Part shown: positions 1-64,000 of the stretch, piece by piece
Numbering within the stretch: the first letter of the stretch is position 1
Layout of the letters: each line of letters starts with the position of its first letter
Program-made: the position numbers and the translations under genes
The notes under the pieces: generated by a model
Told to the model about the DNA's origin: nothing
What the model saw: only the letters and a program-made list of their open reading frames with translations
The model's database searches: none
Source: Leisingera sp. S132
GTDB taxonomy: Bacteria; Pseudomonadota; Alphaproteobacteria; Rhodobacterales; Rhodobacteraceae
Reading direction: 5' to 3'
NCBI RefSeq assembly: GCF_025144465.1
Contig: NZ_CP083554.1
Span: forward strand, 1-64,000
Length of the DNA stretch: 64,000 nt

Positions 1-1275
1 ATGAGCGGTGCGCAAGACAAGATCTGTGTCATTGGCCTTGGCTATGTCGGGCTGCCGCTGGCGGCGGCCTTTGGGCAGCACCGGACGGTTATGGGGTTCG
101 ATATTGATCCCTCGCGCATTGCCGAACTGCGCAAAGGCGCGGACCGCACCCGGGAGCTGGAACCCGAGGAGCTGGCGGCGGCGGAGTTCCTGCGCTTTAC
201 CTCCGATCCGGCGGAGATTGCGGATTGCTCCATCTACATCGTCACCGTGCCGACGCCGGTGGATGCCAATCACACGCCGGACCTTGGGCCGCTGCTGTCG
301 GCCTCCGCGATTGTGGGCGGGGTGCTGAAACCCGGCGATCTGGTGATCTATGAATCCACCGTCTATCCCGGCGCCACCGAGGAAGACTGCGTGCCGGTCT
401 TGGAGGCGCGCTCGGGGCTGACGTTCAACCGGGATTTCTTTGCGGGCTATAGCCCGGAGCGGATCAACCCGGGCGATAAGCAGCGGCGGCTGAAGGATGT
501 GGTGAAGGTGACCTCAGGCTCCACCCCCGAGGTGGCGGAGCGGGTGGATGCACTTTACCGCGAGGTGGTGGCGGCGGGTACCCACAAGGCTGCCAGCATC
601 CGGGTGGCAGAGGCGGCCAAGGTGATCGAGAACAGCCAGCGGGACATCAACATCGCGCTGGTGAATGAGCTGGCCAAGATTTTCAACAAGATGGGGATCG
701 ATACCCAGGCGGTGCTGGAAGCCGCTGGCACCAAGTGGAATTTCCTGCCGTTCCGCCCCGGGCTGGTGGGCGGGCACTGCATCGGCGTGGACCCCTATTA
801 CCTGACCCACAAGGCGGAGCAGCTGGGCTATCACCCGGAGATCCTGCTGGCGGGCCGGCGGCTGAATGACGGCATGGGCGCCTATGTTGCCGGTGAGATG
901 GTCAAGGCGATGCTGAAGCGCGGCCTGCCGGTCGCGGGTGCGCGGATCCTGGTGATGGGGCTGACGTTCAAGGAGAACTGCCCGGACCTGCGCAACACGC
1001 GGGTGATCGACGTGGTGCGCGAGCTGCAGCAATACGGCGCGGTGGTGGATGTGCACGACCCCCATGCCGACCCGGAAGAGGCGCGGGAGGAATACGGGAT
1101 TTCCCTTGTGCCGGAACCGGGGCAGGGGGCCTATGCCGGGGTGGTGCTGGCGGTGGCGCATTCCGAGTTCCGCGCCATGGGCGCGGCAGCGGTGCGCGCC
1201 CTGGGGTCCGACGGCGCACTGGTCTATGACCTGAAGTATGTTCTGGCGCCGGACGAGGCGGATTTGCGGCTCTGA
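1..1275 (+). CDS. tviB: UDP-N-acetyl-hexosamine 6-dehydrogenase (TviB/WbpA-type)
   Basis: This is a nucleotide-sugar dehydrogenase of 424 residues that should oxidise C6 of a UDP-HexNAc to the uronic acid with two NAD+, supplying a cytoplasmic precursor for capsule, LPS or exopolysaccharide. The N-terminal Rossmann motif [10 protein letters not shown] is at residues 12-21. The family stretch [16 protein letters not shown] is in the centre, and the catalytic-cysteine motif [12 protein letters not shown] places the Cys at residue 260. The length is normal for the family. The start codon is the first base of the window, so an upstream start cannot be excluded and the rest of any polysaccharide cluster is out of view. 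The close match to the TviB subgroup favours UDP-GlcNAc/GalNAc over UDP-glucose as substrate; that is inference from motif similarity. Confidence 0.88.
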
Positions 1276-1341
1276 ACCGGGGAAAGCTCCCGCGCTGCTC
1301 CAAATTGCTGTATCCTGATGGTGTCAGCAAGGAGCTGGGGT

Positions 1342-1776
1342 ATGAGTGATGTTCTGGAAGGCCGCTGCCTGTGCGGCGCAGTGAAAATCCGTGTCGAAGG
1401 CGCGCATGATCCGCGCCCCGGGGCCTGCCATTGCCGCATGTGCCAGCGCTGGAGCGGCGGGCTGTTCCTGTGCTTTGAGGCCGATGCGGCGGCGGTAACG
1501 GTGGAGGGGGAAGTGACGCGCTACCAGTCCTCTGCCTTTGCCGAGCGGGCGTTCTGCAGCACCTGCGGGTCGCATCTGTGGATGCGGGACGTGGACAGGG
1601 AGGGCGGCCCTTATGACCTGATGCCGGGACTGTTTGAGGATGCGCTGTCCTGGCCGCTGCGGTCTGAGATCTATGCCGACCGGGCGATGGCCGCGGTGCG
1701 GCTGGAAGGGGATCACAAGCGGGCCACGCGGGATGAATGGGAGGCTCAGAACCCGTTTATCGGCGGTGATGTCTGA
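1342..1776 (+). CDS. GFA domain (glutathione-dependent formaldehyde-activating/CENP-V) protein
   Basis: This is a small zinc-binding protein of 144 residues in the GFA family. The zinc-site cysteines are visible as RCLCG (C9, C11), CHCRMC (C29, C31, C34) and FCSTCG (C72, C75). The ATG at 1342 is preferred over an in-frame ATG at 1318 because AAGGAG lies just upstream at about 1329-1334. Members are often called S-(hydroxymethyl)glutathione synthase-like, but most have no proven activity, so the substrate is unknown. It lies 66 bases after the sugar dehydrogenase and is probably an independent gene. Confidence 0.82.
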   Translation: MSDVLEGRCLCGAVKIRVEGAHDPRPGACHCRMCQRWSGGLFLCFEADAAAVTVEGEVTRYQSSAFAERAFCSTCGSHLWMRDVDREGGPYDLMPGLFEDALSWPLRSEIYADRAMAAVRLEGDHKRATRDEWEAQNPFIGGDV

Positions 1777-1793
1777 GGGCGGGGATGCCGCTT

Positions 1794-2213
1794 TTAGGTC
1801 CAGCCGTAAGCTGCCGGGGATGGCCCGTTGGCTTTGAGGGCCTCGAGCCGTTCAAATGCCTCGCGGAATGTTGGACGCGCGTCAGCCGCCACATCCCAAA
1901 TCACCAGCTGCGGCCCTTCGACAGTATCAAACCAGCTGCTTTTGCGGTCCAGAAAGAGGCCGTGCTCGCTGTTGAACGTGTAGTCGCGCAAGCTGTCCAG
2001 ATTGTCCCAGACCGAAACTGTGGCCGAGATCAGGCTGCCGCAGCCTAGCGCCTGCAGCTGGGCGGCGGCCTCCTCCTCTCCGATGCGCCAGAGAAATCCG
2101 GAATGTGCCTCTGCCTGAGCATAAACACGGTCAAGGGCGGCATTGAATTCCGCCATGTCCGGATGGTCCAGCGGATGGAGCATCTGTCCCCAGTTCATTT
2201 GCGCAATGGCCAT
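1794..2213 (-). CDS. DUF3291 domain protein (dimeric alpha/beta-barrel fold)
   Basis: This 139-residue cytoplasmic protein shows the DUF3291 pattern: an opening AQMNWGQMLHPLDHPDM, then FNAALDRVYAQAEAHSGFLWRI and a later SVWDNLDSLRDYTF segment. The family belongs to the ferredoxin-like barrel group that includes antibiotic-biosynthesis monooxygenases, but no reaction is established. I start it at the ATG at 2213, which has a GGGGA Shine-Dalgarno, rather than at a longer in-frame start at 2261 whose extra 16 residues do not look family-like. It is convergent with the GFA gene (17-base gap) and runs in the same direction as the RpiR regulator upstream. Confidence 0.75.
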   Translation of the reverse strand: MAIAQMNWGQMLHPLDHPDMAEFNAALDRVYAQAEAHSGFLWRIGEEEAAAQLQALGCGSLISATVSVWDNLDSLRDYTFNSEHGLFLDRKSSWFDTVEGPQLVIWDVAADARPTFREAFERLEALKANGPSPAAYGWT

Positions 2214-2306
2214 GACGTGCGTCCCCGCTTCTGTGCAGGGGCATGGTACAGAGAGGAGCATTCCCGCCGTACGGTTCTTGCGGTACGGATTGCTGCAAAT
2301 TCGGCA

Positions 2307-3218
2307 TCAGCGGCTGGTCCGCGGCAGTTTCGGGCCGCTCCAATAGGCGCCGCTGTCCTGGCGCAGGGCGTCATAGGCCTTGATGCGGCGTTTGGCGTCT
2401 TCGCCGCCGGCATCAATCAAGTGGGTGAGCAGGCATTCCAGCACCGCCATCGCGCCGCCGATGGCACCGAACGGGTGCAGCGAATTGGCGGCGACGGCCA
2501 GCACATGATCGGTGCGGATGCCGGGGGCAATCACCTCGCTGTCGGAGATCAGGATCACCTTTGCCCCGCGTTCGCCGGCCAGCCGCAGCGCCTGGATGGT
2601 GCCGGCAGAGTAGGGGGCGAAGGTGAGGGCGATCAGGCAGTCCTCGGGGCCTATGTCGAGGAGATCGTCCAGTGCCGCGCCCATGTGGCGGGGGACGAGG
2701 TCCAGCGAGGGCAGGGCCATGCGACCCACGTAGTGGAAGTAGTAGGCCAGCGCGTAAGACGACCTGGTGGCGGTGACATAGCTGCGGCGGGCCGTCAGCA
2801 GCGTGTCCACGATGGCCTGGGTCCGTTCTGCCGTCATCAGCCGCAGGGAGCGGGAGGTGATGTTGAGCTGGTTGCGCGCGGCCGCCGCCTGCAGCCTGCC
2901 TGCGGGGCCTTCGTCCTGCATCCGGTCAAGCCAGTCCTGGCCGAGGCCGGCCTCCTGGGTGGTGGTGAGGGCGGCGCGGAAGGGGGCGCGGAAGGCCTCG
3001 AACGTGTCATAGCCCAGGTGCTGGGCAAGGCGGACAAAGCCATTGGCGCTGATGCCGGTCCTTTGGGCCGAGGTGCGCACGGTATCGAGGCCGAAGTCGC
3101 CGGGGTTGTCGATCACGTATTTCGCCGCCGCCTTGAGCTTGGGCGGCAGGGTATCCATCCGGTCCTTCAGATGCTGGATCAGCCGGGCGGTTTTCCGGGG
3201 GTCGAGATGCGGGTCCAT
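2307..3218 (-). CDS. MurR/RpiR family transcriptional regulator (HTH + SIS)
   Basis: This 303-residue regulator has an N-terminal RpiR helix-turn-helix of about 75 residues. It includes LPPKLKAAAKYVIDNPGDFG and the recognition part VRTSAQRTGISANGFVRLAQHLGYDTF. It is followed by a C-terminal SIS sugar-phosphate-binding domain containing DCLIALTFAPYSAGT and GAKVILISDSEVIAPG. RpiR proteins usually sense a phosphosugar and control the adjacent catabolic operon. No sugar-catabolic gene is adjacent here, so the target is unknown. Length and architecture are complete. Confidence 0.88.
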   Translation of the reverse strand: MDPHLDPRKTARLIQHLKDRMDTLPPKLKAAAKYVIDNPGDFGLDTVRTSAQRTGISANGFVRLAQHLGYDTFEAFRAPFRAALTTTQEAGLGQDWLDRMQDEGPAGRLQAAAARNQLNITSRSLRLMTAERTQAIVDTLLTARRSYVTATRSSYALAYYFHYVGRMALPSLDLVPRHMGAALDDLLDIGPEDCLIALTFAPYSAGTIQALRLAGERGAKVILISDSEVIAPGIRTDHVLAVAANSLHPFGAIGGAMAVLECLLTHLIDAGGEDAKRRIKAYDALRQDSGAYWSGPKLPRTSR

Positions 3219-3267
3219 GTGCCGTATCAGAGCAGATGTGCGGAAAATGGCAAGGCTGGAACGGGCG

Positions 3268-3570
3268 TTATTCCGAAAGGAACGCCATCAGGTCCTGGCG
3301 GGCGTGCAGGATGCGGATGAGTTCCGGGCGGCCCTGTTCCAGGCGGTAGATCACCAGATGCGCGCCGGTGGGGTGGATGCGGACCGGGGGTGTGAACTCA
3401 GGCCGTTCACGAGCCATTTCAGGGAAATCCGCCAGCAGGTCGAACAGGGCAAACAGGCTGTCGGCATAGGCGTCGGCCTGCACCTCGCCCCAGGTTTCCA
3501 TGCCATAGCGCCAGATCGCGGCAAGGTCGTCGCGCGCGGCGGGGCGGATCCGCCAGCGCGGCTCAGCCAT
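3268..3570 (-). CDS. parE: RelE/ParE family toxin
   Basis: This 100-residue protein has the ParE toxin pattern: an N-terminal RIRPAARDDLAAIWRYG helix and a C-terminal strand segment VIYRLEQGRPELIRILHARQD. ParE toxins usually inhibit DNA gyrase, whereas RelE relatives cleave ribosome-bound mRNA; the sequence here resembles ParE more. Its start overlaps the end of the antitoxin gene by 8 bases, as is usual for translationally coupled toxin-antitoxin pairs. The antitoxin is made first. Confidence 0.88.
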   Translation of the reverse strand: MAEPRWRIRPAARDDLAAIWRYGMETWGEVQADAYADSLFALFDLLADFPEMARERPEFTPPVRIHPTGAHLVIYRLEQGRPELIRILHARQDLMAFLSE

Positions 3571-3799
3571 TGCGGCGCATGGCGGCCTTGAAATCTTCGG
3601 CGCTCAGCGCCTCGGCAGGGCCGCTGGCAAGGCCCGCGCCGATGGCGGATTGCAATTCGGCAATGGCGGCGGTGCGGGCCTGGTCGCGGCGGATCAGGTC
3701 GCGGACGTAATCGCTGGAATTGGCATAGGTGCCGGCGCGGGCCTGTTCTTCGACCCACGTTTTCATCTGCTCCGGCAGGGAGACGTTCATGGTGGCCAT
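3563..3799 (-). CDS. parD: ParD-like ribbon-helix-helix antitoxin
   Basis: This 78-residue antitoxin begins MATMNVSLPEQMKTWVEEQ. That is a typical CopG/ParD ribbon-helix-helix DNA-binding domain: strand NVSLP, then helices that include NSSDYVRDLIRRDQ. An acidic/alanine-rich C-terminal tail probably wraps the toxin. The start at 3799 is chosen because AAAGGAG lies 7 bases upstream; a longer in-frame ORF to 3904 has no such signal. ParD normally neutralises ParE and represses its own promoter, which should lie just upstream of position 3800. Confidence 0.87.
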   Translation of the reverse strand: MATMNVSLPEQMKTWVEEQARAGTYANSSDYVRDLIRRDQARTAAIAELQSAIGAGLASGPAEALSAEDFKAAMRRNG

Positions 3800-3890
3800 T
3801 GGCAGGCTCCTTTCGCTGAAACAGGATATGGCAATCTTTGCCATACTTGCAAGAGGAGCGGAATGGCGGGCGGAATCGCCCACCCTACGT

Positions 3891-3920
3891 AAAAAAGCCC
3901 GCAACCAGTCGTTGCGGGCT
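3891..3920 (-). terminator. Rho-independent terminator for the rhodanese-insertase-PEP synthase fusion gene
   Basis: A perfect 10-base-pair stem (AGCCCGCAAC at 3896-3905, GTTGCGGGCT at 3911-3920) with a 5-base loop is followed on the minus strand by six T residues (AAAAAA at 3891-3896 on the plus strand). It lies 22 bases past the stop codon of the gene ending at 3942 and separates it from parDE. Confidence 0.88.
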
Positions 3921-3941
3921 TTTCTAACGTGTCCGGGTGGA

Positions 3942-6900
3942 TCAGGCGGAAACCACTTTGAGGCCCTTTTCCTCCAGCGGCTGGATGGTGCCGTCTTCGC
4001 TGACGGTTACCTGCTCGCCATGCTCCAGGCTGTCGAGGCCCTTGCAGGCGACCAGCATCAGCACGTCCTTTTCGCGGGCGACGATGGCCATGTGGCTGAG
4101 CCAGCCGCCGACCTCGGACAGAACCGCGCCGGAGCGCTGGACGTATGGCAGCCAGGCCGGGTTCACCATGCGGCAGACCAGGATATCGCCGTCCTGGAAG
4201 TCTGCAAAGGCAGCCGGGTCGATGCAGCTGTCGTCCTCCATCCAGAACACCCGGGCGGTGGCGCTGCCGCTGCCCGCGACGCAGGTGCCGCCCATGGTGC
4301 CGTCACCTGCCCGGGCCTGGGCGCCGAGCGACAGCAGTTCGCATTCGCGCAGGGTGAGGCTGACGTCGGTGGGGGCGGATTTCTTGCGCAGGGCTTCTTT
4401 TTCTGCGCGGGCCTCTGCCAGTTCGCGGAGAGGCGCCGGGTTGGACCAGTTGCTGTCCAGAACTTCGGTGAAGGTCAGGCTGAATACCAGATCCTCCAGC
4501 CCGCTTACCTGACCCAGGGCCAGGAGGGCGCGGCGCAATTCGGCGACCACGCGCAGCGCCTCGTGCTTGGCCTGCTCCTTGAGGTCCTGATAGGCAATGG
4601 CGATGCCGATGGTATCGTCCAGCTCATCCGGCAGGTTGGCCGGGACCGGTACCGCGCCGATCGGTTCGACCGTGCTGCCAAGCAGCGACTGCAGCAGCGC
4701 CGGGGCCTCGCTGTAGCGGGGCGAGGACAGCTCGTAATCGAAGATCGAGCGGTGGCCCATCAGCTGCAGCGCGCGGGCCTGGGCATCCTTGCCGGTGCAG
4801 GAGGCGAGCAGGCTGGAGGGCGCATTGGGCAGTTCCGCGTGCATCAGATGCGCGCGCAGGGCCGGGTCGCCGGCCGCCGCCGTGCCGGCCTCGCCCATGG
4901 TGAAGCCTGCCAGGATGTTGATCTTTTCGGCCTCCAGATAGACCTCCTGGATGAACATGTCCTTGAGGGTGGAGACCGCTTCCAGCAGCTTGTCCTGAGG
5001 CAGCGCGGTGTAGTCCACGGCCTGCCAGATCGCCAGCTTGTCGCGCAGGGAAGGCATCACCTCGGTCCGGAAGCGGGTGATCATCGGATGCGCCTGCTTG
5101 CGCAGCTGCTTGGCCTTGGCGGCGGTGAGCTTGAGCGTCATGCCCTGTTTCAGCGCCACATCGACGTAGGTCTTGCCGAACAGGTTGACCAGATGGCCGT
5201 CGCGCCCCTCGGGCAGGCCATAGGGCACGCCGAGAGCACGGCAGGCGAGGTCGACGCTGCCGCCCGGCGCCCACAGCTCGCTCATCAGCGAGAAGGAGAG
5301 CGGGGTGGGGCGGGGCAGGACTTCGGACATCTCGTCCTGTTCCAGGATCGTCTGATCCGGGTCTGCGCCGGCGTAGCGGTCCAGCAGGCCGCGCCATTCG
5401 GCCAGCCGCGTCTGCTCCTCTGCGGTGCCCAAGGACAGCGTGGTGATATCGCGGCTCTGGACGATCTGGAACTGGCCGTTTGCATAGGCCCATTCGACGT
5501 CCTGCGGGCAGCCGAAGGTCTCCTCGATCTGCTTTCCAAGCGCCAGCAGCGGCGCCATGTCCAGCGTCTGGTCCTGATCCTCGGACGCGGGCAAGCCGGT
5601 ATAGCGGCCAAAGCGCAAGCTGGTCGGTGTGACGCGGCCGGACACCAGATCCTCGCCGCAGCCCTCGACCCATTCGATCATCGCCATGCCGGGGGCCATC
5701 GGGTCCTGGGTGAAGAGGACGCCGGCGTATTCCGCCTGCACCATTTCCTGCACCACGATATTGCCCTGATCGGTGCTGTCGCCCTCGCCGGAGTAGCTGG
5801 CCGCGCGCTCAGAGGAGAAGCTGGTCACAACTTCATCCAAGCCGGCGCGCATGGTGTCCGCTGTCACGTCCAATACCGATTCAAAGACGCCGGCAAAGCT
5901 CTGGTCGTGGCCGTCCTCGTTGCTGGCAGAGGAGCGCACGGCAACCGGTTTGCCGCCAGCAAGGGCAAAGACCTTGGCGGCAAAGGCGTCCTTTTTCGCG
6001 TCGGACATTTCGCGGTAGTCGTGGATCGCGTCGGAGCGCACGATCACGCCGCCCGGCACCGGCAGGCCGGCATTGCGCAGGATCGACAGGCGCAGGGCCT
6101 TGTTGCCGGCGTGCTCCAGCTCCTCGGTGTAGCCCATAGGGATCACCCCGCGCGGCAGTTTGGCAAGGCGGCGTTTGTGGGCGCGCAGGGCGATGGCTTC
6201 GCCCAGTTTGACATGCAGGCCTGTCACATAGGCGCGCTGCACCAGCAGGAGCGTCAGGCTGAAGCAGAGATAGGCATTGGCGGCGCCCGACAGGCTGAAC
6301 ACCATGGCAAAGAGCGCAGGCATGCCCAGCACCATCCACAGGGTTTTCTGGCGCGGCGTCTTGGCCACGGCCCAGAGCAGATAGACGGCGGCGAGCGCGC
6401 AGAACAGCACCGGCATGATGAACAGCGGGTCGGGCAGGCCGAGGTCGGCCATCCACAGGAACGGGGTCTGCAGGCTGGCGCTGGCCTCCTGCGCGGCAGA
6501 GACGCCCAGCATCATCACCGGCAGGAACAGCAGCGCGGTGAGGTTCTTCATCGGGGTCAGGCCCTTGTCCTTGTAGAACGCCTGCACCGCGCGCGCCTTG
6601 CGCACCGGGTCATGGGCCAGTTTCGCCTTCAGCGCCTTCATCTCATCCGCGGTCTCATTGGTGATGATCTGGTCGCGTTCGGATTTCAGCGCCACCGGCA
6701 GCACCAGGATGCGGGTCACGATCGACAGCACCAGCAGGCCCAGCAGGATATGGCTGCGCTCATGCACCCACAGCAGGGCGGTTGCCAGCGCCGAGATCGC
6801 CTTGTCCCAGAGGGTGGTCTGCTGGCCGGCCAGCCAGTCCTGCACATGCGGCTTGGGCTTGGGTGCGACGAAGTATTCCCATGGCAGGGTGTAGCGGCCG

Positions 6901-7976
6901 CGGAAGTCGATGCCCTGCTGCGACAGCTCCAGCCCCAGCACCTGGCTCATGAAGCAGCTGCGGCGGTCGTAGCAGGCGGCGATGGTGGGTTTTGAGGGGT
7001 CAAGCTCCGCGATGCGTGCCATGAGGTCGGCGGTGGTCATCTTGCGGATCGGGATGTTGACGGCGCCGGGGAGGTGGCCGGTTTCAAAGTCGCCGGGATA
7101 GCGGGTGTCGACGATTTGCAGGTCTTCGGTGGTCAGCAGGGTTTCAAAGTCTACGGTGCTGAGCAATACGTCCTTGCCGGGGTAGTCCGGGATCGCGCGC
7201 AGGTCAGAGAGGGTTTTCACGTCCTTGTCGGAGAAGTCGCGCCCCTCGACGATCCATTTCTCGATACCGCCCGCGATGAAGCTGCAGTCGATGCCCATTG
7301 CCGCCAGCTTGGCGCAGGTTTCCGAGCTGCGGTTGCCGTTGTGGCAGAACAGCACGACCTTCTGGCCGGGCTGAACCGGCTGGCTCTCTACGAAATCGGG
7401 GAAACGGATATGGGTGGCGCCGGGCAGGGTGCCCATGGCGTTTTCGCCGGTTTCGCGGATGTCATAGAACAGGGTGGAGCCGTCCTCCAGCGCCGCTGCG
7501 GCGTCTGCCGTGCTCATCGCCAGCGGGTGGTCCTCCTGCTTGGAAAAGCTGGTCTCCTTGAGAGAGGCATCCTTGATGGTGGTGCCGTCAAACTGCGCCG
7601 GCCGCGTCAAAGTGGCCTGCAGTCTTGCCAGCTCGGCCTGCTCGTGCGAGGAATACTGCCAGTAGTTGCCTGCGGCCAGTGCCACGGCTGCCAGCGCAAG
7701 GACGGAGATCAGCTTGACCGGGTAGCGGCGCGGTGAGTTGCCCGGCTTGGGAGTAAAACCAAGTTTTGCCGCAATGACTGCGCCCAAACCGGAAATCATG
7801 GCAATTCCCACGGCGAGAACCTGGGACAGCGAAGAGACCGAACCGATCACCAGTTCCGGCGAGGGAATGGCAAGGGCCGCAACCGGAAGCGCGGATAAAA
7901 GCGATGCCAGCACAACGGCTTGTGCTGAGCGGCGGACGGACCGGATGGTCCTGGAGGAAATAGAGGTTTGCTTCAC
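3942..7976 (-). CDS. Rhodanese x2 / YidC-Oxa1-like membrane / PEP synthase-like fusion protein
   Basis: This is a continuous 1344-residue protein with an unusual domain order. Two N-terminal hydrophobic segments (about 19-37 and 88-104) precede two rhodanese domains. The first has FCHNGNRSS with Cys211; the second has ACYDRRSC with Cys335. Residues of about 385-590 form several membrane helices in a YidC/Oxa1 insertase-like arrangement (for example SIVTRILVLPVALKSERDQ and FLPVMMLGVSAAQEAS). A PEP synthase/PPDK N-terminal ATP-binding domain follows at about 615-845 (AVRSSASNEDGHDQSFAG, VVQEMVQAEYAGVLFTQDP). Near the C-terminus a mobile phosphohistidine domain has GGWLSHMAIVARE with His1295. 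The start is GTG at 7976 with AGGAA upstream. Inference: a membrane enzyme coupling ATP/PEP phosphotransfer to sulfur or insertase chemistry. Substrate and role are unknown. It is divergent from a binding protein-kinase pair. Confidence 0.85.
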   Translation of the reverse strand: MKQTSISSRTIRSVRRSAQAVVLASLLSALPVAALAIPSPELVIGSVSSLSQVLAVGIAMISGLGAVIAAKLGFTPKPGNSPRRYPVKLISVLALAAVALAAGNYWQYSSHEQAELARLQATLTRPAQFDGTTIKDASLKETSFSKQEDHPLAMSTADAAAALEDGSTLFYDIRETGENAMGTLPGATHIRFPDFVESQPVQPGQKVVLFCHNGNRSSETCAKLAAMGIDCSFIAGGIEKWIVEGRDFSDKDVKTLSDLRAIPDYPGKDVLLSTVDFETLLTTEDLQIVDTRYPGDFETGHLPGAVNIPIRKMTTADLMARIAELDPSKPTIAACYDRRSCFMSQVLGLELSQQGIDFRGRYTLPWEYFVAPKPKPHVQDWLAGQQTTLWDKAISALATALLWVHERSHILLGLLVLSIVTRILVLPVALKSERDQIITNETADEMKALKAKLAHDPVRKARAVQAFYKDKGLTPMKNLTALLFLPVMMLGVSAAQEASASLQTPFLWMADLGLPDPLFIMPVLFCALAAVYLLWAVAKTPRQKTLWMVLGMPALFAMVFSLSGAANAYLCFSLTLLLVQRAYVTGLHVKLGEAIALRAHKRRLAKLPRGVIPMGYTEELEHAGNKALRLSILRNAGLPVPGGVIVRSDAIHDYREMSDAKKDAFAAKVFALAGGKPVAVRSSASNEDGHDQSFAGVFESVLDVTADTMRAGLDEVVTSFSSERAASYSGEGDSTDQGNIVVQEMVQAEYAGVLFTQDPMAPGMAMIEWVEGCGEDLVSGRVTPTSLRFGRYTGLPASEDQDQTLDMAPLLALGKQIEETFGCPQDVEWAYANGQFQIVQSRDITTLSLGTAEEQTRLAEWRGLLDRYAGADPDQTILEQDEMSEVLPRPTPLSFSLMSELWAPGGSVDLACRALGVPYGLPEGRDGHLVNLFGKTYVDVALKQGMTLKLTAAKAKQLRKQAHPMITRFRTEVMPSLRDKLAIWQAVDYTALPQDKLLEAVSTLKDMFIQEVYLEAEKINILAGFTMGEAGTAAAGDPALRAHLMHAELPNAPSSLLASCTGKDAQARALQLMGHRSIFDYELSSPRYSEAPALLQSLLGSTVEPIGAVPVPANLPDELDDTIGIAIAYQDLKEQAKHEALRVVAELRRALLALGQVSGLEDLVFSLTFTEVLDSNWSNPAPLRELAEARAEKEALRKKSAPTDVSLTLRECELLSLGAQARAGDGTMGGTCVAGSGSATARVFWMEDDSCIDPAAFADFQDGDILVCRMVNPAWLPYVQRSGAVLSEVGGWLSHMAIVAREKDVLMLVACKGLDSLEHGEQVTVSEDGTIQPLEEKGLKVVSA

Positions 7977-8020
7977 GGTGGTTCCTGTCGGGCCAGCTGA
8001 GTCTGTTCTTCTGAATTTAT

Positions 8021-8032
8021 GGCGAATTCGCC
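8021..8032. promoter_or_regulatory. 12-bp palindrome in the divergent promoter region
   Basis: GGCGAATTCGCC is a perfect palindrome lying 45 bases upstream of the fusion gene on the minus strand and about 180 bases upstream of the binding-protein gene on the plus strand. The 7977-8209 interval is AT-rich and holds no gene. The palindrome is a candidate operator by symmetry alone; no regulator is known. Confidence 0.3.
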
Positions 8033-8209
8033 TAAAAGATTACGAAAACCTTACTGAAGGGTTAATATAGAGGCCGAAGAATAAAAGAACCGCAAAATTT
8101 TTCCGAGAATTGCAGGTGCGTTAACATTGTATTCTGATCTTTCTGCCATGTAACCAAGGAGCGCGGCCTGCCTGCCGTGCCAGCCGATGTCAGTCAGGAG
8201 GCTAGACTC

Positions 8210-9106
8210 GTGAAACTGTTTAAGTGGACCTTTGGTATCATTGCGATTTTCGGGACGCGGCTGCGGCGTGCCGTCCCAGGTGCGATTCTGGCGGCTTGGC
8301 TTGCGGCACTGCTGCCCGGCGGTTCCATGGCCGGAACCGAATTGGTATTCGGCACCTACGCAGCGGATAAACCAACCGCAACGGTCAAAAAGTACCAGCC
8401 GTTTCTGGCCTTCCTGGCCAAGCGGATGAGCGAGGAGCTGAGGGAGCCGGTCACCATCCGGCTGAAGATCGCCAAGGAATACGAGGAAGGCATCCGCCAG
8501 CTGGCCAGCGGCGAGGTGGATTTCTCAAGGTTCGGCCCGGCGTCTTATGTGCATGTGATGAAGGAAAACCCGGACGTCCGGATCATCGCCATGGAATCGC
8601 AGAACGGACAGAAGCGGTTCAAGGGGGTGATCGTGGTTCACAGCGACAGCACGGTGCAGTCGGTCGCGGACCTGGCGGGCCTCAGCTTCGCCTTTGGCGA
8701 TGAGCTGTCGACCATCGGCCGCTACCTGGCGCAGGAATATCTGCTGGACGCCGGCATCAGCAGTGCCGATCTGCTGGAATTTGCCTATCTCGGCCGCCAC
8801 GACCTGGTGGGCGAGGCGGTGGGCGCGGGCCGGTACACTGCGGGCGCCCTGAAGGAAAGCACCTACAAGAAGCTGGTCGCCAAGGGGGTGCCGATCCGGG
8901 TGCTGGCGTCCTTTGACAATGTGACCAAGCCCTGGCTGGCGTCGCCGGAGATGCCGGCAGAGGTGCTGGAAGCGATGCGCAAGGTGATGCTGTCCTCGGA
9001 AAACGAGGAGATCGTGCGCCGGATTTCAAAGAACGGCTTCCTGCTGGGGGACGATCACGATTATGACATCATCCGCCGGGCGATGGAGCGCAGCCTGGCC
9101 TTTTAG
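8210..9106 (+). CDS. PhnD/SsuA-like periplasmic binding protein
   Basis: This 298-residue exported protein resembles phosphate/phosphite/phosphonate-binding proteins. It has a mature start near [21 protein letters not shown], the lobe motif [16 protein letters not shown], and [21 protein letters not shown] basic, hydrophobic leader (about residues 1-40) ends near GGSMAG. The start chosen is GTG at 8210 because AGGAGG (8196-8201) is 8 bases upstream; the in-frame ATG at 8177 lacks such a signal. No ABC permease or ATPase is adjacent. Instead a hybrid histidine kinase follows after 17 bases, so a role as ligand sensor for that kinase is more likely than transport. The ligand is unknown. Confidence 0.82.
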
Positions 9107-9123
9107 AGCACCGCGTTGGTCGA

Positions 9124-11409
9124 ATGAAACGGACAAGCATTCTTTTCCAGATCGTGCTGTCGCTGCTGCTGGCGGCTTCGGCTGTCGGCTTGGTGGTCGG
9201 CGATCTGGCGCAGCGCCAGGAGGCGCAGCGGCTGGAAGAGCAGCTGGCGGAACAGGCGGATCTCACCGTTTCGCTGCTGAGCGGGCTGATGCTGGAATCG
9301 ATCATCGTCGAGGATGTGCCGGTGCTGGAAACCGGCCTGATCGAGGCCGTCACCCGCAAGCCGCAGATCGTGTCCATCCAGATCCGCAGCCCGGCAGGCA
9401 AACTGCTGGCGTCGGCTGAAGCGGCCGGCACGCCGCCTGACGGCGGCCGGGTCATGTATGAGCGGCCGATCGAGCTGGAAGGCGCGGTCTTCGGCACCAT
9501 GGTGGTCGAGTGGTCGACCCGGGAAGGCGAGGCGCTGGTGGCGGCCTCGGTGCGCCAGATCATCATCTGGACGGTGGTGCCGGTGCTGGTTCTGTCCTTT
9601 ATGGTGCTGCTGCTGGTGCATGGGCTGGCCCTGCGGCCGCTGCAGATGATCCACAAGCGGATGTCGGATGCGATTTCCGGCTTGCGCAGCCCGGCGGAAA
9701 GGCTGCCGTGGTACGCCTCGCGGGAGTTCCGGGCGTTGGATTTCTCGGTTGGCGTGCTGGAGGAAACCTTTGCCGAGCGGGACGAGCGCGAATTTGCGCT
9801 GGAGCAGGCGCGCGAGACGGCGGATATCGCCAACCGGGCGAAATCGGAATTCCTTGCCAATATGAGCCATGAGATCCGCACGCCGATGAACGGGGTCATC
9901 GGCATGGCGGAACTGCTGCAGGAAACCAGGCTGGACGAAGACCAGCAGATGTATGCGGAGACGATCTCCAAGTCGGGGTCCGCCCTGCTGACAATCATCA
10001 ACGATATCCTGAATTTCTCCAAGATCGAGGCCGGCAAGGTCGAATTCAGCATCGAAGCCTTCAACCTGCAGACTGCGGTCGAAGACGTGGTCACCCTGCT
10101 GTCGCCGAAGGCGGCGGAGAAGGGGGTCGAGATCACCATGCGCTATGACCCGGCCTTGCCCGAAGTGTTTGAAGGCGATGCCGGCCGGATCCGGCAGGTG
10201 ATCACCAATGTGGCGGGCAATGCCGTCAAGTTCACCCGCGAGGGGTATGTTTATATCGAGGTGACCGGGCAGCTGCAGGACTCCGGCAGCCACATGCTGC
10301 AGCTGCAGGTGCGCGACACCGGCATTGGCATTGAGCCGGCCCGTGTGGGCAAGATCTTCCGGGCCTTCGAGCAGGCCGACAACGCCGCCACCCGGAACTT
10401 TGAGGGCACCGGTCTGGGGCTGGCGATCACCTCCCGGCTGCTGGCGCTGATGGGCGGATCGGTGCAGGTGGAGTCGGAGCCCGGCAAAGGGTCCGTGTTC
10501 ACAATCCGCGTTCCGCTGCGGGCCGGCGGCCGCCCTGAAGCCGCGCCGGCGGGACGCCCGCAGAATTTCGCCGGGCTGCAGGGCCTGCTAGTGGATGATC
10601 TGGAGCTGAACCGGGTGATCCTGTCGGAACGGCTGAGCACCTGGGGGGTGTCCTGCACCCTGGCGGCATCTGCGCATGAGGGGCTGGAAATCCTGGCGGA
10701 TGCGCAGCTGGACGGGCGCCGGTTCGATTTTATTGTTCTGGACTACCAGATGCCGGCCATGGACGGGCGCGCCCTTGCGGCGCGGATCCGGTCGATGCCA
10801 GGCTTTGAGGCGGTGCCGCTGATCATCCTGTCGTCCGTGGAGCACGCGCTGAGCCGGGCCGACTGCGAGGCAATCGGAACCTGCGAATTCGCGCTGAAAC
10901 CGGTGCGGTCTGTGCAGCTGCGGCAGGTGCTTGAACGGGTGCTGAGCCTGCCGCCCGCCCGCAATGCGGACCCGGGTCCGGGCCGCAACGCCGGGCCGGG
11001 GTTGCCGGAACGCCGCCTGAAGCTGCTGCTTGCCGAGGACAACCGCACCAATCAGCTGGTGGTGACCAAGATGCTGAAGGATGCGCCGCTGGATATCACA
11101 ATTGCCAGGAACGGCATTGAGGCGGTGGCGCAGTTCCGCGCCGAACGGCCCGATATCGTGCTGATGGACATGATGATGCCGGAGATGGACGGGCTGGAAG
11201 CCACCACCCAGATGCGCCGGATCGAGGCCGCAGGCGGGGGCAAATGCCCGATCGTTGCGCTGACCGCCAACGCGCTGCAGGCGCACCGGGAAAAGTGCCT
11301 GCAGGCGGGCATGGACGACTTCCTGAGCAAGCCGATCAACAAGAAAGCCCTGACAGATGCGATCAGCAAATGGACGGGGGCCCCGGACCTGCAGCGCACG
11401 GGCAGCTGA
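9124..11409 (+). CDS. Hybrid sensor histidine kinase with two receiver domains
   Basis: This 761-residue inner-membrane kinase has a first membrane helix at about 7-27, a short periplasmic part to about 142 and a second helix at about 145-168. A linker leads to a HisKA domain with [11 protein letters not shown] and phospho-accepting His249. The ATPase domain shows [21 protein letters not shown] and GTGLGLAI. The first receiver has VLDYQMP with Asp540. The second has [11 protein letters not shown] with Asp682, preceded by AEDN. No Hpt or output domain is present, so a separate phosphotransfer protein is presumably needed. It lies 17 bases after the PhnD-like binding protein gene, so the two are probably co-transcribed and the binding protein may feed its periplasmic domain. 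The ribosome-binding site is weak. Confidence 0.9.
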
Positions 11410-11487
11410 CCTCTGCGGCAGCCGGGCGGCGGAGCGTCTGATGGAAACCGTGCGGCAGGGTGCCGGCGGAGGGTTCTGCGTCCGGCC

Positions 11488-12294
11488 CTAGCCGCGGCGG
11501 CGCTGCAGCAGCAGCCCGGTCAGGCTGGAAGCTGCGAACAGCCCGGCAGCAAAGCAGACGATGCTGGGGCCTGCGGGCGTATCCAGCACAAAGGCCAGCT
11601 GCAGCCCGCCGGTGGCCGCCAGCATCCCCAGCAGACCGGCAACGGCCGCCATGCGTTCCGGTGTTGCGGCAAAGGGGCGGGCCGCGGCCGCCGGGATCAG
11701 CAGCATCGCGGCAATCAGCAGCACGCCCACCACCTTGATCGCCACCGCCACCACCAGCGCCAGCGCGATGGTCAGCACCATCTGCTCGCGCCGGGGGTCA
11801 ATGCCGGCGGCATGGGCCAGATCCGGGTTCAGGGTGGCGGTCAGCAGCGCCGACCAGCGCCACCACAGCAGCGCCAGCACCAGCACCGCACCGCCCCAGA
11901 TCACTGCCAGGTCTGCCCGGCCCACGGCCAGGATGTCGCCGAACAGATAGGCCATCAGGTCGATCCGCACCCCCTGCAGAAAGGAAACCGCAACCAGGCC
12001 GAAGGCGAGCGAGGAATGCGCCAGCACCCCCAGGAGCGTGTCCATGGCATAGCCGCGCCCTGCAAGAGCCGATACCGTGGTGGCCATCGCCAGCGCGGTG
12101 GCCAGCACACCGGCAAAAACCGAGACATCAAAGCTGAGCGCCAGCGCCACGCCGAGGATCGAGGCATGCGCGGTGGCGTCGCCGAAATAGGCCATCCGGC
12201 GCCAGACCACGAAACAGCCCAAGGGGGCGGCGGCCAGGGCCACGCCGATGCCCGCCAGCGCGGCGCGGATCAGGAAATCGTCAAGCAGGGTCAT
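11488..12294 (-). CDS. znuB: Zinc ABC transporter permease ZnuB
   Basis: This 268-residue membrane permease of the metal (ABC-3) family should form the channel of the high-affinity zinc importer with ZnuA and ZnuC. It has about eight hydrophobic segments. The family stretch RRMAYFGDATAHASILGVALAL lies near the N-terminus and LLIAAMLLIPAAAARPFA in the second half. Its ATG overlaps the znuC stop by 4 bases, so it is translationally coupled as the last gene of zur-znuC-znuB. It is convergent with the hybrid kinase gene. Confidence 0.93.
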   Translation of the reverse strand: MTLLDDFLIRAALAGIGVALAAAPLGCFVVWRRMAYFGDATAHASILGVALALSFDVSVFAGVLATALAMATTVSALAGRGYAMDTLLGVLAHSSLAFGLVAVSFLQGVRIDLMAYLFGDILAVGRADLAVIWGGAVLVLALLWWRWSALLTATLNPDLAHAAGIDPRREQMVLTIALALVVAVAIKVVGVLLIAAMLLIPAAAARPFAATPERMAAVAGLLGMLAATGGLQLAFVLDTPAGPSIVCFAAGLFAASSLTGLLLQRRRG

Positions 12295-13043
12295 TCCGCC
12301 GCCTCATGGTGGTGATCGTGTTTGCAGTCGTGGTCATGGCTGTGGTTGTGCTCATGCCGGTAGAGCGCCAGGGCGCCTTGGGTTCCGGTGCCGAACAGCG
12401 CCCGGTATTCCGGGGCAGAGGCAACATGCTCCGGGGCGCCCTCGCAGCAGACATGGCCATTGAGGCAGATCACCCGGTCGGAGGCCGCCATCACCACATG
12501 CAGCTCGTGGCTGACCATCAGCACAGCGCAGCCCAGGTCCTGGCGGACCTTCTCGATGCGCTGGTAAAAAGCGGCAGAGCCGGGCTGATCGAGGCCTTGG
12601 GTCGCCTCGTCCAGGATCAGCAGCTGCGGATTGCACAGCAGCGCGCGGGCCAGCAGCACCCGCTGGAACTGGCCGCCCGACAGGCTGGCCATCTGCCGTG
12701 CCGCCAGATCGCCGGCGCCGGCCTGCTGCAATGCCTCCGCGGCGCGGGCGTCAGACACACGGTCCGGCAGGCTGAGGAAGCGGCGCACCGTCAGCGGCAG
12801 GGTGGGGTCGATGTGCAATTTCTGCGGCACATAGCCGATGCGCAGCCCCGGCGCCCGGGTGACGCTGCCGCGGGAGGGTTTCAGCGCCCCGATCACGCTG
12901 CGCAAGAGGGTGGACTTGCCGGAGCCGTTGGGGCCGACAACAGTGACGATCTCACCCGGGGCAATCGACAGGCTGACACCGGACAGTACCGTGTTGCCGC
13001 CATGGGCGACGGTGAGGCCGTCCAGGGAAATCAGGCTGCTCAT
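12291..13043 (-). CDS. znuC: Zinc ABC transporter ATP-binding protein ZnuC
   Basis: This 250-residue ATPase has Walker A GPNGSGKST, signature LSGGQFQRVLLARALL and Walker B LLILDEAT. It should energise ZnuB for zinc import. The start at 13043 overlaps the zur stop by 4 bases (ATGA); a longer in-frame ORF to 13184 only reads through zur and is rejected. The C-terminus ends in a histidine-rich tail (about eleven His among the last 22 residues, HEHNHSHDHD and on), typical of ZnuC and possibly metal-binding. The order zur-znuC-znuB, divergent from znuA, is common in alphaproteobacteria. Confidence 0.93.
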   Translation of the reverse strand: MSSLISLDGLTVAHGGNTVLSGVSLSIAPGEIVTVVGPNGSGKSTLLRSVIGALKPSRGSVTRAPGLRIGYVPQKLHIDPTLPLTVRRFLSLPDRVSDARAAEALQQAGAGDLAARQMASLSGGQFQRVLLARALLCNPQLLILDEATQGLDQPGSAAFYQRIEKVRQDLGCAVLMVSHELHVVMAASDRVICLNGHVCCEGAPEHVASAPEYRALFGTGTQGALALYRHEHNHSHDHDCKHDHHHEAAE

Positions 13044-13522
13044 GCGGCGGGCTTCTCTTGGCATTTGGGGCACAGGCCCTCGGCCTCGATTACCGCGCGT
13101 TCGATCACGAAACCTGCGTCGCGGGCGGCCTGGCCGAGCTGGCCCTGGGTGGGTTCGCGCTGCGCTTCGGCCACGGCGTCGCAAGCGCGGCAGATCAGGA
13201 AGACCGGCGCGTGGCTCTCGCCCGGATGGGTGCAGGCGATGAAGGCGTTCAAGCGCTCGATCTTATGGGCAAAGCCGTTTTTGACCAGGAAATCCAGCGC
13301 GCGGTAGGCGACGGGCGGTTGCGAGCCAAGACCCTCTTCGCGCAGCCGGTCGAGGATTTCATAGGCCCCCAGCGCGCGGTGTTCCTGCAGCAGGATCTCC
13401 AGCACCCGGCGGCGGACCGGGGTGAACTGCAGGCCTTCGGCCCGGCACTGGGCGTCCACGGCGGCGATGCCGTCCTGGATGCAGCTGCTGTGGTCGTGCG
13501 GGGCAAAGCCGATGGAGTCCAT
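13040..13522 (-). CDS. zur: Zinc uptake regulator Zur (Fur family)
   Basis: This 160-residue Fur-family repressor has an N-terminal winged helix (LQFTPVRRRVLEILLQEHRALGAYEIL; PPVAYRALDFLVKNGFAHKIE) and a metal-binding C-terminal half. The structural zinc site is visible as CRAC and CPKC. His-rich residues near the N-terminus (PHDHSS) may add a ligand. With zinc bound, Zur should repress both its own operon (zur-znuCB) and znuA, which starts 100 bases away on the other strand. The genetic context with all three transporter genes makes Zur more likely than Fur or Mur. Confidence 0.92.
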   Translation of the reverse strand: MDSIGFAPHDHSSCIQDGIAAVDAQCRAEGLQFTPVRRRVLEILLQEHRALGAYEILDRLREEGLGSQPPVAYRALDFLVKNGFAHKIERLNAFIACTHPGESHAPVFLICRACDAVAEAQREPTQGQLGQAARDAGFVIERAVIEAEGLCPKCQEKPAA

Positions 13523-13563
13523 GTCCGGGGTCCTTTGAGGCGGCGGCGGATTTACCGCTTGAT

Positions 13564-13580
13564 ATGTTATGTTATGACGT
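13564..13580. promoter_or_regulatory. Candidate Zur operator
   Basis: The zur-znuA intergenic region holds an imperfect inverted repeat ATGTTAT-GTT-ATGACGT (5 of 7 positions symmetric). It resembles the AT-rich TGTTATA-type Fur/Zur boxes of proteobacteria. It lies between the divergent starts at 13522 and 13623, where one Zur dimer could shut both promoters. A second TGTTATAA-like stretch follows at about 13597-13604. Confidence 0.55.
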
Positions 13581-13622
13581 TTATCAAGCCGCGTGATGTT
13601 ATAAGATTACATGGAGTGTGTC

Positions 13623-14744
13623 ATGCGGAAACCGGGGATGTGGACAGCCAGCGCGGCGGCCTTGCTGGCCGGGGCAGGGGCCGTGGCGGCAGAAGTGCCG
13701 CGTGTCGCGGCGGATATTGCGCCGGTGCACGGGCTGGTGGCGCGGGTGATGCAGGGGCTGGGTGAGCCAGCGCTGGTGGTGCCGCCCGGGGCCTCGCCGC
13801 ATGGCTATGCGATGCGCCCCTCGGAAGCGCGGGCGCTGGATCAGGCGGATCTTGTGTTCTGGCTGGGCGAGGCGCTGACCCCCTGGCTGGAAGCCCCGCT
13901 GGAAGAGCTGGCCGGCGATGCGCACAGGATTGAACTGCTGGAGGCTAGGGGCACCACGGTGCTGCCGTTCCGCGAGGGCGCACGGTTTGAGGCGCATGAT
14001 CATGGTGAGCATGACAATCACGGTCATCAGGAGCACGCCGGCGGCCATGAGGGTCATGCGGAACACGGTGAACATGGCGATCACGCCGAGGGGCATGAGG
14101 ATCATGACGGGCATGGTGATGGCCATGAGGGTCATGCGGATCATGACGGCCATGATCACGGGGCGCATACCAGCGCAGAAGGCCACGGCGGCCGTGAAGG
14201 CCACGAAGAGCATGCCCATGGCCATCACCATGAGGGCGCTGATCCGCATGCCTGGCTGCTGCCGGCCAATGCGCAGGTGTGGCTGGACGTGATCGCAGAA
14301 GAGCTGGCAGAGCATGACCCGGATAATGCGGCGGCCTACCGGGCCAATGCCGAGGCCGGCAAGCAGGAGATCGCGGAAACCGTTGCAACCGTCTCGGCCC
14401 AGCTGGCGCCGTTCCAGGACAAGCCGTTCATCGTGTTCCACGATGCCTACCAGTATTTCGAGCAGGGCTTTGGCCTGCAGGCCGCCGGGGCGATCTCGCT
14501 GAGCGATGCGGTGAAGCCGAGCCCGGCGCGGGTTGCTGAAATCCGGGATGTGGTGGCGGATCGGAAAGTGGCCTGCGTGTTCTCGGAGCCGCAGTTCAAC
14601 CCGGGGCTGGTTGCCACCGTGCTGGAAGGCACTGGGGCTGGAACTGCGGTGCTGGATCCGCTGGGGGCAGGGCTGGAGCCGGGGGCTGGCTTTTATCCGG
14701 CGCTGCTGCAGGACATCGGCGCGGCGATTGCCGGTTGCGAGTAA
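13623..14744 (+). CDS. znuA: Zinc ABC transporter substrate-binding protein ZnuA
   Basis: This 373-residue periplasmic zinc-binding protein has a signal peptide (basic start, hydrophobic core, cleavage near VAA-EVP). The three zinc-ligand histidines appear in DIAPVHGLV (His36), ASPHGYAM (His60) and DPHAWLLP (His209). Between the second and third lies a very long histidine/aspartate/glutamate-rich loop (about 125-203), longer than in most ZnuA proteins and thought to collect zinc. The start at 13623 has GGAG 6 bases upstream; an ATG at 13611 is less well placed. It is divergent from zur-znuCB and ends at a terminator hairpin. Confidence 0.94.
   Translation: MRKPGMWTASAAALLAGAGAVAAEVPRVAADIAPVHGLVARVMQGLGEPALVVPPGASPHGYAMRPSEARALDQADLVFWLGEALTPWLEAPLEELAGDAHRIELLEARGTTVLPFREGARFEAHDHGEHDNHGHQEHAGGHEGHAEHGEHGDHAEGHEDHDGHGDGHEGHADHDGHDHGAHTSAEGHGGREGHEEHAHGHHHEGADPHAWLLPANAQVWLDVIAEELAEHDPDNAAAYRANAEAGKQEIAETVATVSAQLAPFQDKPFIVFHDAYQYFEQGFGLQAAGAISLSDAVKPSPARVAEIRDVVADRKVACVFSEPQFNPGLVATVLEGTGAGTAVLDPLGAGLEPGAGFYPALLQDIGAAIAGCE
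13995..14231 (+). repeat. Low-complexity His-rich coding segment in znuA
   Basis: About 79 codons encode mostly His, Gly, Glu, Asp and Ala (GHEGHAEHGEHGDHAEGHEDH-type runs). At the DNA level this appears as degenerate CATGAxGGxCAT repeats. Such segments vary in length by slippage between relatives. It also creates spurious ORFs on the other strand. Confidence 0.85.
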
Positions 14745-14749
14745 ATGAG

Positions 14750-14775
14750 GGCGGGCCGCCGGGTCCGCCTTTTTT
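14750..14775 (+). terminator. Rho-independent terminator after znuA
   Basis: GGCGGGCC (14750-14757) pairs with GGTCCGCC (14762-14769, one G-U pair) around a GCCG loop and is followed by TTTTTT. It starts 6 bases past the znuA stop. The T run overlaps the stop codon of the convergent oxidase gene by two bases. Confidence 0.85.
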
Positions 14776-16045
14776 ATCTGTCGCTGATCAGATGGGTGAG
14801 CGTGGCGCCGGTCTCATAGTAGGCGCTGCGCAGGCCAGCGAATGACAGGCTGTGGCCTGTGGCCGGCGGCACAGGCAGGCAGGCGCTGTCCGCGCTCAGC
14901 AGCGCCTCAGCGAGGCGCGCGCCAAACAAAGTGCCGGGGCCGATGCCGCGGCCGGAATAGCCGAAACAGGCATAGCCGCCCTGCAGGTCCAGGATCTTGG
15001 GCAGGTGTTCGGAGGTCATGGCGATGCGGCCATGCCAGTGGCTGCGCAGGGCTGCGTCTTTGAGCTCCGGGTACAGCGCGGCCAGTTTGCGGGGCAGCCA
15101 GCTGCGGTGCAGGGCGCTGCCGAAATGGCTGAGCGCGCCCATGCCGCCGATCACCAGCCGCCCGGCCTGATCCAGCCGCCAGGACGACATCACCAGCGCG
15201 GTGTCCCAGCAGCCTTCCTTCATTGGCAGGATCTTGTCCAGCAGCGGGCCGGGCAGCGGATCGGTGGCGGCCTGGAAATAATGCACCGGGATGACCTGCG
15301 GCGTGCTGTAGCCGGAGATCTCGCGGGCGTAGGCATTGGTGGCCATGATCAGATGCTTGGCGCGGAGGCTGCCCTTGGGCGTTGCCACATGCCAAGTGGG
15401 GCCTTCACGGCTTATGGCGGTGGCAGGCGATTGCGCGTGGATCTTCGCGCCCGCCGCGGCGGCAGCGCGGGCAAGGCCGCGCGCATAGGCCAGCGGCTGG
15501 ATGGTGCCCGCGCGCGGGTCGAACAGGGCGCCGTGCACGGCCTCGGATCCGGTGCGCTGAATGGCGTCTTCGCGCGGCAGCAGTTCGACCGGGGCGCCGA
15601 TGGCGGTGAGCTGCGCGTGGCGGCGCTGCAGGTCTTTCATGCCGGCGGGCGCGTGGGCGCAGTGCAGGGTGCCGCTGTTTTCCGCCTCGCATCGGATGGC
15701 GTGTTTTTTGATCAGCGAGAACACCATCTCCGGGGCGCCTGCCAGCAGTTCTGACAGGCGGCTGCCGGTCTCGGCGCCCAATGCGGCGTTGATGTCCTCG
15801 GGCGGCAGCCAGAGGCCGGCATTGGCCAGCCCCACATTGCGCCCCGACCCGCCGCTGCCGATCTCCTCCGCTTCAATGAGGATGGCCGAGGCACCCAGTT
15901 CCGCGGCCTTCAGCGCCGCGGCGCAGCCGGTGTAGCCGCCGCCGATCACCACGAGGTCGGCCGTAACCTCCCCGATGAGTTCCGGGAAGGCGGGGTTTTC
16001 CTGGCAGGTTTGGTGCCAGAGGCCGGACGCCAGGTCAGATGTCAA
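14774..16045 (-). CDS. FAD-dependent amine/imino-acid oxidase, probable L-pipecolate oxidase
   Basis: This 423-residue DAO-family flavoprotein has the FAD-binding motif VVIGGGYTGCAAALKAAELGA near the N-terminus, then SGGSGRNVGLANAG. The C-terminal ACFGYSGRGIGPGTLFG motif contacts FAD. The family includes gamma-glutamylputrescine oxidase and AmaA L-pipecolate oxidase. The neighbouring alpha-aminoadipate semialdehyde dehydrogenase favours pipecolate, with the product piperideine-6-carboxylate handed to that enzyme. No ATG lies near the expected start. TTG at 16045 has AGGGG 7 bases upstream and overlaps the dehydrogenase gene by 11 bases, so I prefer it to TTG at 16063. The substrate call is inference from context. 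Confidence 0.75.
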   Translation of the reverse strand: MTSDLASGLWHQTCQENPAFPELIGEVTADLVVIGGGYTGCAAALKAAELGASAILIEAEEIGSGGSGRNVGLANAGLWLPPEDINAALGAETGSRLSELLAGAPEMVFSLIKKHAIRCEAENSGTLHCAHAPAGMKDLQRRHAQLTAIGAPVELLPREDAIQRTGSEAVHGALFDPRAGTIQPLAYARGLARAAAAAGAKIHAQSPATAISREGPTWHVATPKGSLRAKHLIMATNAYAREISGYSTPQVIPVHYFQAATDPLPGPLLDKILPMKEGCWDTALVMSSWRLDQAGRLVIGGMGALSHFGSALHRSWLPRKLAALYPELKDAALRSHWHGRIAMTSEHLPKILDLQGGYACFGYSGRGIGPGTLFGARLAEALLSADSACLPVPPATGHSLSFAGLRSAYYETGATLTHLISDR

Positions 16046-17537
16046 ACTTGATCCCCTGAGCAAGCGGCAGCGCGCGTGAATAGTTCACGGTGTTGGTCTG
16101 CCGGCGCATGTACCCTTTCCAGGCGTCGGAGCCGCTTTCACGGCCGCCGCCCGTCTCCTTCTCGCCCCCGAAAGCGCCGCCGATTTCCGCGCCGGAGGGG
16201 CCGATGTTCACATTGGCAATACCGCAGTCGGAGCCCGCTGCCGAGAGGAAATATTCGGTTTCGCGCACGTCGGTGGAGAAGATGCAGGAGGAGAGGCCCT
16301 GCGGCACTTCGTTCTGCATTTCAATGGCTTGGCCGAGGTCTGAATACTTCACCACATAGAGGATCGGGGCGAAGGTTTCGGTGTGCATGATCGCCGTCTG
16401 GGCGGGCATTTCGACAATCGCCGGGTGCACATAGGCCGCATCCCCGTGGCTGTCCGCCAGCGCGCGGGTGCCGCCGTGAACGGTGCCGCCTTCGGCCTTG
16501 GCGCGGCCCAGTGCGCTGGTCATCGCATCCAGCGCGGCGCGGTCGATCAGCGGGCCGACCAGGGTTCCATCGGCCAGCGGATCGCCGATGGGCAGGCCCT
16601 CGTAGGCCTTGATCAGGCGCGGGATCAGCGCGTCATAAATACCTTCATGCACAATCAGGCGGCGGAGCGACGTGCAGCGCTGGCCGGCGGTGCCGACGGC
16701 GGAGAACACGATGGCGCGCAGGGCCATTTCCAGATCGGCGGAGGGCGCCACGATCATTGCGTTGTTGCCGCCCAGTTCCAGAATGGTGCGGCCGAGGCGT
16801 TTCGACATATCCCCCGCAACCGCCTTGCCCATTGGAACAGAGCCGGTGGCGGAGATGATGGCGACGTCCTTGGAGGCGGTCAGCGCCTCGCCCAGATCAC
16901 GCTCGCCGATCAGCACCTGGATCAGGCCCTCGGGCGCGTCCCCGCCAAAGGCCGCCATGGCGCGGTCGCAGATTTTCTGCACGGCCAGCGCGGTGAGCGG
17001 GGTTTTCTCTGACGGTTTCCAGATCACCGGATCGCCGCAGACCAGTGCCAGCGCGGCGTTCCAGCACCAGGGGGCGACGGGGAAGTTGAAGGCGGTGATG
17101 ATGCCGCAGGTGCCCATCGGATGCCAGCTCTCGCGCATGGCGTGGCCGGGGCGTTCGGACGCGATGGTGAGGCCGTAGAGCTGGCGCGACAGGCCCACCG
17201 CGAAGTCGCAGATGTCGATCATCTCCTGCACTTCGCCCAGGCCCTCCTGGTAGATCTTGCCGCATTCCAGGGTGACAAGGCGGCCCAGGTTTTCCTTTTC
17301 GCGGCGCAGCTCCTCACCCAGCAGGCGCACCAGTTCACCGCGGCGCGGGGCCGGCACCAGGCGCCAGGACTTGAAGGCAGCCTTGGCAGCGGCGATCTGC
17401 GCTTGGGCTTCTGCCGCGGAGTGGGTTTTCAGGCGGGCGATTTCGCTGCCGTCTACCGGCGTGGTGACAGAGAGGCTGCCGCCGGATAGTTCGGATTGGG
17501 TGAGGCCAGCGGCGGCGAGGATGGCGGAATGGGGCAT
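16035..17537 (-). CDS. amaB: Alpha-aminoadipate semialdehyde / L-piperidine-6-carboxylate dehydrogenase
   Basis: This 500-residue aldehyde dehydrogenase belongs to the ALDH7 (antiquitin) type. It oxidises alpha-aminoadipate semialdehyde to alpha-aminoadipate with NAD+ in lysine/pipecolate catabolism. The ALDH7-specific active-site segment GTAGQRCTSLRRL holds the catalytic cysteine, TILELGGNNA holds the general-base glutamate, and the C-terminal GGAFGGEKETGGGRESGSDAW is also typical. The ATG at 17537 is preceded by AAAGGA. The gene is upstream of, and overlapping, the FAD oxidase, giving a two-step pathway in one transcript. It is divergent from two LysR genes, one of which may control it. Confidence 0.87.
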   Translation of the reverse strand: MPHSAILAAAGLTQSELSGGSLSVTTPVDGSEIARLKTHSAAEAQAQIAAAKAAFKSWRLVPAPRRGELVRLLGEELRREKENLGRLVTLECGKIYQEGLGEVQEMIDICDFAVGLSRQLYGLTIASERPGHAMRESWHPMGTCGIITAFNFPVAPWCWNAALALVCGDPVIWKPSEKTPLTALAVQKICDRAMAAFGGDAPEGLIQVLIGERDLGEALTASKDVAIISATGSVPMGKAVAGDMSKRLGRTILELGGNNAMIVAPSADLEMALRAIVFSAVGTAGQRCTSLRRLIVHEGIYDALIPRLIKAYEGLPIGDPLADGTLVGPLIDRAALDAMTSALGRAKAEGGTVHGGTRALADSHGDAAYVHPAIVEMPAQTAIMHTETFAPILYVVKYSDLGQAIEMQNEVPQGLSSCIFSTDVRETEYFLSAAGSDCGIANVNIGPSGAEIGGAFGGEKETGGGRESGSDAWKGYMRRQTNTVNYSRALPLAQGIKFDI

Positions 17538-17690
17538 GTCGAAATCCTTTTGATGCGAGGGCAGGGCATGAGCAAAACTTTAGCCTGATTTGCGCCGATG
17601 TCCTGCCGGGCGTCGGTCTGATATAGAAATTGCACCCTGCGTTCCGGATTGCTATTGAAACTAAATCCTGAAGCTATGAGCTAAGATCAT

Positions 17691-18581
17691 ATGATTGCCC
17701 CGCGCCGCTTTCTGCCCTCGATCCCGTCGCTCTTGGCGCTGGAGGCCGTGGACCGGCTGGGCAGCGCCTCGGCGGCGGCAGAGGATCTGTCGCTGACGCA
17801 AAGCGCCATCAGCCGCCAGCTGAAGCAGCTGGAGGAGCAGATGGGGGTCGATCTGATTGCCCGCGATCAGATGCGGATGCAGCTGACACCGGCTGGCACG
17901 GGATTTGCCAAGGAGGCGCGGGCGATCCTGACCCGGCTGGCGCAGGCCTCGGTCAAGCTGCGGGCCAACCCGGACGGCGGCAGTTTCACCCTGTCGATCC
18001 TGCCGTCCTTTGGCCTGCATTGGCTGGCGCCGCGGCTGAAGGATTTTGCCGCGTCCCATCCCGGCATCACCGTGAACCTGCACACCCACAACCTGCCGTT
18101 CAGCTTTGACGCGGGGACGGCGCAGGCGGCGATCCACTACGGCACCCGGGACTGGCCGGGGGTGGAGTATCTGCCGCTGATGCCGAAACATGTGCTGCCG
18201 GTCTGCGCGCCGGGGCTGATGGCGGGGCCGGTGGCCAGCCCGGCGGAGCTGCTGGATTATCCGCTGCTGCACCTTGAAACCCATCCCGACTGCTGGGAGC
18301 AGTGGTTTCACCTGCACGATGTGCCGGCGGTGAAGCTGCGGGGGATGCTGTTTGACCAGTCGTCTGCGATGACGCAGGGCGCGGTGCATGGGCTGGGGGT
18401 GGCGCTGCTGCCGGATTTTCTGGCCGAAAACGAGATTGCGCAGGGGCGGCTGGCGCTGGCGATGGAGGGCGATGCGGTGAGTCTGGGCGAGTATTTCCTG
18501 GTCTGGCCGGCGGATCAGGCGGAGGACTATCCGCTGATCAAGTTCCGCGAGTGGCTGATGGCTCAGCTGGAGGAGACCTGA
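17691..18581 (+). CDS. LysR family transcriptional regulator (GcvA-like)
   Basis: This 296-residue regulator has an N-terminal LysR helix-turn-helix (SLLALEAVDRLGSASAAAEDLSLTQSAISRQLKQLEEQMG) and a substrate-binding domain starting near GSFTLSILPSFGLHWLAPRL, as in GcvA-type regulators. It is divergent from the alpha-aminoadipate semialdehyde dehydrogenase gene across a 153-base gap, making that operon its likely target, probably with a lysine-pathway intermediate as effector (inference). A second LysR gene follows after one base. Confidence 0.9.
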   Translation: MIAPRRFLPSIPSLLALEAVDRLGSASAAAEDLSLTQSAISRQLKQLEEQMGVDLIARDQMRMQLTPAGTGFAKEARAILTRLAQASVKLRANPDGGSFTLSILPSFGLHWLAPRLKDFAASHPGITVNLHTHNLPFSFDAGTAQAAIHYGTRDWPGVEYLPLMPKHVLPVCAPGLMAGPVASPAELLDYPLLHLETHPDCWEQWFHLHDVPAVKLRGMLFDQSSAMTQGAVHGLGVALLPDFLAENEIAQGRLALAMEGDAVSLGEYFLVWPADQAEDYPLIKFREWLMAQLEET

Positions 18582-18582
18582 C

Positions 18583-19470
18583 ATGAGATTGCCAAGCCTG
18601 ACCCATCTGCGCTGTTTCGAGAGCGCCGCGCGGCACCAGAACTTCACCGCTGCGGGCGAGGAGCTGGGCCTCACGCAAAGTGCGGTCAGCAAGAAGGTGA
18701 AGGAGCTGGAGGCGGACCTGGGCTTCGACCTGTTCCAGCGGGCGGGCCGCGGTGTGGTGCTGACACCGGCGGGGCAGGGGCTGGCCGCCGATCTGGAGCT
18801 GGATCTTGCGGGGCTGCGGGCCACCTTGCAAAAGGCTGCCGCGGCCGGGGCCGGGCGGTCGGCCCTGCGGATTGCGGTGCTGCCGGCGTTCGCCAACCTC
18901 TGGCTGATCCCGCGGCTGCCGGATTTCTTTGCCCGCCACCCGGAGGTGGAGCTGAGCTTTTCCACCCGGCTGGAGCCGTTTGATTTTGCGCGGGAAAACT
19001 TCGACCTGGCGGTGCATTACGGGCTGGATAACTGGCCCGGCACCCATATGGCCCCCTTGTTTGGCGAGGAAATGGTGCCGGTCTGTGCGCCCGGCTTCTT
19101 TGCCGCGCATCAGCTGGAGCAGGCGGGCAACCTGGCACAGGCGCCGCTGCTGCATCTGGAAAGCCGCGCGGGCTCCTGGGCGGAGTGGTTCGAGCGCGCA
19201 GGGCTGGCGGGCGCGCCGCGGCAGGACGGGCGGTATTTCGACCAGCACTCGATGGTGATTGCAGCCGCCACGGCGGGGCTGGGCGCGGCGATCGTGCCCT
19301 ATGACATGGTGGCGCGGGAGATTGCCGCCGGGGATCTGCTGCAGATTCCGGGTCCTGCGCTGGAATCCCGCAAGCGTTACTTCCTGGTGCGCCCGCATGG
19401 GCCGGTGCCAGAGGCGGTGCAGAAGCTGGAGACCTGGATGCGCAAGCAGTTAAAGGGCAGGCCAATTTGA
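18583..19470 (+). CDS. LysR family transcriptional regulator (GcvA-like), tandem paralogue
   Basis: This 295-residue LysR protein has the same architecture as the one before it: a helix-turn-helix with FTAAGEELGLTQSAVSKKVKELEADLG and a domain beginning ALRIAVLPAFANLWLIPRLPDFF. The shared phrases (ETHPDCWEQWF versus ESRAGSWAEWF at the equivalent place; FDQSSAM versus FDQHSMV) show that the two are related by duplication. The ATG follows the previous stop by one base, with GGAGGAG in the preceding gene end, so the genes are co-translated. Two tandem LysR genes beside one catabolic operon may act as a pair or respond to different effectors. Confidence 0.9.
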   Translation: MRLPSLTHLRCFESAARHQNFTAAGEELGLTQSAVSKKVKELEADLGFDLFQRAGRGVVLTPAGQGLAADLELDLAGLRATLQKAAAAGAGRSALRIAVLPAFANLWLIPRLPDFFARHPEVELSFSTRLEPFDFARENFDLAVHYGLDNWPGTHMAPLFGEEMVPVCAPGFFAAHQLEQAGNLAQAPLLHLESRAGSWAEWFERAGLAGAPRQDGRYFDQHSMVIAAATAGLGAAIVPYDMVAREIAAGDLLQIPGPALESRKRYFLVRPHGPVPEAVQKLETWMRKQLKGRPI

Positions 19471-19500
19471 GGTTTTCCGCCTGGCCGAAGGCCGGGCAGC

Positions 19501-19524
19501 GCCCGTCCGCCCCCACGGGCGGGC
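19501..19524. other. GC-rich hairpin between LysR and aminotransferase genes
   Basis: GCCCGTCCG (19501-19509) can pair with CGGGCGGGC (19516-19524) with one G-U pair. No T run follows on either strand, so it is at best a weak terminator for the LysR pair. The rest of 19471-19639 shows no gene. The aminotransferase ribosome-binding site (GGGAG) lies near its end. Confidence 0.35.
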
Positions 19525-19639
19525 GCCGCCCTCAGCGATAGATGCCAAACAGGAATGGTATCTGTCGCAATCGGGCGGTTTTCCTGCATGCTGCTGTCGT
19601 TCCATCCTGGCGGGACAAAACCACCAGGGAGCCTTTGCC

Positions 19640-20848
19640 ATGGCCCAGTTCCGCCGCGCCAGCCGTCTTGACCCGATTGAAGTCTCGGAAATCCTCACCA
19701 TCGGTGCCAAGGCCGCGGAAATGAAGCGGCAGGGCGCACCGGTGATCATCCTGGGCGCGGGGGAGCCGGATTTCGACACGCCGGACCACATCAAGGAGGC
19801 CGCCGCTGCCGCGATGCGGGCGGGGGAGACGAAATACACCGCGCTCGGCGGCACATTGGCGCTGCGGCAGGCGATCCAGGCCAAGTTCAAGCGCGATAAC
19901 GGGCTGGACTATGCGCTGGAAGAGATCATCGCCGGCACCGGCGCCAAGGAGATCCTGTTCGATGCCTTCATGGCCAGCCTCAACCCCGGCGATGAGGTGA
20001 TTGTGGCGGCGCCTTATTGGACATCTTACTCCGACATCATCCGCATTGCCGGCGGCGAGCCGGTGCTGGTGCCCTGCGGTGATGATACAGGTTTTCGCTT
20101 GACCGCGGAGAAGCTGGAGGCGGCGATCACGACGCGCACCCGCTGGCTTCTGCTGAACTCGCCGTCGAACCCGGCGGGCGCGGGCTACAGCGCCGCGGAT
20201 TACCAGCCGCTTTTGGACGTGCTGCTGCGGCACCCGGATATCTGGCTGATGGCCGATGACATGTATGAGCACATCACCTATGGCGGCTTTGAGTTTGCCA
20301 CGCCCGCGCAGGTGGAGCCGCGGCTGAAGGACCGGGTGCTGACCATCAACGGCGTCTCCAAGGCCTATGCGATGACCGGCTGGCGGCTGGGCTATGCCGG
20401 CGGGCCGAAGGCGCTGATTGATGCGATGAAGGTGGTGCAGTCGCAATCGACCTCGCATCCGTCCTCGGTGTCGCAGGCGGCGGCAGTGGCGGCGCTCAAT
20501 GGCCCGCAGGAAGTGCTGGCAGAGCGGCGGAAGAGTTTCCAGGCGCGGCGCGACCTGGTGGTTGAGGCGCTGAACGGCATGGAGGGGATCAGCTGCCCGG
20601 TGCCGGAAGGGGCGTTCTATACATTTGCCAATTGCGCAGGCGTGCTGGGCAAGCGCACGCCGGAGGGTGCAGTGCTGGAGACGGACGCGGATTTCTGTGC
20701 CCACCTGCTGGACCAGCACCATGTGGCGGTGGTGCCGGGCCGCGCCTTTGGCATCTCGCCCTATTTCCGGATTTCCTATGCGACCTCCGAGGCGGAGCTG
20801 CGCGAGGCGCTGAGCCGGATCAGTTCCGCCGTTGCCGCGCTGGCCTAG
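19640..20848 (+). CDS. Class I pyridoxal-phosphate aminotransferase (aspartate aminotransferase family)
   Basis: This 402-residue fold-type I aminotransferase of subgroup I-gamma has the common opening VSEILTIGAKAAEMKRQG and the motif GAGEPDFDTP. It also has NSPSNPAGAGY and the PLP-lysine motif VSKAYAMTGWRLGYAGG with Lys241. Family members transfer the amino group of aspartate or aromatic/branched amino acids to 2-oxoglutarate. Given the lysine-catabolic genes nearby it could act on alpha-aminoadipate, but the sequence does not decide this. The ATG is preceded by GGGAG. The gene ends tail-to-tail with the next one, sharing a CTAG. Confidence 0.85.
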   Translation: MAQFRRASRLDPIEVSEILTIGAKAAEMKRQGAPVIILGAGEPDFDTPDHIKEAAAAAMRAGETKYTALGGTLALRQAIQAKFKRDNGLDYALEEIIAGTGAKEILFDAFMASLNPGDEVIVAAPYWTSYSDIIRIAGGEPVLVPCGDDTGFRLTAEKLEAAITTRTRWLLLNSPSNPAGAGYSAADYQPLLDVLLRHPDIWLMADDMYEHITYGGFEFATPAQVEPRLKDRVLTINGVSKAYAMTGWRLGYAGGPKALIDAMKVVQSQSTSHPSSVSQAAAVAALNGPQEVLAERRKSFQARRDLVVEALNGMEGISCPVPEGAFYTFANCAGVLGKRTPEGAVLETDADFCAHLLDQHHVAVVPGRAFGISPYFRISYATSEAELREALSRISSAVAALA

Positions 20849-23388
20849 GCTTCCGCAAGCGACGGCTGGCGGGCGCGTGCATTGGCCCAGGCCCGCACCA
20901 GCTGGCGCTGCAGGGAGGCCACCGCCAGCCCCAGGGCGATGCCGCCGAGGATGCCCAGCGTGTTGACCAGCGCGCTGCGGCCCTCCAGCCCGATCACCGG
21001 CATCAGGATCTCCGGCACCAGCCGGTGCAGCAGGTAGATCGGGAAGGCCGCCTGCGCCAGCCGCATGACGGCGCGGGAAACGAGGCGGGGCAGCGGCATT
21101 CGCTGGACAAAGATCAGCCCGGCAATCAGCGCCAGCAGCCACATGTATTTGATCCAGCCGCCGTACCAGTTGCCGCCGAGATAGGCGGCCCCGGGCATGA
21201 TCACGCAGGCGGCACCCAGCAGCACCAGCCGCTGGCGCAGCCCGCGGGCGGCGGTGATGCACCACCCGATGGCAAACAGATAGAGGACCCAAGGCACGGT
21301 GAACTGCGCGCGTCCGCCGATGTGCCAGATCTCCGGCGCGATCAGGCGCAGCGCCACGGCAAACCCCAGCAGGCAAAGCCCTGTGCGGTAGGCGCCCTGG
21401 TGCGCCAGCCAGCGCCGCACCGGCGGCAGCGCAAAGGGAAGGGCGATCAGCAGGGTGATCTGCCAATAGGCCTCCACGAACCAATACAGATACGGCAGCA
21501 TCAGATGGGTTTCCGGCGTGGTCAGCGCCAGGTTCCCGGCCAGGAGGACCGAGACCCAGGGCACCTGTTCCCAGGCCACGGCATAGCCGGCCAGCACCAG
21601 GTAATAGGGGATCAGCACCGCGGCCACAGGCTTGAAGAAGCTGCGCATGTCCCCCGCGCTCAGCGCCTCCCAGCGGTAGCCGGCAACGCTCATCCCCATC
21701 AGGATCACCATCGCGGCGGCGCCGCCGTAGGTGGGCCAATGGGTCTGGTGCGCGATGACCACGGCGAGGATCGCAATCACCCGCGCGACCAGTTCAAACG
21801 GCAGGCTGCTGCCGCGGGCCGGGGCGGTGGTCTCCAGCGCCTTGATGGGCATGGTTTCCCAGCCGGCCGGGGCGCCGCCTAGGGCCTCGTCCAGTGCCAG
21901 CGACAGCTCCACATGACGCAGGGAATCGCCGCCGAGCGAGGCAAAACTGTCGTTGCGGCCCACGGTCTGCGGCGCAAAGGCGGCCTGATAGGCGGCCAGC
22001 ACGCCCTTGGAGCGTGCGGGTTTGGCGGCTTGCGCCTTCAGCGCCGGGTAGTCGATCTTGCCATTGGCCCTGCGCGGCAGGGATTTGCGCGGCAGCACGG
22101 TGAAATGCTGCTGGCCGACGCCCGTCAGCTTGGCAGCCAGCGCGGCGATGCCGTCCTCTGGCCCGCAGACGGCGATGGAGATGCGGCTGTCATCGCCCCA
22201 GACCGCGGCCTCATGCCCCTGGGCCGCCAGGGCGCGTTCGATGGCGTCATGGCCGATGCGCAGGCCCGCGATCTTGGACATGCGCGACAGCCGCCCGGTG
22301 ATGTGGTAAAGGCCGCTGGCATCGCGCCGGGCCAGGTCGCCGGTGGCCAGTTCGCTGAGCTCTGCGCCTTTGGCCAGATCGGCGTGGCCTTTGGCATAGC
22401 CCATCATCACATTCGGGCCTTTGTAGACCAGCTCGCCCTCGCCTTCGGGTGCGGTGATTTCATTGCCGCCCGCATCGCGCAGCAGCAGCTGGCCCCCGGG
22501 AATGGCGCGGCCTGCGGCGCCGGGGTGGTCCAAAGCCTGATCATGCGGCAGATAGCTGATCCGTGCAGTCGCCTCTGTCTGGCCGTACATGACAAAGAAC
22601 CGGCCCGCCCGGGCCAGCATCCGGGCGGCCCATGAACGGACCTGTTCTGCTTCCATCGCACCGCCTGCAACGGTCAGGGTCCTGATGGTATCCGGTAGCG
22701 CCTGAGACAGGCCTGCGCTGTCCAGCAGCCGGAAGTGATGCGGCACGCCGGCGAGGCTGGTGGCGCCGGAGGCCGTCAGCGCAGCGGCAAAACCGGCATC
22801 CAGAACCGAACCGGGGGCCAGCCACAGGCTGGCGCCGGCGGCCAGATGCGACTGCAGCACCGACAGGCCGTAGGAGTAATGCAGCGGCAGGATCAGCGCG
22901 GCGCGGTCCCTGGGCTGGATTTCCAGATACTCCGCAATGGCGCGGGCGTTGCTGTCCAGGGCTGCCGCGGACAGGCGCACGCCGCGGCCATGGCCGGTGC
23001 TGCCGGAGGTTTGCAGCAGCAGGGCAAGGTCCGGGTGGATCTCCGCCGGTTCATGCGCATGGGTCAGCAGCTGCCAGATGCCGCCGATGCAGCGGAAGCT
23101 GGCGGCGGGGCGGAAACGGTCTGTGAGGCTTTCGGCGGTGTCCTGATCCCCGGCGGGCAGCGGCATGACGGCATGGCCCGCGGCCAGGGCGCCGAGATAG
23201 GCAGTGATGGCTTTCGGATCGCTGGCAGCCTCAACCGCAATCAGCCGCCGGTTTTGCGGCAATTGGCGGGCAAACTGTTCGGCAGCGTCCGCCAAAGCGG
23301 CATAGGACATCTGGCGTCCATCCGCCGCAATCAGGCAGGGACGGGCGCCGAATGCGCGCAATTGGGCCAGGTCATAAAACATCCGCAA
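20845..23388 (-). CDS. Adenylation - acyl carrier - membrane acyltransferase fusion
   Basis: This 847-residue protein has three parts. Residues 1 to about 450 are an AMP-forming adenylation domain (LLLQTSGSTGHGRG, YGQTEATARISYL, ATGDLARRD, RRANGKIDY with Lys444). Residues of about 460-510 are a carrier domain with SFASLGGDSLRHVELSL, whose Ser489 should carry phosphopantetheine. Residues of about 530-830 are a multi-helix membrane acyltransferase resembling acyltransferase-3 enzymes (IAILAVVIAHQTHWP near its start). This suggests that an activated acid is loaded on the carrier and transferred at or across the membrane to an acceptor. Acid and acceptor are unknown. It stands alone, with an AT-rich upstream region (23389-23450) as probable promoter. 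Confidence 0.85.
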   Translation of the reverse strand: MRMFYDLAQLRAFGARPCLIAADGRQMSYAALADAAEQFARQLPQNRRLIAVEAASDPKAITAYLGALAAGHAVMPLPAGDQDTAESLTDRFRPAASFRCIGGIWQLLTHAHEPAEIHPDLALLLQTSGSTGHGRGVRLSAAALDSNARAIAEYLEIQPRDRAALILPLHYSYGLSVLQSHLAAGASLWLAPGSVLDAGFAAALTASGATSLAGVPHHFRLLDSAGLSQALPDTIRTLTVAGGAMEAEQVRSWAARMLARAGRFFVMYGQTEATARISYLPHDQALDHPGAAGRAIPGGQLLLRDAGGNEITAPEGEGELVYKGPNVMMGYAKGHADLAKGAELSELATGDLARRDASGLYHITGRLSRMSKIAGLRIGHDAIERALAAQGHEAAVWGDDSRISIAVCGPEDGIAALAAKLTGVGQQHFTVLPRKSLPRRANGKIDYPALKAQAAKPARSKGVLAAYQAAFAPQTVGRNDSFASLGGDSLRHVELSLALDEALGGAPAGWETMPIKALETTAPARGSSLPFELVARVIAILAVVIAHQTHWPTYGGAAAMVILMGMSVAGYRWEALSAGDMRSFFKPVAAVLIPYYLVLAGYAVAWEQVPWVSVLLAGNLALTTPETHLMLPYLYWFVEAYWQITLLIALPFALPPVRRWLAHQGAYRTGLCLLGFAVALRLIAPEIWHIGGRAQFTVPWVLYLFAIGWCITAARGLRQRLVLLGAACVIMPGAAYLGGNWYGGWIKYMWLLALIAGLIFVQRMPLPRLVSRAVMRLAQAAFPIYLLHRLVPEILMPVIGLEGRSALVNTLGILGGIALGLAVASLQRQLVRAWANARARQPSLAEA

Positions 23389-23529
23389 CTCCTTCGAGCG
23401 CGGCGGGTAATTTAATTTACTAATTTTGTCAATTATTCCTGGGCGGCTTGTTGCCGTCTTTGGAAGGAGAGCATGGGGAGCGGATTACGAAGATGAGTGT
23501 AATAGGGATTATGGTAATAAATGACGTGC

Positions 23530-23558
23530 AGGAAATGCCGCGGGCCGATGCCCGCGGC
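23530..23558 (-). terminator. Hairpin terminator candidate after guaD
   Basis: GCCGCGGGC (23537-23545) and GCCCGCGGC (23550-23558) form a perfect 9-base-pair stem with a CGAT loop, 7 bases past the guaD stop on the minus strand. The following bases (ATTTCC) are only weakly T-rich, so termination may be partial. Confidence 0.6.
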
Positions 23559-23565
23559 TGCAGTG

Positions 23566-24864
23566 TCAGGCCTTCATCGGCTGTCCGGCCACATAGGTCT
23601 GCGCGATGGAGCGGTCGTCGCCCAGGGTCTGCAGGATGAACAGCTCCTCTGACAGCGTCTCGGCGCGCTGCATCCGCAAGTCCATTGCATGGGTGGCGCA
23701 GGAATCAAGCACCACGATGTCGGCCTCTGTGCCTGCCTCCAGCGTCCCGATCTTGTCCTCCAGCCCCAGGGCCACGGCGTTGCCGCGGGTGATCCAGTGG
23801 AAGGCGCGCAGCGGGTGAAGCTTCTGGTTCTGCAGCTGCAGGACCTTGTAGCCCTCGTTCAGAGTCTGCAGCATCGAATAGCTGGTGCCCGCGCCGATGT
23901 CGGTGGCAATGGCATTGGTGATGCCGCGCTCGCGCAGGCCTGCGTCGTCGAACAATCCGCTGCCAAGGAACAGGTTTGAGGTCGGGCAGAACACCGGCTT
24001 GGCCTTGGTTTCGGCCAGGGCATCAATCTCGCGCGGCTGCAAGTGGATCGAGTGGCCCAGCAGCATCTTTTCTGTCAGCAGCCCGTAGGACTGATAGACA
24101 TCCAGATAGTCGCGCGCTTGCGGGTACAGTTCCGCGGTAAAGGCGATTTCGTCGTGGTTTTCCGACAGATGGGTCTGCACGTAGCAGTCCGGGTGCTCCT
24201 GCACCAGGGCACCTGCCATCTCCATCTGATCGGGGGTGGAGGTGATGGCAAAGCGGGGGGTGATCGCGTACAGGCCGCGGCCCTTGCCGTGGTATTTTTC
24301 AATCAGGTCCTTGGTGTCGTCATAGCCGCTGACCGGGGTATCCAGCAGGCCCTCGGGCGCGTTGCGGTCCATCAGAACCTTGCCGCCGATCATCCGCATG
24401 TTGCGGCGCGCGGCCTCGGTGAAATAGGCCTCGGCTGAGGTTTTGTGGACCGAGCAATAGGCAACGGCGGTGGTGGTGCCATGGCTGGTCAAGAGGTCGA
24501 AGAAATGCCCGGCCATCTCAGCGCTGTGGCCGGCATCGGCAAAGCGGACTTCTTCGGGGAAAGTGTAGTTGTTGAGCCACTCCAGGAGCTGCGAGCCCCA
24601 AGAAGCGATCACCTGCACCTGCGGGAAATGCAGATGGGTGTCGATGAAGCCGGCCATCAGGATATGCGGGCGGTGGTCGATCACCTCCGCCTCTGCGGCC
24701 TGCTGGGCCAGATCGCCATAGCTGCCTTTGGCCAGGATCATGCCGTCGGCAACCAGCAGGGCGCCGTCCTCGATGAACTCATAGGCGCTGGTGTCCTGGG
24801 GGTCTTGCGGCTCGGCGGTGAAGGAAAGCACCCGGCCGCGCAGCAGCGTCTGTTTCGATGTCAT
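23566..24864 (-). CDS. guaD: Guanine deaminase
   Basis: This 432-residue zinc amidohydrolase should deaminate guanine to xanthine and ammonia, feeding xanthine dehydrogenase. The metal-binding motif FIDTHLHFPQ (His77, His79) is present, with THLSENHDEI, LLGHSIHL and the C-terminal ATDIGAGTSYSML typical of GuaD. The start at 24864 has AAGGA upstream; a longer in-frame ORF to 24921 covers the spacer only. It is the last gene of xdhA-xdhB-xdhC-permease-guaD, all on the minus strand, and is followed by a hairpin. Confidence 0.93.
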   Translation of the reverse strand: MTSKQTLLRGRVLSFTAEPQDPQDTSAYEFIEDGALLVADGMILAKGSYGDLAQQAAEAEVIDHRPHILMAGFIDTHLHFPQVQVIASWGSQLLEWLNNYTFPEEVRFADAGHSAEMAGHFFDLLTSHGTTTAVAYCSVHKTSAEAYFTEAARRNMRMIGGKVLMDRNAPEGLLDTPVSGYDDTKDLIEKYHGKGRGLYAITPRFAITSTPDQMEMAGALVQEHPDCYVQTHLSENHDEIAFTAELYPQARDYLDVYQSYGLLTEKMLLGHSIHLQPREIDALAETKAKPVFCPTSNLFLGSGLFDDAGLRERGITNAIATDIGAGTSYSMLQTLNEGYKVLQLQNQKLHPLRAFHWITRGNAVALGLEDKIGTLEAGTEADIVVLDSCATHAMDLRMQRAETLSEELFILQTLGDDRSIAQTYVAGQPMKA

Positions 24865-24938
24865 GTCTGTGTTGTCCTTGGTTCGCAGGCAGGGGGCGCG
24901 CGGCCCCCTGCCCCATGTCATTTGGGTGGCATTTGGGA

Positions 24939-26531
24939 TTACTCGCCGGCCGGCAGGTGCGGCACATGCGGTTTGATACCGTCGTCTTCGGCTTCTTCAT
25001 GTTCATCCGCCTTGTGGAAGACCGGGTAGATGAACAGGAAGGCTGCGGCGATCAGGTAGCCCATGGCGACGCCGCTGAACTCCGGCCAATGCAGGCTGGC
25101 GGAGTGGATCACGCCGATCAGCGACATCAGTGCCGCCGCCAGGGCAAAGCCGCCCGCGTTGCGGAAATCGCCGTCGATCACGCTGGCCACGATGGCGCCC
25201 CAGATCAGGCCGGTCAGGATTGCTCCCTGGCTCAGCGCCAGATGGCCTTCGTAATGCGCGCCCTGCTGCAGCAGCGCGGCGGTCAGCTCCGGATCGCCCA
25301 GCTGGGCCATGCCGGTGGCACCCAATGCGCCCAATGCGCCGGCCAGTGCGCCCCATTTGATCACCAGAAAGGCCGACACATGCGGCATCATTGCGATGGT
25401 CACCGCGGCGATGTGGTCGGTTTTCACCGAATGCGCGGTATTGGTCACCAGGCTGAGCGCCACGAACACGAGCACCGGCGCGGCAGCGGCCACGGGGATC
25501 AGGGTGTTGAGGAACGCCAGAAGGCCAAAGAAGGCGGCAAAGGGGATCACGATGCCAACGCCGATGATATAGCCGGAGCGCGCGCCCATCCGCTTGTAGG
25601 CCGGGTGGCCGATATAGGCGGTGGTCGGGAACGGCGAGCCGAAGACTGCACCGATCATGGTGCCGACGCCATCCGTGACCTGGCACAGGGCCACCGGGTA
25701 GTGGTCGCCTGCCGCTTCGGCGCTTTCGACGTTGTTCATGGTTTCGATGAAGTTGTAGATCTGCACCGGCACCAGCACCAGGAACAGCTCCGGGTTGGCA
25801 AACAGATGCTGGATGCCCGCAACCAGGTCACCGAAATAGGGAACCGGAAGGTAGACGCCCACGCCCTCGATCGAGACCGACGCCTTGCCCATTGCCAGCG
25901 CCACAACGGTGCCGACGATCAGTGCCAAGAGGCCCGCGGGGATGTTGAACGGCAGCCGGTGGCGGCCCACCAGGCCCCAAAGGATGATGATCATCGAGGC
26001 AAAGCCGATGAATGGATCCTCGAAAATCGTCGCCAAAGGCACGGTGCCGATGAACACCAGCGCGATGCCGCAGAGCGTGCCCAGCATGCCGGCGCGCGGC
26101 GTCACCCGCTTGAGCCAGGGGCCGACGATGGCGCCAAGACCGGCCACGATGCCGCCCATGAAGCCCGCGCCGATACCCACCTGCCAGGCCAGCATGGCGT
26201 CATTGGTGGACCAGTAGATCGGCCCGATCACACCGAACAGATAGACGAACATCACCGGCGTCGAGATGCCATAGGGCAGCGCGGTCACGTCGCGCCCTTC
26301 TTTCTCGGCGGTGTGCTTGGCCAGCCAGGTGTAGACCGCGATACCGGCCAGGATCGCCACTGCGGCGCCGGGCACGATGCGGCCGAACACGATGTCGGCA
26401 GGCATGTTGAAGACAAACTGACAGATGCCCGAAAGCACGATCAGGTTGATCAGATTGTCGGTGAACAGCGCCCAGAATGCACTGAAGTCATTCCGCGCGA
26501 ACAGTTTGTACGTGTAGCTCCGCCCGGTCAT
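24939..26531 (-). CDS. NCS2-type purine/xanthine permease
   Basis: This 530-residue polytopic membrane protein belongs to the nucleobase-cation symporter-2 superfamily. It opens with FSAFWALFTDNLINLIVLSGICQFVFNMP and has the conserved LPYGISTPVMFVYLFGVIGP early on. A later segment, GSPFPTTAYIGHPAYKRMGARSG, matches a loop conserved in this subfamily. It should import guanine, xanthine or hypoxanthine with protons. AGGAGG lies 10 bases before the ATG. Its place between xdhC and guaD supports a purine substrate, although subgroup members are less well studied than AzgA or UacT. Confidence 0.82.
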   Translation of the reverse strand: MTGRSYTYKLFARNDFSAFWALFTDNLINLIVLSGICQFVFNMPADIVFGRIVPGAAVAILAGIAVYTWLAKHTAEKEGRDVTALPYGISTPVMFVYLFGVIGPIYWSTNDAMLAWQVGIGAGFMGGIVAGLGAIVGPWLKRVTPRAGMLGTLCGIALVFIGTVPLATIFEDPFIGFASMIIILWGLVGRHRLPFNIPAGLLALIVGTVVALAMGKASVSIEGVGVYLPVPYFGDLVAGIQHLFANPELFLVLVPVQIYNFIETMNNVESAEAAGDHYPVALCQVTDGVGTMIGAVFGSPFPTTAYIGHPAYKRMGARSGYIIGVGIVIPFAAFFGLLAFLNTLIPVAAAAPVLVFVALSLVTNTAHSVKTDHIAAVTIAMMPHVSAFLVIKWGALAGALGALGATGMAQLGDPELTAALLQQGAHYEGHLALSQGAILTGLIWGAIVASVIDGDFRNAGGFALAAALMSLIGVIHSASLHWPEFSGVAMGYLIAAAFLFIYPVFHKADEHEEAEDDGIKPHVPHLPAGE

Positions 26532-26562
26532 GGCGGCCTCCTCCTGTCAAGAGGACGCAGTC

Positions 26563-27456
26563 TTAACGGCTGTTTGCTCCAGCCGTGTCTCCCTCTGCGT
26601 CCGGTTGCTTACCCGCCTGGGGCAGGTCAGTGCTCCGAGATGGAGCGGACGCGGCAGTTTCAGAGGTCAGATCAGCGATCACTTCCGCCGCCACGAAGGC
26701 CGCAATGACGCTGGGCCGCTTGTCGCGGCTACCGCTTGCCCCGATGGGGCAGATGAGACGGTCGATTGCAAGACCGTCGCAATGGTCCCGGCACCAGCGG
26801 CGGAACTTCTCCCGCTTGGTGGCCGATCCGATCAGGCCGACATAGCCCGCATCGCCGCGCTGCAGGGCAGCGGAGGCAAGCAGGAAGTCGAGCGCGTGAT
26901 CATGGGTGAGAACGATGAACGCGCTGCCCGCCGGGGCGGCAGCAATGTCGATCTCAGGAATTGCACTTTGGCGGATTTCCACATCCGCGTTGCACAAGGC
27001 CAGTTCTTCGGCGCGCTGGTCGATCAGAATGCAGCGCACCGGCATATGCTGGAACAGATCCGCCAAGGCTCGGCCCACATGGCCTGCGCCTATCACATAG
27101 ACATGCGGCAGGGCCTGTTCCTCGGCCTGCTGGCGGGCAATGGCATCGTCGCGGCCGGCCTGGCGCATCTGCGCCAGCGACATCTCCACCCGGCCGCCGC
27201 AGCACTGGCCGATTTCCGGCCCCAGCGGCACATCCAGCGTGTCGCTGATCACACCCTGCTTCAGCATCCGCCGGGCGTGGTCGATGGCGATATATTCCAG
27301 CTGGCCGCCGCCGATGGTCCCCCAAAGGCCGTCCGCCGCCACAAACATGCAGGTGCCGGCTTCGCGCGGGGAGGACCCTCGGACGCGGGTCAGAGCGACC
27401 TGCACCACATGTTTGCGGCTGGCCAGAAAGTCCTGGAGGGAAAGGCGGCGGGCCAT
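26563..27456 (-). CDS. xdhC: Xanthine dehydrogenase accessory protein XdhC
   Basis: This 297-residue protein binds molybdenum cofactor, protects it, promotes its sulfuration and inserts it into XdhB. It shows the XdhC N-terminal motif VRGSSPREAGTCMFV with GTIGGGQLEY. The C-terminal Rossmann-like half has HVYVIGAGHVGRALADLF and AFIVLTHDHALDF, and a GLIGSATKREKF motif follows. It begins 3 bases after the xdhB stop, so it is in the same transcript. Confidence 0.93.
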   Translation of the reverse strand: MARRLSLQDFLASRKHVVQVALTRVRGSSPREAGTCMFVAADGLWGTIGGGQLEYIAIDHARRMLKQGVISDTLDVPLGPEIGQCCGGRVEMSLAQMRQAGRDDAIARQQAEEQALPHVYVIGAGHVGRALADLFQHMPVRCILIDQRAEELALCNADVEIRQSAIPEIDIAAAPAGSAFIVLTHDHALDFLLASAALQRGDAGYVGLIGSATKREKFRRWCRDHCDGLAIDRLICPIGASGSRDKRPSVIAAFVAAEVIADLTSETAASAPSRSTDLPQAGKQPDAEGDTAGANSR

Positions 27457-27459
27457 GGC

Positions 27460-29778
27460 TCAGCCCTGCCCTTTGAGGGTTTCGATCGCCATCAGCACGC
27501 ACTCGGGCGTGGCCGGCGCATCCAGACGGGGGCAGACCTTGTAATCTCCAGTACTGGCAACCGCCATCGACAGCGCTTCGAACACCGAGATGCCCAGCAT
27601 GAACGGCGGCTCGCCCACGGCTTTGGACCGCTTGATGGTGCGCTTCTTGTTCACCGACCATTCGGCCAGCTGCGTGTTGAAGATGCGCGGCCGGTCAGAG
27701 GCCAGCGGGATCTTGTAGGTCGAGGGCGCATGAGTGCGCAACCGGCCCTCGCCGTCCCACCACAGCTCCTCGGTGGTGAGCCAGCCCATGCCCTGGATGA
27801 ACGCGCCCTCCACCTGGCCCTTGTCCAGGACCGGGTTCAGCGAGCGGCCTACGTCATGCAGGATGTCGGTGCGCTCCACCCGGTATTCGCCGGTCAGCGT
27901 GTCGACGGACACTTCCGAGCAGGACGCGCCATAGGCGTAATAGAAGAACGGCTGCCCCTTGCCCGCCGCGCGGTCCCAGTGGATCTCAGGCGTCTTGTAG
28001 AAGCCCGCCGCCGACAGGTGGACGCGGGCCATGTAGGCCTCCTTCACCAGCGTGTCGAAAGGGATCTCCTCGCTGCCGACGCGCACGCGGTTGGGCAGGA
28101 ATTCAACTTCCGCCTCGGAGACTTCATATTTTTCCGCCGCAAATTTGGTCAGCCGGGCAATGATCTGCTCCGCCGCATCCAGTGCCGCCATGCCATTGAG
28201 GTCCGACCCCGAAGAGGCCGCGGTGGCAGAGGTGTTCGGCACCTTCTCGGTGGTTGTCTTGGTGATCTTGATGCGCTCGAAATCGACCTGGAAGGCGTCG
28301 GCCACCACTTGCGCGACCTTGGTATTCAGGCCCTGCCCCATCTCGGTGCCGCCGTGGTTCAGGTGGATCGAGCCGTCATTGTAGACATGGATCAGCGAGC
28401 CCGCCTGATTGTACCAGGTCGCAGTAAAGGAGATGCCGAATTTCACCGGGGTGAGCGCAATGCCCTTCTTGATGATCTTTGATGCCTTGTTGAAGGCGAT
28501 GATCTCCTCGCGGCGCTTGCGGTACTCGGCGTTTTCCTCGAGCTCTGTGATCAGCCGGTCGAGGATATTGTCCTCCACCTTCTGATGGTAAGGCGTCAGA
28601 TCGCGGCCCTCGTCGCCATAAAAATTGACCTTGCGCACATCCAGAGGGTCCTTGCCGAGGGCATAGGCTATTTCTTCGATCATCCGCTCCGCCGCGACCA
28701 CACCCTGCGGGCCGCCAAAGCCGCGGAAGGCGGTGTTGGAGACGGTGTTGGTTTTCATCGGACGGCTTTTCAGCAGCACGTTCGGGTAGAAATAGGCGTT
28801 ATCCGCATGAAACAGCGCGCGGTCGGTGACCGGCCCCGACAGGTCCGAGGAGTAGCCGCAGCGCGCGGCAAAGCTGCCCTCGACCGCCTGGATGCGGCCC
28901 TCGCCGTCAAAAGCCACGTCATAGTCGATCACGAAGTCATGGCGCTTGCCGGTGGCGGTCATGTCCTGGTCGCGGTCCGGGCGGATCTTGACGGGGCGGT
29001 TATGCTTCTTCGCGGCAATCGCAGCCACCGCGCAGAACAGGTTCATCTGGCTTTCCTTGCCGCCAAATCCGCCGCCCATCCGGCGCACGTTGACGGTGAC
29101 CGCGTTGTTCGCCACGCCCAGAACATGCGCCACCATATGCTGCGCCTCGCTGGGGTGCTGGGTGGAGCAATGCACGGTCACGTCTTCGTCCTCGCCGGGG
29201 ATGGCAAAGGCGATATGGCCTTCCAGATACATGTGGTCCTGGCCGCCGACGGTCATCTGCGCCCGGATGCGGTGGGGGGCGTCCTTGCGGCCCGCCTCCA
29301 CATCGCCGCGCTCCAGCTTCAGCGGGTCGGTGATCATCGGATAGCCTGCCTCCTGCGCCTGAACCGGGTCCAGGGCGTGCGGCAGCACTTCGTAATCCAC
29401 CTGCGCCAGCTCGGCCGCACGGCGGGCGGCATCGCGGGTTTCGGCAATGACCGCAAACATCGGCTGGCCGTGGAATTCGACCTTCCCGGTCGGAAACACC
29501 GGCTCGTCATGCTTGCCGGTGGGGCTGATGTCGTTGACGCCGGGAATGTCATCGGCGGTCAGCACATCCACCACGCCGGGCGCGGCGCGCACCGCTGACA
29601 GGTCGATGCCCTTTATATTGGCGTGGGCGACGGTGGAGACGCCCAGGTAAGCGTGCAGCGTGCCATAAGGCTCGGCGATATCGTCGGTGTATTCGGCGCG
29701 GCCGGTCACATGCTTGATGGCACTGTCGTGCTGGCGGTCATGGTGCACGGCGCCGCTGATGGTCTGATGGTCTTTCAT
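27460..29778 (-). CDS. xdhB: Xanthine dehydrogenase, molybdopterin-binding subunit XdhB
   Basis: This 772-residue large subunit oxidises hypoxanthine and xanthine to urate at a molybdenum centre. Cofactor motifs are visible: RRMGGGFGGKESQ, AFRGFGGPQGVV and GGTEMGQGLNTKVAQ, and the substrate-site region IGEPPF-type VGEPPFMLGIS. Length and N-terminal GRAEYTDDI fit bacterial XdhB. It is 12 bases after xdhA with GGAGG before its ATG. It works with XdhA (iron-sulfur and FAD) and needs XdhC for cofactor loading. Confidence 0.95.
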   Translation of the reverse strand: MKDHQTISGAVHHDRQHDSAIKHVTGRAEYTDDIAEPYGTLHAYLGVSTVAHANIKGIDLSAVRAAPGVVDVLTADDIPGVNDISPTGKHDEPVFPTGKVEFHGQPMFAVIAETRDAARRAAELAQVDYEVLPHALDPVQAQEAGYPMITDPLKLERGDVEAGRKDAPHRIRAQMTVGGQDHMYLEGHIAFAIPGEDEDVTVHCSTQHPSEAQHMVAHVLGVANNAVTVNVRRMGGGFGGKESQMNLFCAVAAIAAKKHNRPVKIRPDRDQDMTATGKRHDFVIDYDVAFDGEGRIQAVEGSFAARCGYSSDLSGPVTDRALFHADNAYFYPNVLLKSRPMKTNTVSNTAFRGFGGPQGVVAAERMIEEIAYALGKDPLDVRKVNFYGDEGRDLTPYHQKVEDNILDRLITELEENAEYRKRREEIIAFNKASKIIKKGIALTPVKFGISFTATWYNQAGSLIHVYNDGSIHLNHGGTEMGQGLNTKVAQVVADAFQVDFERIKITKTTTEKVPNTSATAASSGSDLNGMAALDAAEQIIARLTKFAAEKYEVSEAEVEFLPNRVRVGSEEIPFDTLVKEAYMARVHLSAAGFYKTPEIHWDRAAGKGQPFFYYAYGASCSEVSVDTLTGEYRVERTDILHDVGRSLNPVLDKGQVEGAFIQGMGWLTTEELWWDGEGRLRTHAPSTYKIPLASDRPRIFNTQLAEWSVNKKRTIKRSKAVGEPPFMLGISVFEALSMAVASTGDYKVCPRLDAPATPECVLMAIETLKGQG

Positions 29779-29790
29779 CTCAAATCCTCC

Positions 29791-31254
29791 TCAGGCGACG
29801 GCCAGCCGGACAGCACCGGCGGTTCCCGCATCATGTTCCAGGTAGAAGCGGCGCAGCAGGTTGCTGGCCGTGAGCGTGCGGTACTCCGCAGAGGCGCGCC
29901 AGTCGCTGAGCGGGGTGAAGTCCTGCTTCACCGCTTCCGCTGCGGCGTCAAACGCGGCCTCGCCCCAGGACTGGCCAACCAGCGCGGCCTCGGCACCAGC
30001 AGCGCGCTTGGGCGTCGCCGCCATGCCGCCGAAGGCGATGCGCGCAGCGGTGATCACGCCATCCGTCACGGTGACGCTGACCCCGGCGGCGACTGAGGAG
30101 ATATCCTCATCCCGGCGCTTAGAAATCTTGTAGGCGGCGTCGATCTGGCCCTCTGCCGGGCGCGGAATGCGGATCGAGGCAACAAAGTCGCCCGGCTCGC
30201 GGTCCTGCTTGCCGTAGTCGATGAAGAACTCCTCCAGCGGCAGGGTGCGCGAACCGCCCTTCTTCTGCAGCGTCACCTCGGCGCCCAGCGAGATCAGCAC
30301 CGGCGGGGTGTCCCCGATGGGCGAGCCGTTGGCGATATTGCCGCCGATGGTGCCCATGTTGCGCACCTGCCAGCCGGCGATCCGGTCCCAGTATGCGCGC
30401 AGATGCGGGAAGGCATCGCGGATTGCCGCTTCGCTCTCGGTATAGGTGACGCCGGCACCGATGATCAGCGCCTCGTCGGTCAGCTCCACCGCTTTCAGCT
30501 CTTCCAGGTGGGCAACAAACACCACCGGAGAGATCGGCTTCATGAATTTGGTGACCCAGAGGCCCACATCGGTGGAGCCTGCCACAATAGTCGCCTTGGG
30601 GTTCCCGGCCAGCACCTCTGCCAGATCCGCCGCATCCAGCGGCAGGATGGCGCGGTCATCCTCGGGGCCGGTCACGACGCGGGCCTCGGGCTGGATCGCC
30701 TTCAGCTTGGCGGTCAGGTTGTCGCGTTCGGTGGTCAGGTAGTCATTGGCCGGGGTGCCGTACTGGTTCACCGCCAGGGCGGCCTTCACGATCGGCTCAT
30801 AGCCGGTGCAGCGGCACAGGTTGCCTTGAACGGCGGTTTCAACTTCGGCCTCGGTGGGCTGCGGGTTTTCCATCCACAGCGCATAGAGCGACATCACGAA
30901 ACCGGGGGTGCAGAAGCCGCACTGGCTGCCGTGGTATTCGACCATCGCCTGCTGCACCGGGTGCAGACGCCCGTTCGGGCCGGACAGGTGTTCAACCGTC
31001 ACAACGTGGCAGCCGTTGAGCGATGCCAGGAAACGGATGCAGGCGTTTACCGCCTCATAGCGCAGGGCGCCATTGTGCAGGCGGCCCACCAGCACGGTGC
31101 AGGCGCCGCAGTCGCCCTCGGCGCAGCCTTCCTTGGTGCCGGTCAGGCGCTGCTCCAGCCGCAGGAAATCCAGCAGGGTGGTGGTCGCCTTCACGTCGTC
31201 CAGCACAATGTCCTTGCCGTTCAGAAGAAAGCGTATGCCGGTTTGATGTGCCAT
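29791..31254 (-). CDS. xdhA: Xanthine dehydrogenase, iron-sulfur/FAD subunit XdhA
   Basis: This 487-residue small subunit passes electrons from the molybdenum centre to NAD+. The first 2Fe-2S cluster ligands are in CAEGDCGACTVLVG, the second in CGFCTPGF and CRCTGYEPI, and the FAD domain holds TIVAGSTDVGLW and the TIGGNIANGSPIGDTPP loop. The start is placed at 31254, where GGGAGG lies 5 bases upstream; an in-frame extension to 31338 is not family-like. First gene of the minus-strand purine operon, it faces a LysR gene across a 206-base region with a strong inverted repeat. Confidence 0.95.
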   Translation of the reverse strand: MAHQTGIRFLLNGKDIVLDDVKATTTLLDFLRLEQRLTGTKEGCAEGDCGACTVLVGRLHNGALRYEAVNACIRFLASLNGCHVVTVEHLSGPNGRLHPVQQAMVEYHGSQCGFCTPGFVMSLYALWMENPQPTEAEVETAVQGNLCRCTGYEPIVKAALAVNQYGTPANDYLTTERDNLTAKLKAIQPEARVVTGPEDDRAILPLDAADLAEVLAGNPKATIVAGSTDVGLWVTKFMKPISPVVFVAHLEELKAVELTDEALIIGAGVTYTESEAAIRDAFPHLRAYWDRIAGWQVRNMGTIGGNIANGSPIGDTPPVLISLGAEVTLQKKGGSRTLPLEEFFIDYGKQDREPGDFVASIRIPRPAEGQIDAAYKISKRRDEDISSVAAGVSVTVTDGVITAARIAFGGMAATPKRAAGAEAALVGQSWGEAAFDAAAEAVKQDFTPLSDWRASAEYRTLTASNLLRRFYLEHDAGTAGAVRLAVA

Positions 31255-31349
31255 GGGGCCTCCCGAGTGTCTCTGGGGCCGTGCTGGCCCGCTTATGTCA
31301 TTTTTACCTTGTCTGACTGCCACGGTTAACGGCTGCAATCGTGAAAGGC

Positions 31350-31368
31350 TTTCAACACCCTGTTGAAA
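31350..31368. promoter_or_regulatory. Inverted-repeat operator candidate between xdhA and lysR
   Basis: TTTCAAC-ACCCT-GTTGAAA is a perfect inverted repeat with 7-base arms and a 5-base centre. It lies 96 bases upstream of xdhA and 93 bases upstream of the divergent LysR gene. Size and position fit a LysR dimer site controlling both genes. No experimental link is visible. Confidence 0.6.
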
Positions 31369-31460
31369 ATGGTTACGGTAATAGGTGCCGGAACCGGTGC
31401 TTTGCCGCCTGCTTGCCTGACAGGCCGGAGGGGAATGCGCCCCGTAAAGGTCTGTGAAAC

Positions 31461-32378
31461 ATGTCTTATCTGGAATCCCTGCGGGTCTTTACCCGAGTCG
31501 TCGAACTAGGCAGCATCACCTCTGGCGGGCGGGATCTGCGGCTGACTCCGGCGGTGGCCAGCAAAAGGATCAAGGAACTTGAAAAGCACCTAGGGGTGCG
31601 TCTGTTCAACCGTACCACGAGATCGCTGACCCCGACAGAGGTTGGGCAGCTGTTTTACGCAGAAGCCAAGAAGGTGCTCGAATCGATTGAGGACGCCGAG
31701 GCGGTGGTCTCGCAGTTCTCCGCCGCGCCGCGCGGGGTGATCCGGGTGACCGCGCCCTTGGGTGTGGGCCGCCGCATCATCGCGCCGCTGGTGCCGGGTT
31801 TTGTCGAGGACTACCCGGCCACCGAAATCCGGATGCGGATGTCGGACCGCAAGGTCGATATCCTGGCGGACGGGCTGGATGTGGCGTTCTTTATCGGCAC
31901 CCCGCATGATTCCACCCTGAAGATGCGCAAGATCGCCGATTGCGCCCGGGTGCTTTGCGCCGCGCCGGAATATCTGGAACGCCACGGCACCCCTCAGATG
32001 CCGGAGGACCTGCTGAGCGGCCACAACTGCCTCCTGTTGCGCTATCCGCGCTCACCTGAGTATTACTGGACGCTGACCACGCCGGAAGGCCCGCGCAAGC
32101 TGGAAGTCTCAGGCAGATACGACGCCGATGACAGCGACGTGCTGACCAATTGGGCGCTGGACGGGCGCGGTATCGTCAACAAGCCGCGGTTTGACGTCGC
32201 CGCCCATCTGCAGAGCGGCGCGCTGGTTGAGGTGCTGCCGGACACGCCGCCAGAGGCAACCATCTTTGGCTGTCTCTACCCGCACCGGAAACTGCAGGAC
32301 CCCAAGATCCGCCTGTTTGTGGATTACGCGGTGAAACACGGCCTCGCCGCCTTCCGGCGCAGCGAGGCGGGGAACTGA
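31461..32378 (+). CDS. LysR family regulator, probable regulator of xdhABC operon
   Basis: This 305-residue LysR protein of the CrgA/AphB-like subgroup has an N-terminal helix-turn-helix (LRVFTRVVELGSITSGGRDLRLTPAVASKRIKELEKHLG). The effector domain begins GVIRVTAPLGVGRRIIAPL. It is divergent from xdhA, the usual place for a regulator of the neighbouring operon, and a perfect inverted repeat lies between them. It is closely related to the LysR protein at 34322-35230 (both contain RKIADC-RVLCAAPEYL and the phrase LTNWALDGRGI or LTSWALDGHGI), so purine genes here seem to be split between two paralogous regulators. The effector is unknown; urate or xanthine are plausible. Confidence 0.88.
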   Translation: MSYLESLRVFTRVVELGSITSGGRDLRLTPAVASKRIKELEKHLGVRLFNRTTRSLTPTEVGQLFYAEAKKVLESIEDAEAVVSQFSAAPRGVIRVTAPLGVGRRIIAPLVPGFVEDYPATEIRMRMSDRKVDILADGLDVAFFIGTPHDSTLKMRKIADCARVLCAAPEYLERHGTPQMPEDLLSGHNCLLLRYPRSPEYYWTLTTPEGPRKLEVSGRYDADDSDVLTNWALDGRGIVNKPRFDVAAHLQSGALVEVLPDTPPEATIFGCLYPHRKLQDPKIRLFVDYAVKHGLAAFRRSEAGN

Positions 32379-32388
32379 AGACAGCAGC

Positions 32389-32417
32389 AAAAGGCGGGCA
32401 CCGCTGGCCCGCCTTTT
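32389..32417 (+). terminator. Bidirectional Rho-independent terminator
   Basis: AAAAGGCGGGC (32389-32399) pairs with GCCCGCCTTTT (32407-32417), an 11-base-pair stem with a 7-base loop. A/T ends on both sides allow it to stop the LysR transcript on the plus strand and the lipoprotein transcript on the minus strand. Confidence 0.85.
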
Positions 32418-32437
32418 CAGTTTCCAGGGTTCTCGCC

Positions 32438-32641
32438 TTAGCAGCGGTGCGGATTTTCCTGGCAGTAGATCAGGTTTGCTGCGGCCCCGACGGCGGCCCC
32501 CGTCACCAGGCTGCCGTCCAGAACGGCGGCACCGGCAGCGCCGGCACCAGCGCCGTAGACCAGCCGCTCGCCCGTGGTGTCGCCGCAGGCGGCCAAAGCC
32601 GCGCAGAGTGCAAGTCCGATGGCGATGGGTTTCCTAAGCAT
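32438..32641 (-). CDS. Small glycine-rich lipoprotein
   Basis: This 67-residue protein is supported by a strong AAGGAGG ribosome-binding site upstream of the ATG at 32641. It has a signal peptide ending in a lipobox (ALAAC, Cys19), so it is probably a lipoprotein. The mature part is glycine/alanine-rich (YGAGAGAAGAAV, VTGAAVGAAANLIYC), reminiscent of glycine-zipper envelope proteins, and ends in a Cys-containing CQENPHRC. Function is unknown. The longer ORF in this frame (to 32887) reads through repeat DNA and is rejected. Confidence 0.7.
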   Translation of the reverse strand: MLRKPIAIGLALCAALAACGDTTGERLVYGAGAGAAGAAVLDGSLVTGAAVGAAANLIYCQENPHRC

Positions 32642-32858
32642 CGTGTTTCCTCCTTCAACGTCCAAACCCCCGCGGTATTGCCGCGGTCCCAAACGGCCGG
32701 CCCCCGGCATGTGCCGCCGGGGTGAAGGGTGCCCGAAAGGGATTGGCGCTGTGGCTGAACAGGCCGGAAGCCCTGGGGATCCGGCGCAACTGGGCGCACC
32801 CTGTGCAGGTATAACGCACGGCGGCGGAGAAAGGTTCCCGGGGTTTCGCTGCATGGCC

Positions 32859-32899
32859 GGTGCACAGGGGGTGTACAGGGGGTGCACGCGGGGTGCCGG
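32859..32899. repeat. 11-bp tandem repeats upstream of the lipoprotein gene
   Basis: Three consecutive 11-base units, GGTGCACAGGG, GGTGTACAGGG and GGTGCACGCGG, are followed by a partial fourth (GGTGCCGG). They lie about 220 bases upstream of the lipoprotein start in the 316-base gap 32642-32957. The period is close to one DNA turn. Apart from these repeats, the terminator after puuD and the lipoprotein ribosome-binding site, I see nothing else in the gap. Confidence 0.7.
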
Positions 32900-32901
32900 A
32901 C

Positions 32902-32933
32902 AAAAAATGGCCCCGCCATGGGGGCGGAGCCAT
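32902..32933 (-). terminator. Rho-independent terminator after puuD
   Basis: ATGGCCCCGCC (32907-32917) pairs with GGCGGAGCCAT (32923-32933) with one mismatch and is followed on the minus strand by a T run (AAAAAA at 32902-32907). It is 25 bases past the puuD stop. Confidence 0.8.
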
Positions 32934-32957
32934 CCGGTTTGAAAGTGTCTGACAGTG

Positions 32958-34217
32958 TCAGTTCGCGGCCAGCGTCAGCGGCAGATCCTTGGAGGCGCCG
33001 CCGTACCAGCGGCGGATCAGGGCGCGCTCCTCGTCCTCCATGAAGGTGACGTTGGCGGGCGGCATCGCATGGGTGGCACCGGCCTGCAGGTAAATCTCCT
33101 TGGCGTATTTCGCCACATCCGCCGGGGTTTCCAGCAGCACGTTCTTGGGCGCGCGGCGGATGCCGTCATAGTAGGGCTCCCGCGAATGGCACATGGCGCA
33201 GCGGCCCGGCACCACATTCATCACGTCCTCGAAATGCTGATTGCCGGCAAAGACTTGCTCGGACTTGGTTAGCTCCCGCGCCTCGGATTCTTCATAGGTG
33301 TCCTGCTGCAGCGGTGCCTGGCTCAGGATCATGATGCCGATGAACAGGATGGCGGTCACCGGCCAGGTCCAGGTCGGGTTGCTGGTGCCCGCGTGGTTGC
33401 TGTTGAAGTAGTGGCGGATGGTCACGCCCATCAGGAACACCAGCGCCGCGATCAGCCAGTTGTACTCGGTGGCAAAGGCCAGCGGGTAGTGGTTCGACAG
33501 CATCAGGAACACCACCGGCAGCGTCAGGTAGTTGTTGTGGGTCGAGCGCAGCTTGGCGATCTTGCCGTATTTGGCATCCGGCGTGCGGCCTTCCTGCAGG
33601 TCCTTCACCACGATACGCTGGTTTGGCATGATGATGAAAAAAACGTTTGCTGTCATTATGGTAGCCGTAAAGGCACCCAGATGCAGCATCACCGCGCGGC
33701 CGGTGAAGATCTGGTTGTAGCCCCAGCCCATGGCGACCAGCAGCACGAACAGCAGCACCATCAGGAAGGTCGGCTTTTCCCCCAGCGGCGATTTGCACAA
33801 GGCATCATAGACCAGCCAGCCGATGCTGAGCGATGCGCCGGAGATCAGGATGCCCTGCCACAGGGCCAGATCGGCCTTGCTGGAGTCGATCAGGTACAGT
33901 TCCCCGCCTGCCCAGTAGACGATCATCAAGAGGCCCGCGCCCGACAGCCAGGTGGCGTAGCTTTCCCATTTGAACCAGATCAGATGGTCCGGCATGTTTT
34001 CCGGCGCCACCAGGTATTTCTGAATGTGATAAAAACCGCCGCCGTGGACCTGCCATTCCTCGCCATGCGCGCCGACCGGCAGATGCGGAACCTTCCGCAG
34101 GCCAAGGTCGAGCGCGACGAAGTAGAAGGACGATCCGATCCAGGCAATGGCGGTGATGACGTGAAGCCAGCGGACCGCAAAGCCCAGCCAGTCCCACATG
34201 ATCACAAGCTCTTCCAT
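32958..34217 (-). CDS. puuD: Membrane urate hydroxylase PuuD with cytochrome c domain
   Basis: This 419-residue protein oxidises urate to 5-hydroxyisourate using a cytochrome rather than oxygen as direct acceptor. Residues 1 to about 300 form a multi-helix urate-oxidase domain (WLHVITAIAWIGSSFYFVALD near the start). The C-terminal 110 residues are a cytochrome c domain with CAMCH (Cys340, Cys343, His344) and a distal Met candidate in THAMPP. AGGAG precedes the ATG. It follows XdhAB in the pathway and precedes UraH. A divergent LysR gene and an inverted repeat lie upstream. Confidence 0.93.
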   Translation of the reverse strand: MEELVIMWDWLGFAVRWLHVITAIAWIGSSFYFVALDLGLRKVPHLPVGAHGEEWQVHGGGFYHIQKYLVAPENMPDHLIWFKWESYATWLSGAGLLMIVYWAGGELYLIDSSKADLALWQGILISGASLSIGWLVYDALCKSPLGEKPTFLMVLLFVLLVAMGWGYNQIFTGRAVMLHLGAFTATIMTANVFFIIMPNQRIVVKDLQEGRTPDAKYGKIAKLRSTHNNYLTLPVVFLMLSNHYPLAFATEYNWLIAALVFLMGVTIRHYFNSNHAGTSNPTWTWPVTAILFIGIMILSQAPLQQDTYEESEARELTKSEQVFAGNQHFEDVMNVVPGRCAMCHSREPYYDGIRRAPKNVLLETPADVAKYAKEIYLQAGATHAMPPANVTFMEDEERALIRRWYGGASKDLPLTLAAN

Positions 34218-34273
34218 TGTTCTCTCCTCATAAGCTTTGACCCGAGACTAGAGCATGGTGTTATTTTCATGTA

Positions 34274-34290
34274 TTGGGTAAAAAACCCAA
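34274..34290. promoter_or_regulatory. Inverted-repeat operator candidate between puuD and lysR
   Basis: TTGGGT-AAAAA-ACCCAA is a perfect 17-base inverted repeat, 32 bases before the LysR start at 34322 and 57 bases before puuD. Position and symmetry fit an autoregulatory LysR site that also controls puuD. Its sequence differs from the xdhA site. Confidence 0.58.
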
Positions 34291-34321
34291 GCTGTTTCAA
34301 AATAACACAAAGAATACGCGA

Positions 34322-35230
34322 ATGGCCTATCTCGACAACATCCGCACCTTTGTCCGTGTCTATGAACTTGGCAACATGTCTGCCGCTGCGCGGGACATGC
34401 GGATCTCGGCCGCGGTGGCGTCGTCGCGGATCTCGCAGCTGGAGGATCACCTGAACGTGCGGCTGTTCCAGCGCACCACCCGGCTGCTCAATCCGACCGA
34501 ACAGGGCAATCTGTTCTATCACGGGGCGGTCAAGATTTTGGAAGCGGTTGACGAGGCGGAGGCCGATATCAGCAGCGTCACCCAAACCCCGCGCGGAACG
34601 CTCTATGTGGCGGCGCCTTTGGGGCTGGGGCAGCGGCTGATCGCGCCGGCGGTGCCGAAATTCAAGGAAGCCTATCCGCTGATCTCGATCCGGCTGCGGC
34701 TGTCGGACCGCAAGCTGGATCTGGCGGCTGAGGGGTTGGATGCGGCGTTTTTCCTGGGCGTGCCGGAGGATTCAAACCTGCGCATCCGCAAGATCGCCGA
34801 CTGCCCGCGGGTGCTGTGTGCGGCGCCGGAGTACATCCGGCAGCGCGGCCAGCCGAAGACCAGCGAGGAGCTGAAGACGGAGGCGCATGACTGCCTGAAC
34901 CTGCGCTATCCCGGCGCGCCGGAGTTCCAATGGCCGCTGCGCAGCCAGGACGGGGTGAAGCGGGTGACCGTAACGGGACCGTTTGAATCGGATCACGGCG
35001 ATGTGCTGACCAGTTGGGCGCTGGACGGGCACGGGATCATCCTGAAACCGGTGTTCGAGATCTCGGAACACCTCGCCTCCGGTAGGCTGGTGCCCGTTCT
35101 GGCAGAGGAGCCGCCGGTTCCGATCCAGATGGCCTGCCTCTATGTTCACCGCCGCCACCAGGACCCCAAGGTGCGGCTGTTCATGGATTTCATGGTGGAT
35201 CACATTCAGGCGTCCCTCCCCCCAGAATGA
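34322..35230 (+). CDS. LysR family regulator, probable regulator of puuD
   Basis: This 302-residue LysR protein is paralogous to the one beside xdhA. Its helix-turn-helix (VRVYELGNMSAAARDMRISAAVASSRISQLEDHLN) and effector domain (GTLYVAAPLGLGQRLIAPAVPKF) are complete. The ATG at 34322 is chosen; an upstream in-frame TTG lies inside the palindrome. It is divergent from puuD across 104 bases and is followed by the uraH terminator. Probable role: control of urate oxidation genes, effector unknown. Confidence 0.87.
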   Translation: MAYLDNIRTFVRVYELGNMSAAARDMRISAAVASSRISQLEDHLNVRLFQRTTRLLNPTEQGNLFYHGAVKILEAVDEAEADISSVTQTPRGTLYVAAPLGLGQRLIAPAVPKFKEAYPLISIRLRLSDRKLDLAAEGLDAAFFLGVPEDSNLRIRKIADCPRVLCAAPEYIRQRGQPKTSEELKTEAHDCLNLRYPGAPEFQWPLRSQDGVKRVTVTGPFESDHGDVLTSWALDGHGIILKPVFEISEHLASGRLVPVLAEEPPVPIQMACLYVHRRHQDPKVRLFMDFMVDHIQASLPPE

Positions 35231-35259
35231 AAAAGCCCGCCCCAGTTGCCTGGGACGGG
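35230..35259 (-). terminator. Rho-independent terminator after uraH
   Basis: CCCGCCCCAG (35236-35245) pairs with CTGGGACGGG (35250-35259) with one mismatch around TTGC and is followed on the minus strand by CTTTTT. It begins right at the stop codon of the convergent LysR gene and may serve both. Confidence 0.75.
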
Positions 35260-35309
35260 AACCGCCGGCAGATGCCAAGCGGGAGGAGAGGTATATTGGG
35301 GCGTGCGGC

Positions 35310-35666
35310 TCAGCTGCCGCGGTAGGTGGAGTAGCCGTAGGGCGAAAGCAGAAGCGGCACGTGGTAGTGGTTGTCTGCCTGGCTCATGCCGAACCGCAGC
35401 GGCACCTCGTCCAGGAACAGCGGGTCAGCGCCGGCCTGGCCGGTGGCGCGCAGATAGCCGCCTGCGTGGAACACCAGCTCATAGGTGCCGGTGGCAAATT
35501 CGCCTGCCGGCAGGATCTGCTCGTCGGTGCGCCCGTCGTCATTGGTGGTCAGGCTGCGCAGATGGATGCGCTCATTGCCTTCAATCCGGTAAAGGTCGAT
35601 CTTCAGCCCTTCCGCCGGGCAGCCGCGGGCGGTGTCCAGCACATGGGTGGTCAGAAATCCGGCCAT
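35310..35666 (-). CDS. uraH: 5-hydroxyisourate hydrolase
   Basis: This 118-residue transthyretin-related enzyme hydrolyses 5-hydroxyisourate to OHCU. Active-site and signature segments are visible: [14 protein letters not shown] with His8, the central [14 protein letters not shown], and the C-terminal [18 protein letters not shown] ending in the family YRGS. There is no signal peptide, so it is cytoplasmic. It is transcribed away from puuE across a 149-base promoter region. Its product is the substrate of the UraD domain encoded by the neighbour. Confidence 0.95.
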
Positions 35667-35744
35667 CTCAGCCTCCTGTCAAATCCGTTTCCTTAGGTAT
35701 GCTTGGTTCAGCCCGCCCCATACAGCGGCAAGAGTCAAAAAGTT

Positions 35745-35765
35745 CTTTCAAAAATTTACTGAAAG
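35745..35765. promoter_or_regulatory. Inverted repeat in uraH-puuE promoter region
   Basis: CTTTCA (35745-35750) and TGAAAG (35760-35765) form a 6-base inverted repeat with a 9-base A/T-rich centre, midway between divergent uraH and puuE. The CTTTCA half resembles the arms of the xdhA site (TTTCAAC), so the same LysR protein might bind both; this is inference. Confidence 0.38.
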
Positions 35766-35815
35766 CCTGGCGGGATTATTCTGTTCTATAAGGAGCAAAA
35801 GACAGGAGACCTGAC

Positions 35816-37231
35816 GTGACGCGCTATCCCCGTGACTTGCGCGGATACGGTGCTGCCGCACCTGACCCGCAGTGGCCCAATGGGGCCAAGGCCGCCGTGC
35901 AATTTGTTCTGAACTATGAAGAAGGCGGCGAGAACTGCATCCTGCACGGGGATGCGGCCTCTGAGGCTTTTCTTTCCGACATTCCGGGTGCCGCGCAATG
36001 GCCCGGGCAGCGCCATTGGAACATGGAGTCGATCTATGAATACGGGTCGCGCGCCGGCTTCTGGCGGCTGCACCGGCTGTTCACCGGCGCGGGCATTCCG
36101 CTGACGATCTATGGCGTTGCCACTGCGCTGGCCCGCAGCCCTGAACAGGTGCAGGCGATGAAGGATGCCGGCTGGGAGATCGCCAGCCACGGCCTGAAAT
36201 GGGTCGAGCACAAGGACATGGCCGAGGATGAGGAACGCGCCGCCATCGCCGAGGCGGTGCGCCTGCATACCGAGGTGACGGGCACCCGCCCGCGCGGCTG
36301 GTACACCGGGCGCTGCAGTGCCAGCACCGTGCGTTTGGTGGCTGAGGAGGGTGGGTTTGACTACATCTCCGACACCTACGACGACGACCTGCCCTATTGG
36401 CTGGAAACCGGCGGGCGGGATCAGCTGATCATTCCTTATACGCTGGAAGCCAACGACATGCGGTTCGCCAATTCGCCGGGCTGGATCACCGGCGAGCATT
36501 TCTTCCAGTATCTGAAGGATGCCTTTGACGTTATCTATGCCGAGGGTGAGGCCGGGGCGCCCAAGATGATGACCATCGGCCTGCATTGCCGGCTGGTCGG
36601 GCGTCCTGGCAAGATTGCAGGGCTCAAACGGTTCATTGAGTATATCCAGGGGTTCGAGGGCGTCTGGTGCCCGCGCCGGATCGACATTGCCGAGCATTGG
36701 GCGGAAACCCACCCGCCGGTCAAGCGCGAGCGCCCAAGCCAAATGGAGCGCGAAGCGTTTGTCTCTGCCTTTGGCTCGATCTTCGAGCATTCGCCCTGGA
36801 TCGCCGACCGCGCCTTTGACCTGGAGCTGGGCCCGGCGCATGACTGCGCGGCTGGCGTGCACAACGCGCTGTGCCGGATCTTCCGCACCGCCAGTGAGGA
36901 CGAGCGCCTGGGCGTGCTGACCGCGCACCCTGATCTGGCGGGCAAGCTGGCCGCTGCGGGCCGCCTGACGGCTGAGAGCACCTCGGAACAGGCGAGCGCC
37001 GGCCTGGATATGCTGACCGACGAGGAGCGCGAGAGTTTCACCCGGCTCAACATCGAGTATGTGGAGAAGCACGGCTTCCCCTTCATCATCGCGGTGCGTG
37101 ACCACAACAAAGCGTCGATCATGGAGGCGTTCCACCGCCGTATCCATAACGATCGGGAGACCGAGTTCGATGAGGCCTGCCGCCAGGTGGAGCGTATTGC
37201 CCAGTTCCGGCTGCAGGACCTGCTGCCATGA
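35816..37231 (+). CDS. puuE: Allantoinase PuuE fused to OHCU decarboxylase (UraD)
   Basis: This 471-residue bifunctional enzyme should decarboxylate OHCU to (S)-allantoin and then hydrolyse allantoin to allantoate. Residues 1 to about 305 are the polysaccharide-deacetylase-type PuuE domain (FVLNYEEGGEN, GWEIASHGLKWVEH, GWYTGRCSASTVRL). Residues of about 308-468 are the UraD domain: AHDCAAGVH, LTAHPDLAGKLA, LTDEERESFTRLN and the C-terminal FPFIIAVRDH motif. The domains are in reverse order of the reactions. The start is GTG at 35816 with AGGAG upstream. allA overlaps its end by 4 bases. Confidence 0.93.
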   Translation: MTRYPRDLRGYGAAAPDPQWPNGAKAAVQFVLNYEEGGENCILHGDAASEAFLSDIPGAAQWPGQRHWNMESIYEYGSRAGFWRLHRLFTGAGIPLTIYGVATALARSPEQVQAMKDAGWEIASHGLKWVEHKDMAEDEERAAIAEAVRLHTEVTGTRPRGWYTGRCSASTVRLVAEEGGFDYISDTYDDDLPYWLETGGRDQLIIPYTLEANDMRFANSPGWITGEHFFQYLKDAFDVIYAEGEAGAPKMMTIGLHCRLVGRPGKIAGLKRFIEYIQGFEGVWCPRRIDIAEHWAETHPPVKRERPSQMEREAFVSAFGSIFEHSPWIADRAFDLELGPAHDCAAGVHNALCRIFRTASEDERLGVLTAHPDLAGKLAAAGRLTAESTSEQASAGLDMLTDEERESFTRLNIEYVEKHGFPFIIAVRDHNKASIMEAFHRRIHNDRETEFDEACRQVERIAQFRLQDLLP

Positions 37232-37719
37232 GCCGCTGGGTGGCCGCCGCACCGCTGACGGCGGAGGCGTTTGCTGCCTTTGGCGACGTCATTGAAGTCA
37301 CCGGCGCACCGGACAAGATTATCAATCAGGGCATGTGCGGGCGTCACCACGACCGCGCCTCCCTCGATTTCGGGCCGGATGGCCGGGCCGGCATCAGCCT
37401 GTTTGACGCCAAGGCCCGGCATCTGCCCTGTAAAGTCGACATGGTGGAGCGGCACCCGGAGGGCAGCCAGGCCTTTGTGCCAGTGAGCGGCGTGCCGATG
37501 CTGGTGGTGGTGGCCGATGACGACGGCGGTGTGCCAGTCAACCTGCAGGCCTTCATCAGCCAGCCGGGCCAGTCCATCAATCTGCACCGCGGCACATGGC
37601 ACGGGGTGCTTGCCCCGCTTGGCGCGCCTGGCCAGTACATCGTTGTCGACCGGATCGGCACCTCCCTCAACCTCGAAGAACACTGGTTCAAGGAGCCTTT
37701 TACCGTGGTCGCTGACTGA
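37228..37719 (+). CDS. allA: Ureidoglycolate lyase
   Basis: This 163-residue cupin-fold enzyme splits (S)-ureidoglycolate to glyoxylate and urea, the last step of purine ring degradation. Family motifs are visible: LTAEAFAAFGDVIE, INQGMCGRHHDRA, VDMVERHPEGSQAFVP and the metal/active-site region NLHRGTWHGVLAPLG. Its ATG overlaps the puuE stop (ATGA), so the two are translationally coupled. The glyoxylate it makes is the substrate of the bhc cycle encoded 2 kb downstream. Confidence 0.93.
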   Translation: MSRWVAAAPLTAEAFAAFGDVIEVTGAPDKIINQGMCGRHHDRASLDFGPDGRAGISLFDAKARHLPCKVDMVERHPEGSQAFVPVSGVPMLVVVADDDGGVPVNLQAFISQPGQSINLHRGTWHGVLAPLGAPGQYIVVDRIGTSLNLEEHWFKEPFTVVAD

Positions 37720-37788
37720 CCGCACATCCCGAAGCCGCCAGCAAAAAACAAGAAGCGGCAAGATCCCCATGACCAACAGGAGATATTC

Positions 37789-39261
37789 ATGGCTGACACT
37801 TCCATCGGGACGCCAGCGCAGCTGCGCGACCCGAACTACACCCCGCCCCTGATGACGGCAGTGCCGCTGGGCATCCAGCATGTGCTGGCAATGTTCGTTT
37901 CAAACATCACGCCTGCCATCATCATTTCCGGCGCCGCCGGGTTCGGCTTTGGCTCTGACGCAGGCGCGCAGGGCTTTCCGGACATGAGCTATCTGATCCA
38001 GATGTCGATGCTGTTTGCCGGTATCGCCACGCTGCTCCAATCCATCGGCATGGGGCCCGTGGGCGCCCGGCTGCCGATTGTGCAGGGCACCAGCTTTGCC
38101 TTTATCCCGATCATGATTCCGCTGGTTGCCGGCAAAGGCGTGGAAGCCCTGCCCGCGATCTTTGGCGGAGTGCTGGTGGGCGGCCTGTTCCATGCAGCCC
38201 TTGGCACCGTGATCGGCCGCATCCGCTTTGCGCTGCCGCCGCTGGTCACCGGCCTCGTGGTCCTGATGATCGGTCTCTATCTGGTGCGCGTCGGCATTGA
38301 ATACGCCGCAGGCGGCGTGCCGGCCAAGGCCTTTGGCAAGGAAGAATACGGCAGCCTGCTGAACTGGTCGGTGGCGCTTGTGGTGATCTTCTCGACCTTG
38401 GGGCTCAAGTTCTTTGCCCGCGGCATGCTGTCGGTTTCGGCGGTGCTGATCGGCATCCTGATCGGCTATGTCTACGCGATGTTCTTTGGCCTCGTTACCT
38501 TTGAAAACATCGGCCAGAGCTGGGAGCGCGCGGCTGCCTTCGGCCTGCCAAACCCGTTCAAATACGGCATTGAAATCACCACGGCCGCCGTGATCGGCTT
38601 CTGCCTGATGTCCTTTGTCAGCGCGGTTGAAACTGTGGGCGATGTCAGCGGCATCACCAAGGGCGGTGCAGGCCGTGAGGCAACTGACAAGGAAATCCAG
38701 GGCGCGACCTATGCCGATGGCGTCGGCACTGCTGTCGCCGGTCTGTTCGGAGGGCTGCCGAACACCTCCTTCAGCCAGAATGTTGGCCTGATTGCCATGA
38801 CCGGCGTGATGAGCCGCCATGTGGTCACCATCGGTGCAATCTTCCTGATCGTCTGCGGCCTGATCCCCAAGGTCGGCGCGGTGATCCGCACAATCCCGAT
38901 CGAGGTGCTGGGCGGCGGCGTGATCGTGATGTTCGGCATGGTGGTCTCCGCCGGTGTCTCGATGCTGTCGGATGTGGTCTGGAACCGCCGCAACATGGTG
39001 ATCTTTGCCATTGCGCTGTCGATCGGCTTTGGCCTGCAGCTGGAGGTGATGAACCTCAAGCCCGGCTCGCCCAACGCGCTGCAGTACCTGCCCGATACCC
39101 TGCGCATCCTGGCCGCTTCGGGCATCCTGCCCGCCGCGCTGATTGCCATTGTGCTGAACCTGATCCTGCCGGAAGAGCTGGCTGATGAGGCCACCGAGGA
39201 AGTCTCTGGCGGGATGAGCGGCCACGGCAAGGGTTCGCTGCCGCATGAGGACCGCGCCTGA
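37789..39261 (+). CDS. NCS2 family urate/xanthine permease
   Basis: This 490-residue transporter of the nucleobase-ascorbate (NCS2) family opens with PPLMTAVPLGIQHVLAMFVSNITPAIII. It carries the NAT signature SFSQNVGLIAMTGVMSRHV near residue 320. It should import urate or xanthine with H+ or Na+. It is 69 bases after allA in the same direction and ends at a terminator, so it is the third gene of puuE-allA-permease. The subgroup and context favour urate, but xanthine or uracil cannot be excluded by sequence alone. Confidence 0.88.
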   Translation: MADTSIGTPAQLRDPNYTPPLMTAVPLGIQHVLAMFVSNITPAIIISGAAGFGFGSDAGAQGFPDMSYLIQMSMLFAGIATLLQSIGMGPVGARLPIVQGTSFAFIPIMIPLVAGKGVEALPAIFGGVLVGGLFHAALGTVIGRIRFALPPLVTGLVVLMIGLYLVRVGIEYAAGGVPAKAFGKEEYGSLLNWSVALVVIFSTLGLKFFARGMLSVSAVLIGILIGYVYAMFFGLVTFENIGQSWERAAAFGLPNPFKYGIEITTAAVIGFCLMSFVSAVETVGDVSGITKGGAGREATDKEIQGATYADGVGTAVAGLFGGLPNTSFSQNVGLIAMTGVMSRHVVTIGAIFLIVCGLIPKVGAVIRTIPIEVLGGGVIVMFGMVVSAGVSMLSDVVWNRRNMVIFAIALSIGFGLQLEVMNLKPGSPNALQYLPDTLRILAASGILPAALIAIVLNLILPEELADEATEEVSGGMSGHGKGSLPHEDRA

Positions 39262-39291
39262 GCTTAGTATTGGTTCTGCCTGTGAAAGTAG

Positions 39292-39320
39292 AAAAGCCGG
39301 CCTGTTTCAGGCCGACTTTG
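39292..39320 (+). terminator. Terminator after the urate/xanthine permease
   Basis: CGGCCTG (39298-39304) pairs with CAGGCCG (39308-39314) with outer AAAG/CTTT pairing possible, followed by ACTTTGTTGTTT. It lies between the permease and the convergent channel gene and may work in both directions. Confidence 0.65.
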
Positions 39321-39324
39321 TTGT

Positions 39325-39837
39325 TTAGCCCGCCAGCCCGTGCAGAACCGCAAGCCCGGGCATCCAGCCGGTGAAGATACCGCAAAGGAGCGTTGCATAG
39401 GCCGTCAGCCGGGTATTGCCGCGTTTGAGGGCGAGGTTCAGGAAATAGAGAAACCACAGTCCGGACCAGGCGGCCCAGCAGCCGGCCAGCCAGACATCGA
39501 ACAACCCGTCCGCCTGCAGCAGCACCCGCAGCACCATGGGCGCGGCGGTCAGCGCCACAAAACCGCTGAACCATCCCAGCCCCTCGCCGCTGGAGGCGAA
39601 GGTGCGGTTGTAGGCGACCCACAGATAGGTGGTGCCGAACAACAGCGTCATGCCGGCATCCAGCAGGTCCGCCGGCTGCTGTGCCGCCAGTGCGATCAGC
39701 AGAACGACGGCAAAGAACACCAGTGCCGCAACCGCGTTGATCAGGGTGATCTCGCGGTCCTGAATGCGGCCCATCTGCCAGATGCCGTTCAGGCACAGCA
39801 CCACGCCGACCACCAGCAGGCTTAATCCCAGAAACAT
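39325..39837 (-). CDS. AmiS/UreI family urea/amide channel
   Basis: This 170-residue membrane protein has about six helices and matches AmiS/UreI proton-gated urea and short-chain amide channels. Visible segments are LLVVGVVLCLNGIWQMGRI, DREITLINAVAALVFF, TTYLWVAYNRTF, EGLGWFSGFVALTAAPM and WSGLWFLYFLNLAL. The ATG at 39837 has an AGGGG signal. No urease or amidase gene is in view. Its location beside allA, which releases urea, suggests urea export or import linked to purine breakdown (inference). Confidence 0.85.
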   Translation of the reverse strand: MFLGLSLLVVGVVLCLNGIWQMGRIQDREITLINAVAALVFFAVVLLIALAAQQPADLLDAGMTLLFGTTYLWVAYNRTFASSGEGLGWFSGFVALTAAPMVLRVLLQADGLFDVWLAGCWAAWSGLWFLYFLNLALKRGNTRLTAYATLLCGIFTGWMPGLAVLHGLAG

Positions 39838-39851
39838 TTTTGCCGCCCCTC

Positions 39852-39886
39852 AAAGTAAAACAGGAGAGAGGTACACCTCTCTCCTG
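39852..39886 (-). terminator. Terminator after bhcD
   Basis: CAGGAGAGAGG (39861-39871) and CCTCTCTCCTG (39876-39886) form a perfect 11-base-pair stem with a 4-base loop, followed on the minus strand by TTTTACTTT. It lies 46 bases past the bhcD stop and closes the bhcABCD operon. Confidence 0.82.
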
Positions 39887-39932
39887 CCGCTCCGCTATGC
39901 GGAAATTTGCAGAATGTGTTTCTGGCTGGGGC

Positions 39933-40898
39933 TTAGAAATCGACCTCAATGGCGATGCCCTTTTCGACTGCCACTTCCACGACAGAGGCCGCAACGGCCA
40001 GATCCTGCAGGCCGACGCCGGTGCCGTCGAACAGGGTGATCTGATTGCCCGAGGTGCGGCCCGGGTTGGTGCCATTGATCACCGCGCCGATCTGGGCGAC
40101 ATCAGACTCCTGGATCAGGCCCTGCGCCACCGCGTGCTGAGCCTCGCCGATGGAAATGGATTGCGCCACCTCGTCGGTGAACACTGTCGCCTTGACCAGC
40201 AGTTCGGCCTCGACCTCCTGCTTGCCCTTGGTATCGGTGCCCATGCAGGCGATGTGAGTGCCGGGGCTGACGTGATCCGCCATCAGTGACGGGGCAAAAG
40301 CCGAGGTGATCGAGATGATCACATCCGCTTCGCGCATACCTTCCAGCTCGACCGCCTCAAACGGCACGCCTGCTTCTGCCGCGACCTTCTCGATGTTGGG
40401 CAGCATTTCCGGGTGGTAGTTCCAGCCGATGACCTTCTCGAAGCTGCGCTGCTCCAGGGCAGCGCGCAGCTGGAAGGTGGCCTGGTGGCCAGCGCCGATC
40501 ATGCCGATCACCTTGGCGTCCTGGCGGGCCAAGTGCTTGATCGACACCGAAGACGCCGCGGCGGTGCGCAGTGCGGTCAGCAGGTTGCCGCCCACCATCG
40601 CCTTCACCTTGCCGGTGTCGGGGTCGAACAGGAAAACGGTGGACTGGTGGTTGATCAGCCCGCGTTTTTCCAGGTTGTTCGGCCAGTAACCGCCGGCCTT
40701 GAGGCCCAGGGTCAGGCCCGCGCGGTCAAAGCCGCCCTTGAAGCCGTAAAGCGCATCCTCGTGGCCGATTGCCTCGCGCACCACGGGGAAGTTGTAGGCA
40801 TCGCCTGCGGCCATGGCGGCAAAGACCTTCTCGACCGCATCGAACGAGGCTTCACGGGTCACCAGGTCCGCAATCGCCTTTTCCGGAACGATATACAT
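39933..40898 (-). CDS. bhcD: Iminosuccinate reductase BhcD
   Basis: This 321-residue protein of the ornithine cyclodeaminase/mu-crystallin family should reduce iminosuccinate to L-aspartate with NAD(P)H, closing the beta-hydroxyaspartate cycle. It has the Rossmann motif VIGMIGAGHQATFQLRAAL, substrate-site LTALRTAAASSVSIKHLA and CMGTDTKGKQEVEAELL. The fourth gene of a minus-strand set (transaminase, dehydratase, aldolase, reductase), it matches the known bhcABCD order, which sets the function over ornithine cyclodeaminase. GAGGAG precedes the ATG. A terminator-like hairpin separates it from bhcC. Confidence 0.92.
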   Translation of the reverse strand: MYIVPEKAIADLVTREASFDAVEKVFAAMAAGDAYNFPVVREAIGHEDALYGFKGGFDRAGLTLGLKAGGYWPNNLEKRGLINHQSTVFLFDPDTGKVKAMVGGNLLTALRTAAASSVSIKHLARQDAKVIGMIGAGHQATFQLRAALEQRSFEKVIGWNYHPEMLPNIEKVAAEAGVPFEAVELEGMREADVIISITSAFAPSLMADHVSPGTHIACMGTDTKGKQEVEAELLVKATVFTDEVAQSISIGEAQHAVAQGLIQESDVAQIGAVINGTNPGRTSGNQITLFDGTGVGLQDLAVAASVVEVAVEKGIAIEVDF

Positions 40899-40915
40899 GT
40901 CTGTTTCTCCTCAGC

Positions 40916-40952
40916 AAAAAAGCCGGCGGAGGGCGGCATGCGCACCTCCGCC
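40916..40952 (-). terminator. Intercistronic hairpin plus T run between bhcC and bhcD
   Basis: GGCGGAGG (40925-40932) pairs with CCTCCGCC (40945-40952). On the minus strand this stem is followed, after GGC, by six T residues (AAAAAA at 40916-40921). It lies in the 73-base gap inside the operon, where it could reduce read-through into bhcD or protect the upstream mRNA end. Confidence 0.6.
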
Positions 40953-40971
40953 AGTTCGGGGATGGTTCGGG

Positions 40972-42135
40972 TCAGTAGGCCTTGCCGCGGGCCGAGACGG
41001 GCCAGACGGTTTCGACCTTGCCGTTGCGCACGCCGACGTACCAGTCGTGCACGTTGGCGGTAGGGTCGCAGTGGCCCGGCACCAGGCGCAGCTTGTCGCC
41101 CACTTTCAGCGCGCCGGAGGGATCGGAGACCACACCGTGCTCGTCCGAGCATTTGATGTAATCCACGTCGTCGCGGCCAAAGATGAAGGGCAACCCGCTG
41201 TCGACCGACTGCGCTTTGAGACCCGCGTCCACGATCGCCTTGTCGGCCTTGGCGTGGCTCATCACCTGGGTCAGCAGGAAGAAGGCGTTTTCCCACTCGC
41301 CTTGGTCGATCCGGTTGCCGTCCTTGTCCAGGATGCGGCCGTAATCCGCGTCCATGAAGGCGTAGGAGCCGCACTGCAGTTCATTGTACACGCCGGAGTT
41401 CGATTCAAAGTAGTAGGAACCAGTGCCGCCGCCGGAGACCAGCTCGCACGCGATGCCTTCGGCCTTCAGGCCCTCAACCGCATCGGCCACTTGCGCGATG
41501 GCGATGTCCAGCTTGGCCTTGCGGTCCTCGTAGCTGTCCATGTGCTGCATCGCGCCCTGATAGGCCTGGATGCCGGAAAACTTGAGGTTCTCTGCTGCGT
41601 TCACCGCATTGGCGATCTCAACAACCGCCTCAGTCGTGGTTACGCCGCAGCGGCCGGCGCCGCAGTCGATCTCGACGAATACTTCCAGCTCGGTGCCGTG
41701 CTTTTGCGCCGCTGCTGACAGGTCCGCCACGTTGGCCAGATCGTCAACGCAGACGATGGTGCGGGCGCCCAGCTTGGGCAGGCGGGCCAGACGGTCGATT
41801 TTCTGCGGGTCGCGCACCTGGTTGGACACTAGAATGTCCTTGATGCCGCCGCGGGCAAACACCTCAGCCTCGGAGACCTTTTGGCAGCAAACGCCAACCG
41901 CGCCGCCCAGTTCCTCCTGCAGCTTGGCCACATCCACCGATTTGTGCATCTTGCCGTGCACCCGGTGGCGCATGCCATGCGCCTTGGCATAATCGCCCAT
42001 TTTCTTGATGTTGCGCTCCAGCGCGTCCAGGTCGAGGACCAGCGCCGGGGTCTGGATGTCAGCCTCGTCCATGCCCGGGATCGCCGGGACGTCATAGCCG
42101 ACTTCAAGCTCTTCAAATTTGGTCTGTGCGTTCAT
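40972..42135 (-). CDS. bhcC: beta-Hydroxyaspartate aldolase BhcC
   Basis: This 387-residue PLP enzyme of the D-threonine aldolase (alanine-racemase fold) family should condense glycine with glyoxylate to beta-hydroxyaspartate. The N-terminal TPALVLDLDALERNI is typical. The PLP lysine lies in RVHGKMHKS (Lys62), and ELVSGGGTGSYYFESNSGVYNE binds phosphate. The C-terminal HGVVSDP and LVPGHCDPTANVHD hold the metal ligands His and Cys. Context in bhcABCD distinguishes it from plain D-threonine aldolase. Confidence 0.92.
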   Translation of the reverse strand: MNAQTKFEELEVGYDVPAIPGMDEADIQTPALVLDLDALERNIKKMGDYAKAHGMRHRVHGKMHKSVDVAKLQEELGGAVGVCCQKVSEAEVFARGGIKDILVSNQVRDPQKIDRLARLPKLGARTIVCVDDLANVADLSAAAQKHGTELEVFVEIDCGAGRCGVTTTEAVVEIANAVNAAENLKFSGIQAYQGAMQHMDSYEDRKAKLDIAIAQVADAVEGLKAEGIACELVSGGGTGSYYFESNSGVYNELQCGSYAFMDADYGRILDKDGNRIDQGEWENAFFLLTQVMSHAKADKAIVDAGLKAQSVDSGLPFIFGRDDVDYIKCSDEHGVVSDPSGALKVGDKLRLVPGHCDPTANVHDWYVGVRNGKVETVWPVSARGKAY

Positions 42136-42151
42136 GTTTCTATTCCCCAGT

Positions 42152-43120
42152 TTAGCTGTTCATCCAGGGCAGCTTGTCGAGGTCGACATTGCCGCCGGTG
42201 ACGATCAGGCCCACGCGTTTGCCCGCGAAGGCGTCCTTGTTTTTCAGAATGGTGGCGAGCGGGACCGCGGAGGACGGCTCCATCACGATGCGCAGGTGCT
42301 TCCAGATCAGTTTCATCGCGTCGATGATTTCCGCATCGGACGCGGTGTAGATCTCGCTGACGTGGTTGCTGACGAAATGCCAGGTCAGCTCCTTGAGCGG
42401 CACCAGCAGCCCGTCGGCGATGGTTTTGGGCGCATCGTCGGCGATGATGTAGCCCGCCTTGAAGCTGCGGAAGGCGTCATCGGCCTGTTCCGGCTCCGCC
42501 GCGATCACCTGGGTTTCCGGCGCCAGCGTCGACAGCGTCAGGCAGGTGCCCGAAATCATGCCGCCGCCGCCGATCGGGGCCACGACCATGTCGAGGCCAT
42601 CAGTCTGTTCCACAAACTCCTTGGCGCAGGTACCCTGCCCCGCAATCACGCGCGGGTCATTATAGGGATGCACGAAATCGCCGCCGGTCTCCGCCTGCAC
42701 CTTGGCAAAGGTCTCCTCGCGCGAACTGGTCGAGGGCTCGCATTCGGTGATCCGCCCGCCATAGCGGCGCACGGTGTCCTTCTTGGCCTGCGGCGCGGTG
42801 CGCGGCATGACCACGTTGCAGGGAATGCCGCGCAGCATTGCCGCGTAGGACAGGCAGGAGGCATGGTTGCCCGAGGAATGCGTGGCGACGCCCTTGGCGG
42901 CCTGCGCCTCATCCAGCCCGAACACCGCGTTGGTGGCGCCGCGCACCTTGAAGGCGCCCGGCTCCTGGAAGTTCTCGCATTTGAAGAACAGCTCTGCCCC
43001 GGTCAGTTCATTCAGGTAATTGGAGGTGCGCACTGGCGTGCGGCGGATATGGGGCTGGATGCGCTCATGCGCAGCCAGCATGTCCTCATAGGTCGGGATA
43101 TACATTGCGGTATCCTTCAT
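42152..43120 (-). CDS. bhcB: beta-Hydroxyaspartate dehydratase BhcB
   Basis: This 322-residue fold-type II PLP enzyme related to serine racemase and threonine dehydratase should dehydrate beta-hydroxyaspartate to iminosuccinate. It has the PLP-lysine motif EPGAFKVRGATNAV (Lys58), SSGNHASCLSYAA, the glycine loop APIGGGGMISG and C-terminal LIVTGGNVDL. Its ATG overlaps the bhcA stop by one base (TGATG), with another in-frame Met five codons later. In other contexts such proteins act as threo-3-hydroxyaspartate ammonia-lyases; here the reductase BhcD would trap the imine. Confidence 0.92.
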   Translation of the reverse strand: MKDTAMYIPTYEDMLAAHERIQPHIRRTPVRTSNYLNELTGAELFFKCENFQEPGAFKVRGATNAVFGLDEAQAAKGVATHSSGNHASCLSYAAMLRGIPCNVVMPRTAPQAKKDTVRRYGGRITECEPSTSSREETFAKVQAETGGDFVHPYNDPRVIAGQGTCAKEFVEQTDGLDMVVAPIGGGGMISGTCLTLSTLAPETQVIAAEPEQADDAFRSFKAGYIIADDAPKTIADGLLVPLKELTWHFVSNHVSEIYTASDAEIIDAMKLIWKHLRIVMEPSSAVPLATILKNKDAFAGKRVGLIVTGGNVDLDKLPWMNS

Positions 43121-44310
43121 CAGGCGGCAGCCTTGGCGCTGGTGGCTGTGTTGCCGCGGTAGTAGTTCTGTGCCGCCGCAACGCCGGAACCCAGCTGGAT
43201 GTTCAGGCCGAGGTCGGCCATGACCATTTCGGCGGTGGCAATGCCCGACAGCGCCATCACATCGGTCAGGCTGCCCAGGTGGCCGATGCGGAACACCTTG
43301 CCTGCGACCTCGCCCAGGCCGGTGCCGAAGGCGACGCCGTATTTCCCGGCTGCCAGGCTCACGAACTTGTTGGCGTCAAACCCGTCCGGCGTGCGGATCG
43401 CGCTGACGCTGTCGGAGTAGACGTCCGGCGACACGGCGCACAGCTCCAGCCCCCAGGCGCGGACCGCGGCGCGGACGCCCTCGGCGATCCGGTGGTGGCG
43501 GGCAAAGACATTCTCCAGCCCTTCATCCAGCAGCATACCACAGGCCATGTTCAGACCGTTCAGAAGGCCGACAGAGGGGGTGTAGGGATAGGCGCTGTTG
43601 GCATAGCCGTTCGCCATGTCCTTGATGTCAAAGAAAGTGCGCGGCAGGGTCGCGGTCTCTGCCGCCTTCATCGCCTTGGGCGAGAAGCCGACGATGGCCA
43701 GGCCCGGCGGCAGCATGAAACCCTTCTGCGAGCCGGTAACGGCGATATCGACGCCCCACTCATCCATCCGGAAGTCCATCGAGGCGATGGAGGACACACC
43801 GTCCACGAACAGCAGCGCTGGATGGCCTGCGGCGTCCAGCGCGCGGCGGACGGCGGCGATGTCGGATTTGACGCCGGTGGCGGTCTCGTTATGGGTCGCC
43901 AGAACCACTTTGATTTCATGTGCGGTGTCGGCGGTCAGGATTTCCTCGTAGCGGTCCGCAGGCAGGCCTTCGCCCCAGGGGGTTTCGACAATCTGAACGT
44001 CCAGCCCGTGGCGCTGGCACATGTCGATCCAGCGGTGGCTGAACATGCCGTTGCGGGCGGCCAGGATCTTATCGCCGGCGTTCAGCGTATTGGTGATCGC
44101 GGTTTCCCAGCCGCCGGTGCCGGTCGACGGGAACACAAAGATCTCTGCGGTTTCGCTTTTCAGAACCTTCTTCACTCCGGCCAGCGCCGGATGCAGGATC
44201 TGGCCGAACAGCGGCGAGCGGTGGTCCAGCGTCGGCATGTCCACTGCCTTGCGCAGCACTTCGGGCATATTGGTCGGACCGGGGATGAAAACCGGGTTTT
44301 GAAAGCTCAT
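43120..44310 (-). CDS. bhcA: Aspartate-glyoxylate aminotransferase BhcA
   Basis: This 396-residue class V PLP aminotransferase of the serine-glyoxylate type should convert glyoxylate plus aspartate into glycine plus oxaloacetate, the entry step of the cycle. It has the N-terminal IPGPTNMPEVLRKA, FPSTGTGGWE, the VDGVSSIASMDFRMDEW stretch and the PLP lysine in VTGSQKGFMLPPG (Lys196). The start at 44310 has AGGAGGG 6 bases upstream; an in-frame Met at 44340 lacks this. First gene of bhcABCD, divergent from bhcR. Confidence 0.93.
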   Translation of the reverse strand: MSFQNPVFIPGPTNMPEVLRKAVDMPTLDHRSPLFGQILHPALAGVKKVLKSETAEIFVFPSTGTGGWETAITNTLNAGDKILAARNGMFSHRWIDMCQRHGLDVQIVETPWGEGLPADRYEEILTADTAHEIKVVLATHNETATGVKSDIAAVRRALDAAGHPALLFVDGVSSIASMDFRMDEWGVDIAVTGSQKGFMLPPGLAIVGFSPKAMKAAETATLPRTFFDIKDMANGYANSAYPYTPSVGLLNGLNMACGMLLDEGLENVFARHHRIAEGVRAAVRAWGLELCAVSPDVYSDSVSAIRTPDGFDANKFVSLAAGKYGVAFGTGLGEVAGKVFRIGHLGSLTDVMALSGIATAEMVMADLGLNIQLGSGVAAAQNYYRGNTATSAKAAA

Positions 44311-44370
44311 GTCGTGCCCTCCTGTGGCGATTTCCTCCACTGTAAGGGGAAGCCGTCCGGAGATAAATTT

Positions 44371-44391
44371 TTTTGAAAAAAGATTTCAAAA
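44371..44391. promoter_or_regulatory. Inverted repeat, candidate BhcR operator
   Basis: TTTTGAAA-AAAGA-TTTCAAAA is a perfect inverted repeat with 8-base arms in the AT-rich bhcA-bhcR intergenic region, 60 bases upstream of bhcA. IclR proteins bind such short palindromes near divergent promoters. A second imperfect A/T-rich element follows at about 44425-44460. Confidence 0.55.
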
Positions 44392-44508
44392 ACTGCTGAA
44401 AAGCGTATTTATGGCTTAATTTCAAGTGCTTCAGTTTTTTCACTGTACAGAAGTGATTTTCATAATTATCCATAAGCTGCTGCTTGAATTGCCAAGGAAG
44501 GCTTGAAA

Positions 44509-45324
44509 ATGTCCCAGCCGCCGCGCCGCAAGGGCCGCCCGAAAAGCTTTGATTCCAACAGCCAGCCGGCCACCATCCAGTCTCTGGACCGGGCACTTGA
44601 TGTGCTGGACGCGCTCGCTGGCGCCAGCGGCATGACGCTGACGGAGCTTTCCTCCGCGCTCGATCAATCCGCAGCCACCATGTACCGGGTGCTGGCGACG
44701 CTGGAGGCGCGCCAGATTGTCGAAATGGAGCCCCAAAGCCAGACCTGGCACATCGGTGCGATGGCGTTCCGGCTCGGTTCTGCTTTCCTGCGCCGCTCCA
44801 GCGTGATCGAGCGGGCACGGCCGGTTATGCGCGAATTGATGGAGGCCACCGGCGAGACATCGAACCTCGGCATCGAACGCGGCGGTGATGTGATGTTCGT
44901 GAGCCAGGTGGAGACCCATGAATCGATCCGCGCCTTCTTTCCCCCGGGCACCACGTCCCCGATGCACGCCTCCGGCATCGGCAAGGCGCTGCTCAGCTGT
45001 TTCGGCGAGGATCAGCTGGCCCGTTTCCTGCGCGGGCGCAGGCTGGAGCAGTTCACGGAAAAAACCCTGACCTCCGCAGATGCTTTGCGCGCAGATCTGG
45101 CGCAGATCCGCAGCCGCGGCTGGTCGTTTGATGACGAAGAAAAGGCGCCGGGCATGCGCTGCGTCGCGGCGCCGGTCTTTGGCATGCAGGGCGAGGTTCT
45201 GGCGGGGATCTCCATCTCTGGCCCCACTGCACGGATGCCCGACGGCGGCATCGACGGTATCGGCGCCCTGGTCAAGGACGCCGCGCAGAAACTGTCGCAA
45301 GGGATGGGGGCGCCGGCAGCCTGA
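44509..45324 (+). CDS. bhcR: IclR family regulator BhcR
   Basis: This 271-residue regulator has an N-terminal winged helix (QSLDRALDVLDALAGASGMTLTELSSALDQSAATMYRVLATLEARQIV) and a C-terminal IclR effector domain (SNLGIERGGDVMFVSQVE, SPMHASGIGKALL, GMRCVAAPVF). Divergent from bhcABCD, it corresponds to BhcR, a glyoxylate-responsive regulator of the cycle in related bacteria. The start is the ATG at 44509 with AAGGAAG upstream; an in-frame TTG lies two codons earlier. Confidence 0.92.
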   Translation: MSQPPRRKGRPKSFDSNSQPATIQSLDRALDVLDALAGASGMTLTELSSALDQSAATMYRVLATLEARQIVEMEPQSQTWHIGAMAFRLGSAFLRRSSVIERARPVMRELMEATGETSNLGIERGGDVMFVSQVETHESIRAFFPPGTTSPMHASGIGKALLSCFGEDQLARFLRGRRLEQFTEKTLTSADALRADLAQIRSRGWSFDDEEKAPGMRCVAAPVFGMQGEVLAGISISGPTARMPDGGIDGIGALVKDAAQKLSQGMGAPAA

Positions 45325-45336
45325 CGCCCCCTGCCC

Positions 45337-46500
45337 CTAGAGCTGTATCGTCTCTGCAGCGCGGTGCGGAGTGCCCTGACCGGTATCCAGGAACGCCTTC
45401 AGGCTTGAAACAAAGAAATGGTCCCAGCCGGCCTCGCAGATGCCGTAGCAAAGCAGGCTGGGCCGGAGGCCGTCATGCTCGAACCGGATGCGGCAGCCCA
45501 GCGGGTCCGGGCAGATCCGCCAGATCGCGCGGGTGCCGAGCCACTCTGTCTGGATCCCGCTGGGCTGCCCTTCGTGCAGATGCAGCGCCTCGACGCATTC
45601 CAGCTCGACAAGTTCGCCTGGGACAAGGCGTTTGGCTTCAAAGGTCCAGAAGGAGCGTCCCGGAGGGAAGGTGAATTTGGCGCGGTCGCCGGGTTGCAGA
45701 ATGGGATTGTCCGGTTCCGTCCACCAATCTCCAAACCCTTGGGTTAGGGCCTTAAACGCCTGATCTGGCGTGGCGGCGGCGGAAATGCTGCGCTTGTAGT
45801 TCCGAGCGTCAGGGCTGCTGGCCTGCTCGTTCCAGTGCGGCGGCAGGGTTTCGGCCATGCCGGGCAGCGCGTTCATCCGGTCCTTCCAGTCCGCCAGACG
45901 GGGATATTGATCGGGAGGGAAGCCGAACCCGAGCCTCTCCATCACCTCGTGGCGTGTTTCGACGGCCCTTTGGATCAGGCGGATTTCCGGAAACGCCACC
46001 GCGTCTGCGGCACTCGGCGCAGCTCCGGCCAAATACGGCCTGCCGTCAAGCAACCCTTCCAGCCAGCGGCACTCTTTGTGCAGGGTCTCTGCCGCGGTCT
46101 TCAGCGCTGCTTCTTCGGGGCTGCCGGGGGCCGGAGCGATGCGCTGCACCAGGACAGGCGCCAGCACATCATGGCAGGCATCGCGCAGATAGCTGCTGGC
46201 CTCCATCGTGATCTGCCAGATTTCCGCGGCTTCTTCCGGGGTTGCGCCAAACAGCGGACGCTCCGGATAGATTCGGTCGAGCCAGGCAAGAGCGGCGATG
46301 GAATCCCGGATAACGCAGCCGCCGGACTGGAGCACCGGAACCGTGCCGCGCGGGTTGAGCGACAGGAAGGGTTCCGACTTGTGCGCGCCATCAGATGCTG
46401 AGAGCACGTTCTGTTCCCAGTTCAGACCCTTGAGCGCCATTCCCACAAGAACCCGCCAGGCGCGAGGCGCGCCACTGATCGTGTGAATCGTGAGTGTCAT
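45337..46500 (-). CDS. Glutathione S-transferase fused to SRPBCC (AHSA1-like) domain
   Basis: This 387-residue cytoplasmic protein joins two domains. Residues 1 to about 225 are a GST with a thioredoxin-fold N-terminus (NPRGTVPVLQSGGCVIRDSIAALAWLDRIYP) and helical C-terminus. Residues of about 235-387 are a START-like SRPBCC domain (YKRSISAAATPDQAFKALTQGFGDWWTEP, FEHDGLRP, GWDHFFVSSLKAFLDTGQG). The GST Ser near residue 10 (ISGAPRAWR) may be the catalytic residue. AAGGAGG precedes the ATG. It is divergent from an HxlR regulator with a palindrome between them. Substrate unknown; detoxification or ring-chemistry roles are possible. Confidence 0.82.
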   Translation of the reverse strand: MTLTIHTISGAPRAWRVLVGMALKGLNWEQNVLSASDGAHKSEPFLSLNPRGTVPVLQSGGCVIRDSIAALAWLDRIYPERPLFGATPEEAAEIWQITMEASSYLRDACHDVLAPVLVQRIAPAPGSPEEAALKTAAETLHKECRWLEGLLDGRPYLAGAAPSAADAVAFPEIRLIQRAVETRHEVMERLGFGFPPDQYPRLADWKDRMNALPGMAETLPPHWNEQASSPDARNYKRSISAAATPDQAFKALTQGFGDWWTEPDNPILQPGDRAKFTFPPGRSFWTFEAKRLVPGELVELECVEALHLHEGQPSGIQTEWLGTRAIWRICPDPLGCRIRFEHDGLRPSLLCYGICEAGWDHFFVSSLKAFLDTGQGTPHRAAETIQL

Positions 46501-46677
46501 ACTGAACCTCCTTCATTTGTCTCAGAGGAGGATAATGGCTGTTAAATAATTGAAAAGTAGGCAGAAATTTCTTACTTAGTCAGGAAAACGATACTATTGC
46601 CCAGCTGCCTCCGGTAACGGGTTCCGGCTGAAGCGCATCCGCAACTCTGATTTTCCGCGAAACGTCTTGAATTCATG

Positions 46678-46698
46678 TTAGTATGATTTTTGTACTAA
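46678..46698. promoter_or_regulatory. Inverted repeat upstream of hxlR-type gene
   Basis: TTAGTA (46678-46683) and TACTAA (46693-46698) form an inverted repeat with a 9-base T-rich centre, ending 12 bases before the HxlR-type start. Its right arm adjoins the AAGGAG ribosome-binding site, so binding would block its own expression. The arrangement fits autoregulation by an HxlR dimer. Confidence 0.5.
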
Positions 46699-46710
46699 GG
46701 AGTATTTGCG

Positions 46711-47079
46711 ATGAACGCCGGGCCGCCGGAAAATTTCCAGACCGCGCAAACTGGCGGGGCATTTGGCACGCGCTGCCCGATGCCGGAGATTGCCCAGCTC
46801 ATTGGCGGCAAGTGGAAGCTGATTATTCTTCAGGTGCTGATCTTTCAGGGAACGAAACGGTTTGGCGAGCTGAAGCGGGAAGTGGACGGCATCACCCAGA
46901 CTATGCTCACCAGCCAGCTGAGAGCGCTGGAGAAAGACGGCCTTGTCAGCCGGGAGATCTTCCCAGAGGTTCCGCCGAGGGTGGAATACACGGCGACCGC
47001 CAAGGCGCTGGCCCTGACAGATATGTTCCATGCAATGCATGCATGGTGGGTTCTTCACAACGAAGAACAGGCTAGCTGA
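46711..47079 (+). CDS. HxlR family transcriptional regulator
   Basis: This 122-residue winged-helix regulator has the HxlR core: CPMPEIAQLIGGKWKLIILQVLIFQGTKRFGELKREVDGITQTMLTSQLRALEKDGLVSREIFPEVPPRVEYTAT. The cysteine in TRCPMPEI could sense redox or electrophiles, as in YodB-type members. It is divergent from the GST-SRPBCC fusion gene over 210 bases, so it may regulate that gene in response to an electrophilic compound (inference). Confidence 0.87.
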   Translation: MNAGPPENFQTAQTGGAFGTRCPMPEIAQLIGGKWKLIILQVLIFQGTKRFGELKREVDGITQTMLTSQLRALEKDGLVSREIFPEVPPRVEYTATAKALALTDMFHAMHAWWVLHNEEQAS

Positions 47080-47099
47080 CCTCTCAGGTCAGCTAGCCT
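47069..47099. terminator. Perfect hairpin overlapping the HxlR stop codon
   Basis: AGGCTAGCTGACC (47069-47081) pairs perfectly with GGTCAGCTAGCCT (47087-47099) around a TCTCA loop. The stem includes the HxlR stop codon. The T tract is short on both strands, so it is probably a weak two-way terminator between convergent hxlR and allE genes. Confidence 0.55.
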
Positions 47100-47136
47100 T
47101 AGCGTCAGCCGGAACCGGCGGGTGCTCCCCTGCCCG

Positions 47137-47967
47137 TCAGCGCAGCGGCGCCAGCGGCATGTGACGGTTCACGTCCTTGTAGAGCAGATAGCGGAATTTG
47201 CCCGGACCACCCGCGTAACAGGCCTGCGGGCAGAAGGCGCGCAGCCACATGTAATCACCGGCCTCGACCTCAACCCAGTCCTGGTTCAGCCGGTAGACCG
47301 CCTTGCCCTCCAGCACATAGAGCCCGTGCTCCATCACATGGGTTTCGGCAAAGGGGATCACCGCGCCGGGTTCAAAGGTGACGATGGTCACATGCATGTC
47401 ATGGCGCAGGTCATTGGGGTCCACGAACCGCGTGGTCGCCCATTTGCCGTCGGTTTCCGGCATCGGGGTCGGCTCGACATGTTTGTCGCTGGTGACAAAG
47501 GCTTCTGGTACGTCCAGACCTGCAACCGGCTGATAAGCCTTGCGGATCCAGTGGAAACGCACCGGCGCATCGCCGTTGTTGCGCAGGCTCCACTCCGCCT
47601 GCGGCGGCAGGAAGGCATAGCCGCCTTCTTCCATCTCATGCGCGGTACCGTCGATGGTCAGGGTCATGGCGCCTTGGACCACGAACAGCACCGCCTCGGT
47701 GCCCGGTTCGGTTTCCGGACGGTCGCTGCCGCCGCCGGGCTGCACCTCTGCAATATACTGGGAAAAAGTCTCGGCAAAGCCGGACAGGGGCCGCGACAGC
47801 ACCCAGAAACGGGCCTTGTCCCAGAACGGCAGGAGGCTCGCCACGATATCGCTCATCGTGCCCTTGGGGATTACCGCATAGGCCTCAGTGAACATGGCGC
47901 GGTCGGTCAGCAATTGGGTCTGCGGCGGCAGCCCGCCTTCCGGTGCGTAATAGGATCGTTGGGTCAT
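47137..47967 (-). CDS. allE: (S)-ureidoglycine aminohydrolase
   Basis: This 276-residue bicupin enzyme converts (S)-ureidoglycine to (S)-ureidoglycolate and ammonia. Typical segments are YYAPEGGLPPQTQLLTDRAMFTEAYAVIPKG at the N-terminus. The C-terminal cupin metal site is IPFAETHVMEHGLYVLEGKAVYRL, followed by GDYMWLRAFCPQACYAGG. AGGAAAGG precedes the ATG. Although separated from puuE-allA by the bhc cluster, it supplies the step before AllA. Confidence 0.93.
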   Translation of the reverse strand: MTQRSYYAPEGGLPPQTQLLTDRAMFTEAYAVIPKGTMSDIVASLLPFWDKARFWVLSRPLSGFAETFSQYIAEVQPGGGSDRPETEPGTEAVLFVVQGAMTLTIDGTAHEMEEGGYAFLPPQAEWSLRNNGDAPVRFHWIRKAYQPVAGLDVPEAFVTSDKHVEPTPMPETDGKWATTRFVDPNDLRHDMHVTIVTFEPGAVIPFAETHVMEHGLYVLEGKAVYRLNQDWVEVEAGDYMWLRAFCPQACYAGGPGKFRYLLYKDVNRHMPLAPLR

Positions 47968-48092
47968 CGGCTGCCTTTCCTGCTGAAGTGCTGCCCCATT
48001 GATACCCGCCTGCCCGGCGCAACCGAACTTATTTCCGTATCAAGAATACCTGAAGGATTATCTTGGTAATTTTGAAGGCAGGCTGGCCGGCA

Positions 48093-49178
48093 CTAGCCGC
48101 CGCTGCCAATATCCTCTGGCGCGATGGATACGGTTTTGACCACCGCATGGCAGTCCGCCCCCGGTTCCAGCCCAAGCGCCCGGGCTGAACGGCGGGTGAT
48201 GCGCGCCAGCACCCGACCCGCAGGCGTCGTCAGCGAGACCATCGCGCCCGGTCCTGCGCCGGTGCGGATATGTTCGACCGTGCCCGGCAGGATATTGAGC
48301 GCTGACAGCCCTTCGGGGCGCTGGCGCGACAGGATCACCTCATGGGCCGAGATCCTGATCCGCACCGGGCTGCCGGGCGCCTTGGCAATTTGCGGCAGGA
48401 ATAGAGGCACGCCGCCTGCATCGAGTTCCGTCAGCCCGTCGCTGTGATGCCGGGCCACCCGCGCCTGCAGCAAGGCGCCTGCCGCGCGGACGCCTGCGGG
48501 CATCACCGCGGGATCGCCCAGAACCTCTGCTGCAGTGCCCTGCCGCTGCACCTTGCCGTCCTGCAGCACAACCACGGTTGTTGCCAGCCGGGCGACCTCG
48601 GCGGCGGAGTGGCTGACGTAGAGCATCGGAATGCCGATCTCGTCCCTCAGTCGCTCGAAATAGGGCAGGATCTCTGCTTTGCGGTCCTCATCCAGGGCCG
48701 ACAGCGGTTCATCCGCCAGGATCATCCGCGGCGCAGACAGCAGCGCCCGGCCGATAGCGACCCGCTGTTTCTCGCCGCCAGACAAGTGCCCGGGACGCCG
48801 CTGCAGCAGCGGGCCAATGCCCAGCAGATCCACCACCCGGTCCAGGCCTTCGCGCTTGGCAGCCCGCGGCGCAAACCATTGTCCGAACAGCAGGTTCTGC
48901 TGCACTGTCAGATGCGGGAACAGCCGGCCCTCCTGAAACACATAGCCCATGCGGCGCTTGTGCGGCGGCAGCCATTGGCCAAGGGAGGTATCGCACAGCA
49001 CCTCGCCCTCCAGCGCCACCCGGCCCTGATCCGGCCTGAGCAGCCCGGCCACCGCCTGGATCACCGTCGTCTTGCCGGTGCCGGAGCGGCCGAACAGCAC
49101 GGTAACGCCCGGCGGCGCCTCGAACTGCACGTCCAGACCGAACCCCGGCAGCGCATGTTGCAGCGACACGGTCAGCAT
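48093..49178 (-). CDS. modC: Molybdate ABC transporter ATP-binding protein
   Basis: This 361-residue ATPase energises molybdate import. Walker A is GRSGTGKTT (30-38), the signature is LSGGEKQRVAIGRALL, and Walker B MILADEPLSALD follows. The C-terminal 70 residues form a Mop/TOBE molybdate-binding domain (ALNILPGTVEHIRTGAGPGAMVSL), distinguishing ModC from sulfate ATPases. The start at 49178 overlaps the modB stop by one base; an in-frame extension to 49466 reads antiparallel to ModB sense and is not real. Confidence 0.93.
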   Translation of the reverse strand: MLTVSLQHALPGFGLDVQFEAPPGVTVLFGRSGTGKTTVIQAVAGLLRPDQGRVALEGEVLCDTSLGQWLPPHKRRMGYVFQEGRLFPHLTVQQNLLFGQWFAPRAAKREGLDRVVDLLGIGPLLQRRPGHLSGGEKQRVAIGRALLSAPRMILADEPLSALDEDRKAEILPYFERLRDEIGIPMLYVSHSAAEVARLATTVVVLQDGKVQRQGTAAEVLGDPAVMPAGVRAAGALLQARVARHHSDGLTELDAGGVPLFLPQIAKAPGSPVRIRISAHEVILSRQRPEGLSALNILPGTVEHIRTGAGPGAMVSLTTPAGRVLARITRRSARALGLEPGADCHAVVKTVSIAPEDIGSGG

Positions 49179-49882
49179 CAGCGCCCCCCGGTCCGGTCTG
49201 CGGCCCGGCGCGCCAGCAGTTCCGACAGAAGCAGCGCGGTCAGGGCGATTGCAATCGACACCAGCGTCAGCCGCAGCGCTGCGGTCTCGCCGCCCGGCAC
49301 CTGCAGGAATGTATAGATCGCCGATGGCAGCGTCTGGGTCTGGCCGGGAATGCTGGAGACAAAGGTGATGGTGGCGCCGAATTCGCCCATCGCCTTCGCA
49401 AAGCCCAGAACCGCGCCGGCAATCACCCCGGGCAGGATCATCGGCAGGGTAATGGTGGCAAAACACATCAGGCGCGACGCGCCCAGGGTAGCGGCGGCCT
49501 GTTCCAGCCTGGGGTCCACTGCCTCAACCGACAGGCGGATCGCCCGCACCATCAGCGGAAAGGCCATGATGGCCGCAGCCAGCGCGGCCCCGGTCCAGCG
49601 GAAGGCAAAGACGATGCCGATCTGCTGCAATGCGCCGCCAACCGGTCCCTTGGTGCCGAACACCATCAGCAGCAGGTATCCCGTCACCACCGGCGGCAGG
49701 ATCAGCGGCAAATGAACCAGGCTGTTGACGATCTGCTTGCCGGGGAATTGCCATCGCGCCAGCGCGTAAGCCACAAAAACCGCCAGCGGCAGCGCCGCCA
49801 ATGTTGCCCAGACAGAAACTCGCAGCGACAGCATCACCGCTTGCCACTCCTCCGGGCCCAGCCATGCGGTTTCAGCACTCAC
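49178..49882 (-). CDS. modB: Molybdate ABC transporter permease
   Basis: This 234-residue permease has about five membrane helices and the cytoplasmic EAA-type loop (EAVDPRLEQAAATLGASRLMCFATITLPMILPG) that docks ModC, followed by GFAKAMGEFGATITF typical of ModB/CysT proteins. The start is GTG at 49882, overlapping the modA stop by 4 bases. Confidence 0.93.
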   Translation of the reverse strand: MSAETAWLGPEEWQAVMLSLRVSVWATLAALPLAVFVAYALARWQFPGKQIVNSLVHLPLILPPVVTGYLLLMVFGTKGPVGGALQQIGIVFAFRWTGAALAAAIMAFPLMVRAIRLSVEAVDPRLEQAAATLGASRLMCFATITLPMILPGVIAGAVLGFAKAMGEFGATITFVSSIPGQTQTLPSAIYTFLQVPGGETAALRLTLVSIAIALTALLLSELLARRAADRTGGR

Positions 49883-50682
49883 GGCCCCGGCACCCCAAAT
49901 CCGTGCTGGAGGAAAATCTCTCTGGCTGGCTGGCTTTGCAAGTAGTCCAGAAAGGCCTTGGCTTCGGTCATGTTGCCATCCGCGACCACGGCAGCAGGGT
50001 AAAGGATCGGCGGGTGGCTGTCCGCCGGAAAGACGGCAATGACCGAGACGCGCGCCTCTGCACGGGCATCGGTGGCATAAACCACCCCGATCGGCGCTTC
50101 GCCGGAGGCGACCAGTGCCAGCGCCGCGCGCACATTGGCGGTTTGCGCCACTTTAGGGGCAAGGTCTGGCCACAGCCCCAATGCGGTCAGCGCGGCCTTG
50201 CCGTAGATGCCCGCAGGCACCGCATCCACCAGCGCCATGGCAAGGCGGCCCTCGCCCAGCAGCCCGGCCAAGTCTGCAGTCTCCAGATCCAGCTGAGGTG
50301 CCTTGGGCCCGTGCGCGATCAGAACCAGGCTGTTTGCCAGCAAGTCGCGGCGCGATGCTTCATCGATCAGGCCCTCGTGCTGCAGCACATCCATCCAGCC
50401 GGGATTGGCTGAGATGAACAGGTCCGCCGGTGCGCCCAGCTGGATCTGGCGGGCCAGCGCGGGGGAGCCTGCATAAGAGAGCGTGACGTTCCGGCCGGTG
50501 CCTGCCTGGTAGGATGCCGCTGCTTCATCCAACGCGGTTTTGGTGCTGGCGGCGGCAAAGACGGTGATCCCGGCCTGCAACTGACCAGCCAGGGCAAGCA
50601 GGAAAACCCCGGCAGCCGCAAGGCTCCGCCGGAATACCGGCGAAGCCAGGGGGTTCAAAAATGAAGCCAGGTTTGCGCTCAT
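49879..50682 (-). CDS. modA: Molybdate ABC transporter substrate-binding protein
   Basis: This 267-residue periplasmic protein has a signal peptide (FRRSLAAAGVFLLALAGQLQA). The ModA fold follows: ITVFAAASTKTALDEAAASYQ at the mature N-terminus, SYAGSPALARQIQLGAPADLFISAN for oxyanion contacts and AVPAGIYGKAALTALG. The ATG at 50682 is preferred over an in-frame TTG at 50721, though its ribosome-binding site is close (AGGGG). No ModE-type site was recognised upstream. Molybdenum is needed for the XdhAB encoded in the same region. Confidence 0.92.
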   Translation of the reverse strand: MSANLASFLNPLASPVFRRSLAAAGVFLLALAGQLQAGITVFAAASTKTALDEAAASYQAGTGRNVTLSYAGSPALARQIQLGAPADLFISANPGWMDVLQHEGLIDEASRRDLLANSLVLIAHGPKAPQLDLETADLAGLLGEGRLAMALVDAVPAGIYGKAALTALGLWPDLAPKVAQTANVRAALALVASGEAPIGVVYATDARAEARVSVIAVFPADSHPPILYPAAVVADGNMTEAKAFLDYLQSQPAREIFLQHGFGVPGP

Positions 50683-50781
50683 GTCCCCTAAGGGACTACC
50701 TCCGCCGGCCGGAACGGGCAAACGGAAATTCTCGTCCGGTGTCAGCGGCTTTGCCGGCCGGGTGCCGGTCCAAGCTGCCGG

Positions 50782-51345
50782 TCAGAACAGATCGACGGCG
50801 CCAGCGCCAGCGGCCGCGGGTGCCGGGGCCGGTGCAGGGCGTGCCGCGGCGCGCAGCTCCATTTCGCCAAGCTTGCGGTCGTCCTTCACATGGGTTTGCT
50901 GGGCCGCGCCGGAACAGGCGTGAAAACGCACCCGGCGGGCCGAAGTGCCGCCAACGCTGGAAGAGATCACCGGGATGCCTTCGTCGCGCAGGAAGCGCTG
51001 CACGAAATCAGCATTTGAAGCGCCAATGTCCGACAGGTTCGCCGACATCTTGGCGCCGCCGAACACCTTGGCCTTGAGATTGGAGCGGATCGCGCCTTTC
51101 TTGAGAATCCCGTTGATCAGCAGCTCCATCGCATGGATGCCATAGCGGGCATTGGCCGCCCCGCCCTGACGGGCATTGGCAAGCAGGAAATGATTCATTC
51201 CACCCACACCATTTTCCGGATCGTAAATACAGGCAGCAATGCACGAACCAAGGACCGTGGAAAACATGATCTTCGGATCCGTGCTTACCCGGTATTCCCC
51301 TTGCAGAACCGTAACGGATTTCGAATTGGCGAAAACAGTAGTCAA
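50782..51345 (-). CDS. cheD: Chemoreceptor glutamine deamidase CheD
   Basis: This 187-residue enzyme deamidates glutamines in chemoreceptor signalling helices to glutamates, tuning adaptation. The catalytic cysteine is in VLGSCIAACIYD (Cys35) and histidine in GGMNHFLLA (His52); KVFGGAKM and GGTSARRVRFHACSG are also family-like. A proline/alanine-rich tail (about 165-187) extends beyond the usual length. TTG at 51345 is the start, with AAGGA 7 bases upstream. It follows cheB by 24 bases in the same transcript. Confidence 0.92.
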   Translation of the reverse strand: MTTVFANSKSVTVLQGEYRVSTDPKIMFSTVLGSCIAACIYDPENGVGGMNHFLLANARQGGAANARYGIHAMELLINGILKKGAIRSNLKAKVFGGAKMSANLSDIGASNADFVQRFLRDEGIPVISSSVGGTSARRVRFHACSGAAQQTHVKDDRKLGEMELRAAARPAPAPAPAAAGAGAVDLF

Positions 51346-51369
51346 AGTCAGGTCCTTCCTGCGGTTCGA

Positions 51370-52380
51370 TCAGACCTTGCTGGCCTGTAGTAGTGTATTG
51401 GCCATCCGGGTCAGAGGCACCTGCTGCTGGGCAGCTCCCATTTCCCAGGCCACCCGGGGCATGCCGTAGACCACCGAGGATTTCTCATCCTGGGCAAAGG
51501 TCTTGGCGCCGGCCTTGCGCAGCTCCAGGAGCCCCCTGGCCCCGTCCTGGCCCATGCCGGTCAGAATGGTGGCAACAACGTCCTTTCCATATGGCACGGC
51601 AGAGGTGAACAGAGCGTCAACAGAGGGCGTGTGGCCAGAAATATCCGGGCCTTCCTTCATCCGCAGGCGCAGCGGTTTGCGGCTGGTTATCCCCATGTGG
51701 CGGCGCTGGCCGGCAGCGATGTAGACATGGCCCGGTTCCAGAGTGATTCCGTCTTCGGCCGCGCGCACGCGGGCCGGGCAGATGCGGTCCAGCAAGGATA
51801 CAAGGCCGGAACCGAAATTCTTGCCGGTGTGCTGCACGATCAGGGTCGGCGGACAGTCAAAAGGAAAGCCGACCAGAACATTGCGCAGCGCTTCCACACC
51901 GCCGGTCGAAGATCCGATCAGGATCAGCTTCTTGACGCTTCCCGCGGTGGCGGACGGGCGTGCCGGCGCTGCGCTTGCGGTGGCCCGGGCACTGCGGCGC
52001 GGCGCATTCAGCATCATGTCCAGATACTGGGCGAACTGGCTGGGGTGATCGGATTTCGTCAGTTCGAAAATACCCGCGCCAACATCCAGAAGCGGCGAGG
52101 ATTTGCGGGCCGGTGTGGCGCCCTGGGTATCCATCACGGAAACCCAGCGGGTATCCATGGCAGAGAACAGCGCCATCATCATTTCAAATTCGGGCAGTTT
52201 GGTGAACCCGTCCTCGACAAAGGCAAAAACCGGCTGAGCGGCCTCTGCCTGATTGTAGGCCATCATCAGGTTGTTGGCCAACAGCACTTTCATGCCTGGA
52301 TAGGCGGACTCCATGTAACCCTGCAGCGTGCGGGCAAAGTTCCGGTCCGTGGTGATGATCAATAAGTTTCGCGAAGACAA
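51370..52380 (-). CDS. cheB: Chemotaxis methylesterase CheB with degenerate receiver domain
   Basis: This 336-residue protein should demethylate receptor glutamyl esters. The C-terminal methylesterase domain (about 150-336) has the triad in GSSTGGVEAL (Ser158), LIVQHTGKNFG (His184) and TGMGQDGARG (Asp279). The N-terminal 125 residues have receiver-like length, but the usual paired acidic residues and D-x-x-M-P phosphorylation motif are missing; only LIITTDRNF and FAFVEDGFTKLPE remain at equivalent places. Phosphorylation by CheA is therefore doubtful. The TTG start at 52380 has GGGGAA upstream. Confidence 0.9.
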   Translation of the reverse strand: MSSRNLLIITTDRNFARTLQGYMESAYPGMKVLLANNLMMAYNQAEAAQPVFAFVEDGFTKLPEFEMMMALFSAMDTRWVSVMDTQGATPARKSSPLLDVGAGIFELTKSDHPSQFAQYLDMMLNAPRRSARATASAAPARPSATAGSVKKLILIGSSTGGVEALRNVLVGFPFDCPPTLIVQHTGKNFGSGLVSLLDRICPARVRAAEDGITLEPGHVYIAAGQRRHMGITSRKPLRLRMKEGPDISGHTPSVDALFTSAVPYGKDVVATILTGMGQDGARGLLELRKAGAKTFAQDEKSSVVYGMPRVAWEMGAAQQQVPLTRMANTLLQASKV

Positions 52381-52478
52381 TGGGTTCCCCAGTCAATTTG
52401 CAGTGCCTGCAGGATTGCAGGCACAGGTTGCCATAGTCTGAAGGCGCCGCGGTTTTTTGCGGCGCCTCCGGTGAGTTC

Positions 52479-54845
52479 TCAGAAGTCCTGCCAGAGGTCG
52501 CGGGCGGCGTTGCCGCTGCTGGCCGCCGCTGCAGGAGCCGGGCTGGCTTCGATCTGCCAGTCGTCCTCGCCATGCGCCGAAGGGGCGGGCTTGGCAGGCT
52601 TGGCAGCCGGGGCCGCCGCGGGTGCCGGGCGGGCGGGGGCCGCACCGCCGGAGACCCGGAAATGCGCCACCAGCTCGGCCAGCTTGCCGGCATCGGTGTT
52701 CAGCATGTGGCCGGCCGCAGTGGCCTCCTCGACCATCGCCGCGTTCTGCTGCGTGACCTGGTCCAGCTGGGTGACGCCGGTGTTGATCTCGTTGAGGCCG
52801 GTGGATTGCTCCGCCGCGCCTTCGGCAATGCCGGAGACCAGCTGCGAGATATGGGTCACCTGCTCGACGATGCTCTGCAGCGCCTCGCCGGCCTTGCCGA
52901 CCAGATCGACGCCGCGCTCCACCTGTTTGGAGCTGTCGGAGATCAGCGTCTTGATCTCCATCGCCGCATCCGAGGAGCGCTGCGCCAGGGCGCGCACCTC
53001 GCTGGCGACCACTGCAAAGCCCTTGCCGGCCTCGCCCGCCCGCGCCGCCTCGACGCCGGCATTGAGCGCCAGCAGATTGGTCTGGAAGGCGATGTCGTCG
53101 ATCACGCTGATGATCTGGCTGATGTGGTTCGAGGACTGCTCGATCTCGGTCATCGCCGAGACCGCGCTCTGCACCACTTCGCGGTTGTTCTCCGCCTCGG
53201 TGCGGGCCTCGGCCATGGTGGCCTCGACGCTGCGGGCGCCGTCGGCGGCGGATTTCACCGAGGCCGTCAGCTCATCCAGCGCCGCCGCGGTTTCCTCCAG
53301 CGTTGCCGCCTGGCTTTCGGTGCGGTGCGACAGGTCGTCGGAAGCCTGGCTGATCTCGGCGGCGCCGTTGCGGATGCTGCCGGAGGCTTCGATCACCTGC
53401 TGCACGGTGGTGCTGAGGTTGCTGACGGTGCTGTTGAAGTTCTGCCGCAGCTGCTCGTATTCCTCCGGGAAGGCAGAGGTGATCGGCTGCGAGAAATCGC
53501 CGTCGGCGAGCTGCACCAGGCCGCTGCTCAGTTTCTCCACCACCTGCTGCTGCAAGCGCTGCATTTCGGCGCGTTCCTCTTCGGCAGCGCGGGCCAGCTT
53601 GAGGTCGTCCTGCATGGAAACCAGCGTCTTGCCGATCTTGCCGATCTCGTCGCCGCGGCTGGCCGCCGCGACCTCAGTGTCGAGATCGCCGGAGGACACG
53701 GCCTCCATGTCGGCGCAGATCCGGTCAATCGGACGCGTCACAGAGCGCGCGAAAAGCCAGCCGAAGATGGACATGCCGCCCGCGCAGATCAGAGAGGCCA
53801 GAAGCAGCATATTGCGTTTCTCGGCTGCGGGCGCCATCAGTTCCGCCCAGTCCTGCTCGGCAATGATCGCCCAGTTGGCAAAGGCCAGCGGCAGCGGCTC
53901 CGAGTAGGCAAGCACTTTCTGGCCATTGAGGCCGGTTACACCCTGCAGAACATGTGATTCGCCGTCAAAGGCAGTTCGCACCTGTTCCGTTTCAGGCAGC
54001 TGGGAAAGCACCTCAAAACCGCCCTCAAACCGGGAATTGGTCCGCGCCAGCATGTCTGCGCCGGCCAGATAAACCTGTGTGGTTTGCCCCATGCCCTGCT
54101 CGTTGTTGACGATGGCCCCCAGCAGGTCCACCGGGATCTGCACGGCCAGCACGCCGACGGTCAGATTGGCATCGTTCACCACCGGCGAGGCGGCAAAGGC
54201 CGCGGCTGCGCCGCCGGAGGGCGCATAGGGCGCCATGTCAGCAAAGAACACCTCTCCACGGCTGCCTTCCAGCGCCGCACGGTAAACATCGGCCAGGCCG
54301 GACTCCTTGAACGGGCCGGTCATCATGTTGGTGCCGTAGTCGTTTTCCTTGAACACCGAGTAGACGATGTCGCCCGCCAGGTTGATCAGGAAGGCATCAT
54401 AGTAGCCCTTGCTTTCGATCAGCGTCTTATAGGCCGGATGAAAGGTCTCGTGATGCATATGGTAGGGTGATTCGCCTGTGCCGCGCAGCAGCAGATGCTT
54501 CTGCCCGATCGGGTTCGGATTGTCGTCGATATAGGCTTGGCGCAGAATCTGGCCCGGGTTGCCGTCGAGATCGTTCCAGGTCATCGTCAGCCATTCGATG
54601 GCCGTGGCCGTCGATGGCACCGCCGCCAGGGTCTGCACATCGGCGTGAATGCCGTCCAGCAGCGTCTGCACCGAGAACTTCCGGTCCGCCACCATCGAGC
54701 GGAACTGGTCTTCCGCAGTTTTTTCGGCGCTTTTCTGGAAGCTGATCGTGCTGATGGTGACGAGAATCGCCGTCACAAGCACACCGAACCCAACAACAAA
54801 CAGCGGCAATTTATGTGCCAGCTTGAGCGATTTGAACGCTTTCAT
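52479..54845 (-). CDS. Methyl-accepting chemotaxis protein with dCache-like sensor and W-x-x-F tail
   Basis: This 788-residue inner-membrane chemoreceptor has a first helix at about 14-34. A large periplasmic sensor of about 300 residues follows, with features of a double-Cache domain ([53 protein letters not shown]). The second helix is at about 345-367, then HAMP segments. The signalling hairpin tip is [32 protein letters not shown]. An alanine/proline linker ends in the C-terminal LWQDF. W-x-x-F at the very end resembles the NWETF tether that docks CheR/CheB. Ligand unknown. It is upstream of cheB-cheD on the minus strand. Confidence 0.93.
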
Positions 54846-55258
54846 TCCGTCCTCCTAAGAGCAGTGCGGTCTAGGCCACCGCAATAGTGATGCCAGTCAG
54901 AATGCGGCGCAGATGTTAATTTGCCGCTTACGGCGCAGGGGCTCTGCCGCATTTCGCAGCAGATTCCTGCCAAAACCTGCTGCGATCCGGCGTCACTTTC
55001 TGAAGGCCGGGTAAAGATGCGGCCACAGGTTGTTTCAGACGCTGAAAATACGCTTGGTCTCAAGCTGCCGGGTGATTCTCCGACCGTCAGAACACAGATA
55101 AAAATTGATCGGATTTCTGCCGCGAAAATTCCGGCCGTCTCCTTATGAATCCCCCTCTGCGCGGGCGTGGCGGCAATCAAATGTTAAGGCCCGCCCCCTA
55201 AGAATTGCCTCATCGAACTCGAACTGATCGCCGACAACGGGGGTGCGAATCGCCGACA
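54846..55258. other. Divergent chemotaxis promoter region without genes
   Basis: This 413-base interval separates the chemoreceptor from the STAS-cheY operon. It contains the chemoreceptor ribosome-binding site (AGGAGG near 54846), an inverted repeat GCAGCAG/CTGCTGC at about 54957-54984 and an A/T-rich stretch near 55098-55130 suited to a plus-strand promoter. An 11-base direct repeat ATCGCCGACAA lies at 55227-55237 and 55249-55259, running into the STAS start codon. No RNA gene was recognised. Confidence 0.55.
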
Positions 55259-55546
55259 ATGACTACGGAAACGCAAAAGCATAATCTGGATCTGCCGAAC
55301 GCCTTCGCGGAGCTGGATCCGCTGATCGCCTTCCTGCAAGGGGCCCGCGCCAAGGCGGTCGAAATCGACTGCAGCGGTGTCGCCCTGATGCCCTCGCGCT
55401 GCTTGCAGCTTCTGCTTGGTGCAGAGCAGCAATGGCGGTCCGAGGGGGTGGGCTTCGCAGTCACCAATATCACCGAATCCTGCCGCAAGTCCCTGACGCT
55501 TCTGGGGCTGGAGCCCAACCGTTTTGAAGACGAGGAAACAGCATGA
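55259..55546 (+). CDS. STAS domain protein of the chemotaxis operon
   Basis: This 95-residue protein has a STAS-type (anti-sigma-antagonist-like) pattern: LPNAFAELDPLIAFLQ, the AVEIDCSGVALMPSRCLQLLLGAEQQW core and GVGFAVTNITESCRKSLTLLGL. The ATG at 55259 is the best codon, though no clear ribosome-binding site is in range. Similar small STAS proteins head the che operon of rhizobia and roseobacters (sometimes called CheS), where they assist control of CheA or CheY dephosphorylation. Its stop overlaps cheY by 4 bases. Confidence 0.78.
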   Translation: MTTETQKHNLDLPNAFAELDPLIAFLQGARAKAVEIDCSGVALMPSRCLQLLLGAEQQWRSEGVGFAVTNITESCRKSLTLLGLEPNRFEDEETA

Positions 55547-55917
55547 AAACCAAAGTTCTGGCAATCGACGATTCCCGCACGATCAGGAATCTTCTGGCCG
55601 CGACCCTGGAAGAAGCGGGTTTTGAATACCATTGCGCGGTTGATGGCCGCGAGGGTGTGGACATGTACCCCGACGTGGATCCCGATGTGGTGATCACTGA
55701 CATCAACATGCCCAACCTGGACGGGTTCGGCGTGATCGAGGAGCTGCGCGGCACCGGCATCAATTCCAAGGTGCCGATCCTGGTTCTGACCACCGAAAGC
55801 GCGCCTGAACTGAAGGCCCGCGCCCGCGGTGCAGGCGCCACCGGCTGGATCACCAAGCCGTTTGACGATGCCTCGCTGATTTTTGCGCTCAAGCGCGTGA
55901 CCGGAGCCGCGGCCTAA
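55543..55917 (+). CDS. cheY: Chemotaxis response regulator CheY (first)
   Basis: This 124-residue single-domain receiver has all key residues: Asp9 and Asp10 (AIDDSRT), phospho-acceptor Asp53 (VVITDINMPNLDG), Thr83/84 (VLTTE) and Lys105 (WITKPFDD). It is phosphorylated by CheA and acts on the flagellar motor or as a phosphate sink. In alphaproteobacteria with two CheY proteins the roles are divided. The gene overlaps the STAS gene upstream and is followed directly by cheA. Confidence 0.93.
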   Translation: MKTKVLAIDDSRTIRNLLAATLEEAGFEYHCAVDGREGVDMYPDVDPDVVITDINMPNLDGFGVIEELRGTGINSKVPILVLTTESAPELKARARGAGATGWITKPFDDASLIFALKRVTGAAA

Positions 55918-55918
55918 G

Positions 55919-58087
55919 ATGTCGGGGTCTATTCAGGATACCTTCTTTGAGGAGTGCGAAGAACTCCTTGAAGCAACGGATGAGGGTCTGACCGCCATCG
56001 AAGGAGGCGATCACGATTCTGAGGTGGTCAATGCGATCTTCCGCGCCGTGCACTCGATCAAGGGTGGCGCGGGGGCCTTTGGCCTCGATGATCTGGTGGC
56101 TTTCGCCCACCGGTTCGAAACCGTTTTTGACGAAGTGCGGTCCAACCGGCTGGAGCTGGACGAGAAGCTGATCCAGCTGCTGCTGCGCTCCAGCGATCAA
56201 CTGTCAGCACTGGTCGAGGCTGCCCGGGACGGCGGCGAAATAGACGAAGCGCACAATGATACGCTGTTGGCGGCGCTGGATGAATACATTCCGGAAGAAG
56301 AGGAAGACCTCACCTTCGAGCCGATGGGGCTCGGCGGCCCGGCGCCCATGATGGATCTGGGCGATCTGGGCGGCGCTCCGGCGGAACCGCAGGAAGAGAC
56401 CTACCGGATCCGCTTCCAGCCGCTGAAGGAAATGTATGGCACCGGCAACGAGCCGTTCTTCCTGTTCCAGGCGCTCAAGGATCTGGGTGAGCTGACCGTC
56501 ACAATGGACGAGAATGAGCTGCCCGGTTTTGATGCCATGGACATGGGCGAAGCCTATCTGGCCTGGGATCTGGTGCTGGTCACCAAGGAGACGCGTTCGA
56601 AGGTTGAGGCCGTGTTCGAATTCGTCGAGGGCCTGTGCGAGCTGTCGATCAACGGTGATGGCGATGCTGAGGCGGAAGCCAATGCGTTGGCCGCGCTGGA
56701 TGCGATGTTCGCTGCACCGCCAGCCGCAGATGCCGCAGCTGCCCCTGAGGGGGAGGCGCCTGCAGCCCCTTTTGAGCCGCCGGTCCCCGCACCTGAACCC
56801 GAAGCCAAGCCGGCAGTTGCCGAAGAAAAGGCCTCGGCCCCGAAAGCCGAGAGCGGCAAGCAGGAGCAGCGCGGCGGTCCCAAGCCGACGCTCCGCGTCG
56901 AGCTCGAGCGGGTGGACCGGCTGATCAACGCTGTCGGGGAGCTTATCATCAACCATTCGATGCTGGCCCAGCAGATCGCCAATCTCAATGTTTCGGATAC
57001 CCGCGACGTCGAGACTGAGCTGGAGGGTTTCAAGAACCTGGCACGCGACATCCAGGAGGGCGTCATGGCCATCCGCGCGCAGCCTGTGAAGCCGCTGTTC
57101 CAGCGCATGGCCCGGATCGTCCGCGAGGCTTCGGCCGCCACCGGCAAGACCTGCAAGCTGGTCACCGAAGGCGAAAACACCGAGGTCGACAAGACAGTCA
57201 TCGAAAGGCTGTCCGACCCGCTGACGCATATCCTGCGCAATGCGGTCGACCACGGTGTGGAGAAGCCCGACGACCGGGAAGCGGCCGGGAAGTCCAAGGT
57301 CGGTGAAATCCGGCTGTCTGCCTCCCACCGGTCCGGCAGCGTCTGCATCGAAATCAAGGACGACGGCGCCGGTGTGAACCGCCCGCGTGTGAAACAGATT
57401 GCGATCGAGAAGGGGCTGATCCCGGAAAACGCCGAACTGACCGATGGCGAGATCGACAACCTGCTGTTTGCACCGGGTTTCTCGACAGCCAAGGAGATCT
57501 CCAATCTCTCCGGCCGCGGCGTTGGCATGGACGTGGTGAAAAATGCGGTGACCGGCCTCGGCGGGCGCATCAACATCTCATCCTCGCCCGGCAAAGGCTC
57601 CACCTTCACCATCATCCTGCCGCTGACGCTTGCAGTGATGGACGGCATGGTGGTGTCCGTGGCTGATCAGACCATGGTGGTGCCGATCACCTCGATCGTC
57701 GAAACCATGCGCGGCAGCGACGATATGATCAACAGCCTGGGGGCCGACGGCACCCTGCTGTCGATCCGCGGCAACTTCGTGCCGATCTGCGATGTCGCCG
57801 GCGCCCTGGGCCTGTACCGTGAAAGCGATCAGCAGGCCGGTGTCTACCTCTTGGTGGAAACCGAAACCGGCCAGCGCTGCGCCTTGGCAGTGGATGACAT
57901 CCACGATCAGCGCCAGGTGGTGATCAAAAGCCTGGACGGCGTTTGCGGGGAAATCCCCGGCGTCGCCGCGGCAACCATTCTTGGCGATGGTAAAATCGCC
58001 ATGATCCTGGACCCTGAAAGCATCATTGCGGCCTCGCCTACTGCGGCCGCCTTTGACACCGAGCGGAGAATGAGCAATGCAAGCTGA
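55919..58087 (+). CDS. cheA: Chemotaxis histidine kinase CheA
   Basis: This 722-residue CheA has an N-terminal HPt domain with FRAVHSIKGGAGAFG (His45). A linker domain (about 155-250) may bind CheY, then a proline/alanine linker leads to a dimerisation region (LRVELERVDRLINAVGELIINHSMLAQ). The ATPase domain carries THILRNAVDHGVEKP, IKDDGAGVN and LSGRGVGMDVV, and a CheW-like domain ends the protein (SVADQTMVVPITSIVET). It phosphorylates the two CheY proteins in the operon. cheW overlaps its end by 11 bases. Confidence 0.95.
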   Translation: MSGSIQDTFFEECEELLEATDEGLTAIEGGDHDSEVVNAIFRAVHSIKGGAGAFGLDDLVAFAHRFETVFDEVRSNRLELDEKLIQLLLRSSDQLSALVEAARDGGEIDEAHNDTLLAALDEYIPEEEEDLTFEPMGLGGPAPMMDLGDLGGAPAEPQEETYRIRFQPLKEMYGTGNEPFFLFQALKDLGELTVTMDENELPGFDAMDMGEAYLAWDLVLVTKETRSKVEAVFEFVEGLCELSINGDGDAEAEANALAALDAMFAAPPAADAAAAPEGEAPAAPFEPPVPAPEPEAKPAVAEEKASAPKAESGKQEQRGGPKPTLRVELERVDRLINAVGELIINHSMLAQQIANLNVSDTRDVETELEGFKNLARDIQEGVMAIRAQPVKPLFQRMARIVREASAATGKTCKLVTEGENTEVDKTVIERLSDPLTHILRNAVDHGVEKPDDREAAGKSKVGEIRLSASHRSGSVCIEIKDDGAGVNRPRVKQIAIEKGLIPENAELTDGEIDNLLFAPGFSTAKEISNLSGRGVGMDVVKNAVTGLGGRINISSSPGKGSTFTIILPLTLAVMDGMVVSVADQTMVVPITSIVETMRGSDDMINSLGADGTLLSIRGNFVPICDVAGALGLYRESDQQAGVYLLVETETGQRCALAVDDIHDQRQVVIKSLDGVCGEIPGVAAATILGDGKIAMILDPESIIAASPTAAAFDTERRMSNAS

Positions 58088-58559
58088 AGCGAAGCAAACC
58101 GATCAGGAAGTGAGACACGCTGAACACAGCGAGTTTGTCAGCTTCACCGTGGCCGGACAGGCGTTCTGCCTGAAGATCACCCAGATCCGGGAAATCCGGC
58201 GCTGGTCTCCGGTGACCATCCTGCCGCATGCCCCGGCCGACGTGCTGGGGGTTATGAACCTGCGCGGCGCGGTGATCCCGATCTATGATCTCTCCGCCCG
58301 TTTCGGCCTGCAGCAGACCGAAGCCAGCGAGCGCAATGTGGTCATTGTTGTCTCCGTTCACGGAAAACCGGTCGGCCTGCTGGCGGAATCGGTCTCCGAG
58401 ATCATCTCGATCAACCCGGACGACATCCAGGACACCCCGCCGGTGGATAGCCGCAACACGATGGAGTACATCCAGGGTATCATCTCCCATGATGACACCA
58501 TGGTGCGCATCATCAATCTTGATGCGGTGATCTCGGCTCCGGAGCAGGTGATGCCGTGA
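58077..58559 (+). CDS. cheW: Chemotaxis coupling protein CheW
   Basis: This 160-residue scaffold links CheA to receptors. The family core is clear: EFVSFTVAGQAFCLKITQIREI, VTILPHAPADVLGVMNLRGAVIPIYDL and VSEIISINPDDIQDTPPV. Its start lies within the end of cheA and its stop overlaps the cheR start, indicating coupled translation. Confidence 0.94.
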   Translation: MQAEAKQTDQEVRHAEHSEFVSFTVAGQAFCLKITQIREIRRWSPVTILPHAPADVLGVMNLRGAVIPIYDLSARFGLQQTEASERNVVIVVSVHGKPVGLLAESVSEIISINPDDIQDTPPVDSRNTMEYIQGIISHDDTMVRIINLDAVISAPEQVMP

Positions 58560-59413
58560 GCGCTGAAGGTACCATCACTCCCAATGCGGACAGCTTTTCG
58601 CTGTCGGACCAGGAATTCGAAGCCATTGCGCAGTTCGCGCATAAACACTTCGGCCTGGCCATGGCGGCCAGCAAAAAGCCCCTGGTGTCGTCGCGCCTGG
58701 CCCGCAAGCTGCGCCAGCGCAATATCACCAACTTCAAGGACTACCTTGCCAGCCTGGACGGCCCCAATGCCGACGAGGAGCGCAGCGGGCTGCTGTCGCT
58801 GCTGACCACAAATGTGACCCATTTCTTCCGGGAGCCGCATCACTTCGAAACCCTGCGCAATGACGTGCTGCCGCCGCTGGTGGAACAGGCGCGGCGCGGC
58901 GGCCGGGTGCGGCTGTGGTCGGCCGGCTGTTCCAACGGGCAGGAGCCTTACTCGATTGCGATGACGCTGCTGGATGTGTGCCCGGAGGCCGCAAAGCTCG
59001 ACATCAAGATCCTGGGCACCGACATCGACCCGGTGGTTGTGCGCCATGCGCAGGCCGCCAAATACCCTGAGGACGAACTGGCCCAGATCGATGCCAAATA
59101 CAGCAAGCTGGTGCCGAAACGCGATCCGGACGGGCGGCTGCCGGACAGCCTGCGCAAGCTGATCACTTTCGGGGTGCTGAACCTGATTGAACCGTTTCCC
59201 TTCAAGGGAAAGTTCGATGCGATTTTCTGCCGGAACGTTGCGATCTATTTCGACAACCCGACCCAGCAGAAAGTCTGGAGCGCCTTCCAGAACGCCCTGA
59301 ACCCGGGCGGTACCCTCTTCATCGGTCACTCCGAGCGCATGTCAGGCCCGGCTGCGCAGCACCTGAAGACGGCCGGGATCACCACTTACGTCAACTCACC
59401 CGCTGGCAGGTAA
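58556..59413 (+). CDS. cheR: Chemotaxis methyltransferase CheR
   Basis: This 285-residue SAM-dependent methyltransferase modifies glutamates in chemoreceptors. An N-terminal helical domain (AIAQFAHKHFGLAMAASKKPLVSSRLARKLR) precedes the catalytic domain. That domain carries THFFREPHHFETL, the SAM motif LWSAGCSNGQEPYSIAM and GTDIDPVVVRHAQ. The FDAIFCRNVAIYF stretch follows. The start GTG at 58556 overlaps the cheW stop. The chemoreceptor's terminal W-x-x-F may be its docking site. Confidence 0.94.
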   Translation: MSAEGTITPNADSFSLSDQEFEAIAQFAHKHFGLAMAASKKPLVSSRLARKLRQRNITNFKDYLASLDGPNADEERSGLLSLLTTNVTHFFREPHHFETLRNDVLPPLVEQARRGGRVRLWSAGCSNGQEPYSIAMTLLDVCPEAAKLDIKILGTDIDPVVVRHAQAAKYPEDELAQIDAKYSKLVPKRDPDGRLPDSLRKLITFGVLNLIEPFPFKGKFDAIFCRNVAIYFDNPTQQKVWSAFQNALNPGGTLFIGHSERMSGPAAQHLKTAGITTYVNSPAGR

Positions 59414-59452
59414 CCCTGGCCGCGGCTGCAAGCAGAGCAGAAGGAAAGAACA

Positions 59453-59839
59453 ATGAGCTTGAAAGACTCTCTCCGCGTCATGGTTGTTGACGATATGTCG
59501 ACGAGCCGGGGGATCATCACACAAAGCCTGGATGAAATCGGCATCAAGAACTACATGGTCGAAAATTCCGGCCAGGGCGCCTATCAGAAGCTGACCCAGA
59601 CCCCGGTTCACCTGGTGCTGTCCGATTACAACATGCCTGGCATGGACGGCCTGGGTCTGCTGAAAGCGCTGCGCAGCCATCAGGTAACCCAGCGCGTGGG
59701 TTTCATCCTGGTGACCGGCAAGCCGACACCGGAGATCATCCAGGTTGGCAAGCAGATCGGCCTGAACAACATCGTCCGCAAACCCTTCACGGTGGCGACC
59801 ATGAAGCAGGCTATCGAACAGGTCGTCGGGCGGCTCTGA
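59453..59839 (+). CDS. Chemotaxis response regulator CheY (second)
   Basis: This 128-residue receiver resembles alphaproteobacterial CheY proteins with RVMVVDDMSTSRG (Asp13, Asp14). The phospho-acceptor is Asp58 in VLSDYNMPGMDG, with Thr88 in LVTGK and Lys110 in IVRKPF. It differs clearly from the first CheY, so motor control and phosphate-sink roles may be split. AAGGA precedes the ATG. The CheT-like gene follows after 2 bases. Confidence 0.92.
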   Translation: MSLKDSLRVMVVDDMSTSRGIITQSLDEIGIKNYMVENSGQGAYQKLTQTPVHLVLSDYNMPGMDGLGLLKALRSHQVTQRVGFILVTGKPTPEIIQVGKQIGLNNIVRKPFTVATMKQAIEQVVGRL

Positions 59840-59841
59840 TC

Positions 59842-60168
59842 ATGGAGCATCCCGACAAAGCCCTAGGCGAACTCTGTGCCGCTTCGGCCTGGGAAATGGA
59901 GCAGCTGCGCAGCCAGATGCAAGCGCTGGAGGACGTCGTCCTCGACGTGCTGGAACGGGGCACGGCCCCGACCAGCCAGGAGCTGCGCTCGCTGCAGGAC
60001 TTTGACCTGGTGATCCAGACCCTGTCGGGCCTCTCCGGGTTCTACAGGCGCGTGCAGGCCCAGGTCGATGAAGCAGGACCGGCAGATCTCCCGGCTGCCG
60101 CCGCTGGGGTCACACTTGAAAAGCTGCGTGACCGGCTCCGCTCCGCCGGCAGCATGGCCAGCACCTGA
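59842..60168 (+). CDS. cheT: CheT-like protein with CheZ-type D-x-x-x-Q motif
   Basis: This 108-residue, mainly helical protein is the last gene of the operon. It contains LQDFDLVIQTLSGLSGFY near residues 51-68, in which Asp55 and Gln59 form the D-x-x-x-Q motif used by CheZ to dephosphorylate CheY. Size and place after the second CheY gene match CheT of rhizobial che operons, a proposed CheY phosphatase. No other domain is visible. The assignment rests on motif plus position; a direct homology search was not possible. Confidence 0.68.
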   Translation: MEHPDKALGELCAASAWEMEQLRSQMQALEDVVLDVLERGTAPTSQELRSLQDFDLVIQTLSGLSGFYRRVQAQVDEAGPADLPAAAAGVTLEKLRDRLRSAGSMAST

Positions 60169-60176
60169 AGTTTTTC

Positions 60177-60202
60177 TGCCCCGCCCGGAAACCGGCGGGG
60201 CA
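60177..60202 (+). terminator. Hairpin at the end of the che operon
   Basis: TGCCCCGCC (60177-60185) pairs perfectly with GGCGGGGCA (60194-60202) around an 8-base loop, 9 bases past the cheT stop. No T run follows, so it may act as an mRNA-end protector or weak terminator. Confidence 0.45.
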
Positions 60203-60287
60203 CACACCTGCGGCAAATTTGCTTTCTCTTTGCCCCCGCAAGCGGGTACATTGGGAAAAAGCAAAATTCGCGAGCCCGGGTACCCGC

Positions 60288-61787
60288 ATGTCCTTTCTTT
60301 TCAAACCGTTGATTTTCGCACTGTGCCTGCTCACCGCTGCTGGCGCACAGGCTGCAAGCGACCGCATCGCTCTGGTCATCGGCGTGGCGGACTACCAGTA
60401 TCTACCGCCGCTTGAAAACACCCGCAACGATGCCGTCGCCATGGCCGACACGCTGGAGGGCATCGGGTTTGATGTGAGCCTGGCACTGGATCCCGGCACC
60501 TCCGAAATGGCGCAGATGCTCGATGATTTTGCCTTCCGCTCGGAAGTTGCCGATCTGGCGCTGGTTTATTTTGCCGGCCACGGGATTGAGGTTCAGGGGG
60601 AGAACTTTCTGATCCCCGCCGACGCTAAGGTGGCCAGCAACCTTGATGTGCAGCGGCAGTCACTGTCGCTGAAACAGCTGCTGAATGCGGTCGACCGGGC
60701 ACGCAAGATGCGGATCGTGATCCTGGACAGCTGCCGCGACAACCCGCTTGGGGATTCCATCGCGCTGGAGGCAAGCAGCAGCCAGACAACCGAGACCACG
60801 GAAACCACCCGCGGCGGCGGCGGCATGGCGCCTGCCGACCCGGACCGCGGCACCCTGGTGGCTTTTGCCGCCAAGGACGGCCAGGTGGCGCTGGACGGCA
60901 GCGGCAGCAACTCGCCTTATGCCACCGCGCTGATGGAAAAGATGGTGCAGCCGGGGCTGGAGATCAGCCTGATGTTCCGCCAGGTGCGCGACCAGGTGCT
61001 GCAAAGCACCTCGAACCTGCAGGAACCGCACACCTATGGCTCGCTGACCGGTGTGCCCTTCTATCTGGCTGGCCCCGGTGCGAATGACGCGCCAGTTTCG
61101 GTGGCGGATGCGTCCGCTGCCTGGGCTGCCTTGAAGCCCGACCAGGAAGAACAGCTGCTGGCATTGGCCGAACTCGGCGACACCCGCTCGATGCTGGGCC
61201 TCGCCTATATCCGCCTGAACCCGAACCAGGGCCGTTTCGACCCCAAGGCTGCAGTGGATTTCCTGCAGCGTGCGTCGGATGCCGGCTCGCCGGAGGCTCA
61301 ATTCGAGCTCGCCAAGCTCTATGAGCGCGGAACCGGCGTTGATGCGGATCCCGCTAAAGCGCTGGAGCTTTACCAGGCTGCGGCCGCCCAGAATTTTGCC
61401 GACGCGATCAACGATCTCGGCTTCCTGCATTACCAGGGCGGCCTGGGCCTGCCAGCCGATCCGAAAAAGGCGCTGACGTTCTTTGAACGGGCTGCCGACC
61501 TGCGCCATCCGCAGGCCCAGTTCAATTTTGCGGCGCTGATTGATGACGGGCTGATCCCGTCGAAGGGTCCAGGGGATTCCGCCCATTACCTCTATGCTGC
61601 GCTGCGCAGCGGAAGTTCTGACGTGCTTGACCTGCTGAGCGAACGCCCGAATATGTTCACCGCCGAAACCCGCCGCGCCCTGCAGCAGAAATTGAAGGAG
61701 AACAACTTCTATGCCGGGGCAATTGACGGAGATTTCGGGCCCGGCACGCAGCGGGGCATCCGCCGGGCCTACGGGCTGGAGGGGTAG
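60288..61787 (+). CDS. Exported caspase-like (C14) peptidase with Sel1 repeats and peptidoglycan-binding tail
   Basis: This 499-residue protein has a signal peptide (FLFKPLIFALCLLTAAGAQA). A caspase-fold domain carries the catalytic dyad in LVYFAGHGIEV (His98) and VILDSCRDNP (Cys149). Sel1-type repeats follow (AQFELAKLYERGTGVDADPAKALELY; AINDLGFLHYQGGLGLPADPKKAL), and the C-terminus resembles a peptidoglycan-binding helical domain (NNFYAGAIDGDFGPGTQRGIRRAYG). The ATG at 60288 starts the signal peptide; a longer in-frame ORF to 60219 would bury it. Probably periplasmic and wall-associated; the substrate is unknown. Confidence 0.85.
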   Translation: MSFLFKPLIFALCLLTAAGAQAASDRIALVIGVADYQYLPPLENTRNDAVAMADTLEGIGFDVSLALDPGTSEMAQMLDDFAFRSEVADLALVYFAGHGIEVQGENFLIPADAKVASNLDVQRQSLSLKQLLNAVDRARKMRIVILDSCRDNPLGDSIALEASSSQTTETTETTRGGGGMAPADPDRGTLVAFAAKDGQVALDGSGSNSPYATALMEKMVQPGLEISLMFRQVRDQVLQSTSNLQEPHTYGSLTGVPFYLAGPGANDAPVSVADASAAWAALKPDQEEQLLALAELGDTRSMLGLAYIRLNPNQGRFDPKAAVDFLQRASDAGSPEAQFELAKLYERGTGVDADPAKALELYQAAAAQNFADAINDLGFLHYQGGLGLPADPKKALTFFERAADLRHPQAQFNFAALIDDGLIPSKGPGDSAHYLYAALRSGSSDVLDLLSERPNMFTAETRRALQQKLKENNFYAGAIDGDFGPGTQRGIRRAYGLEG

Positions 61788-61798
61788 TTACGCTCCCC

Positions 61799-61822
61799 AA
61801 AGTCCGGCCTGCTCCGGGCTTT
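61799..61822 (+). terminator. Hairpin after the caspase-like gene
   Basis: AAAGTCCGG (61799-61807) pairs with CCGGGCTTT (61814-61822) with one G-U pair around a 6-base loop, 11 bases past the stop. The A/T ends are short, so it is a moderate terminator, possibly serving both convergent genes. Confidence 0.5.
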
Positions 61823-61894
61823 GATCCCTGCGCGGTTGCTCAATCTTATCTGTAGTCTGCCGCTCTGGGTCCTGGCAAATGGCCGGCTGCCTGC

Positions 61895-62737
61895 CTATAG
61901 CAGCCCGCCGGCGATCCATTCATCCAGCTGGCGGCGGCTGATTTCGAAATGCATGCTGTCCTCGCGCCGGAAACCGGCCCCCCAGACCCAGCCCTGATCG
62001 TAAAAGAAGTCCGCCATGATGGTGAGCCCCAGCTGGGTCTTGCCATCGGTGAAGTTGTCAAGCTTGCCGTCAATATTCAGATCCACCGCAAGGCCATAGC
62101 TGTGGGTGGACAGCGAATTGGTCGTGCCGCGGATCCGCCGCACGCACAGCGCTCCGGCGGTGTTGATGCGGGCATAGAGATCGGGATCCGCCTGACGGAT
62201 GTTTTCAAACACCACCTTCAGGCTTTCGATAGCCGGGCGCAGCATGCTGACCCGGATCGGCCCGACCTGTTCGGTCACCAGCTTCTCCTTGAGAGCCGGG
62301 TTGGTCATCGGCTGGCAGGTGTCGTTCAGATCTTCCCGCGGACGGCCCAGCCTCTCGGTCAGGTATGAGCCGCCGGTGACCCGCAGGCCGCGGTTCACGT
62401 TCAGCCGGTCGGCGATCAGCACCACCTGGGCATAGTCCAGATCAGCTCCGCCGGTCTGGTTCCAGATTGCGGCCTCTCCGGCCGCGTCATCAGTGAAAGG
62501 GCTGCCGGCGCCTGCCCCTCCTGCCGGCAGGCTGGCGACTTCATTCTGCAGATCTGACATCCGGGCCTGGAGATCTTCGACCTGCTGGCGCAGCATCTCG
62601 ATCTCGATCCGCGCGGTGGAATCAACGCCTCCGGCGCTTTGATAATCCTCTTCGCTCAGCAGCCAGCTAAGCCCGAACCAGACCGCCGGCGCCAGCACCA
62701 GGCCGGTCGCGATTATCACTGCTGGTAAAACCCGCAT
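61895..62737 (-). CDS. Membrane-anchored M15 family peptidase (VanY/endolysin-like)
   Basis: This 280-residue protein has one N-terminal membrane segment (VLPAVIIATGLVLAPAVWFGLSWLL). A coiled-coil stretch follows (IEIEMLRQQVEDLQARMSDLQNEVASL), then a C-terminal M15 metallopeptidase domain: LSTHSYGLAVDLNI holds His and Asp zinc ligands and DSMHFEIS the third. Such enzymes cut peptidoglycan cross-bridges or stem peptides. AGGAGG lies 5 bases before the ATG at 62737; the longer in-frame ORF to 62890 lacks this. It is convergent with the caspase-like gene and divergent from the OmpA gene. Confidence 0.82.
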   Translation of the reverse strand: MRVLPAVIIATGLVLAPAVWFGLSWLLSEEDYQSAGGVDSTARIEIEMLRQQVEDLQARMSDLQNEVASLPAGGAGAGSPFTDDAAGEAAIWNQTGGADLDYAQVVLIADRLNVNRGLRVTGGSYLTERLGRPREDLNDTCQPMTNPALKEKLVTEQVGPIRVSMLRPAIESLKVVFENIRQADPDLYARINTAGALCVRRIRGTTNSLSTHSYGLAVDLNIDGKLDNFTDGKTQLGLTIMADFFYDQGWVWGAGFRREDSMHFEISRRQLDEWIAGGLL

Positions 62738-62919
62738 TTTTCCTCCTGGTCCGTTTGCGCCCATTTCAATCACTAGCCGCCGGGCAGTAAACCCCCTGTT
62801 TACAACTTGCCGGAAACACCGTGTTTTTTTCCCGTGCGCAGCCCTGCCCGCCATTGGCAGCCTGATAGTGCTGGTATAGACTGCCTGCAATGTTCAAACG
62901 GTAGGGGAGGGCGCAGAGC

Positions 62920-63495
62920 ATGATCCGCCTGAAAGGTATTTTCACAAGTATTCTCGGCGCCGGCCTGATTTTGGCACCGATGGCGCAGGCGCAGTCGAAC
63001 GGCGGCGAACTGTCGGTCGAGGAGATCACCGAAGCCTTCAAGAAACAGAAGACCCGCGGTCTGGTGATCGTGCCCAGCAGCACGGACGCAAGCCAGGACA
63101 GCACTCAGGAAGCCACAACCGTGGCCGCCGCGGCGGAGGAATATTCCCCCGTGGACCAGCAGGCGCAGATCAACATTCAGATCTCCTTTGATTTCGACAG
63201 CGCGGCCCTGCGCGCCGATCAGGAACCGAAGCTGGCCAACATGTGCGCGTCGATGAAAGCTTTGGATGGCACTGTCTTCCAGATCATCGGCCACACCGAC
63301 AGCTCCGGCTCGGCAGCCTATAACGAGCGGCTGTCGCTCTTGCGCGCACAGGAAGTGCGCCGTCACCTGATCAGTTCCTGCGGCGTGCGCGAGGATATGC
63401 TGAAAGCGATCGGGATGGGTGAAACTGCACCGTACAATCAGGACAACACGCGCGCCGATGAAAACCGCCGCGTAGAATTTCAGGCTCTGGGCTGA
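62920..63495 (+). CDS. OmpA-domain outer membrane/periplasmic protein
   Basis: This 191-residue protein has a signal peptide (IFTSILGAGLILAPMAQAQ) and a low-complexity linker. A C-terminal OmpA-like peptidoglycan-binding domain follows: INIQISFDFDSAALRADQEPKL, IIGHTDSSGSAAYNERLSLLRAQEVRRHL and the final ADENRRVEF. There is no beta-barrel, so it is periplasmic and anchors to the cell wall. The kinase gene follows after 45 bases in the same direction. Confidence 0.9.
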   Translation: MIRLKGIFTSILGAGLILAPMAQAQSNGGELSVEEITEAFKKQKTRGLVIVPSSTDASQDSTQEATTVAAAAEEYSPVDQQAQINIQISFDFDSAALRADQEPKLANMCASMKALDGTVFQIIGHTDSSGSAAYNERLSLLRAQEVRRHLISSCGVREDMLKAIGMGETAPYNQDNTRADENRRVEFQALG

Positions 63496-63540
63496 CAACA
63501 GCCCGGACCCGCGCCGGATAAGAGGCCAGGGAGACTTCCA

Positions 63541-64000
63541 TGCTTGAATCGCGCCCTGGCGACTTGTTCCAGCCGGGTGATCTGCTCAACAACACCTACA
63601 GGATCGAATGCCTGCTGGGCCGCGGCGGCACGTCCGACGTGTACAAGGCGCGTTCGGAAATTTCTGGCAACCTGGTTGCCCTGAAGGTGCTGAAGCAGGA
63701 ACTCGCCGCCAATGAGGATTTTACCGTCCTGATGGCGCGCGAGGAGAACATCCGTGAAATCCGCCATGCGGCGGTGGTGCGGTATTCTGAAAACCACCGC
63801 ACGCCGGACGGCCACATCTACCTGCTGATGGATTATGTTGACGGCCCTGGCCTCGACAAGCGCCTGAAGCAGGGGCCGATGGCCGCCGAAGACCTGATGG
63901 TGATCTGCCGCCGGGTGGCCCAGGGCCTGCAGGCGGCCCACGCCCGCAATATCGTCCACCGCGACCTCAGCCCGGACAACATCATCCTGCGCGGCGGCGA
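63541..64000 (+). CDS. Serine/threonine protein kinase, N-terminal part (cut by window end)
   Basis: The reading frame opens with ATG at 63541 after AGGGAGA and runs to the window end without a stop (153 codons seen). It encodes a Hanks-type kinase: glycine loop LLGRGGTSDVYKA, the ATP-binding lysine in LVALKVLKQ and the catalytic loop IVHRDLSPDNIIL. The activation segment and any extracytoplasmic sensor lie beyond the window. It follows the OmpA-domain gene by 45 bases, suggesting one operon. Similar kinase/OmpA pairs occur near type VI secretion clusters, but nothing specific to that system is in view. Confidence 0.88.

Follow-up and report, generated by a model that had tools for sequence, protein, structure and literature searches.

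The 64,000-nucleotide window of Leisingera sp. S132 analysed here carries, on its reverse strand (3942..7976), a GTG-started CDS for a 1344-residue fusion. This very large membrane protein belongs to marine roseobacters, and we delimited it from the open reading frame listing, Pfam and comparison with relatives. Pfam placed four families over their gathering cut-offs on this frame: PPDK_N (E = 3e-34), Rhodanese (PF00581; E = 9.8e-22, 77.8 bits, in two stretches), PEP-utilizers (E = 2e-14) and the YidC family 60KD_IMP (E = 2.7e-14, residues 412-584). A single chain joins a pair of rhodaneses and a YidC/Oxa1 core to ATP-grasp and swivel phosphohistidine domains, as a preliminary description of this DNA had proposed, and the recurrence of their order in relatives goes far beyond what chance would give.

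All parts of the fusion lie on the reverse strand. Residues 1-36 (7869..7976) resemble a signal peptide in the alignment of fusions and in hydropathy, with a K/R-rich start, a hydrophobic core and an AxA ahead of an invariant IPSPEL, where cleavage would be expected. Two hydrophobic segments (residues 37-107; 7656..7868), recognised from the same alignment and hydropathy, begin beside the invariant AIPSPEL motif. Rhodanese 1 (residues 156-242; 7251..7511; Pfam, alignment) bears the loop C211-H-N-G-N-R216, and rhodanese 2 (residues about 271-370; 6867..7166), the second Pfam stretch with borders that we set ourselves and an alignment, bears the atypical loop C335-YDRRS-C341. The YidC/Oxa1 core (residues 412-584; 6225..6743), placed by Pfam, profile and structure alignments, contains the invariant Arg422. 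It is followed by the ATP-grasp domain (residues about 605-848; 5433..6164; K626, R681, S700, E828; Pfam, structure alignment), a middle, acceptor-side region (residues about 851-1225; 4302..5426; K1133, E1134) taken from a structure alignment of low confidence there, and the swivel phosphohistidine domain (residues 1260-1325; 4002..4199; His1295; Pfam, structure alignment). Cys211, Cys335 and His1295, singled out by the preliminary description, are invariant in 11/11 aligned fusions. The canonical rhodanese active loop is CX4R; in rhodanese 1 the C211-X4-R216 loop is invariant across the 11 fusions, and in rhodanese 2 of the same 11 it is absent, with C335-YDRRS-C341, a C-X5-C arrangement, in its place.

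Divergent from the fusion, on the forward strand, stand a PhnD/PtxB-like periplasmic binding protein (PF12974; 8177..9106), followed by a kinase gene and not by transporter genes, and that kinase, a hybrid histidine kinase (HisKA-HATPase-REC-REC; 9124..11409; Pfam, neighbourhood comparison); both had been predicted, as had a terminator and a ribosome-binding site. Past the end of the fusion gene, an intrinsic terminator hairpin (3891..3925, reverse strand) has a z of -7.96 against 200 shuffles and was not listed by a simple terminator scanner, and an AGGA stretch that resembles a ribosome-binding site lies 6 bases ahead of the GTG and is kept in 8/9 aligned upstream regions. The divergent promoter region holds the element TTAACNNTTCNGTAA (8051..8065, reverse strand), a conserved intergenic motif with no other exact match in the genome, which resembles a CtrA-like TTAA-N7-TTAA site with a mismatch. 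Among 11 genomes searched, exact matches were absent from three (G200, G293, G271), lay on contigs other than the fusion's in two (G120, G019) and numbered one extra in G1030; the reversed control matched three times in G271 and nowhere else.

Conservation of the fusion and its sensor pair

The fusion is present in 21/21 genomes of the genus, nearly full length in one place in 19, cut by a contig end in one (residues 60-1344) and spread over two contigs in one. It occurs as one open frame with the same domain order in 9 of 295 family genomes, its own included, and the uninterrupted relatives are 41-96% identical. Plasmids carry it as well: 80 records match at a coverage of at least 80%, and Phaeobacter inhibens DSM 17395 has the fusion on pPGA1_262. 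Purifying selection acts on every domain (dN/dS 0.00-0.19, 5 pairs), and the signal-peptide region gives 0.70-1.61 in 5 pairs. Of 15 loci, only L012 and L021 stand in the neighbourhood table. L011-L021, L023 and L024 were entered in the structure alignments, and L022 with L025, both parts of a single assembly, were left out.

Homologues divided at a domain border are confined to a sister lineage in another class, where 2 of 78 genomes carry a two-gene version with adjacent, overlapping genes and an ALPTPD motif similar to AIPSPEL; no match to this split form was found among the plasmids searched. Both split genes were included in the search profile, so their strong scores arise by construction, and support comes from the other searches and the tree, in which fusion and split kinases share one side of a 100/99 branch, subject to a long-branch warning, against 12 other ATP-grasp rows chosen by eye from 11 plasmid records. 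The YidC match is above the cut-off in one split gene and below it in the other. In the split lineage no rhodanese was recognisable, profile comparison giving a local E of 0.056 across the region of the active loop, so the core function may be able to do without rhodaneses.

The sensor pair adjoins the fusion at 9/11 loci, a strong link. In G019 pair and fusion are on different contigs, so this assembly does not show linkage, and in G120 the kinase gene beside PhnD runs to a contig end, with a C-terminal piece of a kinase adjoining the fusion on a separate contig. The PhnD-like protein was found in 9/9 fusion genomes versus 1/286 others (Fisher p 2.4e-16, shared ancestry ignored) and in neither of the two split-form genomes. 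In one genome (G089) binding protein and kinase are present and the fusion is missing, an argument against strict dependence. The fusion is genuine, has been maintained in one piece through evolution and is linked to a sensor pair of its own.

The PhnD-like protein matches PtxB structures and, weakly, ArrX/AioX structures; its whole sequence is free of cysteine, hence it has no counterpart of AioX Cys106. According to the available parts of two papers (PMC5908839, PMC5408782), AioX and ArrX are PhnD-like sensors of two-component systems and AioX is, as at the fusion locus, a separate PhnD-like protein paired with a histidine kinase, whereas TtrS/ThsS carry the PhnD-like domain inside the kinase. 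Unlike AioX-type systems, the locus here has a two-receiver hybrid kinase, and no gene for a DNA-binding regulator lies next to it. Their linkage and the conservation of the intergenic motif agree with the suggestion that the fusion may be the regulated output of the pair, but Pfam found no DNA-binding domain in the kinase and no regulator was identified.

The YidC-like core and the kinase half

The YidC-like unit, claimed earlier from the sequence, was detected by profile search: 60KD_IMP scores 53.9 bits on the fusion against a gathering score of 35 and passes the cut-off in 3/3 divergent fusions tested (38.9-44.7 bits). The core region is common to the fusion and the YidC/Oxa1 insertases (PDB 5mg3, 3wo6, 5y83 by sequence match), as are the charged hairpin after the first core helix and the groove arginine (E. 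coli R366, S. mutans R73). R422 aligns with this arginine in YidC structures and is kept by 11/11 fusions and both split genes; the available text of PMC8920935 gives E. coli R366 as the conserved groove arginine. The cytosolic hairpin and the following GLTP region also align to YidC structures. By this comparison, the tandem rhodaneses would stand where YidC has its P1 domain and the kinase where YidC has its C-tail. Hydropathy shows four clear core segments, the last of which (548-580) is long enough for two helices that are not cleanly separated. Our A2 profile matches the YidC stretch in genomes across the phylum.

We take PDB 5fbs, listed as PEP synthase, to be the rifampin phosphotransferase (RPH) of Listeria. 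Its residue numbering agrees with PMC4844700, which in its accessible part names Lys22, Arg117, Thr136, Glu297 and His825 as the RPH catalytic residues; these correspond to K626, R681, S700, E828 and H1295 of the fusion, each invariant in 11/11 fusions, with K626 matched to Lys22 by eye from the motif, as Lys22 lies outside the printed alignment. The change of Thr136 to Ser is conservative. Arg666-Glu667, which form the acceptor pair of RPH, would line up with K1133-E1134, in a stretch with low alignment posteriors; K1133 is present in 11/11 fusions and E1134 in 10/11, with D in one. RPH and fusion share the order ATP-grasp, middle region, C-terminal swivel His, but the middle region of the fusion has diverged and RPH is described with three domains, whereas the kinase here is joined to signal peptide, transmembrane segments, rhodaneses and YidC core. 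The NCBIfam rifamycin phosphotransferase equivalog NF041857 gives the fusion 131.5 bits versus a cut-off of 999.

Of the proposed PEP synthase-like phosphotransferase, the ATP-grasp and phosphohistidine domains stand, but in the RPH order; a PEP synthase or PPDK identity is ruled out by the C-terminal His domain and the different domain order, and no PEP/pyruvate-binding domain, the barrel of those enzymes, is among the four Pfam families found at E<=1. HpeHI of Rhodococcus is described, in the sections of PMC12167813 available, as an RPH-type two-component dikinase that acts on phenols; with its His-bearing component it is a precedent for a split gene organisation. Its break separates ATP-grasp from the remainder, whereas the split form here separates the YidC part from the whole kinase, and, in those sections, HpeHI has no membrane part, unlike the fusion. 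As a candidate defence system the locus was rejected: PADLOC gave no match for fusion or binding protein and one weak match in a receiver domain of the kinase.

Topology and possible functions

Two structure models of the fusion (mean pLDDT 42.6 and 45.5) were too poor for interpretation, so we read its topology, and how the middle region folds, from sequence. The loop charge count (K/R:D/E) is 28:41 around the rhodaneses; one core loop has 0:3, while the alternate loops have 4:0, 11:7, 3:0 and 8:3, a bias that points to periplasmic rhodaneses and a cytosolic kinase; one core helix fewer would put the kinase outside. With rhodaneses outside and kinase inside, the coupling between phosphoryl transfer and sulfur chemistry put forward in the preliminary description is unlikely to be direct.

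We favour, tentatively and at somewhat less than an even chance, a membrane-anchored, RPH-type ATP-dependent dikinase of a small molecule or lipid with an extracytoplasmic input. If charge bias and the homology to YidC are a guide, the chain would exit the cytosol after the signal peptide and place the tandem rhodaneses in the periplasm at the position of the P1 domain, and the YidC-like core, with five helices by homology, would join them to a kinase in the place of the C-terminal tail. By homology, the cytosolic half would transfer the ATP beta-phosphate to His1295, yielding AMP + Pi, and the His domain would swing to the middle region and phosphorylate a small molecule or lipid. The rhodaneses may detect or trap a thiol, a sulfane-sulfur species or an oxyanion in the periplasm, the YidC-like groove may offer an amphipathic acceptor to the kinase or relay a gating signal, and the PhnD-like protein with its hybrid kinase may sense an oxyanion and control the fusion gene. 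A bolder version, which we regard as speculative and on balance unlikely, makes the YidC/Oxa1 fold the membrane part of an enzyme and not of an insertase: once the periplasmic rhodaneses had captured or modified a lipid-like or amphipathic substrate, the groove would pass it to the RPH-type dikinase across the membrane, a group translocation driven by ATP -> AMP + Pi. If the dikinase reading is true, the fusion would be, to our knowledge, the first membrane-spanning RPH/PEP-utilizer dikinase and would put the YidC/Oxa1 core to work as something other than an insertase; the gene is kept throughout the searched genus.

The rhodaneses are strongly conserved: their cysteines 211, 221, 231, 335 and 341 are invariant in 11/11 fusions while 10 of the 11 cysteines elsewhere vary, and they have the highest mean pairwise identity of all segments (0.69 and 0.66; the three parts of the kinase have 0.45-0.57). 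Together with the linkage to the sensor pair, this speaks for rhodaneses that act as a periplasmic redox or sulfane-sulfur sensor, with a YidC-like core that only transmits their state and a kinase that makes a phosphorylated signal molecule; a passive linker, however, would not need the groove arginine, and the split lineage has no recognised rhodanese, which leaves this a possible but rather unlikely account.

The YidC homology, Arg422, the cytosolic hairpin and the GLTP region would also fit a second YidC-like insertase, a specialised membrane-protein biogenesis factor whose rhodaneses and kinase modify or check clients. Besides the fusion, the Leisingera sp. S132 genome retains a seemingly ordinary YidC frame (615 codons, weak match), which would leave a paralogue free to specialise. 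We nevertheless consider this distinctly improbable, since the fusion falls under the NCBIfam yidC_oxa1_cterm (TIGR03592) cut-off (54.9 versus 84.3 bits) and the two RPH-type cases described in the available parts of PMC4844700 and PMC12167813 act on small molecules.

RPH domain order, catalytic residues and the phenol-directed two-component relatives (PMC12167813, in its available sections) also suit an enzyme that phosphorylates drugs or aromatics, for self-protection or catabolism like RPH or HpeHI, with the membrane part for localisation only; pPGA1_262, the P. inhibens plasmid with the fusion, is said in the accessible part of PMC5421792 to encode tropodithietic acid synthesis. Presence throughout the genus, a terminator of its own that leaves the fusion outside any catabolic operon in the window, and the conserved rhodaneses and Arg422, unexplained by anchoring alone, make this very unlikely. 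Rhodanese, YidC and kinase families normally occur apart and a split form exists, but chance or artefactual read-through of separate genes is refuted by the uninterrupted frame of the relatives and the low dN/dS.

No paper on the fusion was found among the titles listed from openly licensed full text, searched without the gene's old locus tag, and the two papers with PGA1_262p02 tags name, in the parts available, other genes. The gene could be deleted in the laboratory marine model P. inhibens DSM 17395, for which the available text of PMC5653290 describes a mutant that has lost the entire 262 kb plasmid.

Frame, constraint and distribution of the fusion

The minus-strand gene at 3942-7976 encodes a fusion protein of 1344 residues in a single unbroken frame, bearing out the uninterrupted multi-domain frame claimed in the preliminary description. 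Four Pfam families exceed their gathering scores in it: Rhodanese (two stretches), 60KD_IMP (YidC; residues 412-584), PPDK_N (two stretches, best 676-789) and PEP-utilizers (residues 1260-1325). NCBIfam matches include YidC, rhodanese-bearing and dikinase models; none of the best 25 of 52 matches reached its cut-off, so each part falls in a known superfamily and none is a named enzyme there. The nearest solved structures by sequence are dikinases labelled PEP synthase (including 5fbs, which we take to be the Listeria rifampin phosphotransferase, RPH), YidC chains and rhodaneses.

The single-chain architecture is conserved and constrained, and its catalytic residues are conserved. Between the window protein and five relatives, dN/dS was 0.00-0.19 in each segment from TM1 through the His domain, and 0.70-1.61 for residues 1-36. 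Among 11 aligned fusions, the rhodaneses were the most conserved segments (mean pairwise identity 0.69 and 0.66), and the middle region had the lowest identity, signal peptide aside (0.45).

The fusion occurs in 9 of 295 genomes of the family, its own counted, each time as one open frame without inner stops (41-100% identity), with matches starting at about residue 34 or before and ending at 1329 or after. All 21 genomes of the genus carry it, 19 as a nearly full-length gene at a single site; in one a contig end truncates it, and in one it is spread over two contigs. Matches in the wider class (2/385 genomes) came from the same family, Rhodobacteraceae, as did three of the five in the phylum (5/398), the other two being to the kinase part only. 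Genome contigs held 15 fusion loci, 13 of them whole, and 195 plasmid records matched, 80 at 80% coverage or more; the full-length plasmid matches listed are from Leisingera, Phaeobacter and Tritonibacter. Since the window's contig (108,464 bases) is close in size to the Leisingera plasmids with matches (108-109 kb), it is probably a plasmid of that kind. Two genomes carry the gene on contigs, of 4.6 Mb and 0.99 Mb, that are presumably chromosomal.

Dikinase features of the C-terminal half

The kinase half runs ATP-grasp, middle, C-terminal His domain. This is the RPH order, from which PEP synthase differs in the portion of the RPH report available (PMC4844700), and the half is thus not PEP synthase-like in architecture, as originally proposed. 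Profile alignment to 5fbs placed R681, S700, E828 and H1295 opposite Arg117, Thr136, Glu297 and His825, and K626 was set against Lys22 by eye, from its motif. None of these five residues varies in the 11 fusions. In RPH, changes at Lys22, Arg117 or Thr136 abolish resistance and activity survives a Glu297 change, according to the same partial text (PMC4844700). The RPH acceptor pair Arg666-Glu667 aligns with K1133 (11/11) and E1134 (10/11), where posteriors are low. Because an RPH-like order is combined with conserved catalytic residues, the half is likely to be an active two-step dikinase, and the fusion, with its predicted dikinase chemistry, is classed here as a variant of the RPH-type dikinases. 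RPH and the two-component Rhodococcus dikinase HpeHI phosphorylate small organic molecules in the excerpts at hand (PMC4844700; PMC12167813), and the same would be expected of the fusion's acceptor.

Among the other dikinase loci compared, L084 (Deinococcus radiodurans pCP1) has the PEP-utilizing and PEP/pyruvate-binding parts in separate genes, with a transposase and a Qat defence gene nearby; in L088 (Rhizobium leguminosarum pRlBT01c) the dikinase genes are split and precede biotin carrier and biotin carboxylase genes, by eye resembling a phenol- or ketone-carboxylating operon.

Rhodaneses, membrane core and split relative

Rhodanese 1 has the six-residue loop C211-HNGN-R216, which we take to be the canonical form, and rhodanese 2 has C335-YDRRS-C341. 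Cysteines 211, 221, 231, 335 and 341 are invariant in 11/11 fusions, and of the remaining 11 only C1268 is; with most others varying, the periplasmic side could plausibly host redox or persulfide chemistry.

The YidC-like unit passed profile detection: besides 60KD_IMP at 412-584, an N-terminal-half profile found YidC structures (E 5e-14 to 5e-12). That profile matched in 219/398 phylum genomes at E <= 1e-12, and among the matches listed all except three fusions and two split genes are confined to the YidC stretch and the region close to it. Arg422 aligns with the YidC groove arginine R366, whose role is described in the accessible part of PMC8920935. A second YidC frame in the same genome (615 codons, weak match) is apparently ordinary.

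Topology was predicted by hand from hydropathy and K/R:D/E counts, which were 4:0 in loop 71-84, 28:41 in the rhodanese region, 11:7 in 429-477, 0:3 in 497-518, 3:0 in 538-547 and 8:3 in 580-619. The loop charges alternate, which would make the rhodaneses extracytoplasmic and the kinase cytosolic as long as 548-580 forms two helices as in YidC. If so, the fusion would differ from YidC in that rhodaneses stand in for the P1 domain and the kinase for the C-tail, and the two enzymes, on opposite faces, would not touch directly. A more radical reading makes the YidC core part of a group-translocating enzyme.

In another class, 2/78 genomes carry a split form, with adjacent membrane and kinase genes sharing a 4-base overlap. 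The membrane gene (633 or 639 aa) carries the motif ALPTPD and two hydrophobic segments, and its end is YidC-like, matching YidC at 37.4 bits in one genome, above the cut-off of 35, and at 24.1, below it, in the other. Of the two kinase genes, one is 690 aa long and the other is truncated at a contig end. Split and fusion kinases share a 100/99 branch of the ATP-grasp tree apart from 12 other rows, subject to a long-branch warning. Pfam and profile comparison recognised no rhodanese in the extracytoplasmic part of the two split forms, so that, judged from two lineages, the constant core seems to comprise the TM pair together with the YidC unit and the kinase, rhodaneses being a roseobacter feature.

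The sensor pair and the intergenic region

Besides having a split sister form, the fusion is closely associated with a sensor pair, a PhnD-like binding protein (8177-9106, plus) and a hybrid histidine kinase (9124-11409, plus). The pair adjoins the fusion in 9/11 loci, the other two being L035 (C-terminal kinase fragment only) and L036 (neither gene). In most adjoining loci its genes are oriented divergently to the fusion, and in L037, the most diverged, convergently. The PhnD-like protein occurs in 10/295 family genomes, all nine with the fusion and one without (Fisher p 2.4e-16, a value that ignores ancestry). Beside that pair without fusion (L074, G089:C28), a 700-codon frame, CoA transferase-like by eye, takes the divergent position.

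A Zur-ZnuABC-like zinc uptake cluster (11488-14744) adjoins fusion and pair in 7/11 loci (L012, L021, L030, L031, L032, L034 and L040); its ZnuA-like protein (13611-14744) has a long His/Asp/Glu-rich stretch, like metal-binding loops. L033, L035, L036 and L037 showed no zinc-uptake genes next to the fusion, which argues that fusion and pair are the persisting unit.

The closest solved relatives of the PhnD-like protein are phosphite-binding PtxB proteins, and ArrX/AioX matched weakly. Since arsenic oxyanions, tetrathionate and thiosulfate are cues detected by PhnD-like proteins or domains of other two-component systems, in the sections available (PMC5908839; PMC5408782), a sulfur or phosphorus oxyanion is a plausible cue by analogy. 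The pair may regulate the fusion. Between the fusion and the PhnD-like gene sits a candidate element, TTAACCCTTCAGTAA; the pattern TTAACNNTTCNGTAA has one exact match in its own genome, in this intergenic region, and is matched exactly beside the fusion in five of ten other genomes searched, the other five being without it there.

A toxin gene of the ParE family (PF05016) and, upstream of it, a short partner gene with no Pfam match (together 3268-3904) lie between the fusion and an RpiR-family gene. This toxin pair was not seen in L030 or L031, and in L012 some 4 kb separate it from the fusion.
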